From NCBI GenBank assembly GCA_002753185.1, contig PDZX01000006.1, positions 1 to 64,000 of the forward strand: a stretch of DNA of 64,000 nt, given 5' to 3'. Position numbers and translations under genes: made by a program. A model generated the notes under the pieces. That model searched no databases. It was not told the DNA's origin and saw nothing but the letters and a program-made list of their open reading frames with translations. This DNA comes from Magnetococcales bacterium WMHbin3 (GTDB lineage: Bacteria; Pseudomonadota; Magnetococcia; Magnetococcales; Magnetaquicoccaceae). Each line of letters opens with the position of its first letter. The stretch's first letter is position 1. Positions 1 to 64,000 of the stretch are shown here, one piece after another.

Positions 1-1239
1 ACCCCGTCTGGGGCCGGAACGCCGCCTGCGGCGACGCGCGGTTCCAGCCGGACGCGGGGTGCCGGAACCCCCTTCCGTCCCCTCCCCCTCGCTCCGTTCC
101 CGAACCGGCTGCTCCCCGGTCTGAACCACGAGCGCGGCTCCGGCCATGACCGGTGGTTTGATCCCCACGCCTCTGCGTCGGCGACGCGCACGCTTGGGCG
201 CGGACTCCGTTGCCCCCCCCTCCTCTTCCGGGGCCGGTGCGACCGGCACGGGCGCGGGCGCTTTCCTGGCCGCATCCCTGGCGACGGGCGGCGGCGTGCC
301 CGCAGTGGGCTTGCCGGTACTCCGCCTCGGCTTGACGACCGGTTTGGGAGGTGGTGCATCCTGGTGCTCCCGCTCCTCCTCCTCTCCGGTCGCGTCAACG
401 GTCGTGGCCGCCCCGGTCAACCGATCGACCGGCATCCGCTCCATGACCCCCTCCCCGAACAGCAGTTCCACCTCCCCCTGCAAAGGGAAAACGGCCCGCA
501 CCATGCCCTCGCGCCCGTCCGGGAGGGTCACACGGCTCTTGACCTTGGGCAGACCCTTGCGCAATTCGAGATAGACATCGTTCTCATAGGCCAGACAACA
601 CATCAAACGGCCACATACCCCGGAAATCCCCTCCGGAGTCAGAGAGAGGTCCTGGTTCTTGGCCATGCGCACGGAAACCGGATGAAACCGGGTGAGGTAT
701 TCCGAACAACACAACACCTTGCCGCAACACCCCAAACCGCACAACAGCTTGCTTTCGTCCCGCACCCCCACGTGCCGCATCTCCACCCGCGCCTTCAACT
801 CGGAGGACAACAGCCGCACCAACTCCCGAAAATCGACCCGCGCCTCGGAGGTGAAATGGATCACCACCCGCGCGCCACCCGCGTGACAGGTGATTTTGGA
901 AAGCTTCATGGAGAGACCGAGCGCACGGATCTTTTCCCGGCACAACAGCCTGGCCCTGCCCTCCAGTTCCTGGTTGGAGTCCATGAGCTTCCGGTCCTTG
1001 TCCGTCAACCGCCGGATCACCTTGCGAATGGGACCCGGAAACGGCTCGGCGGTCAGGGTGAAGAGATGCAATACCTGCCCGATTACCTCGCCATCGCGAA
1101 TCTGCACCACCACCTGATCCCCGACGGCAATCTGCGGCAAGTCGGTTTGCACCCGATAGACCATGCAGGAATCAGGGATCCGCACCCCCACCAGTCGCTT
1201 CCCGGCGGGTCCCGCTTGAGTTTGTTTGACCGTTTCCAT
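1..1239 (-). CDS. ricT: RicT/YaaT-type PSP1-domain protein (3' end off window)
   Basis: The 413 codons visible have no stop, so the C-terminus lies beyond the left edge. The N-terminal ~270 residues form a PSP1 domain with the family's cysteine clusters: CGLGCCGKVLCC followed about 50 residues later by GRLMCC. After that comes a low-complexity Pro/Ala/Lys/Arg-rich tail of about 130 residues (for example KRARRRRRG), probably disordered and basic. In Bacillus, RicT (YaaT) works in the Y-complex that carries Fe-S clusters and affects RNA processing; in Gram-negative bacteria its role is poorly known. The ATG overlaps the holB stop as TGATG, so the gene is translationally coupled to holB, a neighbourhood also seen in Firmicutes (holB-yaaT). 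Family assignment is firm; the cellular role here is inferred. Confidence 0.9.
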   Translation of the reverse strand, partial: METVKQTQAGPAGKRLVGVRIPDSCMVYRVQTDLPQIAVGDQVVVQIRDGEVIGQVLHLFTLTAEPFPGPIRKVIRRLTDKDRKLMDSNQELEGRARLLCREKIRALGLSMKLSKITCHAGGARVVIHFTSEARVDFRELVRLLSSELKARVEMRHVGVRDESKLLCGLGCCGKVLCCSEYLTRFHPVSVRMAKNQDLSLTPEGISGVCGRLMCCLAYENDVYLELRKGLPKVKSRVTLPDGREGMVRAVFPLQGEVELLFGEGVMERMPVDRLTGAATTVDATGEEEEREHQDAPPPKPVVKPRRSTGKPTAGTPPPVARDAARKAPAPVPVAPAPEEEGGATESAPKRARRRRRGVGIKPPVMAGAALVVQTGEQPVRERSEGEGTEGGSGTPRPAGTARRRRRRSGPRRG

Positions 1240-2222
1240 CAAAATGCCGCTCCTTGCATCCGCGCCAGACGAATCAGGATCGCCTCCAGAGTCAAACGGG
1301 GATTGAGATTGAATATGGCAAGCTCGCGCAGCAGCCGCGCAACCTGCGAGGCGGCCTCCAGCAGGGCCTCCACCTCCGGGCGCCGCTCCTCGTCTTGACG
1401 CATGATAACACGAATCCGTTCGGCAAACCACGTCTCCAGTAGCGGCCCCACCAGATCGAAACGATCCGCATGACTCCAATGGGCGCTCACTTCCAGCACC
1501 TCCCACAACCCCAATGCGGGCAGCCCCTCCAGGGCATCCAGGAACTCCCGCCTGGCCGCCATGCTCCCCTGGCCGCTCAAACGCAACGCCTCGCCCACAC
1601 TCCCTCCCGCCAGACGCACCGCCTCCCGGCGCTCGCTCGCGGGGATCGCCGGCGCGACCTGCTCCAGAATGGCCTGGATCGTCGCGTTGTCCAGGGGGGT
1701 GAACCGTTCCTGCCGGCAGCGGGAACGGATGGTGGGCAGCAGCCCGCCGGGCTGGCTGGTGATCAAAATCAGCATGGAACCGGAGGGAGGCTCCTCGAGG
1801 GTCTTGAGCATGGCATTCGCCGAGGCCTCGTTCATCAACGCGGCATCGTCCACGATGGCCACCTTCCAGGCCCCTTCCAGCGGCGTGAAGGCCATGAAAC
1901 GAATCAGATCCCGCACCTGCTCCACGGCGATGCGGGTCTTTTTTTCCAGTACCGACAGGATTTGCAGATCCGGATGCATGGCCCTGGCGCATTTGCGGCA
2001 GGAGGGACAATTCCCGCACCCCGCCATGCCACCATTCCGATCGACGAGCGGCGCGGGACACAACAGGCTCTGCGCCAAGGCCATGGCCACCTGCCGTTTG
2101 CCCACCCCCTCCGGCCCGTGAAACAGCCAGGCATGACCCGGACGCCCCATGGCCAACAACTGCCGCAATCGCCCCACGATCTCGCCATGCCCCCGGATGG
2201 CGTCGAACAACGATGTCGTCAT
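1239..2222 (-). CDS. holB: DNA polymerase III delta' subunit
   Basis: The clamp-loader subunit delta' positions DNA and helps the gamma/tau ATPase load the beta clamp. The 327-residue product begins MTTSLFDAI and carries a P-loop-like GPEGVGKR near residue 30, a zinc-binding cysteine cluster (CGNCPSCRKC, around residue 60), the conserved NAMLKTLEEPP segment and the SRCR sensor motif. Length fits the family. The longer open frame upstream (to 2555) lies inside tmk and is not used: this ATG overlaps the tmk stop as ATGA, and the downstream stop overlaps ricT. It is part of a co-transcribed minus-strand chain. Confidence 0.93.
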   Translation of the reverse strand: MTTSLFDAIRGHGEIVGRLRQLLAMGRPGHAWLFHGPEGVGKRQVAMALAQSLLCPAPLVDRNGGMAGCGNCPSCRKCARAMHPDLQILSVLEKKTRIAVEQVRDLIRFMAFTPLEGAWKVAIVDDAALMNEASANAMLKTLEEPPSGSMLILITSQPGGLLPTIRSRCRQERFTPLDNATIQAILEQVAPAIPASERREAVRLAGGSVGEALRLSGQGSMAARREFLDALEGLPALGLWEVLEVSAHWSHADRFDLVGPLLETWFAERIRVIMRQDEERRPEVEALLEAASQVARLLRELAIFNLNPRLTLEAILIRLARMQGAAF

Positions 2223-2848
2223 GACCGGTACGCCTCCCAGACCGCCTCGGCCACCGCTGCCACCTCTCCGGTCGCGTCGATCACCCGGAAACGCCCCGGC
2301 TGGGAGGCCGCCAACTCCAGAAAACCGGCCCGCACCCGCTGATGGAACGACAATTTTTCTTGTTCGAAACGGTTCTCGCCGCCAGATGCCCGGCCCGCCC
2401 GCGCCAGTCCGGCCCCAGGATCGATGTCCAGCAACAAGGTCCGTTCCGGCAGCAGATCCCCCAGCACGAACCGGTTGAGCAGCGCCAGCCACTCCAGATC
2501 CATGCCCCGGCCAAACCCCTGATAGGCCATGGTGCTGTCGGCGAAACGGTCGCACAACACCACCTCCCCGCGCGCCAGGGCCGGTCGGATCAGACCGCGC
2601 ACGTGCTCGACCCTGGCGGCCAGCATCAACAAAAGCTCCGCGCGGCCATCCAGATCGTCGGGCCGCCCGGTCACCAGCAATGCGCGGATCCGCTCCGCCA
2701 TGAGGGTCCCGCCCGGCTCGCGGGTCAGCGTCACCCTTGCCCCTCCGGCCTGCAACCGTTCGGCCAGCAGGCGCATCTGCGTGCTCTTGCCCGCGCCCTC
2801 GCCCCCCTCGAAGGTGACGAAACGTGGCATGTGCTCAAGGCCGGACAT
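2219..2848 (-). CDS. tmk: Thymidylate kinase (dTMP kinase)
   Basis: Phosphorylates dTMP to dTDP with ATP in the cytosol. The product carries the P-loop FEGGEGAGKST, the DR(F/Y) motif in CDRFADS, and the TREPGGT substrate motif. At 209 residues it has normal length. Two starts are possible: the one given (MSGLEHM...) overlaps the end of mltG by 14 bases and has AAGG a few bases upstream; an internal ATG at 2830 (MPRFVTF) would leave a 4-base gap and better match the usual N-terminus. The stop overlaps the holB ATG. Neighbour holB makes tmk-holB the common proteobacterial arrangement. Confidence 0.95.
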   Translation of the reverse strand: MSGLEHMPRFVTFEGGEGAGKSTQMRLLAERLQAGGARVTLTREPGGTLMAERIRALLVTGRPDDLDGRAELLLMLAARVEHVRGLIRPALARGEVVLCDRFADSTMAYQGFGRGMDLEWLALLNRFVLGDLLPERTLLLDIDPGAGLARAGRASGGENRFEQEKLSFHQRVRAGFLELAASQPGRFRVIDATGEVAAVAEAVWEAYRS

Positions 2849-3842
2849 TGGCCTTGCGCTTCTGGTAGCGGTTCACGTTCTCCTTGTGCTCCTGGAAGGT
2901 GCTGGCAAACACATGGCTGCCATCCCCGCGGGCCACGAAAAACAGCTCGTCGGTTCGCTCCGGGTGCAAGGCGGCGTGAATCGACGCCCGGCCAGGATTG
3001 CAGATCGGCGTCGGCGGCAGACCGGAACGGGTGTAGGTGTTGTACGGCGTGGGCGTGGTCAGATGCTTGCGCGTGATGTCGCCCTGGTAATCGGCAGCGC
3101 CGTAGATGACCGTCGGGTCGCTTTCCAGACGCATGTTGCGGCGAGAACGGTTGTGAAACACCCCGGAAATGCGGCTGCGCTCGCTGGCGGCTCCGGTCTC
3201 CTTTTCGATGATGGAGGCCAGGATCAAGGCTTGCAGGGGGGTGGTCAACTCGATGCCGGGATCCCGGTTCGCCCATTCGCGCTCCAGAGTGGCGCGGGCC
3301 ATGCGGGTCATGCGGACCAACATCTCCTGGGCCGACTCCCCCCGGACGAAGAAATAGGTCTCCGGAAAAAGCCACCCCTCCAGGGTGGGGACATCCGGCG
3401 CCAGTTTTTTCACCCAGGCGACATCCCGGACCAGGGCCGACGCCTCGTTCCACCCCTGCTCTTCCATGCGGGTGGCGACATCGCGCGCGGTCAACCCTTC
3501 CGGGAAGGAAAATCGGTAGCGCACCACATCCCCCTGTTCGAGACGGATGAGGATGCGAGGCGGGGTCTCTCCCTGCTCGAAGCGGTACTCCCCGGCGTGC
3601 AGACGGATGTTCCGGCGGTGAAAATGGGCGAGCAGCACGAACCAGCGCGCCGAGGGGATCACCTGCTCGGCTTCCAGGAACTGGGCGATGCGGGAGAGAT
3701 ACCACTTTTTTTCGATGACCACCCGCCTGGAGGATTCCAGGGGGGTGGTCAGAAAATCGATGAAGAGCAGGGAGAGGATTCCGGTGGCCAGAAAACCGGC
3801 CAGCAGGAGTCCCAGGAGGAGGCGTTGGAGCCGGTTCGTCAA
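2835..3842 (-). CDS. mltG: Endolytic murein transglycosylase MltG
   Basis: A membrane-anchored lytic transglycosylase (YceG family) that cuts nascent glycan strands and is thought to terminate peptidoglycan synthesis. An N-terminal membrane anchor ([16 protein letters not shown], residues ~8-30) is followed by a LysM-like region and the YceG catalytic domain. The catalytic Glu sits in [10 protein letters not shown] and the downstream SDPTVIYG and [14 protein letters not shown] motifs are intact. Length 335 is typical. The start is a TTG at 3842 that overlaps the fabF stop (TTGA), so translation is probably coupled to fabF. No ATG is better placed. Confidence 0.94.
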
Positions 3843-5083
3843 TGAAACCGCTTCATGACCAGGGTGGCGTTGGTGCCGCCAAAGCCGAACGAGTTGGACA
3901 AGGCATACTCGATGTTGGCCTCCCTGGCCGTGTTGGGAACGAAGTCCAGGTCACATGCCGGGTCCGGGTCGGTGAGGTTGATGGTGGGTGGGATCACCCC
4001 ATGACGCAACGCCAGAGCGGTGAAGATGGCCTCGACGCCGCCGGCGGCCCCCAGGAGGTGTCCGGTCATGGATTTGGTGGACGAGACCATCAGCTTTTTG
4101 GCGTGTTCGGCCCCGAAGGCCCGTTTGATGGCCAGGGTTTCCATGTGGTCGCCGATGGGGGTGGAGGTGCCATGGGCATTGATGTAGCCGATCCGATCCG
4201 GGGAGATGGCGGCATCCCGGATGGCGACGGTCATGCATTGGGCCGCCCCCTCGCCTTCCGGTTGGGGAGCGGTGATGTGGTAGGCGTCGCCGGACATGCC
4301 GTAGCCGACCACCTCGGCGTAAATTTGGGCGCCGCGTTTTTTGGCCGATTCCAGGGTTTCCAACAGGACCACCCCGGCCCCTTCGGCAATGACGAAGCCA
4401 TCCCTGCCCAGGTCCCAGGGACGCGAGGCGGCGGTGGGGTCGTCGTTGCGGCTGGTGAGCGCCTTGGCCGAGGCGAAACCGCCCACGGCCAGTTCGCAGA
4501 TGGCCGCTTCCGCGCCTCCGGCGAGCATGGCGTCGGCCTCGCCGCGCTTGATGATCCGCATCGCATCGCCGATGGCGTGGGCGCCGGTGGCGCAAGCGGT
4601 CACCACGGCGTGGTTCGGCCCCTTGATGCCGTAGCGGATGGCCACGTGTCCAGAGATCAGGTTGATCAGGGACATGGGGATGAAAAAGGGAGAAATGCGT
4701 CTTGGTCCGCGTTCCTTGAGGAGGAAAGCCTGGTTTTGGATGGCGGTCAACCCGCCGATGCCCGAACCGATGATGACCCCGATGCGATGGGCATTCTCCT
4801 CGCTGACGGTGATGCCGGAATCCTGCCAGGCCAGATGCGCGGCTGCGACGCCGAAGTGCATGAAGAGATCCATTTTTTTGATCTCTTTTTTGTCCACCCA
4901 ATCCTCGGGCTGGAAATCGCGGACCTCTCCGGCGATGCGGCAGGCAAACTCTTCCGCGTTGAAACGGGTGATGGGACCGATGCCGGAGCGACCGGCGGTC
5001 AACCCTTCCCAGACGGGATCGATACCCAGTCCGAGGGGGGTCACCAAGCCGATGCCGGTAATGACCACACGACGATCATCCAC
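3839..5083 (-). CDS. fabF: 3-oxoacyl-[acyl-carrier-protein] synthase II
   Basis: Condenses malonyl-ACP with acyl-ACP in fatty-acid elongation. The 414-residue protein shows the thiolase-fold Cys-His-His triad: Cys in [11 protein letters not shown], His in [11 protein letters not shown] and His in [10 protein letters not shown], plus the C-terminal [11 protein letters not shown] loop. It starts 33 bases after acpP on the same strand, the standard fabG-acpP-fabF order, and its stop overlaps the mltG start. Function is secure. Confidence 0.97.
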
Positions 5084-5116
5084 GCTTGATACTCCCTGGT
5101 GGTCTGGACGAAAGGA

Positions 5117-5356
5117 TCAGCCGTCGAGGCTTTTTTTGATGAATTCGATGGCCTGTTTGACGGTGACGATTTTTTCCGCCGCGTCGTCGGAGATTTCGCA
5201 GCCGAACTCTTCCTCCAAAGCCATGACCAGTTCGACGGTGTCCAGGGAGTCGGCCCCCAGATCCTCGACGAAGTTGGCCTCCTCGGTGACTTGGCTGGCT
5301 TCGACGCCCAGTTGTTCCACCACGATTTTCTTGACCCGTTCGGCGATATTGCTCAT
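5117..5356 (-). CDS. acpP: Acyl carrier protein
   Basis: A 79-residue acidic four-helix protein that carries growing acyl chains on a 4'-phosphopantetheine arm. The attachment serine lies in the signature GADSLD, and the [20 protein letters not shown] stretch is canonical. It lies between fabG and fabF on the same strand; the GGAAACC stretch just upstream of the ATG gives a modest ribosome-binding site. Confidence 0.98.
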
Positions 5357-5430
5357 GCTGGGGTTTCCTTTTCGATTGATATCTTTTGGCTGTTGTTAAA
5401 AAAAGGGTTGAAGCGCCGCAAGGGGCGGGA

Positions 5431-6168
5431 TCATCCCATGTACAAGCCTCCATTGACATGGAGGGTTTCACCGGTGATGTAGCCGGCCCGCTCGGAGGCG
5501 AGGAAAGCGACGGCATGGGCCACGTCTTCCGGGGATCCCATGGCGCCCATGGGAATCCTGGAGAGGATAGCCTCTTTTGCCTTGGGATTCAATGCATCCG
5601 TCATGGCGGTTGCGATAAAGCCCGGTGCGACGCAGTTGACGGTGATATTGCGGGAGGCGATTTCCAGTGCGATGCTCTTGGAGAAGCCGACGAGGCCGGC
5701 CTTGGAGGCGACGTAGTTGGCTTGTCCTGGGTTGCCGGTGACGCCCACCACCGAGGAGATATTGACGATGCGGCCGTATCGTGCCTTCATCATGGGTTTC
5801 AGGATCATGCGGGTGAGTTGGAAAACGCTGGTGAGGTTGACGGCCAGGACGCGTTCCCAGTCGGCGAGGGACATGCGGACCAGGAGGGCGTCGCGGGTGA
5901 TGCCGGCGTTGTTGACCAGGATATCGATGCGCCCGAACTTTTCGAGGGTGAGTTTGACCGACTCTTCCAGGCAGGGGAACGAGGTGACATCGGCCTCGAA
6001 CGCCTCGGATTCCGGGGAGATGGCGCGGACTTCCTCCAGGGCTTCGAGGATGCGGATGGACTCGTTGCTGATGAGGACGACCCGTGCGCCCAATTTTGCC
6101 AGATGGATGGCGACCACTCTGCCGATACCGCTGCTGGCGCCCGTGACGATGGCGACCCGATCCCGCAT
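5431..6168 (-). CDS. fabG: 3-oxoacyl-[acyl-carrier-protein] reductase
   Basis: NADPH-dependent reduction of beta-ketoacyl-ACP. This is a 245-residue short-chain dehydrogenase with TGASSGIGR for cofactor binding, NNAG, and the catalytic Ser...Tyr-x-x-x-Lys (NISSVVG ... YVASK). I chose the ATG at 6168 (MRDRVAIVTG) because it sits behind a GAGG element and gives the usual N-terminus; the open frame reaches 6249 but the added residues have no family match. It is the first gene of the minus-strand chain running to ricT. Confidence 0.96.
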   Translation of the reverse strand: MRDRVAIVTGASSGIGRVVAIHLAKLGARVVLISNESIRILEALEEVRAISPESEAFEADVTSFPCLEESVKLTLEKFGRIDILVNNAGITRDALLVRMSLADWERVLAVNLTSVFQLTRMILKPMMKARYGRIVNISSVVGVTGNPGQANYVASKAGLVGFSKSIALEIASRNITVNCVAPGFIATAMTDALNPKAKEAILSRIPMGAMGSPEDVAHAVAFLASERAGYITGETLHVNGGLYMG

Positions 6169-6316
6169 GCTCTTGACCTCGAAACAAAACGTTGTGACAA
6201 GACATTTACAGACCGCGAGCAATTTATCAAAACCGTTCGCCACTGGCAAGGTTTGCCGTGATGCCGTCCGGGCGGGGCGGGAAGGAAGAAAAGATCACCT
6301 GCCCGCGGAATTGCCG

Positions 6317-6345
6317 TTGACCCGTGTTTGAGGCCATGGTAGCAT
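6317..6345 (+). promoter_or_regulatory. Sigma-70-type promoter for tRNA-Val
   Basis: TTGACC and TAGCAT are separated by 17 bases, and the -10 ends 23 bases before the mature tRNA. Spacing is ideal and five of six bases match at -35, four of six at -10. Inferred from consensus only. Confidence 0.55.
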
Positions 6346-6368
6346 CCCCACCCATTCTCCTCAGGTAG

Positions 6369-6443
6369 GGGCGGCTAGCTCAGCGGGAGAGCACTGCCTT
6401 CACACGGCAGGGGTCACAGGTTCAATCCCTGTGCCGCCCACCA
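6369..6443 (+). tRNA. tRNA-Val (anticodon CAC)
   Basis: The acceptor arms GGGCGGC and GCCGCCC pair perfectly. The D arm has AGCTCAGCGGGAGAGC, the anticodon stem is CTGCC/GGCAG with loop TTCACAC giving anticodon CAC, and the T arm is ACAGG-TTCAATC-CCTGT. The 3' CCA is encoded. Decodes GUG valine codons. A promoter and a terminator flank it, so it appears to be a single-gene transcription unit. Confidence 0.97.
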
Positions 6444-6463
6444 TATCAAATCAAGCACCCAAG

Positions 6464-6501
6464 CGGCCTTTTCGGGAATACCGGGAAGGCCGTTTTTCTT
6501 T
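6464..6501 (+). terminator. Intrinsic terminator after tRNA-Val
   Basis: A strong hairpin pairs CGGCCTT with AAGGCCG, extended by inner CGG/CCG pairs, and is followed by TTTTTCTTTT. It lies 20 bases after the tRNA CCA, as expected for a tRNA terminator. Confidence 0.85.
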
Positions 6502-6549
6502 TGGATTCAAGTCCAAGCCCATATCAACGACTCTCTCGACATCCGTTGA

Positions 6550-6792
6550 CTACTTGCGCATCAGAAGAGCGTCAATCGAAATATCCTCATCCACGGATGC
6601 CCAATGAATCCCCACGCCCCCGCCGATGAATCGCCAATTCTTCCGTTGTTCTTCTGTTGCCTCCTGCAATCTCGGAAACCATGCCAAAGGCGCGGCAACC
6701 TCGCGCCCATCGGCCAGCATCACCCGGAGCATGTCCGCTGACACGACAACGTTGACCGCCAGGGGATCATATTCAACCGCTAAAGTGTTCAT
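6550..6792 (-). CDS. DUF2442 domain protein
   Basis: An 80-residue protein with the DUF2442 pattern: a strand pair ending in M-L-x-DGREV, then PLAWFPRL, and a C-terminal IHWASVDEDISIDALL. Function of the family is unsettled; it is often found directly next to DUF4160 genes, as here, and such pairs have been proposed as toxin-antitoxin-like units. The start overlaps the end of the DUF4160 gene by 20 bases, pointing to coupled expression. Whether either partner is toxic cannot be read from sequence. Confidence 0.85.
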   Translation of the reverse strand: MNTLAVEYDPLAVNVVVSADMLRVMLADGREVAAPLAWFPRLQEATEEQRKNWRFIGGGVGIHWASVDEDISIDALLMRK

Positions 6793-7009
6793 GCCATGTC
6801 TCCTCGAAAAATGCTTGCTGCTCTTTGATCATACGGGTAATTTCTGCCAGCTCCTTTCCTTGAAATCCACGTGACCTGGCCAGCATAACCGGATTTAACC
6901 AAAATTTGGCATACCCATCCCCTTTTTCAACATGAATATGGGACGGTTCGTTCCCTTCCAGACGGAAGAAGAAAAATCGGTAGCCATTCTTTCTCAAGAC
7001 AGTCGGCAT
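6773..7009 (-). CDS. DUF4160 domain protein
   Basis: A 78-residue protein starting MPTVLRKNGYRFFFF with the DUF4160 hallmarks: aromatic-rich N-terminus, EPSHIHVEKGDGYAKFWLNP, and a helical C-terminus with a closing WHEHF. The ATG at 7009 follows a GGGGA Shine-Dalgarno element; the open frame extends to 7054 but without a ribosome-binding site. First gene of a two-gene unit with DUF2442. Molecular function is unknown. Confidence 0.85.
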   Translation of the reverse strand: MPTVLRKNGYRFFFFRLEGNEPSHIHVEKGDGYAKFWLNPVMLARSRGFQGKELAEITRMIKEQQAFFEETWHEHFSG

Positions 7010-7232
7010 GCATTTCCCCTGTTCTACCGCCCCATCGTAAAGCCAAGTGCGCATGACGCAGCATAGCAGATAATTTCAATCAATTGCAACAGGTTATCTG
7101 TATGGCGCCAAGGACGTGGGCCATCGGGCACGACATTCTTGCAATGCGGCATGATTTCTTGTGGACGGGATCGGGCCGGATTTGATAACATCATGATGCA
7201 ATTGCGTTCTGTCCAGCAGAGGGAAACCGCTC

Positions 7233-7499
7233 ATGACCACCATTGCCATCCCGTTCGACACGCTGGCCTTTGTGAAGGAATTGGAAAGCGCCGGGGTGCC
7301 GCCTGCCCAAGCCGAAGCCCAGGCCAGGGCGTTGTCCGGCGTGCTGCAAAAGGTGGAAGAAGCGCGGCTCAAGGAGTTGGCCACCAAGGGAGATGTCGAA
7401 GCCGCCAAGGCCGAAACCATCAAATGGACGGCGGGCATGTTCGCGGCTCAGACCGCGTTGATCATCGGCGCCATGCTCGCGGTCATGGCGTTGCGATAG
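7233..7499 (+). CDS. Small coiled-coil, membrane-anchored protein (DUF1640-like)
   Basis: The 88-residue product has an N-terminal motif IPFDTLAFVKELESAGV, an Ala/Gln/Glu-rich helical middle and a C-terminal membrane segment (roughly residues 66-88: WTAGMFAAQTALIIGAMLAVMAL). The N-terminus clearly resembles that of the 188-residue coiled-coil protein at 37669-38235 (AFDTHHFVKQM...), so the two are related, this being a short form without the long coiled coil. AGAGGGAAACCGCTC precedes the ATG. No function is established for the bacterial members; it may simply tether a coiled-coil partner at the membrane. Confidence 0.7.
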   Translation: MTTIAIPFDTLAFVKELESAGVPPAQAEAQARALSGVLQKVEEARLKELATKGDVEAAKAETIKWTAGMFAAQTALIIGAMLAVMALR

Positions 7500-7752
7500 G
7501 CGAACTCCAGCGCCAGTTGCGATTTTCCCACCCCACCCATGCCGGCCACCACGGCCTGAATCACCGCAATCCCCCCTCTGTGCAGCCTGTTTTCGACCTT
7601 TTGCCCGGCATGATCATCCGGTCATGCCAAATCGCCAACAAACCCGCATGCTTCAGGATGATGAGTTGTTTTTCCAGTTCCGCACGCAATTTTTCATCTT
7701 CATGGGCATACGAACAGAATAAACGAATAGGTTCATGCCGCATCGTATCCAT
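7495..7752 (-). pseudogene. Remnant of a TIR / NB-ARC type gene
   Basis: The first ~50 codons from 7752 encode a TIR_2-like start (IRLFCSYAHEDEKLRAELEK, then GLLAIWHDRMIMPG). That frame ends at 7561 after a short nonsense tail. In another frame immediately after it, 7495-7566 encode VVAGMGGVGKSQLALEFAYR, the P-loop start of an NB-ARC ATPase. An intact gene of this kind would have about 100 residues of TIR domain, the ATPase and a repeat domain. Here the end of TIR and everything after the P-loop are gone, so this is a deletion remnant, running into the 3' end of the gene on the other strand. It begins 3 bases after the glycosyltransferase stop. Confidence 0.75.
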
Positions 7753-7755
7753 CCC

Positions 7756-9369
7756 TCAAGCGTTCATCATGCCAAAAAGCCACCGTTCCCAGGCCCGTGC
7801 GCGGTGGGACCAGGTGTGTTTCTCCACCGCCGACACCTGTGCCCGCAGGCTCGCCTCGAACACGTCGGGATGAGCGACCAGATTTTGCAAAACATGAATG
7901 ACGCGTTTGGCGAAACGTCGCGCGTGCTCGCGGGGGTCGGACGGCACGTTGCCGAACAACACATGACCGGCCCCCACCTCCGGCAGCGCCCCCAGATTGC
8001 TGGTCACCACCAGACAACCGGCGGCCAGCGCCTCCATCATGGTGATGCAATAGGTCTCCGGAAAGGTGTTGGGATAGGCGAGCATGGTGGCCTTGCGCAT
8101 CTCTTCGGCCAGCCGGGTCTGGGAAACCGAACCGATGTACTCGACACCGGCCATGCGGAGGGCGCGGTCATACAGATCACGATACGCGTTCCCGTCTTGT
8201 TGTTGATAGACCTTCATGCTGGAAAAAATCTTCAAGGTCACATCGGGCACCGCCTCGCGAATCAGGGGAAAGGCCTCCAGCAGCACATCCAGGCCGCGAA
8301 ACGGGGTGCTGGCATAGATCAGCACCGGGTGGGCCGATTTTTGCGGCAGGATCGCCTGGCCGGGTGCGAACAGCCCCTCGAAGGCCGGACCCATGGCATT
8401 GCCCGCCACGAACATGCGCGAAACCGGCAGCTTGAACGCGGTGACATAGCGGTGCGCCGACCAGTCGCTGATCATGGCGAAACCGTCCCAGAGATCCCGG
8501 AACCGGGCATTGCGCAAGATCTGCACGGTCGGTTGATCGATGTCGTGCTGCAAATAGGCCACCCGCTTCATGCCGGGCCTGCCCGCCGGGGTGATGCGCT
8601 CCTGCCACTCCGCGTGGATGTTCAGGGTGACGGCCACGTCCAGCCTGGCGACCGGGTGATCCGCCGTGGCAAGGATGTTGTGACACGCCACCCCCCGGTA
8701 GCGACCAGGCCGGGAGGTCTTGCTGAACAGATGCACCTCGTGCCCCAGACGCGCCAGGGCCTCCCCCAGATGGCACAGACAGGACTCCGATCCCCCCAGG
8801 GGGGCCTCGTGGGGGGTTGCGGCGGTAAAGTCCAGGTCGGGTCCGAGCAGACCGATGACAAGACGCGCCGGGGTCTCGACCCGCGCCGTGATCGGAATCC
8901 CGCGCGCGGTCAACCGCTCCCCCTGGAACTCAGCGATTCTGCGGTTCACCTCGTGGATGGCGTGCTCCTCCGGGAGACCGGGATCCTCGGCCTGGACGAG
9001 GCGCGCCTCAAGGGCCTCCACCCCCTCCCCCGTCAGTCCCATGTAACGACCGCTCGTCAAGGTCGTTCTGGCGTCGAGGAGCCGATCGCAACGGATCAGG
9101 ACCTCGATGTAGTCCAGCCAATAGGCTTCCACCTTCTCATCGGCCTCCAGGGCGGCCTTGAGAAATGGCAGGCCCTCCTCCATGCGCCCGCACCGCACAT
9201 GCAGAACCCCCAGATTGTGATTGGCGTCGGGGTGGCGTGGCTCGGCCAACAGGATCGTCTGGTACAGGGTTTCGGCCTGCCCCGCGTTCCCGGCCTGCAA
9301 GAGGGCATTGGCTTCGTGCAGCGCCTGATCTGCGGTCATGACTGGAGAAAGCGTCGATTCTGGGGGCAT
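7756..9369 (-). CDS. TPR-repeat glycosyltransferase (GT-B, group 1)
   Basis: The 537-residue product has an N-terminal TPR region (residues ~10-110; ALHEANALLQAGNAGQAETLY and DANHNLGVLHVRCGRMEEG units), a linker, then a GT-B fold glycosyltransferase. The latter has LIGLLGPDLDF, GGSESCLCHLGEALARLGHEVHLFS near the acceptor-domain start, and a C-terminal nucleotide-sugar half with E...AYPNTFPETYCITMMEALAAGC. This is the usual GT4 donor-site architecture. Substrate is unknown; such TPR fusions occur in protein and polysaccharide glycosylation. I chose the ATG at 9369; upstream residues to 9507 overlap the cobB 3' end. It is downstream of cobB on the same strand but a functional link is unlikely. 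Confidence 0.88.
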   Translation of the reverse strand: MPPESTLSPVMTADQALHEANALLQAGNAGQAETLYQTILLAEPRHPDANHNLGVLHVRCGRMEEGLPFLKAALEADEKVEAYWLDYIEVLIRCDRLLDARTTLTSGRYMGLTGEGVEALEARLVQAEDPGLPEEHAIHEVNRRIAEFQGERLTARGIPITARVETPARLVIGLLGPDLDFTAATPHEAPLGGSESCLCHLGEALARLGHEVHLFSKTSRPGRYRGVACHNILATADHPVARLDVAVTLNIHAEWQERITPAGRPGMKRVAYLQHDIDQPTVQILRNARFRDLWDGFAMISDWSAHRYVTAFKLPVSRMFVAGNAMGPAFEGLFAPGQAILPQKSAHPVLIYASTPFRGLDVLLEAFPLIREAVPDVTLKIFSSMKVYQQQDGNAYRDLYDRALRMAGVEYIGSVSQTRLAEEMRKATMLAYPNTFPETYCITMMEALAAGCLVVTSNLGALPEVGAGHVLFGNVPSDPREHARRFAKRVIHVLQNLVAHPDVFEASLRAQVSAVEKHTWSHRARAWERWLFGMMNA

Positions 9370-9394
9370 GGCATGCGTCTCCGGGAAAAACGGG

Positions 9395-10678
9395 TCAAGC
9401 CGCGCCGAACCAACTGGCGCAGGTGGCGGGCTGGGAAGGAAAGTACCAGTGAATGTACGAAGCGCGCAGGTTGCGCAGGCGCACCCCCGGATCGCCGGAT
9501 TCCGCAAGAAAGGCGGCGGGCAGAGGCGCGGGATCGCGGATGGAATGATGAAATTCGTGGCCGCGCGCGCCGGAGCGTTCCCGCCGGTATCCCAGGCCGG
9601 CCAGGCGCGGGGTCATGCGGGTATGGACGGGCAGGATGTCGGCCATGGGCCAGGTGACGCCATCCAGCAGGGTCAACGAGGCGCCCAGGGCCATCATGCC
9701 GCCTTCCTCCGCCAGAATGGGCAGGTCCTGCGAGGCGGCCCGACGCAGATCCCGCCAGGTCGGGGAGGCCGCGAGTGTCGCGGCATGGAGTTCCGGGTAG
9801 CCCCCCGGCAGCCAGGCGGCGTCGCAGTCTGGCAGGGGATCGCCCGCCAGGGGCGAAAAGAAGGCGATCCGCGCCCCCATCTGCTCCAGCCACGCCAGAT
9901 TGGCCGGATACAGGAAGCAGAAGGCACGGTCCCTGGCCACGGCGATGACGCGGCCCGTCAACAGGAGGGACGACGGATCGGCGGCAGGGGTCGGCATGAC
10001 GGGCCGCGCCAGGGAGAGGAGTTTTTCCACATCCAGGGTCAGCGCCTGGCGCAGATCCGACGCGGCGGGGGGTGCCTGGTCGTCCGGGAGCAGCAGGCCA
10101 AGATGACGTTCCCCCAGGCCGATGGCGGGGGTATTGCCCAGCCACCCCAGCAGGGGGGGGAGCCTGGCCTCCTCCAGCGCCCCGGCGAGCATGGCGGCAT
10201 GGCGGGGGCTGCCCACCCGGTTGGCCAGGACGCCCGCCAGCGTGAATCCCCTGGCGAACCCGGCGAACCCGGCCACCAGGGGGGCGATGGAGCCGGCCAT
10301 CCCCTTGGCGTCCACCACCAGGAGCACCGGCAGGCCCAACACCCTGGCCAGATCCGCCGTGGAACCGCTGCCGCCGATGCCGCTCTTGCCGTCGTACAGC
10401 CCCATCACCCCTTCCACCACCACAACGGATCCTTGTTGCGCGCGGGAGGCGACCAGGGACCGGCACTCCTGCTCCCCCACCATGAAGGTGTCCAGATTCC
10501 AGGACGAAACTCCGCAGAAGGCGGCATGCCACATGGGATCGATGAAATCCGGTCCCGCCTTGAACGGCACGACGTGTTGACCCGCATCCCGCAGGGCGGC
10601 CATCACCGCCAGGGCGAGGGTGGTCTTGCCGGCGTGGGAGTGGGTGGCGGCGATGATGAATCCGGGTGTCAATTCCAT
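9395..10678 (-). CDS. cobB: Cobyrinate a,c-diamide synthase, glutaminase Cys replaced
   Basis: CbiA/CobB amidates the a and c side chains of cobyrinate using ATP and normally glutamine. The 427-residue protein starts with the deaminase-like P-loop THSHAGKTTLALA, has the family GLYDGKSGIGGSGSTADLA, and a C-terminal class I glutamine amidotransferase domain with LPGGYPELH. At the nucleophile elbow the family reads ECGG; here it is LAEEGGMM, the Cys codon being GAA at 9704-9706. The His motif (ASYIHWYF) is retained. If the reading is correct the enzyme would need free ammonia or another amidotransferase. It is divergent from cbiB, 76 bases away. Confidence 0.93.
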   Translation of the reverse strand: MELTPGFIIAATHSHAGKTTLALAVMAALRDAGQHVVPFKAGPDFIDPMWHAAFCGVSSWNLDTFMVGEQECRSLVASRAQQGSVVVVEGVMGLYDGKSGIGGSGSTADLARVLGLPVLLVVDAKGMAGSIAPLVAGFAGFARGFTLAGVLANRVGSPRHAAMLAGALEEARLPPLLGWLGNTPAIGLGERHLGLLLPDDQAPPAASDLRQALTLDVEKLLSLARPVMPTPAADPSSLLLTGRVIAVARDRAFCFLYPANLAWLEQMGARIAFFSPLAGDPLPDCDAAWLPGGYPELHAATLAASPTWRDLRRAASQDLPILAEEGGMMALGASLTLLDGVTWPMADILPVHTRMTPRLAGLGYRRERSGARGHEFHHSIRDPAPLPAAFLAESGDPGVRLRNLRASYIHWYFPSQPATCASWFGAA

Positions 10679-10754
10679 GGGCGCATGTTACACTTGCGGC
10701 AAAGTTGAAAATATCGGCGGGCAGGATAGCACGGCCCCCGGCGGACGGACATGG

Positions 10755-11705
10755 ATGGCGTGGATGGAAATGGTGACGACGCAAACGGCGGCGGCCTTGC
10801 TGCTGGCGCTGCTCCTGGACGGCTGGATCGGGGAACCACGCCGTTGGCACCCGTTGGTGGGATTCGGACGGCTGGCCGATTGGCTGGAGTCGCGGCTGAA
10901 TCCGCAAGAGGGGACGCCGGGGCGGCTGGCGGCCCGTGGTGCGGGATGCGCGGCCTGGGGCGTGCTGGTGTTGCTCCCGGCGGGTCTGCTCGCCTGGGGA
11001 TTGCCGCAAGACGGGTCTTTCTGGCTGGTGGAGGCGGTGCTGCTCTATCTGACCGTGGGCGGTCGCAGCCTGATCGAGCATGGCGAGGCGGTGCGCGCGG
11101 CATTGGCGCGCCAGGATCGGGAGTTGGCCCGCGTGCGGGTGGGATATCTGGTCAGCCGGGAGACCGCCGCGCTGGAACCCGCTCAGGTGGCGGGGGCCAC
11201 CATCGAATCCCTGCTGGAAAACGGTTGCGATGCCTTGTTCGGGGCGATGTTCTGGTTTCTGGTGGCGGGCGCGCCCGGCGCGCTGGCCTATCGGCTGGCC
11301 AACACCCTGGATGCGATGTGGGGCTACAAGACCCCCCGGTTGCTGCATTTCGGCTGGGCGGCGGCGCGGGCCGACGATCTGCTCAACCTCGTTCCGGCCC
11401 GCCTGACGGCGTTGAGCTATACCCTGGCCGGCCGCACCGCAACGGCATGGCGTTGCTGGAACCGTCAGGGCGGGGGGTGGAAGAGTCCCAATGCCGGGGT
11501 GGTGATGGCCAGCGGCGCCGGCGCCCTGGGATTGCGACTGGGGGGACCTGCCCGTTATCACGGCATCGACACCATGCGTCCCCAGTTGGGCGAGGGCGAC
11601 CCGCCGGATGGCGAGGATATCGCCCGTGCCATCGGCTTGCTGCGCCGCGCGCTGTTGCTCTGGGGGTTGGCCGTGATGACGGCCTGGGGGATCGGTCATG
11701 CTTGA
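10755..11705 (+). CDS. cbiB: Adenosylcobinamide-phosphate synthase
   Basis: An integral membrane protein of 316 residues that joins aminopropanol (phosphate) to adenosylcobyric acid. Seen: LLLDGWIGEPRRWHPLVGFGRL at the N-terminus, several hydrophobic segments, the conserved TIESLLENGCDALFGAMFW and NTLDAMWGYKTPR motifs, and a C-terminal GEGDPPDGEDIARAI. Start taken at 10755 (MAWMEMV); ATGs at 10764 and 10770 are equally possible because no clear Shine-Dalgarno decides. The stop overlaps cobD by 8 bases. Confidence 0.94.
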   Translation: MAWMEMVTTQTAAALLLALLLDGWIGEPRRWHPLVGFGRLADWLESRLNPQEGTPGRLAARGAGCAAWGVLVLLPAGLLAWGLPQDGSFWLVEAVLLYLTVGGRSLIEHGEAVRAALARQDRELARVRVGYLVSRETAALEPAQVAGATIESLLENGCDALFGAMFWFLVAGAPGALAYRLANTLDAMWGYKTPRLLHFGWAAARADDLLNLVPARLTALSYTLAGRTATAWRCWNRQGGGWKSPNAGVVMASGAGALGLRLGGPARYHGIDTMRPQLGEGDPPDGEDIARAIGLLRRALLLWGLAVMTAWGIGHA

Positions 11706-12672
11706 GCACGGCGGCGGGGTGCGCAAGGCGGCGCGGACGTTCGGCATTCCCGTGGCGGAGTGGCTGGATCTTTCCACCGGGATCAATCCCCTCCCCCGTC
11801 CACCGGACCCGGTGCCAGCGGAGTGCTGGCGTCGGCTTCCGGAAGAGGACGACGGGCTGGAGGAGGCGGCGGCGGCCTGTTATGGCGCCACGCGCCTGTT
11901 GCCCCTGGCCGGTTCGCAGGCCGCCATTCAGCTCCTGCCCCGTCTGCGTCCCGCCGGGCGGGTGGCGGTGCTCCACCCCAGCTATGCCGAACACGCCCAC
12001 GCCTGGCGTATGGCCGGGCATCGGCTGGAGCGGGTCACGCCCGCCGGATTGGATGCCGCCGTCGAACAGTACGATGCCGTGGTGGTGGTCAATCCCAACA
12101 ATCCCACCGGGGCCTGTTTTTCCGCTGCCCGGCTGCTGGCCTGGCATGCCCGGCTGCAAGACCGTGGTGGCTGGCTGGTGGTGGACGAGGCCTTCATGGA
12201 TGCCACCCCGGAGGCGAGCCTGATGCCCGCGCTCGGCCCGCCGGGGTTGATTGTGCTGCGTTCTTTGGGGAAATTTTATGGTCTGGCGGGGGTGCGGGTC
12301 GGGTTTCTCCTGGCGGATGCCCCCCTGCTGGAGAGGGCCAGGGAGTTGCTCGGCCCCTGGAGCGTGAGTGGTCCTGCCCGGCACGTCGCCCGTCTGGCCC
12401 TGACGGATCGCCCCTGGCAGGCGGAGACCCGCCAGAGTCTGCATGCCGCCTCGCTCCGTCTCGCAACGCTGCTCGATGATCACCATCTCCCCCCGGCGGG
12501 AGGGACCGCGCTTTTCCAGTGGGTTCCCGGCCCGGAGGCGGCCTGGTGGTGGGGGCATCTGGCCAGGCAGGGGATCCTGGTGCGCCGTTTCGACGACCCT
12601 CCGGGCCTGCGTTTCGGTCTGCCGGGGGCGCCCGGCGAGTGGCAACGGCTGGCCCGGGCGCTGGAGCGTTAA
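11698..12672 (+). CDS. cobD: Threonine-phosphate decarboxylase
   Basis: A PLP-dependent class I/II aminotransferase-fold enzyme that decarboxylates L-threonine-O-3-phosphate to aminopropanol phosphate, the substrate CbiB uses. The 324-residue product shows DLSTGINPLPRP at the start, VVVNPNNPTGACFS, VVDEAFMDA, and the Schiff-base lysine in SLGKFYGLAGVRVGF. Overlap with cbiB indicates a two-gene unit. The stop codon shares the palindrome TTAA with the stop of the convergent nitroreductase gene. Also called cobC in some organisms. Confidence 0.93.
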   Translation: MLEHGGGVRKAARTFGIPVAEWLDLSTGINPLPRPPDPVPAECWRRLPEEDDGLEEAAAACYGATRLLPLAGSQAAIQLLPRLRPAGRVAVLHPSYAEHAHAWRMAGHRLERVTPAGLDAAVEQYDAVVVVNPNNPTGACFSAARLLAWHARLQDRGGWLVVDEAFMDATPEASLMPALGPPGLIVLRSLGKFYGLAGVRVGFLLADAPLLERARELLGPWSVSGPARHVARLALTDRPWQAETRQSLHAASLRLATLLDDHHLPPAGGTALFQWVPGPEAAWWWGHLARQGILVRRFDDPPGLRFGLPGAPGEWQRLARALER

Positions 12673-13271
12673 AACCGGTCCACGATGCGCACTTCGTCCA
12701 GGGAGAGTTGTCCGCCTCTGGGCATGGCCGGTTGCAACGGCTTGCCCACGGCCACGAACATGGCGATGAGGTGATCCGGCGGCAGGCGCAGCAAACGGCC
12801 CACCGCGTCGAAATCGAACCCGTCCATGGGGCTGGAGTCGTACCCCATGCCCCTGGCCGCCAGCATGAGGGTCTGGGCGGCAATCCCGCAGGAACGCATG
12901 ACCTCGTCGCGTTGCACCTGTTCCCTGCCGTGATAATACTGGTGAATCGCGGGCACCAGGAACTCCCGCGCCGCCTCGGGCGCATCCTTCCAGTAGCGGG
13001 CCGGATCCTTCCTCCAGGCGGCGAGATCGGCGCACAGCACCACCAGCAGCGACGCGGAGGTGACCTGATCCTGATTCCAGGCCACGGCGCGGATTTGCCG
13101 GCGCAGATCCGGATCCCGCACCACGACGAATCGCCAATGTTGCAGATTGAACGCCGTTGGCGACAGCATCGCCAGACCCAGCAGACGATCCTCTTCATCT
13201 TGGGTCATGACGTGATCCGGATCGAACTGTTTGACCGAACGGCGGCTTTCGATGGCGGCAAAGATATCCAT
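12669..13271 (-). CDS. Nitroreductase-family oxidoreductase
   Basis: A 200-residue FMN-dependent flavoprotein of the NAD(P)H nitroreductase fold: MDIFAAIESRRSVKQFD at the N-terminus (FMN phosphate-binding Arg-Arg-Ser), SPTAFNLQHWRFVVV, and AARGMGYDSSPMDGFD. The ATG at 13271 follows GGAGGAG closely; the open frame upstream lacks such a site. The substrate is unknown. I considered BluB (5,6-dimethylbenzimidazole synthase) because of the cobalamin neighbours, but the N-terminus and loop pattern match YdgI/YfkO-like nitroreductases better. Expression is opposite to cobD. Confidence 0.85.
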   Translation of the reverse strand: MDIFAAIESRRSVKQFDPDHVMTQDEEDRLLGLAMLSPTAFNLQHWRFVVVRDPDLRRQIRAVAWNQDQVTSASLLVVLCADLAAWRKDPARYWKDAPEAAREFLVPAIHQYYHGREQVQRDEVMRSCGIAAQTLMLAARGMGYDSSPMDGFDFDAVGRLLRLPPDHLIAMFVAVGKPLQPAMPRGGQLSLDEVRIVDRF

Positions 13272-13533
13272 GCATCTCCTCCAAGGCGCGACATGGCCGC
13301 AAACAATGCGGAACAAAGAAAGGCCAAGTGGCATTATTATCGTAACGCCAGGGCGATGTCACGGGAACGTTGGCGGATTGGTGAAAATTCATGCTTGCGC
13401 CGCTATGAGCATATGTGCTAAACACATGAATGTATATTTAAACTCATTATGCCACTCGGAAAATGGCTGATGACCATCCGGAGATCTTGCCGCATCCACC
13501 AACCGTACCCCCCCGCCAAAGGAAGAATCGACC

Positions 13534-14472
13534 ATGTCCCTGACGCTCTACTGGATGCAGAATGGCGGATGCGGCGGCGACACCATGTCCTTTCTCAACG
13601 TGGAAGCCCCGAACCTGCCGGATCTGTTGCAACAACTGGATATCGATCTGCTGTGGCATCCGTCGCTCGTCACCGATACCCCCAAGACGCGTCGCGAGCG
13701 GATCGAAGCCCTGCTGCGCGGACAAACGCCGCTGGACATCCTGGTGATCGAAGGGGCCGTGCTGCGCGGACCAGCCAGCACCGGGATGTACGACACCTTT
13801 CTCGGCCAACCCAAGAAGGATCTCGTCGTCCGTCTGGCCCAACAGGCGCGTTTCACGATCGCCCTGGGCACCTGCGCCTCGTTCGGCGGGTTCGGGGTGG
13901 ATGAGTATGTCCAGTCCGCCGGGTTGCAATTCATCAAGGATCAGCCTGGCGGGCTGCTGGGAAGCGACTACCGCTCCAGATCGGGTCTGCCGGTGATCAA
14001 TCTCGCCGGCTGTCCCTGTCATCCTGAGGTCCTCTCCGGAACCCTCGCCGCCTTGACGACCGGAGTGCCCTTGCCCCTGGACGATCTGCACCGTCCCCTG
14101 GCCTGGTACGGCATGCTGGTCCACCAAGGGTGTACCCGCAACGAGTATCACGAATACCGCATGGAGGAGAACGATTTCGGACAGAAGGGGTGTCTGTTCT
14201 TCCACAAGGGATGTCATGGTCCGCTGGCGGGGGGGCCATGCAACAAGCTGCTCTGGAACCGCCGCTCCTCCAAGACCCGCGCGGGGGTGCCCTGTTTCGG
14301 CTGCACCAATCCGGACTTCCCCTCATCCTACCCCTTTTTCGAGACCCGCCATATCGAGGATATCCCCATTGCCTTGCCCAACGGCATCAACCGGGCGCAC
14401 TATCTGGTCTACAAGACCATGGCAGCCGCTGCGGCGCCAGCCAGACTGAAACGACGGGAAACGGAAATATGA
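13534..14472 (+). CDS. [NiFe] hydrogenase small subunit (group 2-like)
   Basis: The electron-transfer subunit of a cytosolic [NiFe] hydrogenase, 312 residues. It begins directly with the mature fold (YWMQNGGCGGDTMSFL) and has no twin-arginine signal, unlike membrane-bound uptake enzymes. Fe-S ligand motifs seen: Cys13, GTCASFGG, LAGCPCHPE, then HQGCTRNEY, GCHGP, and VPCFGCTNPDFP near the end. The second proximal-cluster Cys is replaced by Asp16 (CGGD). The sequence pattern (TMSFLN...WHPSL...IEGAV) is that of group 2 (HupS/HupU-type) enzymes. AAAGGAAGAATCGACC precedes the ATG; the stop overlaps the large-subunit ATG. Confidence 0.93.
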   Translation: MSLTLYWMQNGGCGGDTMSFLNVEAPNLPDLLQQLDIDLLWHPSLVTDTPKTRRERIEALLRGQTPLDILVIEGAVLRGPASTGMYDTFLGQPKKDLVVRLAQQARFTIALGTCASFGGFGVDEYVQSAGLQFIKDQPGGLLGSDYRSRSGLPVINLAGCPCHPEVLSGTLAALTTGVPLPLDDLHRPLAWYGMLVHQGCTRNEYHEYRMEENDFGQKGCLFFHKGCHGPLAGGPCNKLLWNRRSSKTRAGVPCFGCTNPDFPSSYPFFETRHIEDIPIALPNGINRAHYLVYKTMAAAAAPARLKRRETEI

Positions 14473-16004
14473 CCACGCAACGCATCGAATGTCATATCCC
14501 CCTGAATCGGGTCGAGGGGGATCTGGAGTTGCGGGTGGCGGTGGAGAACGGTCGGATCGTGGAGTGCTGGAGTTCCGGCACCATGTTTCGGGGGTTCGAG
14601 CGCATGCTGCTGGGACGGGCGCCCCTGGACAGTCTGGTGATCACCCGCAGCATCTGCGGCATCTGCACCATCACCCATCTCACCGCTGCGGTCCATGCCC
14701 TGGACCGGATCGCCGGGGTCGCGCCCCCGGCGAATGCCGTGCGCATGCGCAACATCGCCCTGATGGTCGAAACCATTCAAAGCGATCTTCGCCAATCCCT
14801 GCTCATGTTTCTGGTCGATTTGTGCAGCCCGGCCTTTGCCGGACACCCATGGCACACCGAGGCCGGGGTCCGTTATCAGCCATTGCGTGGCACGCGCTGC
14901 ATCGAGGCGATCAGGGAGACCAAACGGGTGCTGGAGATCATCGCCCTGCTCGGCGGGCAATGGCCGCATACCTCGTTCATGGTGCCGGGGGGCGTGGTTT
15001 ATGCCCCGCCGGTGATCGATTTCCAGAAATCCCTCATGCTGCTCAAGCAGTTCCGGCAATGGTACGAGCGAACCGTCCTGGGCTGCCCGCTCGCCCGCTG
15101 GCGGGAGTTGACCTCGGCTGGCGACCTCGACGCCTGGCTCGCCGAACGGGAGTCGCAGCGCGAGGGGGATGTGGGATTCCTTTTGACCGCCGGTCGCGCG
15201 CTCGGTCTGGACCGGCTCGGCATCGGCCACGGCCATGCGCTCTCGTATGGCGCCCTGGAGATCCCGACCGGTTCGGAGGTGGTCGGAACCGGGGGGTGTC
15301 TGGTTCCGGCTGGCCTGGTGCGCGGCCAAGGCGATGTGGAACCGTTCGACCAACGGCAAATCGCCGAACATGTGGCCTGCTCCTGGTATGCCGACTATCC
15401 GGACGGCCTTCATCCCATGGTCGGCATCACCGAACCGGTGGCCAGCGGCGCGGAAGGCAAAAAATACTCCTGGGTCAAGGCCCCCCGTTACGCCGGTCTG
15501 GCCGCCGAAACCGGCCCCGTGGCCGAACGCATGGTGGCGCAAGATCCCTTGTACCTGGATCTGGCCCGCCGCGATCAGGGCATATCCGCCTTGACACGCC
15601 AGTTGGCCCGCCTGACCCGTCCGGTTACGCTCTTCGCGTCCGCCGAACAGTGGCTCACGGAACTGATCGCCAGCCACCAGGATCCGTTCTATCTGCCGGT
15701 GGAGCCGTTGCGTCAGGGGGAAGGGGTCGGGTTGACGCAAGCGGCGCGCGGGGCGCTCGGCCACTGGGTGCGGGTGGAAAACGGCCAGATCGTCCACTAT
15801 CAGATCATCACGCCCACGGCCTGGAACGGCTCGCCGCGCGACGGGCAAGGGGTGCGCGGCGCCTGGGAAGAGGCGTTGATCGGCACCCCGCTCCCCGATC
15901 CGGACGACCCGGTGTTGGCCGGCATGGTGGTGCGTTCCTTCGACCCCTGCCTGGTCTGCAGCGTTCATGTCGTGGGCGGCGGGCGGCGCGTGTTGACGGT
16001 ATGA
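14469..16004 (+). CDS. [NiFe] hydrogenase large subunit
   Basis: Holds the Ni-Fe active site. In 511 residues both cysteine pairs are intact: ITRSICGICTITH (Cys63, Cys66) and DPCLVCSVH (Cys494, Cys497, His500). An 11-residue tail after His500 is the peptide normally removed by a maturation protease once Ni is inserted. The long open frame upstream of 14469 is a shadow of the small-subunit gene; ATGA overlap sets the start. Group 2 type together with the small subunit. The downstream kinase/c-di-GMP genes suggest hydrogen sensing rather than respiration, but catalysis is not excluded. Confidence 0.95.
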   Translation: MTTQRIECHIPLNRVEGDLELRVAVENGRIVECWSSGTMFRGFERMLLGRAPLDSLVITRSICGICTITHLTAAVHALDRIAGVAPPANAVRMRNIALMVETIQSDLRQSLLMFLVDLCSPAFAGHPWHTEAGVRYQPLRGTRCIEAIRETKRVLEIIALLGGQWPHTSFMVPGGVVYAPPVIDFQKSLMLLKQFRQWYERTVLGCPLARWRELTSAGDLDAWLAERESQREGDVGFLLTAGRALGLDRLGIGHGHALSYGALEIPTGSEVVGTGGCLVPAGLVRGQGDVEPFDQRQIAEHVACSWYADYPDGLHPMVGITEPVASGAEGKKYSWVKAPRYAGLAAETGPVAERMVAQDPLYLDLARRDQGISALTRQLARLTRPVTLFASAEQWLTELIASHQDPFYLPVEPLRQGEGVGLTQAARGALGHWVRVENGQIVHYQIITPTAWNGSPRDGQGVRGAWEEALIGTPLPDPDDPVLAGMVVRSFDPCLVCSVHVVGGGRRVLTV

Positions 16005-16441
16005 AGCCCCTCATCCTCTGCGTCGGCAACCGCTACCTGGCCGAGGACGATACCGGCCCCCGTGTTTACGACCGGCTTTGCGCCCCGCCGGGTCCACCGC
16101 CGGAGGTGGCCGTGCTGGATGGCGGCCTGGCCGGCCTGGCGCTGCTGCCCTTGCTGGAAGGCCGCCCCAGGGTGGTCTTCGTAGACCGGGTGGAGGGGTT
16201 CGCCCCGCCCGGCGAGGTGGTGACGTTGCGGGGAGAAGCAGTGGCCGCCCTGGCGAACGGGTATGGCCACAACGCGGGCATCCCGTATTTGTTGGCCATG
16301 CTCCCCAAGGTGAGTCCGCCCCCCTGGCCGGAAGCGCTGCTGGTGGGCATGGCCGGAGAACCGGACCCGTCGGCCATCGAGCGGCTGGCCCGTTACAGCA
16401 TCGAGGTGGCCCGCCATGGCCTTGACTCCACGCGACCTTGA
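16001..16441 (+). CDS. Hydrogenase maturation protease (HyaD/HupD family)
   Basis: A 146-residue nickel-dependent endopeptidase expected to clip the C-terminal tail of the large subunit. It starts KPLILCVGNRYLAEDDTGPRVYD, with the family G-N-x...D-D-G pattern supplying the metal-binding acid; a second acid is in FVDRVEGFA, and His appears in YGHNAGIPYLL. The ATG overlaps the large-subunit stop (ATGA) and the end overlaps the kinase gene by 26 bases, placing all of them in one transcript. Confidence 0.9.
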   Translation: MKPLILCVGNRYLAEDDTGPRVYDRLCAPPGPPPEVAVLDGGLAGLALLPLLEGRPRVVFVDRVEGFAPPGEVVTLRGEAVAALANGYGHNAGIPYLLAMLPKVSPPPWPEALLVGMAGEPDPSAIERLARYSIEVARHGLDSTRP

Positions 16442-18515
16442 CCTCCCGCTCCGGGCCGCGCTCGCCACGATCGTGGACGAGGGCGTCGCGAGCAAAAAAC
16501 GGCTCCGGGACGAAATCCGCACCCTGCATCGGGCCGCCGACATCACCGCAGATCTGGTGATCCGTCAATTCGAGAAGACCGAGGCGATCCTGGCCCGTTT
16601 CCAGTCCACCAGCGCGCAGTTGCAGGCCGTGTTGGACGCGGCATCTCAGATTGCCATCATCGCCACGGATCCGGACGGCGTCATCACCCTGTTCAACCGG
16701 GGCGCGGAGTGGATGCTCGGCTATCGGGCCGAGGAGGTGACCGGTTGTCTCACCCCTCTGGACCTGCTCGATGCGGAAGAGGTGGCGGCACGCGGTTGCG
16801 CCATTGCCAGCGGCGATGGTCCTCCCCTCGACGGGATGGCGCTGTTTGCCCACATTGCCAAGGCCTGGCATGGCGGCACCCAGGAGTGGATCTATCACCG
16901 CAAGGATGGACGCGGAATTCCGGTCAGCCTGTCGATCACCGCGTTGCAGGGGGTCGAACGGGGCCAGGAGGGATTTCTGTGGGTGGCCATGGACATCACC
17001 ACCCTCAAACAGGCCGAGGAGCAGTTGCGTCGCGGCAACGAAGAGTTGCAACGCCTCGACAAGCTCAAATCCGATCTGCTCTCCTCGGTCTCCCACGAGT
17101 TGCGCACCCCGTTGACCTCGATTCGCGGGTTTGCGCAACTGATCCGGCGCGAGTTCGACCGCTCTTTTGCCGCCGCTCCGGAAGACGATGCCAAACGGCG
17201 CGCCAAGTCGCAACGCATCCAGGAGAACCTGGAGATCATCCTCACCGAGTCCGAACGGTTGACCCGGCTGATCAACACGGTGCTGGATCTGGCCAAGATC
17301 GAGTCGGGACGCATCGAATGGCACATGACCCGATTCCCGCTCCAGGAGGCGATCCAGCAGGCGGTCAACGCGGTGCAGGGGCAGTTTGCCACCTTGCCGG
17401 GCGTGGCCCTGGAGACCCACCTGCCGCAAGCGCCGCTGATGGTGGAGGCCGACAAGGACCGTCTGGTCCAGGTGTTGGTCAATCTGCTCAACAATGCCGC
17501 CAAGTTCATCACCGCCGGTCATGTGCGGGTCGCGGCCCACGCCCTGGCGGACGGCATGCTGCGCGTGGATGTGGAAGATACCGGTTGCGGTTTCCCGCAA
17601 GACCAGGCCGAGAGCATTTTCGACAAATTCCAGCAGGTGCGTCGCGACGATACCCTGGTGGACAAACCCCATGGCACCGGTCTGGGGTTGTCGATCTGCA
17701 AGGAGATCGTCCATCATCACCGGGGACGCATTTGGGCAAACTCCGAGCCGGGTCGGGGCAGTGTTTTTTCATTCACCCTGCCCTTGTGCGCCCCGTTCGA
17801 GCCTGCCATCCCGGAGACGCGCGTTCCGATCCCGTTGACGCTGGACCAGACATCCCCCGCGCCCGCCGATGCATCTCCCCAAGCCCCGGTTATCCATGGT
17901 CCGTCGGGATCCCTGGTGCTGGTGATCGATGACGATCCCAATGTCTGCGCCTATCTCGACCTGCTTTTCCAGGAACAAGGGTATCGGGTGATGGTCGCCA
18001 ACAACGGCCAGGAGGGTTTGGATCTGGCCAGACAGCACCACCCACACCTGATCACCCTGGATCTGGCCATGCCGGTGCTGGATGGCCGTCAGGCCATGAC
18101 CCGGCTGCACCAGGATCCCCAGTTGTCCCGGATTCCGGTGGTGATCCTGTCGGCCATGCCCGATTTCGATCAGGTGGGCGGCGCCGTGGCCATGAGCAAA
18201 CCCATCGACGAACAGCGGCTGCTGCACAGCATGCGGCTGCTGCTTTCCGACACGCGCGACGGTGAAACCCTGCCCTGCCTGGTGCTCAACGAGCCGATCT
18301 CCCTGGAAGCGCATCGTTTGCCAGCCGTCATCCGGTTGGGCGATGTCACCCTGTGTTCCAGGGAAGAGCTGATCCGTCAGGTGCAGGAAGGATTTCGGGG
18401 CCTGGTGACCGTACCAGGCGAAGCGTTGCCATACGTGGACCGGGATTTCTGGGAGCAGATCGCTGCCTTGGACATTTTGATTCTACCCGCCGAACCGACG
18501 ACCGAGAAGGAGTGA
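16416..18515 (+). CDS. PAS hybrid sensor histidine kinase with receiver domain
   Basis: A soluble kinase of 699 residues with no membrane segment. Order: N-terminal helical region (1-70), PAS domain (~70-195), HisKA with phosphoacceptor His227 in SSVSHELRTPL, HATPase_c (N-box NLLNNAAKF, G boxes DTGCGFP and GTGLGLSI), a Pro-rich linker, then a receiver domain (~498-620) with DDD at its start and Asp549 as phosphoacceptor. The last ~75 residues (from about 625) match nothing I recognise. A PAS kinase after a hydrogenase recalls HoxJ, which reads out the regulatory hydrogenase HoxBC, so partner sensing of hydrogen is a sensible hypothesis. Its start overlaps the protease gene. Confidence 0.9.
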   Translation: MALTPRDLDLPLRAALATIVDEGVASKKRLRDEIRTLHRAADITADLVIRQFEKTEAILARFQSTSAQLQAVLDAASQIAIIATDPDGVITLFNRGAEWMLGYRAEEVTGCLTPLDLLDAEEVAARGCAIASGDGPPLDGMALFAHIAKAWHGGTQEWIYHRKDGRGIPVSLSITALQGVERGQEGFLWVAMDITTLKQAEEQLRRGNEELQRLDKLKSDLLSSVSHELRTPLTSIRGFAQLIRREFDRSFAAAPEDDAKRRAKSQRIQENLEIILTESERLTRLINTVLDLAKIESGRIEWHMTRFPLQEAIQQAVNAVQGQFATLPGVALETHLPQAPLMVEADKDRLVQVLVNLLNNAAKFITAGHVRVAAHALADGMLRVDVEDTGCGFPQDQAESIFDKFQQVRRDDTLVDKPHGTGLGLSICKEIVHHHRGRIWANSEPGRGSVFSFTLPLCAPFEPAIPETRVPIPLTLDQTSPAPADASPQAPVIHGPSGSLVLVIDDDPNVCAYLDLLFQEQGYRVMVANNGQEGLDLARQHHPHLITLDLAMPVLDGRQAMTRLHQDPQLSRIPVVILSAMPDFDQVGGAVAMSKPIDEQRLLHSMRLLLSDTRDGETLPCLVLNEPISLEAHRLPAVIRLGDVTLCSREELIRQVQEGFRGLVTVPGEALPYVDRDFWEQIAALDILILPAEPTTEKE

Positions 18516-18519
18516 TGCC

Positions 18520-18897
18520 ATGGATACCGTGGTGATCGTGGACGATGAAGTGCATATCCGCAGTCTGCTGGAACAGACCCTGGAGGAGCTTCAGGAGGAG
18601 CGTGACTTCGAGATTCTGACCGCCGCCAACGGTGGCGATGGCCTGGCCACGATCCAACGGGAACGGCCAAAACTGGTATTTCTCGACGTCATGATGCCAA
18701 TAATGAACGGCTACGACGTTTGCAGCGCCATTCGGGCCGATGCCACGCTCAACGATACCAAGGTGGTGATGTTGACCGCCAAGGGGCAGGAGGCGGATCG
18801 GCAACGTGGGCTGGAGGTCGGCGTGAACCATTTCATGACGAAACCCTTCGATCCGGACGAAATCCTCAAATTGGCCGCAACCATTCTGCAAGGCTGA
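18520..18897 (+). CDS. CheY-like single-domain response regulator
   Basis: The 125-residue protein is a lone receiver: acidic pair in VDDE, phosphoacceptor Asp56 in VFLDVMMP, switch Thr in MLTAKG and Lys in TKPFDP. No output domain, so it probably relays phosphate or acts by protein contact, most likely between the hybrid kinase just upstream and the HD-GYP protein six bases downstream. AGAAGGAG precedes the ATG. Confidence 0.93.
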   Translation: MDTVVIVDDEVHIRSLLEQTLEELQEERDFEILTAANGGDGLATIQRERPKLVFLDVMMPIMNGYDVCSAIRADATLNDTKVVMLTAKGQEADRQRGLEVGVNHFMTKPFDPDEILKLAATILQG

Positions 18898-18903
18898 AAA
18901 CGC

Positions 18904-20688
18904 ATGGTGCCATTGCATCTCTATCTGCCCGCAAAACGGGTGAAAGAGCAGTTGCAGGCCGTCGCTGACCTGGCGCCTGCGGAGTTGAGCGTTGCGATAC
19001 GCGGCCAGGAACGGTTTCTGGGTGGCTTGGGCGCTCAGGCGGAAAGCCTGATGGCCGATCAGCCGGAAACCCGCTCCGAGCCGTTGCTTATCGATGGCGC
19101 ACTGGCGGGTCATCTGCTGTGGCGCGCCCCTCCGGAAACGGAGGCCCAGGTCATGCCCTGGATCCGGCATCTGGGTACGCTCTTCAACACCATGATGGAG
19201 CTGGAATACGCCCGCCGGGCAGTGGCCAGGGAGGCCCTGGAGAGTCTGCGGGAGATCGCCCTGCTGGAACGGGCCTCGACGTTGTTGAACCGTTCGCTGC
19301 GTCCCAGGGAGGTGGCGGACGCCCTGCTCGCAGAACTGGCCACGCGCACCCCGCGCATCACCTGGAGCGCGGTTTTTCTTTATGATTTCGCACAACAGGA
19401 GCATACGCTGCTCACCACCCTCGGAACGGATGCTGCGCCATGGTTTCAGGAATTCGCCGCTTCCCCGTTCTTTCAGGGGATGGTGACCGGCGAGGTGACC
19501 GGGATCATCAACGACATCGCCTCCCATGCCTTGTGTACCCACGCCGATCCCCGTTTTCGGGCCACCATCGCCCTGCCCCTGGAGGCCCATCAGGAACGGG
19601 TCGGTCTGCTGGTGCTGGCCGCCGATCACAAGGAGGCGTTCACCTCGGCGGACCTGAAACGGACCACCACCCTGGCCTCGATCGCGACCACGGCCTTGCG
19701 CAATGCCCAAATGTTCGTCGCCGAAACCAACATGTTTCGCGCCTTCATCGGCATGATCGCCTCGGCCATCGACGCCAAATCCCCCTATACCGCAGGTCAC
19801 TGCCGAAGGGTGCCGGAGATCGCCCGGATGTTGACCGAGGCGGCCTGCGCCGACGTCAACCCCCCGTTTCACGATTTTCACTTCTCCGAGGACGACTGGG
19901 AAACCCTGGAGATCGCCACCTACCTGCACGACTGCGGCAAGGTGGTGACCCCGGAGTGGGTGATGGACAAACCCACCAAGTTGACCACCAACATGGACCG
20001 CATCGCGCTGCTGGAACTGCGCATCCAGCTCATCATGTTCCAGGAACGGCTGCGTGGCGAGGGGGAGGAGAGTCAACGCCAGGAGTTCTGGAAGAATCAG
20101 CTCGACTTTCTCAAGGCCTGCAATCTCGGCAACGAATTCATCTCGCCAGAGACCGAGGCCCGCTTGCGCGGTCTGGCCAAGATCACCTGGCACGATCTCC
20201 AGGAGCGCCCCCACTCCCTGATCAACGCGTGGGAGATGGACAATCTGCTGATCCGACGCGGCACGCTCAATGCCGAGGAGCGGACCATCATCGAGGATCA
20301 TGTGGTCCACACCATCAACATGCTCAAGGAAATTCCCTTCCCACCGCGCCTGCGCCATGTGGTCGATTATGCCGGAGGTCACCACGAATGTCTCAACGGT
20401 CGCGGCTATCCCCACAAGCTGACCGACGCCTCCTTGTCGATCCCGGCACGCATCGTGGCCATTGCCGACATCTTCGAGGCCCTGACCGCCCCGGATCGAC
20501 CGTATCGCTCGCCCTACACGCTTTCCAAGGCATTGGATATCATGCAACGCATGGCCATGGATGGCCATATCGATCCCGATCTGTTTCAACTGTTCCTGCG
20601 GGCCGGCATTTATCGGCGCTATGCCGAAACGCATCTCAAGCCCGATCAGATCGATGCCGTGGACCCGACCCGATATCTCGCCGGGTGA
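18904..20688 (+). CDS. GAF / HD-GYP protein, probable c-di-GMP phosphodiesterase
   Basis: The 594-residue protein has an unassigned N-terminal region (1-95), a coiled-coil linker, a GAF-type domain (~120-275) and a C-terminal HD-GYP domain. Metal and signature motifs are present: GHCRRV (His299), LHDCGK (His342-Asp343), GGHHE (~491-495) and NGRGYP (501-503), then IADIFEALTAPDRPYR. HD and GYP are about 150 residues apart; family members usually have nearer 65, so there is an insertion of roughly 90 residues (~355-445) rich in Arg/Glu. The family hydrolyses c-di-GMP to pGpG/GMP. Operon position suggests control by the neighbouring two-component proteins. Confidence 0.9.
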   Translation: MVPLHLYLPAKRVKEQLQAVADLAPAELSVAIRGQERFLGGLGAQAESLMADQPETRSEPLLIDGALAGHLLWRAPPETEAQVMPWIRHLGTLFNTMMELEYARRAVAREALESLREIALLERASTLLNRSLRPREVADALLAELATRTPRITWSAVFLYDFAQQEHTLLTTLGTDAAPWFQEFAASPFFQGMVTGEVTGIINDIASHALCTHADPRFRATIALPLEAHQERVGLLVLAADHKEAFTSADLKRTTTLASIATTALRNAQMFVAETNMFRAFIGMIASAIDAKSPYTAGHCRRVPEIARMLTEAACADVNPPFHDFHFSEDDWETLEIATYLHDCGKVVTPEWVMDKPTKLTTNMDRIALLELRIQLIMFQERLRGEGEESQRQEFWKNQLDFLKACNLGNEFISPETEARLRGLAKITWHDLQERPHSLINAWEMDNLLIRRGTLNAEERTIIEDHVVHTINMLKEIPFPPRLRHVVDYAGGHHECLNGRGYPHKLTDASLSIPARIVAIADIFEALTAPDRPYRSPYTLSKALDIMQRMAMDGHIDPDLFQLFLRAGIYRRYAETHLKPDQIDAVDPTRYLAG

Positions 20689-20695
20689 ACGGAAA

Positions 20696-22765
20696 ATGCG
20701 CGCCTTTTTCTCCTCGATCTTCGGTCGGCTCTTCACCGTGGTCACCGGGGTGGTGCTGCTCTACTTCGGTTCGATCCATTTCGTGCTCGTTCCGGTGATA
20801 CGCGACACCCTGGCCAGGGAGAAGGAGGCCATGGCCCTGACGTTGCTGGAAACCGTCGTCGAGATCCTCCACAAAACCAAGGCCGAACTGGACAACTACC
20901 GAACCTTCACCCTGGAGGCCCGCAAGAAGGAACTCAAGGATGTGGTGACCCTGACCGGCAACTATCTCATTCGGGAGTTGTCCACGCGCATCGCCTCTGG
21001 CAGGACCGAGCAGCAGGCCAGAAGCGAACTGTTCGAAATGTTGCGACATTTTCAATATGGCGACCGGGACTATTTCTTTCTGATCGACGACCGATCGCAA
21101 CTGCTCTCCCACCCGGATCCGAAACTGCACGGCAGCGATTACTCGCAGGCGCGCGACGTGAATGACCAATTGATCGTGCCGCCGATGGTGGAGATCGCCA
21201 AACGGGATGGGGAGGGGTTTCACACCTATTGGTTCAACCGGCTGGGCCGGCTCATCCCCAGCGAAAAAATCTCTTTCGTGCGCTATCTCCCGGAGTTGAA
21301 TGCCCTGCTGGGCAGCGGGCTGTATCTGGACGATGTGGCCGACATGGTGGCGATGCGCAAGGTCAAGACATTCTCCGCCCTGCGCGAGAAATTGAAACAG
21401 TTTCGTATTGCCAAGACCGGATACGTCTTCATATTCGACAGCCAGAACCAGGTGATCGCCCATCCCAGTCCGCTCATGGAAGGGGAGTATATCCATGATC
21501 GGGTGGATCCGATCAGCGGACAACTCCTGACGGCACGGCTCAAGCAGGGGGTGGAAAGCCGGGAAGGGATCCGATTTCGCTGGAGTCAGACCGATGATCC
21601 AGATCGGCATGCGGATGAAATGATCGCCTGGGTGCGTCATTTCCAGGATTACGACTGGTATGTCGCCACATCCATACATCTCAAGGATCTGTATGCCGAT
21701 TCGGAGTTGATGGCGCGTCAGTTGCGCTGGTTTGCCGGAGTGGTGCTGATGCTGGCGCTGGCCGTGGGGTACTGGTCGGTGCGCCGCCTGACCGCGCCCT
21801 TGCACGCCCTGGCGTTGTGCGCCCAGCAGGTGGAACGCGGGGATCCGGATGCCCGCTGTCTGGTCGAAACGCGCCAGGATGAGATCGGGGTATTGGTGCA
21901 GGGATTCAATGCCATGGTCGAGCGGTTGCAGACGAGCATCCGCACCCTGGACGACAAGGTGCGAGAACGGACCCGCGCCCTGGAGCAGGCGGTTGCGGAA
22001 TTGCGGGAATTGGATCGCCTCAAATCCAATTTCATCTCATCGGTCTCGCACGAGCTACGCACCCCATTGACCGCCATACTGGGGTTTGCCAAACTGTTGT
22101 CGCGCACGCTGGAACGGTTGCTGGCCATACAACCGGGAGAAAATCCGGAACAGTACGGCAAAATCCTGGCCAGGGCACGGGAAAACGTGACCACCATTGC
22201 AGACGAAAGCATGCGTTTGGCCAAGCGGATCGACGCGGTGCTGGATCTGACGCAACTGGAGGCAGGGCAGATCACCTTGCAACAACAAACCATGCGGCCC
22301 GCCGGGTTGTTGCAGGAGTGTGTCGCGTACTGGCAGCCGTCATGCCAGGCCAAGGGGATCGGCTTGCGGTTGGACGATCACAGCGGAAACGGCGAGTTCC
22401 ACGCGGACCCGGCACGGCTGCGTCAGATCCTGGACAACCTGTTGGACAATGCGGTCAAGTTCACCCAGGCCGGGGAGATCGTGGTGACTGCCGATTGCGT
22501 CGATGACCGGTTGCGGATCGTCGTGCAGGACACCGGACCGGGCGTCCCCCTGGAATATCGGGCGTTGATTTTCGAAAAGTTCAACCAGGCCGGGGAGATT
22601 CTCGTGGACAAGCCGACGGGAATCGGGTTGGGTCTGCCCATCGGGCGGATCCTGGCGGGCATGCATGGCGGCACGCTCGATCTGACGGCTTCGACATTTG
22701 GCGCTCGATTCGTCTTGCAACTGCCGTTGCACGCCTCTCCACCCAACGACATCCCCGTGGCATGA
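20696..22765 (+). CDS. Membrane Cache-domain sensor histidine kinase
   Basis: A 689-residue kinase. Membrane segments at ~11-33 and ~345-360 bracket a periplasmic sensor of ~310 residues with two Cache-like halves (RDYFFLIDDRSQLLSHPDP and GYVFIFDSQNQVIAHPSP). HAMP (~360-415), a coiled coil, HisKA with His452 in SSVSHELRTPL, and HATPase_c (NLLDNAVKF, DTGPGVP, GIGLGLPI) follow. The ATG at 20696 lies just after the HD-GYP stop; the longer frame to 20561 is inside that gene. Ligand unknown (Cache domains bind small organic molecules). Last gene of the hydrogenase-signalling run. Confidence 0.92.
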   Translation: MRAFFSSIFGRLFTVVTGVVLLYFGSIHFVLVPVIRDTLAREKEAMALTLLETVVEILHKTKAELDNYRTFTLEARKKELKDVVTLTGNYLIRELSTRIASGRTEQQARSELFEMLRHFQYGDRDYFFLIDDRSQLLSHPDPKLHGSDYSQARDVNDQLIVPPMVEIAKRDGEGFHTYWFNRLGRLIPSEKISFVRYLPELNALLGSGLYLDDVADMVAMRKVKTFSALREKLKQFRIAKTGYVFIFDSQNQVIAHPSPLMEGEYIHDRVDPISGQLLTARLKQGVESREGIRFRWSQTDDPDRHADEMIAWVRHFQDYDWYVATSIHLKDLYADSELMARQLRWFAGVVLMLALAVGYWSVRRLTAPLHALALCAQQVERGDPDARCLVETRQDEIGVLVQGFNAMVERLQTSIRTLDDKVRERTRALEQAVAELRELDRLKSNFISSVSHELRTPLTAILGFAKLLSRTLERLLAIQPGENPEQYGKILARARENVTTIADESMRLAKRIDAVLDLTQLEAGQITLQQQTMRPAGLLQECVAYWQPSCQAKGIGLRLDDHSGNGEFHADPARLRQILDNLLDNAVKFTQAGEIVVTADCVDDRLRIVVQDTGPGVPLEYRALIFEKFNQAGEILVDKPTGIGLGLPIGRILAGMHGGTLDLTASTFGARFVLQLPLHASPPNDIPVA

Positions 22766-23158
22766 AAGGAGCGGCTTGGCCGCGCCTCCACGACCATTTT
22801 TTGCCAATCATGGACCGTCATGAGAGCGTCCCTGGTAGGATAGCGTTTTTTCACTCGCACCCAATGCTTTTGTAAAAAAAATCAATCTGTCGTTAACGTT
22901 TTGTTTTGCATGCATTTTTTTATGTTTCACGCTCACTTACCCATTTCACTTCCACTAAAATCGATCAAAATTTTGCACCACTCATCAAGAACAGAATATC
23001 ATGTTTTTATTTAATTAATTGATTATAATGTATTTTTACAACGCGTTCACAACAAAAAAAACTGGTACGTTTTGTGATTATAAGTTGCTTGAAGTCAAAG
23101 GATGCGAGACCGGAACCATCAACATTCACGCCACTCTCCAAGGATAAGGATAAGGACC
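22766..23158. other. AT-rich intergenic spacer
   Basis: About 390 bases with no credible gene. From ~22860 on the sequence is strongly AT-rich and full of A and T runs, unlike the flanking genes. It ends with the repeated AAGGATAAGGA that forms the ribosome-binding site of the TetR gene. It probably holds that gene's promoter; I cannot pick one out with confidence. Confidence 0.6.
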
Positions 23159-23809
23159 ATGCTGACCGAAACCGATACCAACCCTGCCGCCACCCCATCG
23201 GAAGAAAACCAAAAAATCGACCGCCGCCGCCGTCCGGAAAGACGCGTGGAAATTCTTCAGGCGGTCATGACCCTGCTGGAAAAAGGGAATCGCCGGGTGA
23301 CCACCGCCGATCTGGCCACCGAGGTGGGTGTTTCCGAGGCGGCGCTGTACCGCCACTTCAGCGGCAAGAACGCCATCTTTCACTCCTTGACCGAATACCT
23401 GCAAGATCACCTCCTGAAGCCGGTGCGCCAGCTCGGCGAGAGCGGGCCATACCTGCTGCAATTGCGGCGTCTGTTCGAGTACCACCTGCGCTTCTTCTCC
23501 GATCATCCGGGCCTGTGCCGGATCTTTCTGGTGGAAGGGGTGATGACCCGCACGGAAAGCCAGTTCATGGCCAGTGTCATCGCCACCTACGGCAAGGAGG
23601 TGCAGAAAATCCTGGCCGATGCCCAGCAAGCCGGGGAGATCGGCAAGGACCTCAACCTGGAACAGACGGCCAATTATTTCGTGGGCATGATCCAGGCGGC
23701 CACGCTACGGTTCGTCATCGGCGGGTTCACCACGCCCCCCACTACCGAGATTCCGGTGCTGTGGACCTTCTTCTGTCACGGTATCGGGGTGGAACCCAAG
23801 GACGCCTGA
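23159..23809 (+). CDS. slmA: TetR-family regulator, SlmA-like
   Basis: A 216-residue TetR protein: Arg-rich N-terminus, helix-turn-helix with VTTADLATEVGVSEAALYRHFSGK, and a C-terminal ligand/dimer domain. The pattern RR.EIL..(V/L)...LE....R(V/I)TTA.LA..VGVSEAALYRHF closely follows SlmA, the nucleoid-occlusion protein that binds DNA and blocks FtsZ near the nucleoid. Homology to SlmA is good over the N-terminal half, weaker after, so the symbol is tentative. Start at 23159 is set by a duplicated AAGGA. The last 34 bases overlap the 3' end of the convergent formate dehydrogenase gene. Confidence 0.72.
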   Translation: MLTETDTNPAATPSEENQKIDRRRRPERRVEILQAVMTLLEKGNRRVTTADLATEVGVSEAALYRHFSGKNAIFHSLTEYLQDHLLKPVRQLGESGPYLLQLRRLFEYHLRFFSDHPGLCRIFLVEGVMTRTESQFMASVIATYGKEVQKILADAQQAGEIGKDLNLEQTANYFVGMIQAATLRFVIGGFTTPPTTEIPVLWTFFCHGIGVEPKDA

Positions 23810-26472
23810 TTTACGCGCTCAATGCGGACAGGGGTGACCTTGTAATCGGGGCAGCGGGTGTAGGTATCGCTGCCCTGCCCCACCAACCGATTGGTGCGGG
23901 TGGCGGGAAAATGAAACGCCAGAAACACCACGCCGGGCCGGGTCTGAGCCACCACCTCGACGTGGACCTCGATGGACCCGTGGGGCGAGTGGATCGCCAC
24001 CCGGTCGCCGGAACGAATGCCCAGGGATGCGGCATCGTCTGGATGGATGCGCGCCCGTTCATGGCGAGCGGCGGTCAGGGTGGCGATGGCCCCACGGCGG
24101 GTCATGGAACCGACGTTGTAATGATACAAAGTGCGCCCGGTGGTCAACAGGAGAGGGAACTCCGCGTCACGGGTCAAAGACGATGGTTGCCAGGGAGTCG
24201 GTGTCAACCGGGCGCGCCCGCGCAAGAAACGGCCATCCGCGTGCAGGAATGAGGTCCCCGGATGGTCGGGATGGGGACAGGGCCACTGCAAAAAGCCCAG
24301 TTGATCGACCCTCTCCCGGCGAATGCCCCCCCAGTTGGGGGAAAGCCGGACGATCTCCTCCAAAATATCATTATCAAAATCATACCCCATGCGCCGCGCC
24401 AACGCCTGGACGATCTCCCCGTCGGGTCGCGCTGCTCCGGGGGGCGGGATCACCCGGTTGACCGGTTGCACCCGCCGGTCGCTGTTGACGAAGGTGCCAC
24501 TCTTTTCGAAAAAACAGGCCCCTGGCAGAATTACATGGGCATGGCGGGAGGACTCGCCAGGAAAGATCTCCTGGACCACGAGGAACTCCAGATTGCGCAA
24601 CGCCTCGTCCACAGCACGGGAATCGGGGTCGGACTGGGCCGGATCCTGCGCCACCAGATAGAGGGCGCGCAAGGTTCCGGCACGGGCGGCGGCGAGCATT
24701 TCCGGGAGCTTCATGCCGGCTGCATCCGGTGGCTCCGCGCCCCAGACCTCCCGATAACGGGCGCGCGCCGTGGGGTTGGTCACCGGCTGGTAGTCGGTGA
24801 GGACATTGGGCAGCGCGCCCATGTCGCAGGCCCCCTGGACATTGTTTTGCCCACGAATCGGCGATGCCCCGGTGCCGGGGCGACCGATCTGGCCGGTGAG
24901 CAGGGCCAGATTGATCAGCCCGAAGGCGGCCACCGAGCCTTGACATGCCTCGGTGATCCCCAGTCCCCAGAGGATCTGGCCCCGTTCGGCCTCCGCGAGC
25001 CAACGGGCGGCCTGACGGATGGCCTCCGCCGGGATGCCGGCCACCTCGGCGGCCCACTCCGGGGTGTGGGTTGACAAGACCGGCCAAAGAGTCTCGAACC
25101 CTTCGGTATTTTTGTCTATAAAATCTTTATTATAAATATCCTCTGCTATTAAAAAAAACTGCATGGCATTGATCACCGCGACGTTGCTGCCCGGCAGCAG
25201 GGGGAGGTGCAGGTGGGCCATGCGGGCCAGTTCGGTGCGGCGCGGGTCGATGACGATCAGCCGGCAGCCGCGCCGCACCGCGCGTGCGATGCGCGCGCCG
25301 AGCACCGGATGGGACTCGGTGGGGTTGGCGCCGACGATCATCAGCAGGGTGGAGGCGTCGATATCCTCGAAACGACTGGATCCCGCGCCGGTTCCCAGGG
25401 CCTCGCCCAGGGCGAAGGCGGAAGGGGAGTGGCAGACCCTGGCGCAGTTGTCGATGTTGTTGGTGCCGAGGGCCAGGCGGGCGAATTTTTGCAGCAGGTA
25501 GTTCTCTTCGTTGGTGCAGCGCGCCGAACTGACGACCCCCACGGATCGAGGGCCATGGGTGGAGCGCAGGGTGGCGAATCGTTCGGCCACCAGGGAGAGG
25601 GTGGTCTCCCAGTCGGCGGGTTGCAGATTGCCATGGGCGTCGCGGATCAAGGGGGTGGTGAGGCGATCCGGGGCGTGGACGAAGCCGTGACCGAAGCGCC
25701 CCTTGACGCAGGCGTGGCCATGATTGACCGATCCGTCAGGATCGGCTTCCACGCGCAGGATGCGGCCTCGTGAGGGAGTGACCAGCAGACGGCACCCCAC
25801 GGCGCAGTAACCGCAAGTAGTGGGGACGGGTTGTTCACCGGTTTCTTGCGCCAATGGATCGGGTTCCCGGATGGCCCCGGTGGGACAAACGGCGAGACAG
25901 GCGCCGCAGGAGACGCAGCCCGCCGCTTCCAGGGGGTCGGCGTGGGGGGTGGCGATGGGCAGGTCGCGTCCCGGTCGGCCCAGCACATTGGCCCCTTGCA
26001 GCTCCCGGCAGGCCGACACGCACAATCCGCAGCGGATGCACAAGGCCGCTTCCCGATGGATCAGGGGGTGCCGGGCATCGATTGCGCGGGGTCGTTCGCC
26101 GGACGGGAGGACGGGCCGGAACCCCAACTCCATGGCCAACCGTTGCAGACGGCAACGTCCCTCGACCGGGCATGTGGGGCACTCCAGGGGGTGGCCGCGC
26201 AGGATCAGGCGCATGGCCCAGCGGCGGGCGTCATCCACCGCCGGAGAGCGACTCAGGTAATGGGCGTTGGGTTCGACGCGGGTCTGGCAGGCATGCTTGA
26301 GACCTGCGCCCTGTTCCTCCACCAGACAGAGGCCGCAGCGGCCTTGCACGTAAGGCAGGTGATCCGCGTGGCAGAGGGTCGGAATCGTCTTGCCCGCTTC
26401 CCGCATGGCCTTCAACAGCGTGTCGGTCTCCTCGACCGGGTGGGTTCGACCATCGATGGTGATGGATGGCAT
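23776..26472 (-). CDS. fdhA: Formate dehydrogenase, catalytic alpha subunit (Cys type)
   Basis: A molybdopterin enzyme of 898 residues with N-terminal iron-sulfur domains: a 2Fe-2S plant/NuoG-like part (CGLCLVEE), HxxxC/CPTCPVEGRC, and two 4Fe-4S motifs (CIRCGLCVSACR, CVSCGACLAVCPTGA). Then come the FdhF-type 4Fe-4S motif CGYCAVGC and molybdopterin domains. The active-site residue is Cys, not Sec, in NCARVCHSPS. This layout is that of NAD-linked cytosolic FdsA/FdhA. No beta/gamma subunit, FdhD or maturation gene lies beside it, so its electron partner is encoded elsewhere. It might serve with the hydrogenase, but nothing here proves it. Convergent overlap with the TetR gene. Confidence 0.93.
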   Translation of the reverse strand: MPSITIDGRTHPVEETDTLLKAMREAGKTIPTLCHADHLPYVQGRCGLCLVEEQGAGLKHACQTRVEPNAHYLSRSPAVDDARRWAMRLILRGHPLECPTCPVEGRCRLQRLAMELGFRPVLPSGERPRAIDARHPLIHREAALCIRCGLCVSACRELQGANVLGRPGRDLPIATPHADPLEAAGCVSCGACLAVCPTGAIREPDPLAQETGEQPVPTTCGYCAVGCRLLVTPSRGRILRVEADPDGSVNHGHACVKGRFGHGFVHAPDRLTTPLIRDAHGNLQPADWETTLSLVAERFATLRSTHGPRSVGVVSSARCTNEENYLLQKFARLALGTNNIDNCARVCHSPSAFALGEALGTGAGSSRFEDIDASTLLMIVGANPTESHPVLGARIARAVRRGCRLIVIDPRRTELARMAHLHLPLLPGSNVAVINAMQFFLIAEDIYNKDFIDKNTEGFETLWPVLSTHTPEWAAEVAGIPAEAIRQAARWLAEAERGQILWGLGITEACQGSVAAFGLINLALLTGQIGRPGTGASPIRGQNNVQGACDMGALPNVLTDYQPVTNPTARARYREVWGAEPPDAAGMKLPEMLAAARAGTLRALYLVAQDPAQSDPDSRAVDEALRNLEFLVVQEIFPGESSRHAHVILPGACFFEKSGTFVNSDRRVQPVNRVIPPPGAARPDGEIVQALARRMGYDFDNDILEEIVRLSPNWGGIRRERVDQLGFLQWPCPHPDHPGTSFLHADGRFLRGRARLTPTPWQPSSLTRDAEFPLLLTTGRTLYHYNVGSMTRRGAIATLTAARHERARIHPDDAASLGIRSGDRVAIHSPHGSIEVHVEVVAQTRPGVVFLAFHFPATRTNRLVGQGSDTYTRCPDYKVTPVRIERVNQASLGSTPIP

Positions 26473-26494
26473 GGACGCTCCCTGGTGGGAAGGA

Positions 26495-27220
26495 TCACCA
26501 GCTCTTTGGCACGAAATCCGGATCGTTGGCCAGCCTGACGCTTTCGCCAGTCTGCGCGATGACGAACAAACCCTGGTTCATGGCAAAACGGTTGGCCTCG
26601 GATGCGACCACCATGCCGGCAACCGCTCCATAAATCCGGCAATTCTCATACCTTGGGAAAAACGGCTTGAAACTGGACAGCTTGACGAGATGCGCCTGGA
26701 CGTCCTCCGCCGTCAAATGGCTCTTGACCTCAATGAGGACAACCGCAACGGTATTGGCCAGCAGCAGATCGATCTCCATCGTTTTCCCGCCGACACTCTT
26801 CTTGACGCGAGAATAGACCTCATCCACCGGGATGCCGCGCGCCTGAAACATGGCGATACAGGAGGGTTTGATCATCTCCTCGACAAACTCGCCCAGCCTG
26901 CCACCCAACTGACCGATCTGTTGGCTGACGGCCTTGATCTTGCGGTCGGTCTCCTGCATTCTGCGGTCGGTTTCCTGCATTCTGCGGTCGGTTTCCTGCA
27001 TTCTGCGGTCGGTTTCCTGCATTCTGCGGTCGGTTTCCGCAGACCTTTCCCGTATCTGGCGATCCGTTTCCGCAGACCTTTCCCGTATCTGACGATCCGT
27101 TTCTGCGGACATTTCCCGTATCTGGCGCTCTGTTTCCGCAAACATTTCCCGCAACCGGCGATCGGTCTCCCGGAATGCCTGCCAAACATCGTCAATGGTT
27201 ACGGATGCCGTACTGGACAT
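26495..27220 (-). CDS. Coiled-coil protein with C-terminal nuclease-fold-like domain (longer paralogue)
   Basis: The 241-residue product opens MSSTASVTIDDVWQAFRETDRRL, runs through a long coiled coil built of 11-residue units (ETDRQIRERSA, twice) and 7-residue units (MQETDRR, four times), then a globular domain: FVEEMIKPSCIAMFQARGIPVDEVY, EIDLLLANTVAVVLIEVKSHLT and YGAVAGMVVASEA. The E-x-D...(L/I)IEVK pattern resembles a PD-(D/E)xK nuclease core, as in DUF3782-type proteins. Activity is not shown. The gene is a near-duplicate of the one at 27283-27900. Start at 27220 follows AAGGAGGATCATC. Confidence 0.8.
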   Translation of the reverse strand: MSSTASVTIDDVWQAFRETDRRLREMFAETERQIREMSAETDRQIRERSAETDRQIRERSAETDRRMQETDRRMQETDRRMQETDRRMQETDRKIKAVSQQIGQLGGRLGEFVEEMIKPSCIAMFQARGIPVDEVYSRVKKSVGGKTMEIDLLLANTVAVVLIEVKSHLTAEDVQAHLVKLSSFKPFFPRYENCRIYGAVAGMVVASEANRFAMNQGLFVIAQTGESVRLANDPDFVPKSW

Positions 27221-27282
27221 GATGATCCTCCTTGGTTGCCGTGGTATCGCATGGGGGGTGGCTAAATTGTTCGTGGGAAAGA

Positions 27283-27900
27283 TTACCAGCTCCTTGGCAC
27301 GAAATCCGGGTCGTTGGCCAGCCTGACGCTTTCGCCAGTCTGCGCGATGACGAACAAACCCTGGCTCATGGCAAAACGGTCGGCCTCGGATGCGACCACC
27401 ATGCCGGCAACCGCTCCATAAATCCGGCAATTCTCATACCTGGGGAAAAACGGCTTGAAACTGGACAGCTTGACGAGATGCGCCTGGACATCCTCCACCG
27501 TCAAATGGCTCTTGACCTCAATGAGGACAACCGCAACGGTATTGGCCAGCAGCAGATCGATCTCCATCGTTTTCCCGCCGACACTCTTCTTGACGCGGGA
27601 ATAAACCTCATCCACCGGGATGCCGCGCGCCTGAAACATGGCGATACAGGAGGGTTTGATCATCTCCTCGACAAACTCGCCCAGCCTGCCACCCAACTGA
27701 CCGATCTGTTGGCTGACGGCCTTGATCTTGCGGTCGGTCTCCTGCATTCTGCGGTCTGTTTCCTGCATTCTGCGATCCGTTTCCGCAGACATTTCCCGTA
27801 TCTGGCGGTCTGTTTCCGCAAACATTTCCCGCAACCGGCGATCGGTCTCCCGGAATGCCTGCCAAACATCGTCAATGGTTACGGATGCTGTACTGGACAT
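27283..27900 (-). CDS. Coiled-coil protein with C-terminal nuclease-fold-like domain (shorter paralogue)
   Basis: At 205 residues this is almost identical to its downstream neighbour in the globular domain (a few substitutions such as VEDVQ for AEDVQ and PRSW for PKSW at the end). It lacks two 11-residue and two 7-residue coiled-coil units, exactly the 36-residue difference. Same start context, including an ATCATC before the ATG. The 62-base gap to the downstream copy and the high identity indicate a recent tandem duplication followed by repeat gain or loss. Function unknown. Confidence 0.8.
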   Translation of the reverse strand: MSSTASVTIDDVWQAFRETDRRLREMFAETDRQIREMSAETDRRMQETDRRMQETDRKIKAVSQQIGQLGGRLGEFVEEMIKPSCIAMFQARGIPVDEVYSRVKKSVGGKTMEIDLLLANTVAVVLIEVKSHLTVEDVQAHLVKLSSFKPFFPRYENCRIYGAVAGMVVASEADRFAMSQGLFVIAQTGESVRLANDPDFVPRSW

Positions 27901-28001
27901 GATGATCCCCCCTGGTTGCCGTGGTATCCTATGGAAGCCATTTTGCCAGATTCTCGCGACGGATGCCAGCAAAAGGGGATGGGACCAATTCGATCATGAG
28001 G

Positions 28002-28031
28002 TTGACATCCGTGCATCCTCGATGGCACAAT
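28002..28031 (+). promoter_or_regulatory. Promoter of the cobalamin riboswitch operon
   Basis: A perfect -35 (TTGACA), an 18-base spacer and CACAAT as -10 (four of six). It would start transcription near 28038, just ahead of the riboswitch aptamer. Inferred from consensus and position. Confidence 0.6.
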
Positions 28032-28043
28032 GAATTCTGATAT

Positions 28044-28256
28044 CCCTCCATGGGTGGTTTCGGCCTGGTTGGCCGGAACTGAAACGGGAAGTCCGGTCAG
28101 CCCTCTTCGGGCAATTCCGGCGCTGCCCCTGCAACGGTAGGTGCGTTACGATCCGCGTTTTACCACTGGTTCCTCGTTGGAGGAACTGGGAAGGTGTCGG
28201 ATCCGGGAGTCATTCGGACTCTCTGCGCACAAGCCCGGAGACCGGCCCGTGGAATG
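28044..28256 (+). promoter_or_regulatory. Cobalamin (B12) riboswitch
   Basis: Conserved parts appear in the right order: the GCGCTGCCCCTGCAACGGTA core (28120-28139), GGAACTGGGAAGGTG around 28190 and the B12 box AGCCCGGAGACCGGCC at 28232-28247. It senses adenosylcobalamin and should reduce transcription of the downstream corrin operon when B12 is plentiful. Edges are approximate. The terminator hairpin at 28291-28321 is the natural expression platform. Confidence 0.92.
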
Positions 28257-28290
28257 GCCTGAACGTGTTGCGGTGGGCGACGCGGGCGAG

Positions 28291-28321
28291 CGCCGGGATG
28301 ATGCCGCCCGGCGTTTTTTTT
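28291..28321 (+). terminator. Intrinsic terminator of the B12 riboswitch
   Basis: CGCCGGG (28291-28297) pairs perfectly with CCCGGCG (28307-28313) and is followed by eight T residues. It lies between the aptamer and cobM, so it fits riboswitch-controlled premature termination. Confidence 0.85.
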
Positions 28322-28405
28322 GCTCCCTGCGCGCATCGTTTCCGCTCTTCCTCTCCCAAATTCGTTCCCCGCCTCGACAATCCTATCGCCAACGAAGGAA
28401 CCCGC

Positions 28406-29185
28406 ATGAGAAAAGTGTGGTTTGTGGGCGCTGGTCCGGGAGCCGTGGACATGATCACCGTGCGCGGGCGGGAGTTGCTGACCCGTGCCGGGGCGATCCT
28501 GTACGCCGGATCCCTGGTCTCCCCGCGTCATCTCGAATTCGCCCCGGCAGAATGCGTGCATGCCGATTCCAGCGCCATGACGCTGGAAGAGATGGTAGCC
28601 TGGCTGGTGGAACAGGCGGGTCGTCACGCGACGGTCGTCCGCTTGCAGACCGGGGATCCTTCCCTGTACGGCGCGCTTCCGGAGATGGTGCGTCCCCTGA
28701 CGCGGGCCGGGGTGGCGGTGGAGGTGGTGGCCGGGGTGCCCTCCTTTGCCGCATCCGCCGCCGCCGCTCTGGAGAGCCTGACCTTGCCGGAATCGACCCA
28801 GACCGTGATCCTGACCCGCGTCCCAGGCCGCACCCCCATGCCGGACACAGAACGCCTGCGGGATCTGGCGCGCCATGGGACGACCTTGTGCCTGCATCTG
28901 TCCATCACCTTGTGGCCGGTGATTCGCGAGGAGTTGTTCGCCGCCGGCTGGTCCGCAAGCGCTCCGGTCGTGGTGGTGGGCAAGGCCACCTGGCCGGACG
29001 AGGAGACCATCGTGCGCGGTACGTTGGACACCATCGAGGAAGCCTGCCAACGGGCTGGCGTGCGCAGTCAGGCCATGATTCTGCTCGGTCCCGCCCTGGG
29101 GGCCTGCCAGGCCGATGCCGCCCCCCATTCCCGGCTGTATGCTCCTGAGTTCAGCCACGGTTTTCGTTCCACCTGGGAAAAATGA
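28406..29185 (+). CDS. cobM: Precorrin-4 / cobalt-precorrin-4 C11-methyltransferase
   Basis: SAM-dependent methylation at C11 of the corrin ring (CbiF/CobM). The 259-residue product has VWFVGAGPGAVDMITVRG, LYAGSLV, the LQTGDPSLYGAL motif and the GVPSFAASAAAALE loop of tetrapyrrole methylases. Start at 28406 is the first ATG after the riboswitch terminator that gives the family N-terminus. First gene of the corrin operon. Confidence 0.96.
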   Translation: MRKVWFVGAGPGAVDMITVRGRELLTRAGAILYAGSLVSPRHLEFAPAECVHADSSAMTLEEMVAWLVEQAGRHATVVRLQTGDPSLYGALPEMVRPLTRAGVAVEVVAGVPSFAASAAAALESLTLPESTQTVILTRVPGRTPMPDTERLRDLARHGTTLCLHLSITLWPVIREELFAAGWSASAPVVVVGKATWPDEETIVRGTLDTIEEACQRAGVRSQAMILLGPALGACQADAAPHSRLYAPEFSHGFRSTWEK

Positions 29186-29186
29186 C

Positions 29187-30014
29187 ATGACCGACACCAT
29201 CCTCATCATCGCCCACGGCTCACGCGACCAGGACGGCAACCAGGAAGTCCTCGACTTCGTGGAACGCTGGCGGACGCGGCACAAGGAAGAGAACATCGAG
29301 GTCTGCTTCATCGAATTCGCCTCGCCCCTGGTGGCGACCGGACTGGCGCAAGCAGCGCTTGGGAGTGAACGCGTCATCGCCCTGCCCCTGATCCTCAACG
29401 CGGCGGGCCACGTCAAACTGGAGATCCCCGGCCTCATCCGCCAGGCGCGCGGCAAATTACCGCACACGGAATTTCTCTATGGCCGTCACTTCGGCTGCGA
29501 GGAGACCATCCTGAAACTGCTGCGCATGCGCCTGCACAGCGCCATGGTCGCCCTGGACATGCCCGATCCGGGCAACACCGGCATCGTCCTGCTCGGACGC
29601 GGGGCATCGGACATGGCCGCCAATGGCGAAGTGGCCAAAATGGCGCGCTGGATCCAGGAGTCCACCCGCCACGACACCGTGGAATACGCCTTCACCGGCA
29701 TCACCCAACCCCGTCTGGAAGGCAAGGTGCAGCAAATGGTGAAACTCGGCATGATGCAAATCGTTATTCTACCATATTATCTTTTTACTGGAAGACTGAT
29801 AAAACGCATTGCCAGGCAAGTACAACGGTTGCGCCTGCAATACCCCCAGGTGGCCTTCGTCCAGGCCAACTACCTTGGCATCGACGAAACCCTCCTCGAT
29901 CTCCTGGACGAACGCCTGGAAGAGACGCGCGGCAAACGGGAAAGCTCCATGATGGAGTGCGATTGCTGCAAATTCAGCCTGCTGGCCGAATCCCAAGGGG
30001 GGCACGAGGCATGA
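29187..30014 (+). CDS. cbiX: Sirohydrochlorin cobaltochelatase
   Basis: Inserts cobalt into sirohydrochlorin, the committing step of the early-cobalt (anaerobic) route. A 275-residue double-domain CbiX: IIAHGSRDQDGN with the metal-binding His near the start, GRHFGCEE, a second half with LPYYLFTGRLIKRI, and a Cys-rich end (ECDCCKF) that could bind a metal or Fe-S cluster. One base separates it from cobM; its stop overlaps cbiC. Confidence 0.93.
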   Translation: MTDTILIIAHGSRDQDGNQEVLDFVERWRTRHKEENIEVCFIEFASPLVATGLAQAALGSERVIALPLILNAAGHVKLEIPGLIRQARGKLPHTEFLYGRHFGCEETILKLLRMRLHSAMVALDMPDPGNTGIVLLGRGASDMAANGEVAKMARWIQESTRHDTVEYAFTGITQPRLEGKVQQMVKLGMMQIVILPYYLFTGRLIKRIARQVQRLRLQYPQVAFVQANYLGIDETLLDLLDERLEETRGKRESSMMECDCCKFSLLAESQGGHEA

Positions 30015-30670
30015 ACCCTTCCCCTCCCCCCATCGTGGCAGCGGGCGCGGCCATCGAAAGCGCCTCCTTCCGGATCATCGATGCCCAGGCCGGCAACCAC
30101 GACGCCTACGATAGCGCGCAATGGAACGTGGTGCGCCGCATGATCCATACCAGCGGCGACTTCGATTTCAATGGTCTCACTTTTTTTTCACCCATGGCCA
30201 TGGCATCGGCGCAAACCGCCTTGCGCCAAAAACCCCGTCTCACCGTGGACGTGGAGATGATCCGCGCCGGGTTGGCAACCCGCAGACTGGACCGTCTGGG
30301 TGTCACGGTTCATCAATTCAACAGCGATCCGCAAGTGATCGCCCGCGCCCAGGCCAACGGCGTCACCCGCTCCTGCGAGGCCATGCGCGAGGCCTGGCGG
30401 TTGGGTTTGCTCGACAACGGCATCGTGGCCATCGGCAACGCCCCCACCGCCTTGCTGGAGGTGATCCGCCTGATCCGCGAGGAACGGGTGCGCCCGGCTT
30501 TGGTGATTGGGGTTCCCGTGGGTTTTATCCGTGCCGAGGAGTCCAAGGAGGAACTGATGACACTTCTCGATACGCCATGGATCGCCATTCGCGGGACCAA
30601 GGGCGGCTCCACGCTGGCCGTGGCGATCCTGCACGCCCTGATGGACCTGGCGGATTCGACGACGCCATGA
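30011..30670 (+). CDS. cbiC: Precorrin-8X / cobalt-precorrin-8 methylmutase
   Basis: Moves the C11 methyl to C12, giving cobyrinate (CbiC/CobH). 219 residues. Seen: ASFRIIDAQAG, VVRRMIHTSGDFDF with the catalytic His, and APTALLEVIRLI, VIGVPVGFI near the end. ATGA overlaps on both sides (with cbiX and cbiD). Confidence 0.96.
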   Translation: MNPSPPPIVAAGAAIESASFRIIDAQAGNHDAYDSAQWNVVRRMIHTSGDFDFNGLTFFSPMAMASAQTALRQKPRLTVDVEMIRAGLATRRLDRLGVTVHQFNSDPQVIARAQANGVTRSCEAMREAWRLGLLDNGIVAIGNAPTALLEVIRLIREERVRPALVIGVPVGFIRAEESKEELMTLLDTPWIAIRGTKGGSTLAVAILHALMDLADSTTP

Positions 30671-31755
30671 TCCGCAAACGCGAGCGGCTGCGCACCGGCT
30701 ACACCACCGGGGCCTGTAGCGCGGCGGCGGCCAGGGCGGCCACGCTGGGATTGATTACCGGCGAAATCCCCAGCCACGTCGCCACCCTGCTGCCCAACGG
30801 CACGGAGGTGACCTTCCCGGTGGAACGGGAGGGCGCGGCACGGGCAAGCGTGATCAAGGACGCCGGCGACGATCCGGACGTGACCCACGGCGCCCGCCTG
30901 ACCGCCAGCGCGCGGGCACTTCCCGATCTGCCGGGCCAGATCCGCCTGCTGGGGGGCGAGGGCGTCGGGCGGGTGACCCGCCTTGGGGTGGGATTGCCGG
31001 TTGGCGAGGCGGCCATCAATCCGGTTCCGTGCGCCAACATCATCGCCAATGTCCAGGCCGCAGCGGGAGACTGGTTGCAAGGAGACGGCCTGGAGATCAC
31101 CCTCTCGGTGCCGGGCGGGGCGGAAATGGCAAAACGCACCTTGAATCCCAGACTCGGCATCGTGGGGGGCATCTCGATCCTGGGGACCTCCGGCATTGTG
31201 TACCCCTACTCCACGGCGGCCTTCAAGGCGGCGTTGCGGCAATCCATCGCGGCGGCGGCCATGCTTAAGGAGCCGCGCATCTTGCTGACCACCGGACGGC
31301 GCACCGAACGGTTCGCCATGGCCGTCTATCCGGATCTGCCGGAACAGGCCGTGATACAAATGGGGGATTTTATCGGCGCCGGCCTGACAGCCGTGGCGCA
31401 AGGTCCATTTCGCCACTTGATTCTGGGGGTGATGCCCGGCAAATTGGCCAAGATCGCGCAGGGCCTCGCCAACACCCACGCCGGCAAGGGTAGCGTCGCC
31501 ATGGACGCGGTGGCCGAAGCGGTGCGCGCGGCGGGAGGGGACGAGTCGATGATTCGTCAGGCACGCTCTGGCCCCACCGTGCGGCACGCCGCCGAATTGC
31601 TGCAAGATGCACAACGTCAAGAGGCATTTGGCCGGGAGTTGCTCGCCAAGGCCATGCCGCAAGTGCGCGCCCGTCTGCCCGACGCCATGCGGGTGACGAT
31701 TCTACTGTTCGATTTTGAAGGCCGGTTGCTGGCCAGCCAGGAGAGCGGACCATGA
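30667..31755 (+). CDS. cbiD: Cobalt-precorrin-5B C1-methyltransferase
   Basis: Methylates C1 in the anaerobic pathway. The 362-residue product has LRTGYTTGACSAAAARAA, EAAINPVPCANI and GGISILGTSGIVYPYS. Its presence, with cbiX and cbiG, identifies the early-cobalt route rather than the oxygen-dependent one. The long frame upstream of 30667 is antisense-free shadow of cbiC. Start and stop both overlap neighbours. Confidence 0.96.
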   Translation: MIRKRERLRTGYTTGACSAAAARAATLGLITGEIPSHVATLLPNGTEVTFPVEREGAARASVIKDAGDDPDVTHGARLTASARALPDLPGQIRLLGGEGVGRVTRLGVGLPVGEAAINPVPCANIIANVQAAAGDWLQGDGLEITLSVPGGAEMAKRTLNPRLGIVGGISILGTSGIVYPYSTAAFKAALRQSIAAAAMLKEPRILLTTGRRTERFAMAVYPDLPEQAVIQMGDFIGAGLTAVAQGPFRHLILGVMPGKLAKIAQGLANTHAGKGSVAMDAVAEAVRAAGGDESMIRQARSGPTVRHAAELLQDAQRQEAFGRELLAKAMPQVRARLPDAMRVTILLFDFEGRLLASQESGP

Positions 31756-33026
31756 CCATGGCACCCTGTTGGATACTCGGCGTGCTCGACGCCGGCCCGG
31801 ACACCCTGACCCCGCAAGCGGCCCATCTGCTGCAACAGGCGGACCTGGTCATCGGCGAGCCGCGTTTTCTGGAACGGTTTTGCCACTGTCTGCCCGCCGG
31901 GGCCGAGCAGCGTCCGGCCAGCGGCCAACACAAGGCATTGCCGGGCTGGATCGAGGAGGCGCGCGCCGCAGGCAAACAGGTGGTGGTGCTGGCCACCGGG
32001 GATCCGTTGCTGTCCGGGATGGCGGGCCATCTGCGCCGCAAGTTGCCCGCCGGGGCCATGCGGGTGCTGCCCGCCCCCTCCACCCTGCAACTGGCCTTCG
32101 CCCGGCTCGAACTGCCCTGGACCGGGGCGCGTCTTTTGTCCGTGCATGCCGTGGATGGCGGGGAGTGGAGTTGGGAGGCGACCGCCGATCACCCGTTCGC
32201 GCCGTTGTTGCGGTTGCTGGAGGAGGCGGACCTCATCGGGCTGTTCACCAGTCCCGCCAACTCACCGGCGCGCATCGCCAGAATGCTGCTGGCCACCGGC
32301 TTCGACCGGGAGTTTCTCGTCAGCGTGGCCATGGCCCTGGGAACGCCGGAAGAACGGGTCGTGGCGGATCGGAACGCGGACGAAATCGCGGGCGAGGATT
32401 TTGCCGGTTCCAACGTGGTGATCCTGCGCCGTGTTGCATCCCGCGCCCAACCACGCATTGGGCTGACGGATGGGGAATTTGCCGCCGAAGGGGGATTGAT
32501 CACCAAACGGGACGTGCGAATGATGGCCCTGGCGGCGCTTGGCCTGCATGACGACAGCCTGGCATGGGATATCGGGGCCGGTTCCGGCAGCGTTGGCCTG
32601 GAGGCGGCCCGCCTGGCACGCCGGGGGTGGGTGTGGGCCATTGAACGCAACCCGGCACGCGCGACGCAAATTCGGCACAATCGCCAACGGCTGCGGGTAT
32701 TTAATTACACTCTGCGCGAAGGGTACGCCCCCGATGAATTGAAAAAATGGCCAGATCCGGACGCGGTGTTCATCGGCGGGACCGGAGGCCATTTGCGGGA
32801 GATCATCACCGCATGCCAGATCCGCCTGCGTCCCGGAGGCCGCCTGGTGCTCACCCTGGCCACCCTGGAGAATCTGGCCTCGGTCATGGACCAGCTCAAG
32901 GCGGGCGGCTGGGCGTGGTCCGTGACCCAGGCCCAAATCAGCCACTCCCGACCCATCGCGGATCTGCATCGTCTGGTCCCGGACGCCCCGGTCTGGATCG
33001 TCACGGCCCAAGCCGTTCCACCATAA
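31752..33026 (+). CDS. cobL: Precorrin-6Y C5,15-methyltransferase (CbiE-CbiT fusion)
   Basis: A fusion of CbiE (residues ~1-215, tetrapyrrole methylase fold, C5) and CbiT (residues ~230-424, Rossmann methyltransferase/decarboxylase, C15). Motifs: LATGDPLLSGMAGHL in the first half; LAWDIGAGSGSVGLEAARLA and FIGGTGGHL in the second. The fused form is common in Pseudomonadota. 424 residues. Confidence 0.95.
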   Translation: MTMAPCWILGVLDAGPDTLTPQAAHLLQQADLVIGEPRFLERFCHCLPAGAEQRPASGQHKALPGWIEEARAAGKQVVVLATGDPLLSGMAGHLRRKLPAGAMRVLPAPSTLQLAFARLELPWTGARLLSVHAVDGGEWSWEATADHPFAPLLRLLEEADLIGLFTSPANSPARIARMLLATGFDREFLVSVAMALGTPEERVVADRNADEIAGEDFAGSNVVILRRVASRAQPRIGLTDGEFAAEGGLITKRDVRMMALAALGLHDDSLAWDIGAGSGSVGLEAARLARRGWVWAIERNPARATQIRHNRQRLRVFNYTLREGYAPDELKKWPDPDAVFIGGTGGHLREIITACQIRLRPGGRLVLTLATLENLASVMDQLKAGGWAWSVTQAQISHSRPIADLHRLVPDAPVWIVTAQAVPP

Positions 33027-33043
33027 CGAATCCATGGAAAAAA

Positions 33044-33793
33044 ATGAACAATAACACCAAAGGAACACTGATCGCCGCCTCCCTGGGACCGGGCGACCCC
33101 GGCCTGATCACCCGCGCCGCATGGAACGCCCTGGAGACCACCCCCTGCTGGGCCTGGCCGGAAAGCCGTCAGGAGGGGGGTGGCTATGCCATCTCCATTG
33201 CCCGGCGCGCGGGCCTGACCCCACCCGAACACACCCTGGAACTCCATTTCCCGATGACGCGCGACGCCAAACGGCTGACCGAACAGTGGAGCCTGGCGGC
33301 GCGACAGGTCCTGGAGGTGCTGCATGCCGGCAAGGACGTGGTCTTTCTGGTGGAAGGGGATGCCTCGTTCTACTCCACCTTCGGCCATCTGCAACGCACC
33401 ATCTGGAACCTGGATCCCGCCATCCAGGTGCGCATCATCCCCGGCGTGGCATCCCCCATGGCGAGCGCGGCCCTGGACCGGCAAGGGCTGTGCGACGGCG
33501 ACCAGACCGTGGCCATGGTCCCGGCCACCATCGGCATGGAGCGCATCGCCCATCTGTTCGACACCTTCGAAACCGTGGTCCTGCTCAAGGTGCGACCGGT
33601 GCTGGATGAGTTGATCCAACTCCTGGAACAACGCCAACTCCTGGCAAAATCCGTCTTCGTGGAACGGGCCGGGGCGCCGGAAGAACGGGTGGTCCATGAT
33701 ATCGCAAGCCTCGCGGGGAGCCAGGTCCACTATCTTTCCCTGATGATCGTCCACTGCAACGACGGCGAAGCCACCCTGGGGAACCGGAAGTGA
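33044..33793 (+). CDS. cobI: Precorrin-2 / cobalt-precorrin-2 C20-methyltransferase
   Basis: SAM-dependent C20 methylation (CbiL/CobI). 249 residues with AASLGPGDPGLITRAAW, VVFLVEGDASFYSTFGHL and the IPGVASPMASAA loop. The ATG at 33044 is the first that preserves the family N-terminus; the longer frame upstream lies inside cobL. Stop overlaps the cbiG GTG. Confidence 0.95.
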   Translation: MNNNTKGTLIAASLGPGDPGLITRAAWNALETTPCWAWPESRQEGGGYAISIARRAGLTPPEHTLELHFPMTRDAKRLTEQWSLAARQVLEVLHAGKDVVFLVEGDASFYSTFGHLQRTIWNLDPAIQVRIIPGVASPMASAALDRQGLCDGDQTVAMVPATIGMERIAHLFDTFETVVLLKVRPVLDELIQLLEQRQLLAKSVFVERAGAPEERVVHDIASLAGSQVHYLSLMIVHCNDGEATLGNRK

Positions 33794-34872
33794 CACGCCA
33801 ACCCGCATTGGTGGCCATCGGCAAACGCGGCGCCGGACACGCCCGGAAACTGGCCGACTCCTGGCCTGGGGCAAAAATTTATATCATGGAACCGTGGGCC
33901 ACTCCCGATGCCACCCCCCTGCCCCGCCCTTTGCGCGATCATGTCGCCACGCTGCTGGCAAAACACAATCCGGTCTGCTTTTTTTGCGCCCTGGGGGCCA
34001 CGGTGCGCCTGATCGCCCCCCATCTGCGCTCCAAACGGCAGGATCCGGCGGTGGTGTGCGTGGACGAAACCGCCCGCTTCGTCATTCCGGTGGTCTCCGG
34101 CCATCTGGGCGGGGCCAACGACCACGCCCGTTTCATCGCCGGGGTGCTTGCCGCCCTGCCGGTGATCACCACCGCCTCGGACAACCTCGACCTGCTGGCC
34201 GTGGACCTGCTGGGCCGCGAACTGGGCTGGCGCGTCGAGACGGAAAGCGACGCCCTCACCCGCTGCGCCGCCGCCCTGGTCAACGACCTGCCCCTGGCCC
34301 TTTTGCAAGAGTGCTCGGCACGCCTTTTTCGACTGCCCAACCACCTGGAGGAGATCCCGGATCTGGCCCATGCCGATCCCGCACGCCATCGCGGGCTGTT
34401 GTGGATCACCCACCGCCCCGATGCGCGGCAACTGGCCAGGAGCCATTGGCCTCACCCCTGCGTGATCTACCGCCCCCCTCACCTGACCGTCGGCATCGGC
34501 TGCGACCGGGGGACCTCCCTTGCCACCCTGCGCACGGCCCTGGGTCGGGCGCTGGAAAGCCAGGGGATTCCGGAAGGGGCCATCACCGGAATGGCCACCA
34601 TCGACCGCAAGCACGACGAACCCGGACTTCTGGAACTGGCGCGGCAACTCGGTTTTTCATTCATTTTCTTTGGCGCCGAGCAATTGAAAGAAATCCCGAC
34701 GCCCAACCCCTCGACCGTGGTTGACGCGCACATGGGCACCCCGTCGGTCGCCGAGGCCGCCGCCCTGCTCGCCTGCCCCGGCGCGGAACTGATCCTCGCC
34801 AAAACCCGCCACCGTGGCACGGATGGCAAAAACGTCACCATCGCCATTGCCCGCAAGGAGTTCGCCCCATGA
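33790..34872 (+). CDS. cbiG: Cobalt-precorrin-5A hydrolase
   Basis: Opens the delta-lactone and releases the C20 unit as acetaldehyde. 360 residues with the CbiG N-terminal (CALGATVRLIAPHL, VVSGHLGGANDHA), middle, and C-terminal (TVGIGCDRGTSLATL, ASIDRK-like MATIDRKHDEPG) domains. The start is a GTG overlapping the cobI stop (GTGA). Marker of the anaerobic route. Confidence 0.94.
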   Translation: MTRQPALVAIGKRGAGHARKLADSWPGAKIYIMEPWATPDATPLPRPLRDHVATLLAKHNPVCFFCALGATVRLIAPHLRSKRQDPAVVCVDETARFVIPVVSGHLGGANDHARFIAGVLAALPVITTASDNLDLLAVDLLGRELGWRVETESDALTRCAAALVNDLPLALLQECSARLFRLPNHLEEIPDLAHADPARHRGLLWITHRPDARQLARSHWPHPCVIYRPPHLTVGIGCDRGTSLATLRTALGRALESQGIPEGAITGMATIDRKHDEPGLLELARQLGFSFIFFGAEQLKEIPTPNPSTVVDAHMGTPSVAEAAALLACPGAELILAKTRHRGTDGKNVTIAIARKEFAP

Positions 34873-35663
34873 ACACTTCCCCCGGCAGACTGCTGCTGGT
34901 CAGCATCGGCCCCGGCCATCCCGATCACCTCACCCAACGCGCCCTGCGAGCTTTGCGGCAGGCGGACACCGTGATCGGCTACAAACACTATCTGCACCAG
35001 ATCACCCCCCTGCTCGCCGCCCACCAGGAGACCATCGGCAGCGGCATGCGCCAGGAGTTGGAACGGTGCGCCACAGCCTGGAAACTGGCCAATGCAGGCC
35101 GAACGGTCGCCCTGATCTCCTCCGGGGACGTGGGGGTCTACGGCATGGCCGGCCCGGCCTTCGAGGTGCTGCTGGCCGCCGGCTGGAGTCCGGAGTCGGA
35201 CGTAACCGTGGAGGTGATTCCGGGGGTGAGCGCGGTCAACGCCTGCGCCGCCCTGGTGGGCGCTCCCCTCACCCATGATTTTTGCACCATCTCCCTGTCC
35301 GACCTGCTCACCCCCTGGCCGGTGATCGTCAAACGGTTGGAAGCCGCCGCCAGCGCCGATTTCGTCACCGCCCTCTACAACCCCAAGAGCAGCAAACGCA
35401 CCACCCAGATCGAAGAGGCGCAAAGGATTTTTCTCGCCCATCGCCCGCCCGCCACTCCGGTGGCGGTGGTCACGGCGGCCTGCCGGGAGGGGGAATCGAT
35501 CACCCTCACCGACCTGGCCAACATGCTCCGCTGCCCCATCGATATGGAGACAACAGCAATTATTGGAAATAAAACAAGCATTATTAATAAAAACCGTCTG
35601 GTGACGCCGCGCGGCTATACCGGCAAGTATGATCTGGCAAAAATCCTCCATGGCGCGACCTGA
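34869..35663 (+). CDS. cobJ: Precorrin-3B / cobalt-precorrin-3 C17-methyltransferase
   Basis: Ring contraction and C17 methylation (CbiH/CobJ). 264 residues with [54 protein letters not shown] and [15 protein letters not shown] overlap with cbiG; the end overlaps cobQ by 14 bases. A short AT-rich stretch near 35560 adds Asn/Ile-rich residues at the C-terminus but keeps the frame. Confidence 0.95.
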
Positions 35664-37134
35664 CCATCCCGCCCGCGTCCTGATGATCCAGGGCACCTCG
35701 TCGGACGCGGGCAAGAGCCTGCTGGTCACGGCTTTGTGCCGGTTGCTGCATCGCCACGGCATCCGGGTGGCCCCCTTCAAGCCGCAGAACATGGCCCTCA
35801 ACAGCGCCGTCACCGTGGACGGTGGCGAAATCGGTCGCGCCCAGGCGATCCAGGCCGCCGCCTGCGCGCTCCCCCCCCACACCGACATGAACCCCATACT
35901 GCTGAAACCCAACTCGGAGATCGGCGCGCAGGTGATCGTGCAGGGACGCGCCATCGCCAATCTCGCGGCGCGGGAGTACCACCATTTCAAGCCGACTGCC
36001 TTGCGTTATGCCCTGGAGTCGTTTCGGCGTCTGGCGGCCACGCACCAGGTCATTCTGGTGGAAGGGGCGGGCAGCCCGGCGGAAGTCAATCTGCGCGCCA
36101 ACGACATCGCCAACATGGGATTCGCCGAGGCAGTGGATTGCCCGGTGGTCATCGTCGGGGATATCGACCGGGGGGGGCTGTTTGCCCAGTTCGTGGGCAC
36201 ACGGGAGATTCTTTCTCCAGTGGAACGCGCAAGGGTGGGCGGCTGGATCGTCAACAAGTTCCGGGGCGATCCCTCGTTGCTGCAACCAGGCATCGCGTGG
36301 CTGGAGGAGAAAACCGGCATCCCGGCTCTGGGGATCCTGCCGTTTCTGCCAGATCTCTATTTGCCCGCCGAGGACAGTTTTTTTCCGGTTGCCCTGCCCG
36401 ACAAACCGGCAACCGGCTTGAGAGTGATCGTGCCGCGCCTGCCGCGCATCAGCAATCATACCGACCTGGACCCGTTGCGGCTCCATCCTGGGGTGCAATT
36501 GATCTGGGTGCAAGCCGGGGAACCGATCCCCGCTGGGGATTTGATCATTTTGCCCGGCAGCAAGAGCGTCTGCGCGGATCTGGCCTGGTTGCGCCAGTGG
36601 GGCTGGGAGGAGGCGATCCGACGTCACGTTCGTTACGGGGGCAAGGTATTGGGCATTTGCGGCGGGTTTCAGATGCTGGGGGAGTGGCTGGACGACTCTT
36701 TGGGGGTGGAGGGTCCGCCGCGCCGGGATCCCGGTTTGGGGCTGCTGGCCATGACCACCACCTTCACGCGGGAGAAGACGCTTCTCGATGCGCGGGGGCG
36801 TCTGGCGATCGGGGATGCGCCGGTGCAAGGATACGAGATTCACATGGGGGTCAGTTCCGGCCCCGCGTTGGAGCGGCCCGGATTTTACGTCATGGAAAAA
36901 CCCCATGGCGCCTTGTCCGGGGATGACCGGATTCTGGGAGGGTATCTGCACGGCCTGTTCGACCTGCCGGATGCGTGTTCTGCCCTGCTCGGCTGGGCCG
37001 GGATGCGGGAGAGGCGCGGGGTGGACCTGGCCAGGGAACAGGAGGCCTCCTTCGAGCGCATGGCCGACTGGGCCGCCGCCCATCTGGATCTTGCCGGCAT
37101 CTTCGCGCTGCTCGGCATGGAGTGGCCCCCATGA
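35650..37134 (+). CDS. cobQ: Cobyric acid synthase
   Basis: Amidates side chains b, d, e and g of adenosylcobyrinate diamide (CbiP/CobQ). 494 residues: N-terminal P-loop [28 protein letters not shown], and a glutaminase domain whose nucleophile Cys is intact ([11 protein letters not shown]) with the matching His in GYLHGLFD. This contrasts with CobB in the same window, where the Cys is replaced. Start at 35650 ([10 protein letters not shown]); an earlier ATG at 35629 is further inside cobJ. Confidence 0.96.
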
Positions 37135-37661
37135 GCGGGAGTCGGCGTGGTTTGGTGGTGGTGTTGACCGGGGATGGCAAGGGCAAATCCAGCAGCGCCT
37201 TCGGCATGGTGTTGCGCGCCGTTGGCTGGGAGATGCGGGTGTGCGTATTGCAGTTCATCAAGAGCGCCAAGCGTCGCACCGGCGAACAGATGGCGGCCCA
37301 ACGCCTGGGGGTGGAGTGGCATGCCTTAGGCGACGGTTTCACCTGGAAAAATCCCGACCCCGCAACCAATCTCGCCACCGCCCGCCGCGCATGGGCCATC
37401 TGCCGGGAGAAGCTGACAAGCGGGGCGTATGACCTGATCGTCTGGGACGAGATCCACCACGCCATCACCCAAGGGTGGTTGACCGCTGCCGAAGTGGTCG
37501 AGGCCATCCAACTGGAAAAACCCCCGCATACCCACCTGATCCTCACCGGCCGCAACGCCCCGCCCGAACTGGTCGCCAGTGCCGACACGGTCAGCGAAAT
37601 CAACGCCATCAAACATGCCTTCACAGTCGGCATCCCGGCGGCAAAGGGGATCGAGTTTTAG
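37131..37661 (+). CDS. cobO: Cob(I)alamin adenosyltransferase
   Basis: Transfers the 5'-deoxyadenosyl group from ATP to Co(I) corrinoids (CobO/BtuR/CobA type). 176 residues with the P-loop [20 protein letters not shown], and [16 protein letters not shown] overlap with cobQ. Last gene of the riboswitch operon; convergent with the next gene. Confidence 0.95.
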
Positions 37662-37668
37662 CGGAAGT

Positions 37669-38235
37669 TCAAGGCAGGCGAGGCGTGGGAAGGATGGTGC
37701 CCCCCTGACCAGGGAGAGGCATGCGCATCTCCTGACTGGCGGAAACATACTGCACGGGGAGGGGCCATGCCCTCATGAGACCAAAAAGCAGACCGATTCC
37801 GCCAAGGATCATGGCACCCATCTTGATCACCATGCGGAGTTCGAGTTCCTTGATATCCCGCTTCAACTCCGCCTTGGTGGCTTCGATATCCCTTTGCAAT
37901 TCCGCCTTGGTGGTTTCGATCTTGACGTCCAGTGTCTTGATATCCAGCTTCAATGCCGCCTTGGTGGTTTCGATCTTGGCGTCCACATTGGCGATGTCCC
38001 GCTGCAATTCCGCCTTGGTGGTTTCGAGCTTGACGTCCAGGTCCTTGATGTCCCGCTTGAGTTCCAGCACCTTGACGTCCAGGTTGGTGATATCCGCCTT
38101 GGTGGAGAGTTGATGACCCAAAATCTCCGTGAGCAGAAGTACCTGGGTTTCCGCCTGCTCTTCCGTGAAGCCGGTGGCCACCATCTGTTTCACGAAATGA
38201 TGGGTATCGAAGGCAATGGCTGGCGACAGGCTCAT
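37669..38235 (-). CDS. Coiled-coil membrane protein (DUF1640-like)
   Basis: 188 residues: N-terminal AFDTHHFVKQMVATGFTEEQAE, a long coiled coil (~45-135) of repeated units such as LDVKIETTKAELQRDI, then a membrane segment (MGAMILGGIGLLFGLM) and a short Pro-rich tail. Resembles the CCDC90/DUF1640 group and shares its N-terminus with the 88-residue gene at 7233. Function unknown. Convergent with cobO, eight bases apart. Confidence 0.75.
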   Translation of the reverse strand: MSLSPAIAFDTHHFVKQMVATGFTEEQAETQVLLLTEILGHQLSTKADITNLDVKVLELKRDIKDLDVKLETTKAELQRDIANVDAKIETTKAALKLDIKTLDVKIETTKAELQRDIEATKAELKRDIKELELRMVIKMGAMILGGIGLLFGLMRAWPLPVQYVSASQEMRMPLPGQGGTILPTPRLP

Positions 38236-38753
38236 GAAGCATCACTCCCCTGGTTTGACCCGGTTGGACTTGATTGCATGATACCCGGAACCCCAAGGCG
38301 TTGCCAACAACAATCACCTCGCCTGCTGGAAATGGTCGGAGCATGCCGGTTCCCGTCACGCACATTATAATCAACACAATATTCAATCTAATCACACTAT
38401 TTCATTAATTAGTTTCATTAACTGATAATAACAAAATACAAAAGCCAATAATATCTTTTTATAATAAAATTAAATTATTGTTTGATTATCTTTCCAATCT
38501 CAATATTACAATTAAATATTACTTTATGATTTTCATTAACTGTTAACAGTAAATAATTTCTTAGCAATTTCATCAAAATACTAACAAAAAACTATATGCG
38601 CAGAAATTTTCGATAATCTGATTTTTTTTCTTGACGTATTTTAATGTATCGCTTACGCTTAATAAAAAGAAGCAACAAAGATGTAATTCATTTGATATTA
38701 ATTAATAAAAAGTTCAAGACAACACCAATTACGACAATACTGAGGAGAAAAAA
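38236..38753. other. AT-rich intergenic region
   Basis: About 520 bases, with 38370-38740 especially AT-rich and containing no believable gene. A candidate promoter lies at 38631-38659 (TTGACG, 17-base spacer, TACGCT), about 95 bases upstream of the next gene. The composition is unlike the flanking operons and matches the AT-rich gene that follows. Confidence 0.5.
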
Positions 38754-39587
38754 ATGTTCATCATACCAAAAAAGAGTGCAAAAAAATATTCTTTTAGTTT
38801 TTTTGCAATGCTTTTTGCGTGGCAAAGCCAAACAAATTCGGCGCATGCGTTTAGCGGCGAAAAAATCATGGAATTGATCTTCGAGACGATAACGAGACCA
38901 ACCATCAACTATGACAACAATAATGGAGACTTGTTATATTATCATTTGAACAGGAAAAACGCCGGATTGGGAACAGGACCCAATCAAAAAAGTCTGTTTC
39001 TCGACAAAGACTCGTTCAATCGCGCGCCCGGCTTGATGGTTGGACCAATTTTTTCCTTGGGGGAGTTTGGCAAGGTGCATGTCGATGCAAAAGTTCTTTT
39101 CGGAATACTTGATAACGACAGTTCATCGACAACCAGAACCGATGCCGGCTATGGCGGCGCTTTCGGCTATACGGGAGATATCACGACAACCACGAAGTCA
39201 AAAACAGACATACTTCTTGGCGTCAACATGTCCTATCCGTTAGTAAGCTTTAGTAACGACACAAAACCGATCACACTGAGTCCGACCGCCTATGCCGGCG
39301 TCAAGAGAGTTTCCTACGAAACAAACACCACTGGCAAAATCTGGAATTATACCGCAGTCGGCGAAAACTCCGCAACCGCCAGACAGCGCCCCTCTGAAAC
39401 CGTCAACGAAACGGTCAAAGGACATGTGAGCGTGCCGGAAGTCGGGCTTGGATTTGCACTGGGCAGATCAAAAACAGACGGTTCAAAACAAGACCTGACG
39501 CAACTCCATGCTGGCTTCAAGCATGAATTCACAGCAAACACAAATTCATACTTTCTTGAAATGACATGGGATATTGCGCCAAAATAA
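38754..39587 (+). CDS. Exported protein of unknown family, possibly an outer-membrane barrel
   Basis: I do not recognise the family. The 277-residue product has a Sec signal peptide (basic KKSAKKY, hydrophobic FSFFAMLFAW, likely cleavage after SAHA). The mature part alternates polar and hydrophobic residues in strand-like blocks (GKVHVDAKVLFGIL, TDILLGVNMSYPLVSF, LHAGFKHEFTAN) and ends in a strand, YFLEMTWDI. This suits a small beta-barrel or beta-rich secreted protein. GAGGAGAAAAAA before the ATG fixes the start. Codon use is more AT-rich than the neighbours, hinting at transfer. No partner genes. Confidence 0.6.
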   Translation: MFIIPKKSAKKYSFSFFAMLFAWQSQTNSAHAFSGEKIMELIFETITRPTINYDNNNGDLLYYHLNRKNAGLGTGPNQKSLFLDKDSFNRAPGLMVGPIFSLGEFGKVHVDAKVLFGILDNDSSSTTRTDAGYGGAFGYTGDITTTTKSKTDILLGVNMSYPLVSFSNDTKPITLSPTAYAGVKRVSYETNTTGKIWNYTAVGENSATARQRPSETVNETVKGHVSVPEVGLGFALGRSKTDGSKQDLTQLHAGFKHEFTANTNSYFLEMTWDIAPK

Positions 39588-39620
39588 CAAAACAATCATT
39601 GCACGCGGATCAAAAGCGCT

Positions 39621-41906
39621 TCACTGGCCCTCCTCCACACCGCCATGAATCCGACAACGGTTTCTGCCTCCCCGTTTGGCGTGATACATGGCGGTGTCGG
39701 CCTGCTTGAGCAGGGTCTCCGGATCCTGCCCCAGGTCGGGGAACAGGGTGATGCCGATGCTGGTGCCGATCCGGCATTCGATGCCTTGCAAGTGGAACGG
39801 CCGGGTCAGGGAGGCAATGATCTTGTCGGCCACCAGGCGGGTATCGTCGAGATTCTGGACATGGCGCAAAAGAATGGCGAACTCGTCTCCCCCCAGACGC
39901 GCCACGGTGTCCTCTTGACGCAACAACTCCTGCAACCGGGTGGACACGGCCTGCAACAGCAAATCCCCCACCTTGTGGCCGTGGGTGTCGTTGACCGCCT
40001 TGAACAGATCCAGATCCAGATAAAACACCCCCACCCTCTGCCGGTGACGCGCCGCCTCCCTGAGCGCCTGCTCCAGACGCTGATGGAACAACATCCGATT
40101 GGGAATCGCGGTCAGGGCGTCGTAGAAGGCCAGGTTTTCGAGTTGCCGTTCAAAGGCCTTGCGTTCCGTGATGTCGGAAAAGATGGCCATGTAATGGGTC
40201 ACCTCGTCCTGTTCGTTCCGGATGGCGCTGATGCTCAACCACTCCGGAAAGACCTCCCCGTTCTTGCGCCGGTTCCACAACTCCCCGCGCCAGGAGCCGG
40301 TCCCGTTCAACGTTTGCCACAACTCCCGAAAGAAGGAGGCATCATGCCGCCCGGATCCCAGCAGACGCGGGTTCTGGCCGATGACATCGCCCGGAGCATA
40401 GCCCGTCAACTGGGTGAAAGCGGGATTGACCATCCGAATGACCGCCTCCGCGTCGGTGATGATGATCCCTTCCAGGGCCTGCTCGATGATCGTGAAGCCC
40501 AGTTTCAGCCGCTGTTCGATCTCCTTGCGCGCGGTGATGTCGCGCAGAATGCCGATGGCGCACCAGCACTCCCGGTAGCGGATGGCGGATATGGACAAGT
40601 CGAAGGGAAACTCCTCGCCGTTCTTGCGCATCCCGACCAGTTCCACGGTGCGGTCGAGAAAGTTGCCCTCTCCCGTCTCGCGCAGTCGCCGCATGCCACG
40701 GGTTGCCGCCGGATGAAACCGTTCCGGGGCCAGCAGACGATGCAACTCCCGGCCCTCCATCTCCTCGGCGGAATAACCGAAAATCCGTTGCGCGGCGGGA
40801 TTCCAGAATTGCACCACATCCTGGTCGTCGATCATGATGATGGCGTCCTGGGCCGCAGTGGCAATACTGCGAAAACGGGCCTCGCTTTCCAGCAAGGCGG
40901 CCTCGTGTTCCCGCAGTCTGGTTTCGATCCGCTCCAGGTGTCCGGCAAAAAACAGAATCAATCCCCCGCCACCAAGGAGAGCGATCGCAATCACCAGAAA
41001 GATCAGCCGTTGCGAATCGTTGTAGCGTGTCGTCACATCCTGGACGAACACCAGAAAGGCATTCTCCCGCCCCTCCACATCCGCGACCGGGAGACGGGCA
41101 ACGTTGACACGGCTCTCCCCGAAGGCAAGATGCATCCAGTCACGCCTCCCCCCGTTCTGCTCTTTTGCCCCATCGAAACGATCCAGCAGACCGGAGGGTG
41201 GGCTGGCGGTCCGATCGACGAGCACGATATCGGCAAAGGCGTCCCATTGTGGGGTACGTTTCAGCATGGCCATGCCCGCTTCCCACTCCGCGCGCTGGAG
41301 ATGGCGCTTGGGCACCAGAAAATAGAGGTCCACATGATGCAATTTGTGGATCTCCGTGATCCGATGGTCCACTTCCATGCCCAATTCCACCAGGCCGATC
41401 CGGTTTTTCCCCTCGATCCAGGGCATGACCACGCGCAGGGTGAAGGTGCCCAACGGTCCCATTTCCAACCCCGAGGTGGTGACGCCGGTTTCGTGGGCGA
41501 CACGGGTGGTATGGCGTCCGATGAGGTCGCCATGTCGATCCGGCTGATGCACGCGCAGGAAATTGATCTTGTCCGGCTGGGTGAAATAGAAGTGGGTGAT
41601 GCCGTGCCTGCCGCGCAACTCCCCGAACAGCTCCCTGGTCAGGCCCAACAGCCGCTCCCGATCCCTTGCCACGAAGGCGTCCCGGATTTCGGCGTTGCGC
41701 AATACCGCAGCGAGAGTGGCGCTCATCATGGCGGCGTCGTTGTTCATCCCCAGTTCCCAGCTTTGTCGAATCTCCTCGATGGCGGTTCGCAGGTCGGCGC
41801 GATTGACCGAATGCGCGTACCAGTAAACCCCCAGGGAAACCCCCATGGTCAAAATGGCAATGAAGATCGCCAAGGGGAGCAAAACGGGTTTTTTGATGGC
41901 GCGCAT
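39621..41906 (-). CDS. Membrane diguanylate cyclase (dCache-PAS-PAS-GGDEF)
   Basis: Makes c-di-GMP from GTP. 761 residues: TM1 (VLLPLAIFIAILTMGVSLGVYW), a periplasmic double-Cache-like sensor (~30-300), TM2 (LIFLVIAIALLGGGGLILFF), two PAS domains (~345-465 and ~470-590), and a GGDEF domain with intact active-site RLGGDEFAIL. I see no RxxD inhibitory site just before it (LLRQEDT). No EAL follows. An extended -10 (TGGTATAAT) at about 41961-41970 on this strand would start transcription near 41955, so I prefer the ATG at 41906 over the one at 41957. Confidence 0.9.
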   Translation of the reverse strand: MRAIKKPVLLPLAIFIAILTMGVSLGVYWYAHSVNRADLRTAIEEIRQSWELGMNNDAAMMSATLAAVLRNAEIRDAFVARDRERLLGLTRELFGELRGRHGITHFYFTQPDKINFLRVHQPDRHGDLIGRHTTRVAHETGVTTSGLEMGPLGTFTLRVVMPWIEGKNRIGLVELGMEVDHRITEIHKLHHVDLYFLVPKRHLQRAEWEAGMAMLKRTPQWDAFADIVLVDRTASPPSGLLDRFDGAKEQNGGRRDWMHLAFGESRVNVARLPVADVEGRENAFLVFVQDVTTRYNDSQRLIFLVIAIALLGGGGLILFFAGHLERIETRLREHEAALLESEARFRSIATAAQDAIIMIDDQDVVQFWNPAAQRIFGYSAEEMEGRELHRLLAPERFHPAATRGMRRLRETGEGNFLDRTVELVGMRKNGEEFPFDLSISAIRYRECWCAIGILRDITARKEIEQRLKLGFTIIEQALEGIIITDAEAVIRMVNPAFTQLTGYAPGDVIGQNPRLLGSGRHDASFFRELWQTLNGTGSWRGELWNRRKNGEVFPEWLSISAIRNEQDEVTHYMAIFSDITERKAFERQLENLAFYDALTAIPNRMLFHQRLEQALREAARHRQRVGVFYLDLDLFKAVNDTHGHKVGDLLLQAVSTRLQELLRQEDTVARLGGDEFAILLRHVQNLDDTRLVADKIIASLTRPFHLQGIECRIGTSIGITLFPDLGQDPETLLKQADTAMYHAKRGGRNRCRIHGGVEEGQ

Positions 41907-42032
41907 CGTCACGAATTCCGGCAAGAGGCATAATGGGCATTTATGGTTCATAAACAAAAATTATATTATACCAGCATAACATCGATTCATTGGCTCGACA
42001 AGCCCATAAATGCTTTATTGGCGAAAATCCGG

Positions 42033-42061
42033 TTGACCGGAAGGTGCTTTTGAGAAACAAT
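42033..42061 (+). promoter_or_regulatory. Candidate promoter for the small exported-protein genes
   Basis: TTGACC, 17-base spacer, AACAAT. It sits about 67 bases upstream of the DUF4189 gene. Weak -10, so only a candidate. Confidence 0.35.
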
Positions 42062-42127
42062 CATCAACCGTGACGGTCGTCAGTCTGGTAATGTGCATCG
42101 CTCAAACCCCACGAGGAACCTGGCCCC

Positions 42128-42484
42128 ATGAAAAAGACTGTTTTTCTACTATTCCTGACCTGGATACTCCTGCCACTGGAGGTCTTTGCCTATGGCGCCA
42201 TCGCCATCGACGATCAACCGGGGGACGATGACCCCGCTTACGGCTTTTCCATCAACGAGAGCACCAAGGCCGACGCCAAGGCATCGGCCTTGCGTTATTG
42301 CCGCGAGTATGGGGGAAACCATTGTCGCATCATTGTCTGGTTCGAGACCTGTGGCGCGGTGGCCATCTCCAAGAAATACCGGGGCTACGGCTACGGAAGA
42401 CACAAACAAAAGGCCATTGATGACGCTCTTGAGATGTGCGGAAGCAAAAGGTGTGAAATCGTTGCTGCGGAATGTGAAAAATAA
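42128..42484 (+). CDS. DUF4189 exported protein
   Basis: 118 residues with a signal peptide (KKTVFLLFLTWILLPLEVFA, cut near residue 21) and a DUF4189 domain: YGAIAIDD, KADAKASALRYCREYG, CRIIVWFETCGAVA and a C-terminal KAIDDALEMC. Four or more cysteines suggest periplasmic disulfides. The family is widespread and uncharacterised. First of three consecutive small exported proteins on this strand. Confidence 0.82.
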   Translation: MKKTVFLLFLTWILLPLEVFAYGAIAIDDQPGDDDPAYGFSINESTKADAKASALRYCREYGGNHCRIIVWFETCGAVAISKKYRGYGYGRHKQKAIDDALEMCGSKRCEIVAAECEK

Positions 42485-42510
42485 GATCAATGGAACCAAG
42501 GAAGCCGAAC

Positions 42511-42837
42511 ATGTCCAAAAAAATTTTCCTCGCCGCGACACTGGCGCTCGCTCTGGCCGTGGCCGCCCCGGTGGAGGCCAAGAAGAAATCCCGGGTGCCC
42601 AATATCGACTTCGGCAACATGACCTGCCGGGAGTTTATCGACGAGGTCAAGGAGTCCGACAAGGAGGACATTGGCGCGATTTTGCTGTGGTTGGATGGCT
42701 ATCTGAGTGGGGTAACCGGCGACACGGTCCTGAATTGGAAAAAACTCGAAGTGATCACGGAACGCCTGCTGGAACGCTGCCAGGCGCGGGGCAAGACCAT
42801 GCTGTTGGATGCCATCCGCGAGGTGGGGGCCGAGTGA
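42511..42837 (+). CDS. HdeA/HdeB-like periplasmic protein
   Basis: 108 residues: signal peptide SKKIFLAATLALALAVAAPVEA, then a short helical protein with two cysteines (NMTCREFIDEV and LERCQARG), the spacing used for a disulfide in HdeA/HdeB/YmgD-like acid-stress chaperones. LWLDGYLSG also fits that family. Start at 42511 (MSKKIF) rather than 42490, since it begins the signal peptide directly. Role inferred by fold resemblance only. Confidence 0.72.
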   Translation: MSKKIFLAATLALALAVAAPVEAKKKSRVPNIDFGNMTCREFIDEVKESDKEDIGAILLWLDGYLSGVTGDTVLNWKKLEVITERLLERCQARGKTMLLDAIREVGAE

Positions 42838-42863
42838 GGGGCGTCATGTTTTCTGGAGCATTC

Positions 42864-43154
42864 ATGATCAGAACGATTGCATCATTGCTGTTTGCCTTCC
42901 TGGTGTTGGGCGTCGCGGAACCGGCCAGCGCGCGTGACGACGGGTGGGGAGGTTACGATGGTTATTCCAACAGGGGATACCGGAAACATCACCATCGGAA
43001 GCGGACATACAGTTATGGGGAGGCGTTGTATTTGTTTCGTAAATACAACCCTTGCCCGTCAACCGGCAGGAGTCATGGCCGTTGTCCGGGGTATGTGATC
43101 GTCAAGAGTGGCAAGAACAACCGGCCGTCCAATTTCTACTGGGAGCACAGATGA
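42864..43154 (+). CDS. Small exported His/Tyr-rich protein
   Basis: Unrecognised. 96 residues: signal peptide MIRTIASLLFAFLVLGVAEPASA, then a Gly/Tyr/His/Arg-rich stretch (YRKHHHRKRTYSYG) and a Cys-containing end (NPCPSTGRSHGRCPGYVIVKSG). GGAG six bases before the ATG at 42864 decides the start over 42846. The His-rich segment could bind metal. Probably co-expressed with the two upstream exported proteins. Confidence 0.6.
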   Translation: MIRTIASLLFAFLVLGVAEPASARDDGWGGYDGYSNRGYRKHHHRKRTYSYGEALYLFRKYNPCPSTGRSHGRCPGYVIVKSGKNNRPSNFYWEHR

Positions 43155-43399
43155 CCCCCCGGTAAAACGCGTAACACCGACCAACCAAATATATTCTACA
43201 CAATCGTGTTCGAAATAAATTCAAACAATTTCAATCAGATATTCTATAACAGTTATTAATAATCAAAAAAAATATAATCATAAATATTTGATTGACTTCA
43301 TGCGGAAAAATATGATAATCTTGCCTTTCTGGCAGAAGAATGAAATGTGACAGATTTTTACTGAAACCGCTTCATTGTTGCAACAACAGGAGAGCAATC
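43155..43399. other. AT-rich spacer before the NTPase-EAL gene
   Basis: About 245 bases, strongly AT-rich from ~43185, with no gene. It marks the left edge of an AT-rich block that continues through the next gene to ~46400 and stops abruptly at the GC-rich TerD-FtsK gene. Confidence 0.5.
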
Positions 43400-46300
43400 A
43401 TGTCTCAATATCAAGAATTTATTAACAATCTTTCATACAACCCACATTTTGACTCAAGAAAAAATGAAAACAATCTTGAGTCGATTGCATTATATGCCAT
43501 TAGAGAACTGATCAGGCCTTTTCATGGCTTGTTGGATCTTTCCCCGCAACATTCCGCCAACATTGATATCTTTCGCGACATTTTTATCCCGCACGACCAA
43601 ATCTCAAGCCAAGCAAGAAAAGAAGCATTAAAGATTTTCAAAAATGAAAAATATAATAATAATGATTCGGATGATTGTTTTGATCAGTATTTGGTCAAGG
43701 AGATGAATGCGGAACTTATGCATCATGGTGCAATCGATCTTGAACGAGACATACGTCAATCGATGAAGCATGAATATGTCGCTCCCCAATTATATTTTAT
43801 CTTGGGTTGCCCAGGGGTTGGCAAGAGCAGTATGTTGCGATATTTCCAAGAATTGATAAACAACAACCCAAAGATAAATGATTTATATTTAAAATCATCA
43901 TCATCTAGCTTCAATGTCGGCGTGGCGACAGCACAATCACCGATCAAACAAATGTTGGAAGCAATTGAAAACAGCCTCCAATTGCCAGTTGACGCCAATG
44001 CGGACATCTCTGCGCGGATGCGCAGTATTGTGAGTTGCTGCAATAATAACATTATCATGCATACAGTTGACAATCTTGACAATATCCATGATCCAAAGGA
44101 AGTTCTCGATATTGTCAAAGACGCCATGTACCTTCATGAACAATTCAAAAGCTTACAAAATCATCATTCCAACCATATCAAGAAAGGAACAACAATAATA
44201 ATTATTGCAATGAGAAAAACATCATTTCAGCAGCTATCGCTTACCGGAATTCTGGAAAGAGAACCTAGTAAAAAATTCATACTGACGCCAGCGCCTTTAG
44301 CATTAATTCTTAAGAAAAGATTTGACATGATTGAAGAGGCTATTGATCGAATGAGGGTCAACTCAAAACCAAAAATAATAAGAATAGGCATCGACGATAC
44401 CTATAACGAATCAATACCGACCCTGTCAGATGACGAAGTGCCTTATGAGTTCAACATGGTTGGCGTTGTCAGGGGTAAATTTTACAATATTACAGTATCG
44501 CAAAAAAATGCTGTTGACTTTTTTATCAGCATACTTGCAGCAATGAACAGTCAAGCTCTCGCCTTTTTCCGCCATCTTTGTGGAGGCAACCTGAGAACCC
44601 AATTACAACTCTTCCTGCGTCTTTTTACCGACATCCCAATCAGTCGCACACAAACAATCAGAAATATTATATATAGCATCCTTGAATTTGAACAAACCAC
44701 TTTAAATAATCGAAACAGACTGACGATTGGTATTCATCACATTGCACAAGCTTTACAAGGTCTATCAAGAAACGCTCTTGGTGTTAATGATTTCTTTTGC
44801 TGGGAAACCCTGTTTGAAAATTCTCCTTATGCATTATTTGCCCATATCGAAAGACGAAAATGGTGGAATGAAAATAAAGGGTGGTGGCATTATTTGATAA
44901 AAATTCGCCTTCTACAATATTTGAATGCATCTCCGAAAGGGATGGCCGTCTATAAAATAGTAGAGCAATTTGAGCGGCTCGGTTACCCACAGCAATCGAT
45001 CGTTGACGCATTGAAGAGCTTCTCAAATTATCGACTGATCAATACGGATTTCGCATATACGCCACTTATACGCCACGACTCTGAACAAAAAATTATTCTC
45101 ATGCCTTCTGGATTGTTCTTTTTAAAGAATCTTTTCCACCAATTTGGCTTCTGTAGATGGGCTTTCTCTTTTGCCCCATCCCATTTTACTAACAAAGAAT
45201 ACAGCAACGAATTGTTATACCCTATTGCTTTTTTAAAAATCATTAGAAACGCCGAGGCGATAGAAACACAAATCGCGAGCCAGGATCGTAACGTGCTGGA
45301 TTTCTTGAACAGCGTCCGAGGAGAGCATACAATCTGGGAATCATTGCAGAAATCATTTTTAAAAACCCTCACTCAAATAAAAAGATCTGTAGAGAGACGA
45401 GCTGGTGATGAATTGGAGGTTACAAACACAAAATACATTGTTGAGGCAATTTCGGAGTGCCAATCGCTAAGCGATACCGATACTATTATGCTTGAAGAAA
45501 ATGAATTAAAATCAAAGGTAAAAAAATTACCCGATTGTTGCAAACAATGTATTGACTCAATTTGCTGCTCAACATTACCTGAAATGCATGTACATCCTTA
45601 TACTAAATTTCCATGGCGATTGGAACCGATTGTCAAACTCATACCAAATCAACCACCAAAAACTGTTGGAGCTGAGCTGTTTTATATGCAGTACCATATA
45701 ACCCCATGGATAAATCATACCACATCAACATGCCATGACTTTTGTTCGTCACGCTCACAATATGGATGCTCCGCAGGCGACCTCTTTCGCATGATGCGTC
45801 AATTTACCCAGTCTTGTCCAAAATTTGCTGACAGAGTCTTTTTGCATCATCTCATGCAATATGCAGAACAACTTAGACTAAAAAATAGTCTTGAATTTGT
45901 CAGCATTAATATATCATCAGAATTATTTGAAGAGACGGATTTGTTAGACTGTAGTTTGTTGTCCCATTACACGGAAAATTGGAAAGTGATGATAGAATTG
46001 CCAGAAAGAGCAATCAACATTACCGCGTACGTGAAATCCATCAACAAATTATGCAATAATCCAAGTTTTGCACATAAAGTTCTGCTTGATGACTATCTGT
46101 CATCCGGAAATGCGGCAGCGTTACCAACCAACTCGCACCGTAAACATTGTATACTGGGCGAAAAGGTTGACTACGAAACATTTCAGAGACTCTTTAAGGA
46201 AAAATGTCTACAATCATATCTAAGCGAGAGAATACAAAATCTAACATCGTCATCACAAATCGTCATTGTCGAGGGAATCGCGCACCTGGATCATATGCAA

Positions 46301-46402
46301 TTCCTGCAAAAAATTGTTGACCAATCCAATGCCACGCAAAGTCCAATCTTAAATCTTCACATTCAAGGCCACATGCTGCAGATATTAAACCCTCAACTGT
46401 AA
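43400..46402 (+). CDS. P-loop NTPase fused to a divergent EAL-like domain
   Basis: A 1000-residue AT-rich gene. Start at MSQYQEFINN follows GGAGAG; an upstream ATG at 43340 lacks one. An N-terminal region (1-125) precedes an NTPase with Walker A GCPGVGKS (136-143), a Walker B-like IIMHTVDNLD and a following IIIIAMRKTSF strand, then a winged-helix-like part (YLNASPKGMAVYKIVEQF) as in STAND/Orc-type ATPases. Residues ~755-1000 align in order with EAL phosphodiesterases: LFYMQYHI, SINIS (Asn837), IELPE (Glu866), LLDDYLSSGN (Asp897-Asp898), EKVD (Lys922), VIVEGIAH (Glu958) and HIQGH (Gln989). The EAL triplet itself appears as DFC near 780. My reading of this domain is by motif only. No homologue is known to me. 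Confidence 0.7.
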   Translation: MSQYQEFINNLSYNPHFDSRKNENNLESIALYAIRELIRPFHGLLDLSPQHSANIDIFRDIFIPHDQISSQARKEALKIFKNEKYNNNDSDDCFDQYLVKEMNAELMHHGAIDLERDIRQSMKHEYVAPQLYFILGCPGVGKSSMLRYFQELINNNPKINDLYLKSSSSSFNVGVATAQSPIKQMLEAIENSLQLPVDANADISARMRSIVSCCNNNIIMHTVDNLDNIHDPKEVLDIVKDAMYLHEQFKSLQNHHSNHIKKGTTIIIIAMRKTSFQQLSLTGILEREPSKKFILTPAPLALILKKRFDMIEEAIDRMRVNSKPKIIRIGIDDTYNESIPTLSDDEVPYEFNMVGVVRGKFYNITVSQKNAVDFFISILAAMNSQALAFFRHLCGGNLRTQLQLFLRLFTDIPISRTQTIRNIIYSILEFEQTTLNNRNRLTIGIHHIAQALQGLSRNALGVNDFFCWETLFENSPYALFAHIERRKWWNENKGWWHYLIKIRLLQYLNASPKGMAVYKIVEQFERLGYPQQSIVDALKSFSNYRLINTDFAYTPLIRHDSEQKIILMPSGLFFLKNLFHQFGFCRWAFSFAPSHFTNKEYSNELLYPIAFLKIIRNAEAIETQIASQDRNVLDFLNSVRGEHTIWESLQKSFLKTLTQIKRSVERRAGDELEVTNTKYIVEAISECQSLSDTDTIMLEENELKSKVKKLPDCCKQCIDSICCSTLPEMHVHPYTKFPWRLEPIVKLIPNQPPKTVGAELFYMQYHITPWINHTTSTCHDFCSSRSQYGCSAGDLFRMMRQFTQSCPKFADRVFLHHLMQYAEQLRLKNSLEFVSINISSELFEETDLLDCSLLSHYTENWKVMIELPERAINITAYVKSINKLCNNPSFAHKVLLDDYLSSGNAAALPTNSHRKHCILGEKVDYETFQRLFKEKCLQSYLSERIQNLTSSSQIVIVEGIAHLDHMQFLQKIVDQSNATQSPILNLHIQGHMLQILNPQL

Positions 46403-46419
46403 ATCGAAATTGGCGCAGA

Positions 46420-48141
46420 TTAAAAGGTATTGGCCAACCCCGCCATCAACCCCGCATCCGGGGCATAGGGGACGGTGGCGCGCAGGTAGCGCAGGATGGC
46501 CATGACGTTGCCATCGCTCACCATGGGGGCCTGAATCCGCCGCAAGGGTTGGCCGGGGGCGATGAAGAGGCCGTCGCCCGCGCCCAGCAGGTTCTCGGCG
46601 CCACCTTCGTCCAGGATGATGCGGGCGTCGGTCTTCGAGGTCACCTTGAAGGCCAACCGCGCCGGAATGTTGGATTTTATCAATCCCGTCAACACATCCC
46701 GTGAGGGACGCTGGGTGGCCAGAATCAGGTGCAGGCCAGCCGCCCTGCCCATCTGCGCCAGACGGGCCAAAGGCTCCTCGATCCCCTTGCCGCTTTGCAA
46801 CATCAAGTCCGCCAGCTCGTCCACCACCACGACCAACAACGGCGGAACCGGCGGATGGCCAGCGGGCAACCCCCGCCAACCCTCCAGATTGCGCACCCCA
46901 ATATCCCGCATGCGCTGATAACGGCGCTCCATCTCCCCGGTCAGCCAATGCAGGGCCGCAACCGCCTGACGCGCCTCGGTGATCACGGGAGCCAGCAGAT
47001 GGGGGGCGTTGTCGTACAGGGAGAACTCACTGCGCTTGGGATCCACCAACACCAGCCGCACCGCCTCCACCGGATTGCGCAACATCACTCCGCACATGAT
47101 CCCGTGCAACGCCACCGACTTGCCCGAACGGGTGGTCCCGGCCACCAGCAAATGGGGCAGCTGCTCCAAATCGGCGGCCACCGGACCCCCCCGCGCATCC
47201 ACCCCCAAGGGCAACAGCAACGGATTGCGCTGCTCCCGCACCGCCTCCAGAATGTGCCGCAATGGCACCATGCCACGCCTGGGGTTGGGAATCTCGATGC
47301 CGATCACCCCATGATCGAATATGGGATCGATGCGCAAGCCGGGACTCGCCATGGCCAGGGCCAGATCCGGCTCCAGCCCGACCACCCGCGACAGCTTCAC
47401 CCCAGGGGCCGGATCCAGGGCGTAGGTGGTCACCACCGGGCCGGGATCGTGCCCCACGATCTCGCCCTTGACCTTGAACTCCCCCAATGTCCGCTCGATG
47501 GCCGCGATCTGCGCCTCGTGGCGCGCGGCATCTGCCTCTGGCATGGGGGCGTCATCCAGGGGCAACAACGACAGCGGCGGCAGCGGTGAGGTCACGCTCC
47601 CGCTCCCCTCTCCCGCCGCCACCCCGAAATGGTTGCAAATCGCATCCAGGCCCCCGGCGAACCCCTGGCCGACCGCGCAAACGCGCCAGCTCTCATCCTT
47701 GCGGTAGAACTCCAGCAGCATCAGTCCCTTTTCGTCGGCGAACATCCCGCCTCGCATGACGAAGCGCCCGGTTTCCCTGCCCCCTTGCAACAGCCGGGCT
47801 GTCCCCTCCCCCATGACGGAAAACGCCCCTTCCCCATCGAGGGTGGCCACCAGGACCAGCCGGCTGATTGCCGCAGGCAGGGCGTTCAGGCGGAATTCGA
47901 ACCCCGCATCCCCTTCCGCCGTGACCGCCAGGGCGACCCCGCCACACGGGGTGGCAGGCTGATTGAAAAAGGTGACATAGCGGTCGTCCGTCGCCCGGCC
48001 CGCCCCATCCAGTCCGAAGCAGGCGCAATCCACCGTCACGCCCGCCGGCATGCCCAGGCGCAGGCCGGCCACGAACGGGCGTTGCGGATCCACCAGGTGT
48101 ATCAATTCTTGACGCTGACCGCGTTGTATTTCCATGTCCAT
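46420..48141 (-). CDS. TerD domain fused to an FtsK/SpoIIIE-type ATPase
   Basis: 573 residues. Residues ~1-185 form a TerD domain, the calcium-binding-type fold of tellurite/stress proteins (FVAGLRLGMPAGVTVDC, FNQPATP, FRLNALP, LVLVATLDGEG, GMFADEKGLMLLEFYRKD). After a Pro-rich linker comes an FtsK motor: Walker A GTTRSGKSVALH, DPKRSEFSLYD, Walker B LLVVVVDELADLM, ILATQRPSRDVLTGLIKSNIPAR and GGAENLLGAGDGLF. No membrane anchor and no gamma DNA-reading domain, so it is soluble and distinct from the cell-division FtsK. An in-frame TTG at 48165 is possible; I chose the ATG at 48141. Confidence 0.85.
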   Translation of the reverse strand: MDMEIQRGQRQELIHLVDPQRPFVAGLRLGMPAGVTVDCACFGLDGAGRATDDRYVTFFNQPATPCGGVALAVTAEGDAGFEFRLNALPAAISRLVLVATLDGEGAFSVMGEGTARLLQGGRETGRFVMRGGMFADEKGLMLLEFYRKDESWRVCAVGQGFAGGLDAICNHFGVAAGEGSGSVTSPLPPLSLLPLDDAPMPEADAARHEAQIAAIERTLGEFKVKGEIVGHDPGPVVTTYALDPAPGVKLSRVVGLEPDLALAMASPGLRIDPIFDHGVIGIEIPNPRRGMVPLRHILEAVREQRNPLLLPLGVDARGGPVAADLEQLPHLLVAGTTRSGKSVALHGIMCGVMLRNPVEAVRLVLVDPKRSEFSLYDNAPHLLAPVITEARQAVAALHWLTGEMERRYQRMRDIGVRNLEGWRGLPAGHPPVPPLLVVVVDELADLMLQSGKGIEEPLARLAQMGRAAGLHLILATQRPSRDVLTGLIKSNIPARLAFKVTSKTDARIILDEGGAENLLGAGDGLFIAPGQPLRRIQAPMVSDGNVMAILRYLRATVPYAPDAGLMAGLANTF

Positions 48142-48266
48142 GTGCCCGTATCCAGGAGGTCGCAAGGTATTGGCTTCCTTGACGTGTCATTTTTCCACCA
48201 TTTTCGCATTCGCCAGCAAAGATGTCAATGTTCTGTTTTTATTGCAAAAATAACATTTTGTCGATT

Positions 48267-48283
48267 ATTGCAATATTGGCAAT
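48267..48283. promoter_or_regulatory. Inverted repeat between divergent genes (possible operator)
   Basis: ATTGC-AATATTG-GCAAT, a 17-base near-perfect palindrome centred on AATATT, in the AT-rich gap between the TerD-FtsK gene and the small-ORF unit. Placement suits a shared operator; no regulator is identified. Confidence 0.3.
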
Positions 48284-48355
48284 CAAATTGCTTGAACATC
48301 ATGCGTCGGTTTTGAACCCATTTGACGCGGACAAGGAAACAAAGGAGTGAATTCA

Positions 48356-48547
48356 TTGGAACCAACGGGTGATAAGGAGCTGTACGCAAAACTGCTGGCC
48401 GATTTGTCCGAGTCGGATCTCCTGGCCCTCACAGCCGGAGAACAGCGGGAGGGATGGGACCTCCCGGTCATGGTGTTCTGGGGATTCTCCGCGTCGAGCC
48501 TGATTCTTTCCACTTTACTGGCCCTGGAACTGTGGGCCGGATTCTAA
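48356..48547 (+). CDS. Small putative membrane protein
   Basis: 63 residues from a TTG at 48356 that stands 8 bases after AAAGGAG (a GTG at 48347 overlaps that element). Acidic N-terminal half (DKELYAKLLADLSESDLLAL) followed by a hydrophobic segment (VMVFWGFSASSLILSTLLALELWAGF) reaching the end, so likely an inner-membrane peptide. Unrecognised. First of three close small ORFs. Confidence 0.5.
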   Translation: MEPTGDKELYAKLLADLSESDLLALTAGEQREGWDLPVMVFWGFSASSLILSTLLALELWAGF

Positions 48548-48567
48548 TAAATAAGGAGCATACTGAC

Positions 48568-48780
48568 ATGACGACCATTGAAATGCGCAATATCGACAGG
48601 AACCGCCACGGCAACGGCCTGATCGCGCGCGGCTATGTCCGGCAGCCGATTGGCGCCTCCGCCCTCACCGAATCCTCCATCCGCGGCTGGTCGTATGGCC
48701 TGGGACGCGGCCTTTCCGGCGTCAAGGCCGAAGGGACCACCTGGAGCCGCTTCGTGAGCCAGGAAGGAGGTGCGCAATGA
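48568..48780 (+). CDS. Small hypothetical protein
   Basis: 70 residues beginning MTTIEMRNIDRNRHGNGLIARGY, preceded by AAGGAGCATACTGAC. Gly/Arg/Ser-rich, basic, no membrane segment, no family match. Located 20 bases after the previous ORF; its last codons contain AAGGAGGTG, which is the ribosome-binding site of the next ORF. Confidence 0.5.
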   Translation: MTTIEMRNIDRNRHGNGLIARGYVRQPIGASALTESSIRGWSYGLGRGLSGVKAEGTTWSRFVSQEGGAQ

Positions 48781-48938
48781 TGTTCCAATCCACCCCGGCC
48801 AACGATCCGCTCTTTCCCAAGGGTGGCAAATGCCTGCGCCCCTCCGCCTGGATCATCCGGCACCCCCCTGCCGGGTTTGAGACGCCCGCATCGCTTCGGC
48901 AACCAGAAAAGCGATATCCAGACTCTGCGCCGCGTTGA
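48777..48938 (+). CDS. Very small ORF with consensus Shine-Dalgarno, antisense to DAHP synthase 3' end
   Basis: A 53-residue ORF (begins MMFQSTPAND, ends DSAPR). Its ATG stands five bases after a full AAGGAGGT and overlaps the previous stop (ATGA), which is why I list it. Against it: the C-terminal half runs antisense over the end of the DAHP synthase gene (from 48853), and the product has no recognisable features (FPKGGKCLRPSAW is the only compact motif). Confidence 0.4.
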   Translation: MMFQSTPANDPLFPKGGKCLRPSAWIIRHPPAGFETPASLRQPEKRYPDSAPR

Positions 48939-50223
48939 GGCGCGGATCGCAGGTGGTCTCGTAACGGTCCGCCAGATGCTCCTCCCGAATGTCGTGGGAA
49001 CCCCCCACGCATTCGGTGACATCGTCCCCGGTCAATTCGAAATGCACCCCTCCGGGCCAGACCCCCTCGGCCTGGAGGATGGCGAAAAAGTGCCGCAATT
49101 CGGTCATGATCTCGTCCAGATGACGGGTCTTGAGTCCGGAAGGGGCACTGTACGTGTTGCCGTGCATGGGGTCACAGCTCCAGACCACCTGGCGCCCCTC
49201 CTTGTGCATCCCCCGCAACAGATCCGGCAGCACCCGGCCAATCTGATTGTGACCAAAACGGCCGATCAAGGTCAGACGGCCCGGCTCGTTCTTTGGATTG
49301 AGCAGGTCGCACAGCCGCAAAATCTCGTCCGGGGTGACGGTGTGACCGATCTTCACCCCCAGCGGATTCTCGACCCCACGCAGGAATTCCACATGCGCCC
49401 CGTCCGTTTGCCGGGTGCGCTCCCCGATCCAGATCATGTGCGCCGAACAGTCGTACCAACCCCCGGTGATGGAGTCCTGGCGTGTGAGGGCGCTTTCGTA
49501 TTCCAGAATCAGGGCCTCGTGACTGGTGAAATACTCGATGTCGTGCAATTGCGGCGTGTTTTTCGAATTGACGCCAATGGCCTCCATGAACTTCAGGGCG
49601 CTGGTGAGTTGATCGGCCAACAGGGCGTAACGCTGCCCCTGGGGGCTGTTGGCCACGAAATCCTGATTCCAGGTGTGCAGGCGGGTCAAGTCCGCATAGC
49701 CGCCATGGGTGAAGGCGCGCAACAGGTTGAGGGTGCTGGCGGACTGGAAATAGGCCCGCTCCAGGCGTCCGGGATCGGGTTGCCGGGCCTCTTGGGTGAA
49801 ATCGGGATCGTTGACCGACTCGCCGCGAAAGCTGGGCAGGGAGACGCCGTCGCGGGTCTCCATCGGACTGGAACGGGGCTTGGCGAATTGACCGGCGATG
49901 CGACCCACCTTGATGACCGGCTTGGAAATTCCGTGGGTGAGAATGACGGCCATTTGCAACAAGACCTTGAGTTTGTCGCGGATGGCGTTGGCCCGGAAGT
50001 CGTTGAAGGATTCGGCGCAGTCGCCGCCCTGCAGCAAAAAGGCCTCGCCCTTGGCCACCCTGGCCAGGTGGGCCTTCAGGGCGCGGACCTCGCCGGCGAA
50101 GACCAGCGGCGGATAGCCGGACAGATTGCGCCGGGTCTCGTCCAGGGCTTGGGGATCGGGCCAGTCGGGTTGCTGGAGCGCGGGGAAATTCTTCCATGAA
50201 AGGGGATGCCAAACATCGGACAC
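48853..50223 (-). CDS. aroG: Class II DAHP synthase
   Basis: Joins phosphoenolpyruvate and erythrose-4-phosphate, the first step of the shikimate pathway. The 456-residue plant/Mycobacterium-type (AroA_II) enzyme has WHPLSW...QQPDWPD near the start, LLQGGDCAESF, ILTHGISKPVIKVGRIAGQFAKPRS and VVWSCDPMHGNT, KIGHTVTPDE, GVHFELTG motifs. Start is a GTG at 50223 behind GAAGGAAA; the ATG at 50268 adds a non-family leader. Type is unrelated to E. coli AroG, so the symbol is generic. Confidence 0.93.
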   Translation of the reverse strand: MSDVWHPLSWKNFPALQQPDWPDPQALDETRRNLSGYPPLVFAGEVRALKAHLARVAKGEAFLLQGGDCAESFNDFRANAIRDKLKVLLQMAVILTHGISKPVIKVGRIAGQFAKPRSSPMETRDGVSLPSFRGESVNDPDFTQEARQPDPGRLERAYFQSASTLNLLRAFTHGGYADLTRLHTWNQDFVANSPQGQRYALLADQLTSALKFMEAIGVNSKNTPQLHDIEYFTSHEALILEYESALTRQDSITGGWYDCSAHMIWIGERTRQTDGAHVEFLRGVENPLGVKIGHTVTPDEILRLCDLLNPKNEPGRLTLIGRFGHNQIGRVLPDLLRGMHKEGRQVVWSCDPMHGNTYSAPSGLKTRHLDEIMTELRHFFAILQAEGVWPGGVHFELTGDDVTECVGGSHDIREEHLADRYETTCDPRLNAAQSLDIAFLVAEAMRASQTRQGGAG

Positions 50224-50305
50224 GGTGAGGTTTCCTTCTCTTGAGTGCGAAAAAAGTGGGTCTTGCAAACGAACGGCACCGCCATTTATACCGCACTCGC
50301 CGCCC

Positions 50306-52996
50306 CTATTCCAGTTTGTCCACCGCCTGCCGCAAATTTTTGGCGACCATGTCCAGTTTGCGCGGATCCAGTTTCAGGCCGTACATGTCCCGCAGATAAA
50401 AGACATCCACGACCCGCTCCCCGTAGGTGGCGATCTTGGCGGCGCGAATCTGCACCCCGTGGGTCTGCAACACGCGGGTGATCGTGTACAAAAGGCCGGG
50501 ACGGTCCAGCGAAGTGATCTCGATGACGGTGAAGGTATCCAGGCTCTCGTCCACCTCCAGGGAAAAGGAGATCTCGAAGGGTCGCTTCTTCCAGGCATCC
50601 GGCTTGAAATTGGCCAGCAGAATGGAGGGACGCAAGGTCCCGTCCAACACCTGGGTCAGGGTGGAACGAATCCGTTCCAGACGGTCGGGTCGTTCGATGG
50701 GTTCGCCGTTCTGGGTCTGGACGATGAAGCTGTCGAGGGCCATGCCGTCCTTGGTGGTGGTGATGTCGGCGGCAAGGATGTTGGCCCCCGATGCGGCCAG
50801 GCTGCCGGAAATGCGCGCCATCAGGCCGGGGTGATCCGGGGTGTAGACCAGCATGCGGGTGGCGTTGATCTTGGGAACCTGCTTGAAGTCGATGATCAGG
50901 GACTCCTGCGCCCGTTCGATGAGGATGTGGACGTGCTCCAGGACGATCTCCTCGTCGTAGTGGATGAAATAATCGGGATAGAAACGGTCCAGATGCCGAC
51001 GGATCCGTTCCGGGGCGTGGCTCTGGGCGAGTTTGAGGAACAGGGCCTCCTTTTGTGCCGTGGCGCGATGGGCGATCTCCTCGGCGGAAAAGACGATGCC
51101 CTTGCTCAGGGTGTCCAGGCTGCGGTCGTAGAGTTGACGCAACAGATTGCCCTTCCACCGGTTCCAGACCCCCGGCCCCACGGCGCGAATGTCGGCCACG
51201 GTGAGCAGCACCAGCAGGTTCAACCGCTTGACCGTGCCGATCTGCCGGGTGAACGAGGCCACGGTCTCCGGGTCGTTGATGTCGCGGTGAATGGCGGTGC
51301 GTGAAAAGAGCAGATGGTTTTCCACCAGCCAGGCGATCATCTCCACGTCGTGCTTGGGAAGGTGCATCCGTTCGCAGACCTTCCCGGCGATGGCCGCGCC
51401 CTTGATGTGGTGGTCGCCCCCCAACCCCTTGGCGATGTCGTGGAAGAGGACCGCCAGGTACAACACGGCGGGATTGTTGAGTTTTTGCATCAATTGCGTG
51501 GAAATGGGCAACTCCTGGGAAAATTTGCCCGCGCTGATGTGGCGCAGGGCCTCCACGGCCAGGATGGTGTGCTCGTCCACCGTGAAGACATGATACATGT
51601 CGTGTTGTGTCTGGCCGATGATACGACCGAACTCCGGGATGAAGCGACCCAGAACCCCGGCGTCGTTCATGCGGCGCAGGACCCAGGCCACGGCCCGCTT
51701 GCCGTTGAGCATGTGCAGAAAAATCTGGTTGACATGGGGATCGGCGCGAAAATCCGCATCGATCAAATGCAGGTTGCTGTTGAGCAGACGCATGGTGTCC
51801 GGGTGGATCGACAGCAGGTTGCGCTGCGCCACCTCGAAAAGCCGCATGATCCGGATCGGCTTGCGCAGCAGATCATCCGGATCCACCACCGCGATCTTGT
51901 TGCCGATCTGCTGGAAAACGTCCTCCAGGGGGTGAACGGCGACCGGCAGTTCCTTGTGCTCGTCTTGATACTTGCGCAAAAAGACCCAGGAGAGATGCCC
52001 CACCCGGCGGGCGACCCGGTAGTAACGGCGCATGAAGACCTCCACCGCCAACAAACCGGGGCGATCCTGGTAACCGAACTCCTCGGCGATGGCCACCTGA
52101 TGGCCGAAGGTCAGGCGGTCGTCCTTGCGGCCCGCGCGGTAGTGCAAGGCGTTGCGCACCCGGCGCAGAAAGGCGCGACAGGTCTTGAAGTTGGTGAACT
52201 CCTCTTCGGTGATGATCCCGGAGGGGATCAGATCCGAAATCCGTTCCACCCGGTAGCGGTATTTGGAGATCCAGCCAAAGGTCTGCAGATCCCGCAAGCC
52301 GCCCGGATTTTCCTTGATGTTCGGTTCCAGGTAATAGAGAGAGGCGCCGAACCGTTCGTGACGCTTGTTTTGCTCCAGCAATTTGGCGCGCAGGAATCCC
52401 AAGGGATCCTTGAGGAGCGGATTGCCGTCGAGAGTCTCCTTGTAGGTCTTGAAAAGATCGTGATTGCCGGCCAGGAAGCGGGATTCCAACATGGAGGTCA
52501 GGATGTGCAATTCTTGGCGCGCCTGTTGCAGACAGTCATCCACCGTACGCACCGCGTGTCCCACATCCAGCCCGATATCCCACAGCACGTAGAGCATGCG
52601 TTCCACCAAGGGCAGCAAATGGGTGGCGCCATCGGGCAGGATGAAGAGCAGGTCGATGTCCGAATAAGGAGCGAGATCCCTGCGGCCGTAACCACCGGTG
52701 GCCGCCAGGCAAAAGCTCTCGGAGGGCGTCAGGTTTGTGACGATGAGGGCATGGATGCGTTGCAGGATGGCATCGGTCAGATGGGTGTGTCCCTGGACGA
52801 TGAACTGTCCGCTGGCCCCGGCGAGGTGAAAGCCGTGCAGCCGCTTGCGACCGGTCTGCATGGCGTCGCGCAACACCGGCAGCAGGCGGGCGCGCTGGTC
52901 GTCGGTCAGCGGAGCCGAGCCGTCGTGAATGGCGCGAATTTCGCGATCCAGCGCCGAAAGGTCGAGGATGTCCTCCTTGCAGAATTTCGGTGTCAT
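50306..52996 (-). CDS. glnD: Bifunctional uridylyltransferase / uridylyl-removing enzyme
   Basis: Senses glutamine and (de)uridylylates PII. 896 residues: nucleotidyltransferase domain with GGYGRRDLAPYSDIDLLF, GlnE-like linker, HD domain with LFHDIAKGLGGDH and NHLLFS, and two C-terminal ACT domains (starting near YTPDHPGLMARISGSL and ITSLDRPGLLYTITRVL). Start taken at MTPKFCKEDI; the frame extends to 53071. Divergent from mreB. Confidence 0.96.
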   Translation of the reverse strand: MTPKFCKEDILDLSALDREIRAIHDGSAPLTDDQRARLLPVLRDAMQTGRKRLHGFHLAGASGQFIVQGHTHLTDAILQRIHALIVTNLTPSESFCLAATGGYGRRDLAPYSDIDLLFILPDGATHLLPLVERMLYVLWDIGLDVGHAVRTVDDCLQQARQELHILTSMLESRFLAGNHDLFKTYKETLDGNPLLKDPLGFLRAKLLEQNKRHERFGASLYYLEPNIKENPGGLRDLQTFGWISKYRYRVERISDLIPSGIITEEEFTNFKTCRAFLRRVRNALHYRAGRKDDRLTFGHQVAIAEEFGYQDRPGLLAVEVFMRRYYRVARRVGHLSWVFLRKYQDEHKELPVAVHPLEDVFQQIGNKIAVVDPDDLLRKPIRIMRLFEVAQRNLLSIHPDTMRLLNSNLHLIDADFRADPHVNQIFLHMLNGKRAVAWVLRRMNDAGVLGRFIPEFGRIIGQTQHDMYHVFTVDEHTILAVEALRHISAGKFSQELPISTQLMQKLNNPAVLYLAVLFHDIAKGLGGDHHIKGAAIAGKVCERMHLPKHDVEMIAWLVENHLLFSRTAIHRDINDPETVASFTRQIGTVKRLNLLVLLTVADIRAVGPGVWNRWKGNLLRQLYDRSLDTLSKGIVFSAEEIAHRATAQKEALFLKLAQSHAPERIRRHLDRFYPDYFIHYDEEIVLEHVHILIERAQESLIIDFKQVPKINATRMLVYTPDHPGLMARISGSLAASGANILAADITTTKDGMALDSFIVQTQNGEPIERPDRLERIRSTLTQVLDGTLRPSILLANFKPDAWKKRPFEISFSLEVDESLDTFTVIEITSLDRPGLLYTITRVLQTHGVQIRAAKIATYGERVVDVFYLRDMYGLKLDPRKLDMVAKNLRQAVDKLE

Positions 52997-53095
52997 GTTT
53001 TCAGCATCTGCCTGTGGGTGCGGGTGGTTGGTCAATGGATCCTGGTGGCGAGTGAGCCTTGTTTTTCGCAATTATGTGAAAAAATGGATGGGTAG

Positions 53096-54136
<1,041 letters not shown>

Positions 54137-54159
54137 CCCAATTTTGAACGGTTCATGGC

Positions 54160-55014
54160 ATGACCGCTATTCTGGTCTTGTGGCGCGAATATCGAAACGC
54201 CATCTCGGTCTTTCTGACCCTGATGGCCGCCTTGTTTCTGCTGGTGACGGCGGGTGGCCACTTCAACCAGGACCGCAATCTGGTGCAGGAGGGCCTCCTG
54301 CAAGTCACCGCCGAGGCACAATCCCTGATCCTGCGGCCCGTCGCGGTGGTCGATCGGCTGCAACTGCGCTTTCAGGAACTGATGCGCCTGGATCGGGAAA
54401 ACCGCATGTACAAGGCGGAACTCGATCAACTGCGTCCCCTGGGCACCCGCATGGAGGAACTGGACCGGGAAAATCAACGCCTCAAGTCCCTGCTGAAAAT
54501 GCAACCGGAACCCGGCTACCGCGCCCTGGCGGTACGGGTGGTCGGCGATTCCTCGTCGGCGTTCGCCCGCTCGTTCATCGTCAACGCCGGCCGCCAGGAC
54601 GGGGTGATCGTCAATGCCCCGGTGACCGTGCCCAGCGGTTTGGTGGGACGGGTGGTGCGGGCCTCCGGCTCGGCCGCGCTGGTGTTGTCCATGCTGGACC
54701 TCAACTCCCGCATCCCGGTGCTGGTTCAACGCTCCCGTGTGAGGGCCATCTCCGCAGGTCAGAACTCCCCCCTGCTCAACCTGGAATACCTGCCCAAGGA
54801 CGCGGATATCGAACTCGGCGATGCGGTGATCACCTCCGGAACCGGCGGCATCTTCCCCAAGGGGTTGCTGGTGGGACGGGTGGTCTCCCTGGAAGCGGGC
54901 GAGGACGGCCTGTTCAAGCGGGCCGTGGCCCAGCCCATGGTGGATTTCGACCGGATCGAGGAGGCGCATCTGCTGCTGCCGCAGGCACTCTCCTCGGGGC
55001 AGACGGCGAAATGA
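54160..55014 (+). CDS. mreC: Rod-shape protein MreC
   Basis: Bitopic periplasmic scaffold linking MreB to PBP2. 284 residues: TM helix (~14-34, ISVFLTLMAALFLLVTAGGHF), coiled coil (~65-115) and a C-terminal double beta-barrel (VPSGLVGRVV, SRIPVLVQRSRVRAI, DAVITSGTGGIFPKGLLVG). 23 bases after mreB. Confidence 0.95.
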   Translation: MTAILVLWREYRNAISVFLTLMAALFLLVTAGGHFNQDRNLVQEGLLQVTAEAQSLILRPVAVVDRLQLRFQELMRLDRENRMYKAELDQLRPLGTRMEELDRENQRLKSLLKMQPEPGYRALAVRVVGDSSSAFARSFIVNAGRQDGVIVNAPVTVPSGLVGRVVRASGSAALVLSMLDLNSRIPVLVQRSRVRAISAGQNSPLLNLEYLPKDADIELGDAVITSGTGGIFPKGLLVGRVVSLEAGEDGLFKRAVAQPMVDFDRIEEAHLLLPQALSSGQTAK

Positions 55015-55030
55015 GACGTCTCCCCATGCC

Positions 55031-55534
55031 ATGATCGTCTCCTGGCTGATTCCGTGGTTGCCGGCCGTGACCGTGTGTATGGCGGCGATAATCCAGGAAT
55101 TGGCCATTCCCGTTCCCGCATGGGCGGTGTTCCGACCGGATCTGGTATTGATCACCCTGTTCTACTGGCGACTGTACCGGGGCGACCTGTGCGGCGCGAA
55201 ACTGGCCTTTCTGGCCGGAGTTCTGGTGGATTTTCTCTCCGGGACGCGCCTGGGGGTTCATGCTGTCTCTCATATCGTTTTGGTGCTGGTCGTCGGGCTG
55301 TATGCCCGCGTGCTGCGATCAATGGATTTCTATTACGTGCTGTTCGTGCTGCTCTTCCTGACCTGCTTCGTCGAGGGGATTCAGGTGCTGGTGACTCTGC
55401 CGTGGATGGGAGGAGCAATGCGATGGCTGCTGTTGGCCGGTCGCCCCGTGGCCACCATGTTGATCGCCCCCCTGGTCATTCATCTGTTGGTCATGGTCCA
55501 CCGGACCTGGCTGGAGGAACCCCATGCTCGATGA
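55031..55534 (+). CDS. mreD: Rod-shape protein MreD
   Basis: A 167-residue inner-membrane protein with about five hydrophobic helices (AVTVCMAAIIQEL, VSHIVLVLVVGLYARVL, YYVLFVLLFLTCFVEG) and the family pattern RPDLVLITLFYW...G...G. The last 11 bases overlap mrdA. Confidence 0.93.
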   Translation: MIVSWLIPWLPAVTVCMAAIIQELAIPVPAWAVFRPDLVLITLFYWRLYRGDLCGAKLAFLAGVLVDFLSGTRLGVHAVSHIVLVLVVGLYARVLRSMDFYYVLFVLLFLTCFVEGIQVLVTLPWMGGAMRWLLLAGRPVATMLIAPLVIHLLVMVHRTWLEEPHAR

Positions 55535-57341
55535 TGACCGTGAACAGTTTCGCGGAGATGCGCGCCGCCGGATTCTGCTGGTGGGAGGTTTTCTCGGTGC
55601 GGCCCTGGCGACCCTGGGGGGACGCCTGTTTCATCTGCAGGTGTTGCGCGGCGGCGAATACCGAACCCTGGCCGAGGACAACCGCATCAGCCTGAAACCC
55701 ATGGCCGCGCCCCGTGGACGCATCTTCGACCGGGATCACCGCATTCTGGTGGAAAACAATCCCGATTTCGAAATCGTGGTAATTCCGGAACTGGCGGGCG
55801 GGACCTTGCGTTTTCTCTTGCGGCGGTTGCGCCGCTTCATCGAGTTTTCCGACGAAGAGGTGAAGTTCCTCCTGCAACAGGCCAGCCGGCAAAGATCCTT
55901 CCTGCCGCTGCGATTGAAGTCCCACCTGACATGGGAGGAAGTCAGCAACATCTCGGTGCGCATCCACGAATTCCCCGGCGTGGATCTGCAAAATCAGTCG
56001 ATCCGGTATTATCCTTTGAATTCCTTGGCATGTCACATATTGGGATATTTGGGCGAACCGAGTGACCGGGATCGCCAACGCTTCGCCAATGTGACGTTTC
56101 GTCCAGGGGAGCTGGTGGGCAAAAGCGGCGTAGAACAGCATTTCGAGGAGCAACTGCGTGGCCGCGAGGGGGTCGTGGAAATGGAGGTCAACGCGGTGGG
56201 CCGGCACGTTCGGGAGTTGCACCGCACCTCGCCGCAACAGGGCGCCGATATGCGGTTGGCGCTGGATGTGGATCTCCAGTTGGAGGCGCAAGCCGCGCTC
56301 GGCAATGCCGCCGGTTCCGTGGTGGCGATGGATCCCAACAATGGCGAGGTGCTGGCCATGGTGAGCTACCCCACTTACGATCCCAACCAGTTCATACGCG
56401 GGTTCAATCATGCCCAATGGCGCGCCCTGATCAACGATCCCAGCCGCCCGATGATCAACAAGGCGATTCAGGGGCAGTATCCACCGGGTTCCACCTTCAA
56501 ACTCGTGGTGGCGCTGGCGGGGCTGAGCATGGGCAAGATTGACCCGCGGGAACATGTTTTCTGCAGCGGGGTGCTGGTCAAGGAGGAGCAGAAATTCTAC
56601 TGCTGGCGTCGTGGCGGTCACGGGAGCGTCGGGTTGGCACAGGCCATCACGCAGTCGTGCGACGTCTATTTCTACAAGCTGGCGGAGCGCTTGGGGGTCG
56701 ATGCCATCGAACGGCAGGCGCGCAAGATGGGCCTGGGAGATCTGACCCGCGTGGAACTGGACGGAGAACGACCCGGCCTGATTCCGTCGCGGGCCTGGAA
56801 ACGGAAACGGTTCAAGGCCGCCTGGTATCCGGGCGAAACCCTGATCACGGGGATCGGACAGGGGTATGTGCTGACCACGCCGCTGCAATTGGCCAACATG
56901 GTGGCGTCGGTGGCCAACGGCGGAATCGTCTATCGTCCCTCCCTGCTGCGCCTGCAACCCGGACAACAGCCGGAGGTCCTGTCACGGCTCGCCGTGTCGT
57001 CCACCCACATGGAGATTCTGCGCCAGGGTTTGGAGGCCGTGGTGCATGATCGAACCGGAACCGGGGCCAAGGCGCGCCCGGAGGGGGGCATTCGTGCCGC
57101 CGGCAAGACCGGGACCTCGCAGGTGGTGAAGCACAAGCGGGAGAAGAGCGGGCAACTCATCAAGCAGACCGGAGACAAATTGCAGGATCATGCGTTGTTC
57201 GTCTGTTATGCCCCTGCGGACCGGCCCAAGATCGCCATGGCCGTGGTGGTGGAGCATGGCGGGCATGGCGGTTCTGCAGCGGCTCCGGTGGCCAAGCGGG
57301 TGCTGGATCGCTATTTCGCCAAGTACGGAGTGCCGGAATGA
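55524..57341 (+). CDS. mrdA: Penicillin-binding protein 2 (elongasome transpeptidase)
   Basis: Crosslinks peptidoglycan in lateral-wall growth. 605 residues: TM helix near 14-34, dimerisation/pedestal domain, and transpeptidase domain with the catalytic serine in YPPGSTFK, SxN-type ITQSCDVYF and KTGTSQ. Overlaps mreD and, at its stop, rodA (ATGA). Confidence 0.96.
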   Translation: MLDDDREQFRGDARRRILLVGGFLGAALATLGGRLFHLQVLRGGEYRTLAEDNRISLKPMAAPRGRIFDRDHRILVENNPDFEIVVIPELAGGTLRFLLRRLRRFIEFSDEEVKFLLQQASRQRSFLPLRLKSHLTWEEVSNISVRIHEFPGVDLQNQSIRYYPLNSLACHILGYLGEPSDRDRQRFANVTFRPGELVGKSGVEQHFEEQLRGREGVVEMEVNAVGRHVRELHRTSPQQGADMRLALDVDLQLEAQAALGNAAGSVVAMDPNNGEVLAMVSYPTYDPNQFIRGFNHAQWRALINDPSRPMINKAIQGQYPPGSTFKLVVALAGLSMGKIDPREHVFCSGVLVKEEQKFYCWRRGGHGSVGLAQAITQSCDVYFYKLAERLGVDAIERQARKMGLGDLTRVELDGERPGLIPSRAWKRKRFKAAWYPGETLITGIGQGYVLTTPLQLANMVASVANGGIVYRPSLLRLQPGQQPEVLSRLAVSSTHMEILRQGLEAVVHDRTGTGAKARPEGGIRAAGKTGTSQVVKHKREKSGQLIKQTGDKLQDHALFVCYAPADRPKIAMAVVVEHGGHGGSAAAPVAKRVLDRYFAKYGVPE

Positions 57342-58489
57342 TCGAGACCGGGCAGAACCTGTTGGCGTTGGGCAGAACGGCCTTGAGCTGGTCGGAACGC
57401 ATGCGGCGTTTTCCCTGGAGTCTGATGGTCCTGTTGTCCGTGACCTCGATGGTGGGGTTTGTCATCCTGTATTCCGCCGTGGGGGGGCGGGACAACATGT
57501 GGTTGTTTTGGCGGCAGGTTGCGCAATTTATTTTCGGGATAGGGATTCTGGGCACGGTCGCCCTGGTGGCCGATGAAAAATTTTATCGGCGTTTTGCATA
57601 TTTATTATATATTTTTAGTTTATTATTATTGATTGCCACCATGATCATGGGAAGTGTCGGGATGGGGGCGCGGCGCTGGTTGGAGTTGGGATTTTTGCGG
57701 TTGCAGACCTCGGAATTGATGAAGGTGGCCTTGATTCTGGCGTTGGCCAGGTATTTTCATGATCGTGCCGTGGGGCATGTACTGACATGGCGGGATTTTC
57801 TGTTGCCGTTCGTGATGACCCTGACGCCGATCGGATTGATCGTGAAGCAACCGGATCTGGGCACGGCGGTGCTGATCGGTGGGGTGGGCATATCGATGAT
57901 CGTGGTGGCGGGATTGTCGTGGAGGATCCTGTTGGTGCTGATGGGGATCGTGGGGGCCTCCTTGCCGGTGATCTGGAACAGCATGCATGGCTATCAGAAA
58001 AAGCGGATCATCACCTTGTTCGCGCCGGATCAGGATCCGTTGGGGGCCGGGTATCACATCATCCAGTCGAAGATCGCGGTAGGTTCCGGGGGGTGGACCG
58101 GCAAGGGATTTATGGCCGGGAGTCAGAGTCAATTGAACTTTCTGCCGGAGCGTCACACGGATTTCATCTTTTCGGTATTGGCCGAGGAGTGGGGATTTAT
58201 TGGGGGGGTAACCTTGCTGACGTTGTATGCCTTGATCATCGTGCGGGCCATGATGATCACCGAGATGGCGAACGACCGGTTTGGCCTGCTGGCCGTTGTG
58301 GGGGTGACGATGTTGTTTTCGATACAGGTTCTGGTCAACATTGGGATGGTATTGGGTCTGTTGCCCGTGGTGGGGATACCGTTGCCGTTGATCAGTTACG
58401 GCGGGAGTTCCATGGTGACGGTCATGATTGCGATGGGGCTATTGGCGCACATCAATATTTACTCACGTCAGCATGGTCGATCGGTTTGA
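57338..58489 (+). CDS. rodA: RodA SEDS peptidoglycan glycosyltransferase
   Basis: Polymerises glycan strands with PBP2. 383 residues, about ten membrane segments, SEDS motifs GSQSQLNFLPERHTDFIFSV and LPLISYGGSSMV near the C-terminus. A local run of AT-rich Leu/Ile codons occurs near 57600-57640 within a membrane helix. Last gene of the elongasome operon. Confidence 0.96.
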   Translation: MIETGQNLLALGRTALSWSERMRRFPWSLMVLLSVTSMVGFVILYSAVGGRDNMWLFWRQVAQFIFGIGILGTVALVADEKFYRRFAYLLYIFSLLLLIATMIMGSVGMGARRWLELGFLRLQTSELMKVALILALARYFHDRAVGHVLTWRDFLLPFVMTLTPIGLIVKQPDLGTAVLIGGVGISMIVVAGLSWRILLVLMGIVGASLPVIWNSMHGYQKKRIITLFAPDQDPLGAGYHIIQSKIAVGSGGWTGKGFMAGSQSQLNFLPERHTDFIFSVLAEEWGFIGGVTLLTLYALIIVRAMMITEMANDRFGLLAVVGVTMLFSIQVLVNIGMVLGLLPVVGIPLPLISYGGSSMVTVMIAMGLLAHINIYSRQHGRSV

Positions 58490-58549
58490 GCATCGATGCG
58501 GTCGGGAATCCGGCCCGGACAATTTGTTTGCTTCGGATACGATCTCTCC

Positions 58550-58578
58550 TTGACTGCCAGTTTAGGACCTGATATTAT
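58550..58578 (+). promoter_or_regulatory. Sigma-70-type promoter for tRNA-Lys
   Basis: TTGACT, 17-base spacer and TATTAT, 27 bases upstream of the mature tRNA. Good match at both boxes with ideal spacing. Confidence 0.7.
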
Positions 58579-58605
58579 TGCGTGGTTTGATTGATCTGCC
58601 TTGTC

Positions 58606-58681
<76 letters not shown>

Positions 58682-58769
58682 ATAAAATCAAATAGTTAGA
58701 CTGGGTTGGTTAAGGAAGAAAACGGCAAAAAGCACAAAAAAAGCACACAAAATTTTAGCCGCCTTGACT

Positions 58770-58799
58770 CCCCTGCCCCTGCCCCTGCCCCTGCCCCTG
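58770..58799 (+). repeat. CCCCTG hexanucleotide repeat (5 copies)
   Basis: Five perfect head-to-tail copies of CCCCTG. Prone to slippage; lies in non-coding DNA between tRNA-Lys and the Rpn gene. Confidence 0.9.
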
Positions 58800-58846
58800 G
58801 TCTGGTATCCACGTCGGCATGGCAACCTACTGTAAAACGCCACCTG

Positions 58847-59006
58847 TCTTGATAATAATCGGCGACTCTCTTGATAGTAAAATCGCGTTTCCGGGCAAAA
58901 AGTAGCGCCTCTCTTGATAAAAAATCCCCGTTTTGAGCCTCAAAAGTGACACCCCTCTTGATAACGAAATCGCTTTCGCCGTGAAAAAGTAGCACTCCTT
59001 TTGATA
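58847..59006 (+). repeat. Degenerate spaced repeat, TCTTGATA core
   Basis: Core TCTTGATA begins at 58847, 58869, 58912 and 58956, and TTTTGATA at 58999. Spacings are 22, 43, 44 and 43 bases. Between cores AAAAGTAGC and AAATCGC-like blocks recur, so larger ~43-44-base units are diverged copies. Not a multiple of three, hence not a coding repeat. Confidence 0.7.
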
Positions 59007-59084
59007 GTGAATCGGAACCAGGAGGGGAGATGGCCCCTCCCTGTGCGGGTGGTCAGGTGGGTTGATTTGACTTGGAATCGAACC

Positions 59085-59164
59085 GCATACGGAAATCCGG
59101 GGACGCCATACGCATTTCGGGACGGCATACGGAAATCCGGGGACGCCATACGCATTTCGGGACG
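59085..59164 (+). repeat. Perfect 40-bp tandem duplication
   Basis: Two identical 40-base units (59085-59124 and 59125-59164), each starting GCATACGGAAATCC and ending TTTCGGGACG. Within the unit CATACG occurs twice, showing an older half-unit structure. A partial third copy (GGAAATTCCGAAATC) follows. Confidence 0.92.
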
Positions 59165-59372
59165 GAAATTCCGAAATCGGGGTATAGGAGATCCAGTTCT
59201 TGGGGAATCCAAGGATCCCCTAGAAAGAAAATCCATTTCTTCACGTCGTCCTGGCTGGTAGGATGTGTCTGGCACGAATCGCCCGCGTCGTTGCGCCTGG
59301 ATGACCACATCACATCACTCAGCGGGGCAATCGGAGGCAGCAGACTTTCTTCGAGGATGAGAGGATGAGCAT

Positions 59373-60356
59373 ATGAAACAACGCCGGCTGATCAGCTTTG
59401 ACTGGGCCTTGAAGCGGCTTCTGCGCAGCAAGGCCAACTTTGAAGTGCTGGAAGGGCTTTTGAGCGAATTGCTCATGACCGACGTGAGAATTATCGAAAT
59501 CCTGGAAAGCGAGAGCAACAAAGAAAACCTCCTGGACAAGTACAACCGGGTTGATATGAAAGTCAAGAACAGTCAAGACGAACTGATCTTGATCGAGTTG
59601 CAATTTGAACGTGAACATGATTATCTGCAACGCCTTGTTTATGCGACAGCCAAGACCGTCACGGAGCATTTGGCTGCAGGCGACGCCTATTCCAAGGTTC
59701 CGAAGGTGATTGCCATCAGTATCCTATATTTTGATCTTGGCCAAGGGATAGACTATATTTACCATGGTACGACCTCATTCAGAGGACTGCATACCAACGA
59801 TGAATTGCAGCTCAATGAAGGACAGAAGGAACTGTTTCACCGACAATCCATCCAAGCGATTTTTCCGGAATTCTATCTGATCCGAGTCAACCGCTTCGAT
59901 GAAGTCGCCCGCACCTCCTTGGACGAATGGATTTATTTCCTGAAGACCGGCGATATTCGCGAGGAATTCACAGCGCGTGGCCTGCAGAAGGCCAAGGCGG
60001 TATTGGATATCCTGCAACTCCCGGAAGAAGAACGCCGTGCCTACGAACGCTACCAGGAGGATCTGCATTTCCAGGCCAGCATGGTTGAGTCCACATGGGG
60101 TGCTGGTAAACTGGAGGGGAGGAAAGAGGGGATCCAGATCGGTGAACAGAGAGGGCGGCAGGATGGACGACAGGAAGGTGAAGCTGCCATGCTGACGCGC
60201 CAACTGCAACGCCGTTTTGGTTCCGTCCCTGACTGGGCCAGCGCAAAGATCGCCAATGCCACCTCCCAGGCCTTGGAGGAGTGGAGCCTTCGTGTACTGG
60301 ATGCCCGGTCACTGGAAGAGGTCTTTGCGGACAGGATGAATATCCGGTCGAAATGA
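59373..60356 (+). CDS. Rpn-family recombination-promoting nuclease / transposase-like protein
   Basis: 327 residues of the PDDEXK_2 (Rpn/YhgA-like) family: FDWALKRLLRSKANFEVLEGLLSELL, then the nuclease core KYNRVDMKVKN...ELILIELQFE (D and ExQ in the usual D-(x)n-ExQ arrangement), YATAKTVTEHLAAGD, and a charged C-terminal KLEGRKEGIQIGEQRGRQDGRQEG repeat typical of these proteins. GAGGATGAGCAT precedes the ATG. Rpn proteins cut DNA in vitro and are often mobile or multicopy; the repeat patch upstream fits an unstable locus. Confidence 0.88.
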   Translation: MKQRRLISFDWALKRLLRSKANFEVLEGLLSELLMTDVRIIEILESESNKENLLDKYNRVDMKVKNSQDELILIELQFEREHDYLQRLVYATAKTVTEHLAAGDAYSKVPKVIAISILYFDLGQGIDYIYHGTTSFRGLHTNDELQLNEGQKELFHRQSIQAIFPEFYLIRVNRFDEVARTSLDEWIYFLKTGDIREEFTARGLQKAKAVLDILQLPEEERRAYERYQEDLHFQASMVESTWGAGKLEGRKEGIQIGEQRGRQDGRQEGEAAMLTRQLQRRFGSVPDWASAKIANATSQALEEWSLRVLDARSLEEVFADRMNIRSK

Positions 60357-60368
60357 CCATTCAAGCCA

Positions 60369-60842
60369 TCAATGATTCTCCCGCATGACTTCGTCGTGGG
60401 AGACCACCCGGCCACCGTGTTTGCTCTGCCACTCTTGCGCGGTGGCGGGATCGGCGAAGGGAATGATCTCCGGGACTCCCATGCCGCCATTCTTGTCCGA
60501 CGCCACCAGATAGCGCGCCTCACGACCCGGAATCCAGGTCCCAGGTTGGGGATGGTCCCAATTCGCCCGTCCCATGTCGTTGACATAAAAGGCCACGATG
60601 CGCCGGGTGGCCCCTTCGTTCTTCAGGTAGGCAAAGGCGTCCCGCACCGAGGAGAACCACAACACCTCCTTCTCGCCAGCCACGTGCAGTTGCCCCTTGG
60701 GACCGGAATGTTCCGTCAGGGCCATGCCGCAATAGAACCCCTTGGCGGCAGCCGTCGGCTCCAGGGGAGCGGGGATCTTCTCCTCGACCTTGCCGCAGGC
60801 GGTCAGGGCCAGCAATGCCAATATCCAAAGAAAACCTTTCAT
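60369..60842 (-). CDS. nosL: NosL copper-binding lipoprotein
   Basis: Periplasmic lipoprotein that helps deliver Cu(I) for the CuZ centre of nitrous oxide reductase. 157 residues: lipobox LALTACGK, FYCGMALTEHSGPKGQLHV with metal-ligand Cys/Met/His, and VNDMGRANWDHPQPGTW. The ATG overlaps the nosY stop (TGATG). Confidence 0.93.
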   Translation of the reverse strand: MKGFLWILALLALTACGKVEEKIPAPLEPTAAAKGFYCGMALTEHSGPKGQLHVAGEKEVLWFSSVRDAFAYLKNEGATRRIVAFYVNDMGRANWDHPQPGTWIPGREARYLVASDKNGGMGVPEIIPFADPATAQEWQSKHGGRVVSHDEVMRENH

Positions 60843-61669
60843 CACCATTCCCGCTTGCGAAACACGATCATCGCCCCCATCAGAGGGACACATACCCAAA
60901 CCAACAGAACCACCAAAAGAAAACGCGGCGAGAAATCCACCTGCCCGCTCAATCCCGCCATGCCGGAAAAGGCGCGCACGTTGTCGAACGCGGTCAGGTT
61001 GTACAGACGGAACACATCGGCGGGATCCGCCAGCAATAACCAGGGAAAAATCTTTTCGTGAATCTGCCCCCGCGAGGCCACCAACACCCCCAGCAGGCCC
61101 ATGTCGTACAAGACCACAAACCACAGCCATACCCCGATGGCCACCCCCGCCGCCGCGCCGCGTTCCCGGGCCAGGGCGCTCACCAGGTAGGCCAGGGCGA
61201 TGAAGACCGCTCCCAGCAACACGGAACTCCCCAGCAGCGATCCGAACGCCTGCCAGCTTTTCGGGTCGGCGCCCCCGCTGCCAAGCCCCACCGCCAGCCC
61301 GGCGGAACCGTAGCCCACGATGGTGGCCAGCGACAACACCCCGACATGGCCGATGAATTTTCCCAACAACACCTGCCCCTTGCTCACCGGATAGGCGAGC
61401 AGCAACAACAACGTTCCCCGCTCCGCCTCCCCCACCAGGGCGTCGTAGGCCAGCATCAATGCAATGAGCGGCACCAGAAAGATGGTCAGGCTGGAGAGGC
61501 TCACCACGGTCACCGCCAGGGGTTTGGCCCCCAGGGTCCCGGTGGGGGCGCTGCCCAGAAAGGCGAGCGCGAACCCCAACCCCGCCAGGAGCAGCGTGGC
61601 GCTCACCACCCATCGGTTGCGCGTGGCGTCACGCATCTCCTTGCCAGCGATCACCCATACCGGACTCAT
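60842..61669 (-). CDS. nosY: NosY ABC transporter permease
   Basis: Membrane permease of the NosDFY complex. 275 residues with six predicted membrane segments and an ABC-2 type KEMRDATRNRWVV start; AFVSA-like YLVSALARERGAAAG. Start at 61669 behind AAGGGGAAG. 23 bases after nosF. Confidence 0.93.
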   Translation of the reverse strand: MSPVWVIAGKEMRDATRNRWVVSATLLLAGLGFALAFLGSAPTGTLGAKPLAVTVVSLSSLTIFLVPLIALMLAYDALVGEAERGTLLLLLAYPVSKGQVLLGKFIGHVGVLSLATIVGYGSAGLAVGLGSGGADPKSWQAFGSLLGSSVLLGAVFIALAYLVSALARERGAAAGVAIGVWLWFVVLYDMGLLGVLVASRGQIHEKIFPWLLLADPADVFRLYNLTAFDNVRAFSGMAGLSGQVDFSPRFLLVVLLVWVCVPLMGAMIVFRKREW

Positions 61670-61692
61670 CAATCTTCCCCTTCGACCAACGC

Positions 61693-62592
61693 TCAATGCC
61701 CAAAATGGAGATAAACATCATCCAGACTCGGCAGTTGGATCTCCACATCCCCCACGAGGTCCGCGCCGAGTTGGGTCACCCGGCGCAAAAGATGCATCTT
61801 TTCACCCACCGGGCACTCCAGTTCCAGCATGCCGGGTTCAAGCACGGCGACCCGCACCCCCTCCAGGAGTTGCGCCAGCCGCTCCCCATCCCGCGTCACC
61901 ACCCGCAGACGGGCCGGGAGCGCGGCACGGGCGCGCAGATCCTCCAGCGAACCGTAAGCCCGCAAACTCCCCTGACGCAGAATGATGGCCAGATCGGTAC
62001 GCGCCTCCAGTTCGGTCAAAAGGTGCGACGAAAGCAGAACCGTCACCCCCTCCCCGCGCAACTCCTGAATGATGCGGTAAAACTCCTGACGCAACATGGG
62101 ATCCAGACCGGTGGTCGGCTCATCGAGCAGCAGCAGGCGGGGACGGCCCAGCAACGCCTGCGCCAGCCCCAAACGCTGCCGCATCCCCTTGGAGTAGGTC
62201 TTCACCCGCCGTTCGGCGGCATGGGCCAGACCCACCCGTTCCAAAAGGCCGGCGCACCGTTCGTTCCCCTCCCCCTTCAGGCGGGCATAGAAGGCCAGCG
62301 TGTCCGTGCCGGTCAACATGTCGTGAAAAATGACGTTCTCCGGCAAAAAACCCAACTGCCGGCGAAAGGTCAATGCCGCTTGCGCCGGATCCTCCCCCAG
62401 CACCCGCACCGTGCCGGAGGTGGGCAGGGTCAAGCCCAGCAGCAGTTTCATCAAGGTGCTCTTGCCCGCGCCGTTGTGACCCAGCAAGGCCACGCACACC
62501 CCCGGCGGGATGGCGAAGGAGATCCCGTCCAGGGCGCGATGGCGGGGGAATTGTTTGACCAGTGTCTCGACGGCAATGACGGCGGTGCTCAT
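61693..62592 (-). CDS. nosF: NosF ABC transporter ATPase
   Basis: ATPase of NosDFY, needed for CuZ maturation. 299 residues: Walker A GHNGAGKST, signature YSKGMRQRLGLAQAL, Walker B LLLLDEP, switch His in LLSSHLL. ATG overlaps nosD stop (ATGA). Confidence 0.95.
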   Translation of the reverse strand: MSTAVIAVETLVKQFPRHRALDGISFAIPPGVCVALLGHNGAGKSTLMKLLLGLTLPTSGTVRVLGEDPAQAALTFRRQLGFLPENVIFHDMLTGTDTLAFYARLKGEGNERCAGLLERVGLAHAAERRVKTYSKGMRQRLGLAQALLGRPRLLLLDEPTTGLDPMLRQEFYRIIQELRGEGVTVLLSSHLLTELEARTDLAIILRQGSLRAYGSLEDLRARAALPARLRVVTRDGERLAQLLEGVRVAVLEPGMLELECPVGEKMHLLRRVTQLGADLVGDVEIQLPSLDDVYLHFGH

Positions 62593-63875
62593 TCCTTGTG
62601 CTCTGTCTGCTCCATCGGCAGCCCATCCGGCAGGGGCGGCGGGGTCATCAGGGGCCAACTGTCCACCACGCCCCCGGGGGCGAGTGCCGGAAAACGGCCC
62701 TGCGCCACACGCAGGGTCTCCATCACCGGGCTGGACAGCAACAACTTGGCAAGAGGATAACTCCACACCACCCGGTCCATCAATGTATTGGGACGATAGG
62801 CCACGTCCGCGATTCCGTCGCCGTCGAGATCGATGGCCGGATTGTCGCTCCAGAAGTTGCCCCGTTTCTCCTTGGACCACTCGTAATGGACCATCCCCGA
62901 ATATTTGACCTGGGTCTGATTGCCGATAAAGGCATTATCGTGAACTTGATTCTTCTCCGCCCCGCCGGTGAAATGGATGCCGATGTCGCATCCCTCGAAT
63001 CGATTGTGATGAATGGAAGTACGGGTGGAGGTATAAATGAAAGTACACTTGCCCTTGGTGCCGCGCACCAGGTTCCAGCCCAATTCGGAGTAGTGCGAGG
63101 AGTGAAACATCAGGCCGTGATCCCGATCCCCCAGGGAGACATTGCGCAACACCTTGAGGCGATTGGAGTACATCAGGGCAAATCCCACCTCGTTGCCCGA
63201 CGAGAGATTGCCGGTCACCTCGCTGTCGTTGGCATACATGTAATGCACGGCAAAGCGCAGGTCGAAGAATCGGTTGCCGCGAATGGTATTGCCGTGCGCG
63301 GTGTGGATGTAGAGGCCGTCGCGTCCGCCCCGAACAACATTCTCCTCGAAGAGGGAGCGGGTGGTGTCCCAGATGTTGATGCCATTGCCCCGCTGATTGA
63401 GAGGCAGGTCATTGCGGCTGACGATGTTGTTGCGGCGCACCACCACCTCCGGCGGTCCCTGCACGGCGATGCCGTAAAGATTGCCTTGGAGGCGATTTTC
63501 CGCGATGGTGGCCCTGGCAGCGGGTTTGTGCAGCAGGATGCCGCTGTCCAGTTCGGTCTCCTCGATCCCGGAACCGGTCAAGGTCAGACCGCGCACCACC
63601 ACATCGGGCGCGGTGATGGTCAGGGCGCTTCCCTTGCCGCCGGCATCCACCACGGCGTCGGGGTCGGCGACCAGGGTGAGGGTTTTGTCCACCACCGCCG
63701 GGCCATGACGACCGTTCGCCAGCCGCAGGGTATCGCCGATCCGGGCGGCGGCGATGGCCTGACGCAGGTTCTCCGTTCCGGGCGAAACCAGGGTCTCGGC
63801 CAGCCCCGACGCGGGTGCGAGAAAACCAACGGCCAGGATCGCCCTGGCCGTTGGAAAAGGCAAACGCAACAACAA
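62589..63875 (-). CDS. nosD: NosD periplasmic copper-processing protein
   Basis: Beta-helix (CASH-repeat) protein that works with NosFY and NosL to build the CuZ cluster. About 428 residues: signal peptide ending LAPASGLA, many right-handed helix turns (NRLQGNLYGIAV, NRFFDLRFAVHYMY, SLGDRDHGLMF) and NFWSDNPAIDLDGDGIAD. No clear ATG: I use a TTG at 63875, five bases after the nosZ stop, as it starts the signal peptide. An ATG at 63926 would overlap nosZ. Confidence 0.9.
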   Translation of the reverse strand: MLLRLPFPTARAILAVGFLAPASGLAETLVSPGTENLRQAIAAARIGDTLRLANGRHGPAVVDKTLTLVADPDAVVDAGGKGSALTITAPDVVVRGLTLTGSGIEETELDSGILLHKPAARATIAENRLQGNLYGIAVQGPPEVVVRRNNIVSRNDLPLNQRGNGINIWDTTRSLFEENVVRGGRDGLYIHTAHGNTIRGNRFFDLRFAVHYMYANDSEVTGNLSSGNEVGFALMYSNRLKVLRNVSLGDRDHGLMFHSSHYSELGWNLVRGTKGKCTFIYTSTRTSIHHNRFEGCDIGIHFTGGAEKNQVHDNAFIGNQTQVKYSGMVHYEWSKEKRGNFWSDNPAIDLDGDGIADVAYRPNTLMDRVVWSYPLAKLLLSSPVMETLRVAQGRFPALAPGGVVDSWPLMTPPPLPDGLPMEQTEHKE

Positions 63876-63879
63876 GGGG

Positions 63880-64000
63880 TTACGCTTCGACGAACATGCG
63901 ACCCTGCATCTCCATGTGCAGGGCATGGCAGAACCACTGGCAATAGTAGTACCAGACACCAGGACGATCCGCCTTGAAGGTGGCGGAGGCGCTCGCCTGG
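63880..64000 (-). CDS. nosZ: Nitrous-oxide reductase, C-terminal end (5' part off window)
   Basis: Only 39 codons are visible. They encode the end of the CuA domain: [15 protein letters not shown] holds the two bridging Cys, the His and Met ligands. Reduces N2O to N2 in the periplasm. Gene order nosZ-D-F-Y-L is the standard operon. Confidence 0.93.

Follow-up and report, generated by a model that had tools for sequence, protein, structure and literature searches.

A predicted ATPase-EAL fusion protein and a divergent EAL-domain lineage shared by three NTPase architectures within a bacterial order

The gene and its site

The stretch of DNA analysed here (the window, 64,000 nucleotides of a Magnetococcales genome) carries a single open reading frame at 43400..46402 (+), running from an ATG at 43400 to a stop codon that ends at 46402. 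Its product, P0001, has 1000 amino acids. The ATG at 43400 is preferred over an in-frame ATG at 43340 because an AGGAG ribosome-binding site, read directly from the sequence at 43388..43392 (+), lies seven bases 5' of it. The gene is assigned as an ATPase-EAL fusion from this open frame, its ribosome-binding site, and its sole full-length homologue, P0002, which is 28% identical and comes from a genome of the same genus. The initial annotation had called it an AT-rich gene of 1000 residues; the length is exact, and the GC content is 38.3%, against 60.6% in the window.

The gene is accessory. An unstranded segment of 3255 bp (43171..46425), which holds the gene and its upstream region, is represented by only 12 bp at the equivalent place in a sister genome, G001, which aligns collinearly with the window by blastn on the two sides of the segment (85.6% and 89.2%). 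This agrees with the transfer that had been suggested from base composition, and gain is favoured over loss because the segment is AT-rich. The longest direct repeat at its ends, searched within 15 bases of them, is 6 bases. A further genome, G002, was considered as a second empty site and set aside, as its alignment covers the TerD-FtsK side only and is hence uninformative.

By Pfam, the seven neighbours scanned encode GGDEF, DUF4189, HdeA, TerD-FtsK, DAHP synthase and GlnD proteins and one product with no match; no MoxR or vWA gene is among them. PADLOC, run over the same seven, matches the TerD-FtsK gene only (SspH, mad8, HerA weakly), and that gene is also found, at 90% identity, in G001, which is without P0001.

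The ATPase and middle region

All features within the gene lie on the + strand. A P-loop ATPase domain of the AAA_22 family occupies residues 130-269 (43787..44206), with a Pfam score of 31.6 bits in P0001 and 31.1 bits in P0002 (cut-off 27). Its Walker A motif, GCPGVGKSS at residues 136-144 (43805..43831), has eight of nine residues the same in P0002. A strand ending in DNLD, residues 218-227 (44051..44080), which we take to be Walker B-like, shares D224, N225 and D227 with P0002, and the presumably sensor-2-like GGNLR at residues 395-399 (44582..44596) shares G396 and R399. A winged-helix-like pattern, read by eye at residues 495-550 (44882..45049), is kept in P0002, as are both cysteines of a CxxC at residues 714-717 (45539..45550), directly N-terminal of the EAL domain.

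Likeness to Orc/Cdc6 beyond AAA_22 is weak (TIGR02928, E = 0.012, in P0002 only). As to the STAND class, P0001 has no NACHT or nSTAND match in Pfam, AAA_22 being its only domain above cut-off, and P0002 matches nSTAND3 at E = 0.0022, under the cut-off. The STAND layout (N-terminal effector, NTPase, C-terminal repeat sensor) is not that of P0001, where the EAL domain is C-terminal and no repeat family matches. Comparison of P0001 with solved structures by sequence gave no match, and an AlphaFold model of the full-length protein, built from a two-sequence alignment, has a pLDDT of 35, with the ATPase part not reliably modelled.

The divergent EAL domain

EAL domains are regarded as the hallmark of c-di-GMP breakdown. 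A divergent domain of this kind is predicted at about residues 735-1000 (45602..46399), where AlphaFold2 gives a pTM of 0.72 and a pLDDT of 70. Among the PDB matches listed by Foldseek for this model (n=50), all are EAL-family by title, the best with E = 4e-8, and they include 2r6o and 3n3t, both titled diguanylate cyclase/phosphodiesterase; the matches are moderate, with TM 0.29-0.64, rmsd 4.9-12.1 and identity 10-18%. The initial annotation had made its proposal depend on a TIM-barrel fold in the last 250 residues. An EAL/TIM-barrel-type fold is indeed predicted there, over about 265 residues, and a genuine NTPase-EAL fusion is supported.

The domain is nevertheless too divergent for Pfam. 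PF00563 gives 16.0 bits for the P0001 EAL domain alone, under the cut-off of 31.3; among its relatives the best score is 25.6 bits, also under it, and P0002 has no score. The pair P0001 and P0002, compared alone with the canonical EAL profile, scores 20.3, which is within column shuffles (23.7) and not significant. The link of these two proteins to canonical EAL domains comes from the wider family and the structure model. That family is an alignment of 11 related divergent EAL domains, the window's included, with 204 gap-free columns; the others share 18-29% identity with it. Set against 13 canonical EAL domains in a profile comparison, the 11 reach E = 5.8e-8 (score 60.3), and a 10-row profile scores 56.1 against canonical EAL, where the maximum of 30 column shuffles is 24.2. 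Profile comparison also joins P0001/P0002 to the EAL domains of the two other contexts described below (E = 3.7e-7 for the NACHT-EAL set, 9.4e-8 for the MoxR-system EAL).

Within the 11 domains, the nine residues that we take to serve metal binding and catalysis (E, N, ExxE, DD, K, E, Q) are all present, 9/9 residues in 11/11 domains. Only 12 of the 204 columns are invariant, and all nine catalytic and metal columns are among them (hypergeometric 1.6e-13). In P0001 the invariant residues are Glu759 (45674..45676), Asn837 in the NLS strand (45908..45910), both glutamates of the ExxE from Glu866 to Glu869 (45995..46006), Asp897-Asp898 in the DDFG strand (46088..46093), Lys922 of KxD (46163..46165), Glu958 of EGV (46271..46273) and Gln989 of QG (46364..46366). 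Asn837, Glu866, Asp897/Asp898, Lys922, Glu958 and Gln989 had been named as landmarks before; they stand as given and are invariant in P0002 as well, with Glu869, the second glutamate of ExxE, kept in addition. The EAL triplet had been described as lost. Its letters are gone, but its glutamate is not, being kept as Glu759 in GAELF, which an extended profile alignment of low confidence places on the EAL (ExL) glutamate. A catalytic-base role is ascribed to the glutamate of EGV in passages of PMC12900916 and PMC12943098.

The features by which c-di-GMP is usually recognized are missing. YQP, the arginine of ExLxR, and loop 6, DFG(T/A)GYSS, are each found in 0/11 divergent domains, while 11 of the 13 canonical EAL domains of the window's own genome keep all three together. 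YQP is replaced by L/K-(D/E)-x, with an acidic residue (Asp or Glu) at the position of its glutamine in all 11 domains; the arginine becomes Met, Val, Ile, Leu or, once, Lys. This makes c-di-GMP uncertain as the ligand.

The P0001 domain shares the fold and the nine metal and catalytic residues with EAL phosphodiesterases (PF00563; RocR, YahA, BifA, Bd1971) and differs from them in falling under the Pfam cut-off, in lacking YQP, the ExLxR arginine and loop 6, and in being fused to an NTPase. The degenerate EAL receptors FimX and LapD, with which we also place YdiV, are likewise divergent, without the full consensus. FimX and LapD are, however, without catalytic residues or activity according to passages of PMC3527489 and PMC3032553, whereas the P0001 lineage has all nine intact. 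In FimX, an EAL protein of very low activity, four of 10 such residues remain according to PMC3527489.

Relatives in other NTPase contexts

Within a single bacterial order, this divergent EAL domain is joined to NTPases in three different contexts. The ATPase-EAL fusion is found in two genomes, as P0001 and P0002. A second architecture, EAL-NACHT-pentapeptide-WD40, is more frequent, its EAL part being found in 8 of 48 genomes of the order, the window's own included; its NACHT domain scores 32.6 bits (cut-off 26.7). One such protein, P0003, has its EAL domain at the N-terminus and WD40 repeats at the C-terminal sensor end, and so fits the STAND layout of effector, NTPase and repeat sensor. These proteins share with bNACHT/Avs proteins the order of N-terminal domain, NACHT and repeat sensor, the EAL domain standing at the end where, in passages of PMC12169576, bNACHT proteins carry their effector. 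The effectors named there are nucleases, in contrast to the EAL domain of the relatives. P0001 itself differs from bNACHT/Avs in its ATPase and in its reversed domain order.

The third context is a MoxR-type conflict system, found in one genome (G015) and as one remnant. Here, a bpMoxR-type ATPase gene (31.7 bits, cut-off 27) and an FGE-domain gene (E = 7.7e-47) come after the gene with the N-terminal EAL domain. A homologue of the EAL protein in genome G043 has a TIR-like domain, under the Pfam cut-off, in the EAL domain's N-terminal place; the TIR, trypsin-like and kinase-like matches in ternary systems are all under Pfam cut-offs. The bpMoxR-type ATPase gene, the FGE-domain gene and the N-terminal EAL in a TIR-like slot are points in common with the MoxR-vWA ternary conflict systems of Kaur et al. 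(2020, PMC7159879). Unlike these, the G015 system has no vWA domain detected by Pfam, and the P0001 gene stands alone. The term "EAL domain" has no occurrence in PMC7159879, where "eal" appears once, within an author name.

Beyond this set, a pattern scan of genome contigs and viral contigs gave no close relatives of P0001, and tblastn searches of plasmids and phages, queried with P0001 or with the G015 protein, found none. An EAL-NACHT query matched 10 plasmid records, all within residues 529-947 only, outside the EAL domain, and these were rejected. In a phylum sample of 398 genomes, the search detected the ATPase region of P0001 in two; absence in the whole-genome samples is not absolute, because few candidates were scored per genome (up to 3, 4 or 5). 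NCBIfam profiles gave nothing useful, and literature searches listed no ATPase-EAL fusion of the P0001 kind.

The initial annotation had also connected such NTPases with anti-phage and signalling systems. A conflict-type link stands, through the relatives only; PADLOC assigns P0001, P0002 and the G015 EAL protein to no family. Its matches to EAL-NACHT proteins were rejected as lying on the WD40 repeats (HEAT-ARM_XIII, residues 1150-1335) or as marginal (E 0.006), as were its weak ATPase matches to the G015 MoxR gene (E 3e-6 or worse).

A predicted switch and its alternatives

The reading that we favour, with a probability of roughly 0.56, is that P0001 is a one-gene switch: an ATPase-controlled, metal-dependent EAL-fold phosphodiesterase from a conflict-type lineage, whose substrate is perhaps not c-di-GMP. 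Here, the AAA_22 ATPase and the winged-helix-like middle would sense a trigger, and an ATP-driven rearrangement would switch on the C-terminal enzyme. The divergent EAL lineage would then be an exchangeable domain of conflict-type NTPases. Because the metal and catalytic set is kept and the c-di-GMP recognition features are not, the substrate may be non-standard, perhaps a related nucleotide, or c-di-GMP bound differently. Against a role as conflict effector counts the C-terminal position of the EAL domain in P0001, which is not the usual effector end.

A wider proposal is more tentative. This is that the domains form an undescribed EAL-fold lineage, interchangeable in at least three NTPase conflict machines and changed in substrate, its catalytic centre fixed while the c-di-GMP recognition features gave way to others; once the NTPase is triggered, the enzyme might act on another nucleotide signal or metabolite, cleaving or remodelling it. 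If true, a new class of output enzyme would sit at the effector or TIR-like position of immune-type NTPases, and second-messenger metabolism would be joined to conflict systems.

P0001 might, of course, be an ordinary c-di-GMP phosphodiesterase under an ATPase sensor, serving motility or surface control and having no conflict role. The complete catalytic set speaks for this, as does the content of the genome, where 42 GGDEF matches stand beside 13 EAL domains of the canonical type. A GGDEF gene, moreover, lies within 5 kb of the EAL-NACHT gene in four of eight cases (expected 0.49, P = 0.0007), a post hoc observation in which absence at the other four loci was judged by tblastn over flanks as short as the contigs permit. 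Further, Leptospira EAL proteins without YQP, or without RocR Tyr160 and Arg179, may still degrade c-di-GMP in the opinion of the authors, as passages of PMC12943098 put it, and this counts against a change of substrate. We nonetheless consider this less likely, given that all three recognition features are gone from every divergent domain and that the relatives are found in conflict-type architectures. The GGDEF gene near P0001 is, in addition, part of the backbone, present in G001 without P0001, and the 16-kb locus of P0002 has none.

Less probable again is a c-di-GMP-gated ATPase, in which the EAL domain would be the c-di-GMP-binding sensor that switches the ATPase. Degenerate EAL domains such as that of LapD do act as receptors (passages of PMC3032553), and the EAL domain of P0001 occupies the C-terminal place that a sensor has in STAND proteins. 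In P0003, however, that sensor end is taken by WD40 repeats, and the receptor domains, as far as the cited passages go, have given up the residues or activity that would mark an enzyme, where the present lineage has kept all nine and lost the recognition features instead. An ATPase-regulated phosphodiesterase is the better fit to so strict a retention of catalytic residues. Least probable is an EAL relic, decayed or of structural use only, that the ATPase carries along. The domain is, to be sure, under the Pfam cut-off, and one EAL-NACHT copy is broken (G021) and one EAL domain truncated (G028); yet the catalytic residues are among its most conserved positions across the three contexts, and the reading frames of both ATPase-EAL genes are uninterrupted.

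A divergent EAL domain joined to an ATPase

The open frame at 43400-46402 encodes a protein of 1000 residues (P0001); an AGGAG seven bases 5' of the ATG at 43400 speaks for that start. Its gene is 38% GC; the window is 61% GC. Pfam finds an AAA_22 domain above its cut-off at residues 130-269, and an EAL match that is sub-threshold. The initial annotation had read the C-terminus as a divergent EAL domain from a set of landmark residues (Asn837, Glu866, Asp897/Asp898, Lys922, Glu958 and Gln989). The translated frame carries all of them at those positions, and pairwise comparison finds them common to P0001 and P0002, its full-length homolog in genome G010, as are Glu759 and Glu869. The NTPase-EAL fusion is a real observation, and a better one than was first stated.

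When P0001 and P0002 alone are compared as a profile with canonical EAL domains, no significance is obtained. Judged by sequence, the gap is bridged by P0003, the 1785-amino acid product of the second EAL-NTPase gene in the window's genome (G000:C83:4499-9853, locus L023). This protein has a divergent EAL at its N-terminus (PF00563 sub-threshold, E = 1.2e-5), a NACHT domain (32.6 bits against a cut-off of 26.7), pentapeptide repeats (131.6 against 20.2), and WD40 repeats. Its EAL part is present in 8 of the 48 genomes of the order. Of the seven other EAL-NACHT proteins, four can be aligned with it as far as its WD40 end and one as far as residue 1315; the remaining two break off sooner, at or near contig ends. 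P0001 and P0002 match the eight NACHT-EAL domains at E = 3.7e-7 (score 54.8; maximum of 20 column shuffles, 18.9). The ten-row alignment of all of these (A3) then matches the 13 canonical EAL domains encoded by the window's genome at E = 2.2e-7 (score 56.1; maximum of 30 shuffles, 24.2). Run over the order at E ≤ 0.001, the A3 profile recovers the ten domains it was built from and a fragment at a contig edge, and matches 32 further places. Ten of the 32 were checked; nine carry PF00563 above cut-off, and the tenth is a remnant in genome G028.

Structure prediction bore out the EAL-type C-terminus that the initial annotation had proposed. An AlphaFold model of the domain, built from A3, which contains no canonical EAL domain, has a pLDDT of 70 and a pTM of 0.72. 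Of its 92 PDB matches at E ≤ 0.001, the 50 that were listed are all EAL-family proteins, with TM-scores that are moderate (0.29-0.64). Thus, the C-terminus of P0001 is modeled as an EAL fold.

Enzyme or receptor

EAL domains may be enzymes or receptors, and the residues kept and lost bear on the choice. An 11-row alignment that includes a domain from genome G015 (A5) has 204 columns without gaps. Only 12 of them are invariant, and the EAL catalytic set accounts for nine of the 12 (hypergeometric 1.6e-13; the nine positions were picked with motif and profile alignments and, in part, from general background on EAL motifs). The EAL Glu is reported to bind metal, the EGV Glu to be the base, and a Lys to bind substrate (PMC12900916, PMC12943098, PMC3527489). 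Neither YQP nor loop 6 (DFG(T/A)GYSS) is kept in any of the 11 domains. An acidic residue, Asp or Glu, stands in place of the YQP Gln in all 11, and the ExLxR Arg has given way to Met, Val, Ile or Leu in ten domains and to Lys in one. All three features are kept in 11 of the 13 canonical domains of the same genome.

YQP, together with Tyr160 and Arg179 of RocR, is described as important for substrate binding, but the authors of that paper hold that c-di-GMP may still be degraded by Leptospira EAL proteins without YQP, or without those Tyr and Arg residues (PMC12943098). The FimX EAL domain, where activity is very low, is reported to retain four of ten conserved residues (PMC3527489). A frozen catalytic core with altered recognition is not the receptor pattern, and this points to a predicted enzyme rather than a receptor, probably with altered binding. 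These domains are, in short, a divergent EAL lineage of predicted enzymes joined to conflict-type NTPases.

NACHT and MoxR contexts

A GGDEF gene lies approximately 1.5 kb upstream of the P0003 gene on the same strand. GGDEF genes lie within 5 kb of four of the eight EAL-NACHT genes (0.49 expected, P = 0.0007, post hoc): L023, L046, L047 (one on either side) and L050, not L045, L048, L049 or L051. Because of this post hoc association, c-di-GMP stays in play. A further EAL-NACHT copy (L053, G021:C17) is broken, with its pieces in separate frames, one having an inner TAG. At L055:4703-8038, a single protein joins a weak ParA-like segment, an Mrr restriction-endonuclease domain, NACHT and pentapeptide repeats; L054:2059-7431 is similar. 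This is a NACHT relative of P0003 whose N-terminus is of another kind.

The G028 remnant (G028:C133) is an EAL tail cut at a contig end, adjoining a multi-copy repeat. It has no Pfam match itself, and runs on into a stretch that shares 44% identity with a protein of the sister genome G001 with a weak trypsin-like match. A search with it found a 634-amino acid protein with a complete divergent EAL at its N-terminus (G015:C279, L132:3432-5333). The C-terminal half of this protein is homologous (30%, E = 2.9e-27) to a protein of G043:C12 (L136:250-1674), whose N-terminus has a weak TIR_2 match below cut-off (E = 7.9e-5); an apparent frameshift divides the TIR stretch between two frames. The adjoining MoxR genes of the two loci are 57% identical, and the third genes 42%; the G015 MoxR is above the bpMoxR cut-off, and its third gene has an FGE domain. 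Relatives have trypsin-like matches below cut-off (L133, L135), and that at L134:3760-6540 (G002:C8) joins such a match to a weak APH-like, kinase-like phosphotransferase match, also below cut-off. The L134 combination is another unusual N-terminal occupant.

These loci resemble the ternary MoxR-vWA conflict systems described by Kaur et al. (2020), where the third component carries nucleotide-signal domains such as TIR, or peptidases, at its N-terminus, and the vWA component is the one fused to effectors (PMC7159879). No vWA domain was detected in them with Pfam.

In bNACHT proteins, the effector is described as N-terminal, the center as oligomerizing, and the C-terminus as sensing (PMC12169576). 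Here, the EAL domain occupies the effector end in NACHT proteins, and in the MoxR system it stands where a relative has the TIR-like domain. These positions suggest an enzyme that delivers the output or handles a signal, with the NTPase as its switch. This is less certain for P0001, which has its EAL domain last, the reverse order, and an ATPase of the AAA_22 kind. Active EAL phosphodiesterases are described as dimers in which loop 6 has a part in dimerization and activity (PMC3032553, PMC12943098), so such enzymes would lend themselves to control by assembly, though loop 6 is changed here.

Distribution and accessory status

A search of 60 related genomes and that of the window, 61 in all, found one homolog of P0001, namely P0002, 28% identical; the two are again the sole matches in a phylum sample of 398. 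Scoring up to five candidates per genome at E ≤ 1e-8, A5 gave 18 matches in that sample. Eleven are its own members, two are fragments and five are canonical EAL domains, with no further lineage member outside the order. Residues 1-470 of P0003 match 12 of the 398 genomes, nine in the order (one a broken copy aligned outside the EAL domain only) and three, weakly, outside (E 1.7e-4 to 4.3e-4). No EAL-NACHT, EAL-STAND or EAL-MoxR fusion was found in listings and abstract openings of the open-licence literature, so an earlier mention elsewhere is possible, and "EAL domain" does not occur in the four conflict- or defence-system papers PMC7159879, PMC10907252, PMC8195603 and PMC12839542.

The P0001 gene is accessory. 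G001, of the same genus, is collinear with the window on both flanks (85.6% and 89.2% identity), and has 12 bp in place of 43171-46425 (3255 bp). Gain in the window's genome is favored over loss in G001 because the gene is low in GC; the longest direct repeat within 15 bases of the segment ends is 6 bases. The P0002 gene is also AT-rich (37% GC; flanks 59% and 62%), and lies between adenosylhomocysteinase-like and ribonuclease E/G-like genes, as named from reading of the ORFs.

By Pfam, the backbone neighbors of P0001 are a PAS-GGDEF gene (39621-41957), common to G001, and a gene fusing TerD to FtsK alpha and motor domains (46420-48165), also in G001 (90%) and G002 (65%). PADLOC matches the latter to SspH and mad8. 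An AT-rich gene at 38754-39587 (277 amino acids; the 1-kb stretch 38001-39000 is 38% GC), which has no match in Pfam or PADLOC, is a possible second import. On the minus strand, 37669-38235 encodes a 188-amino acid protein in which repeated, coiled-coil-like segments can be read.
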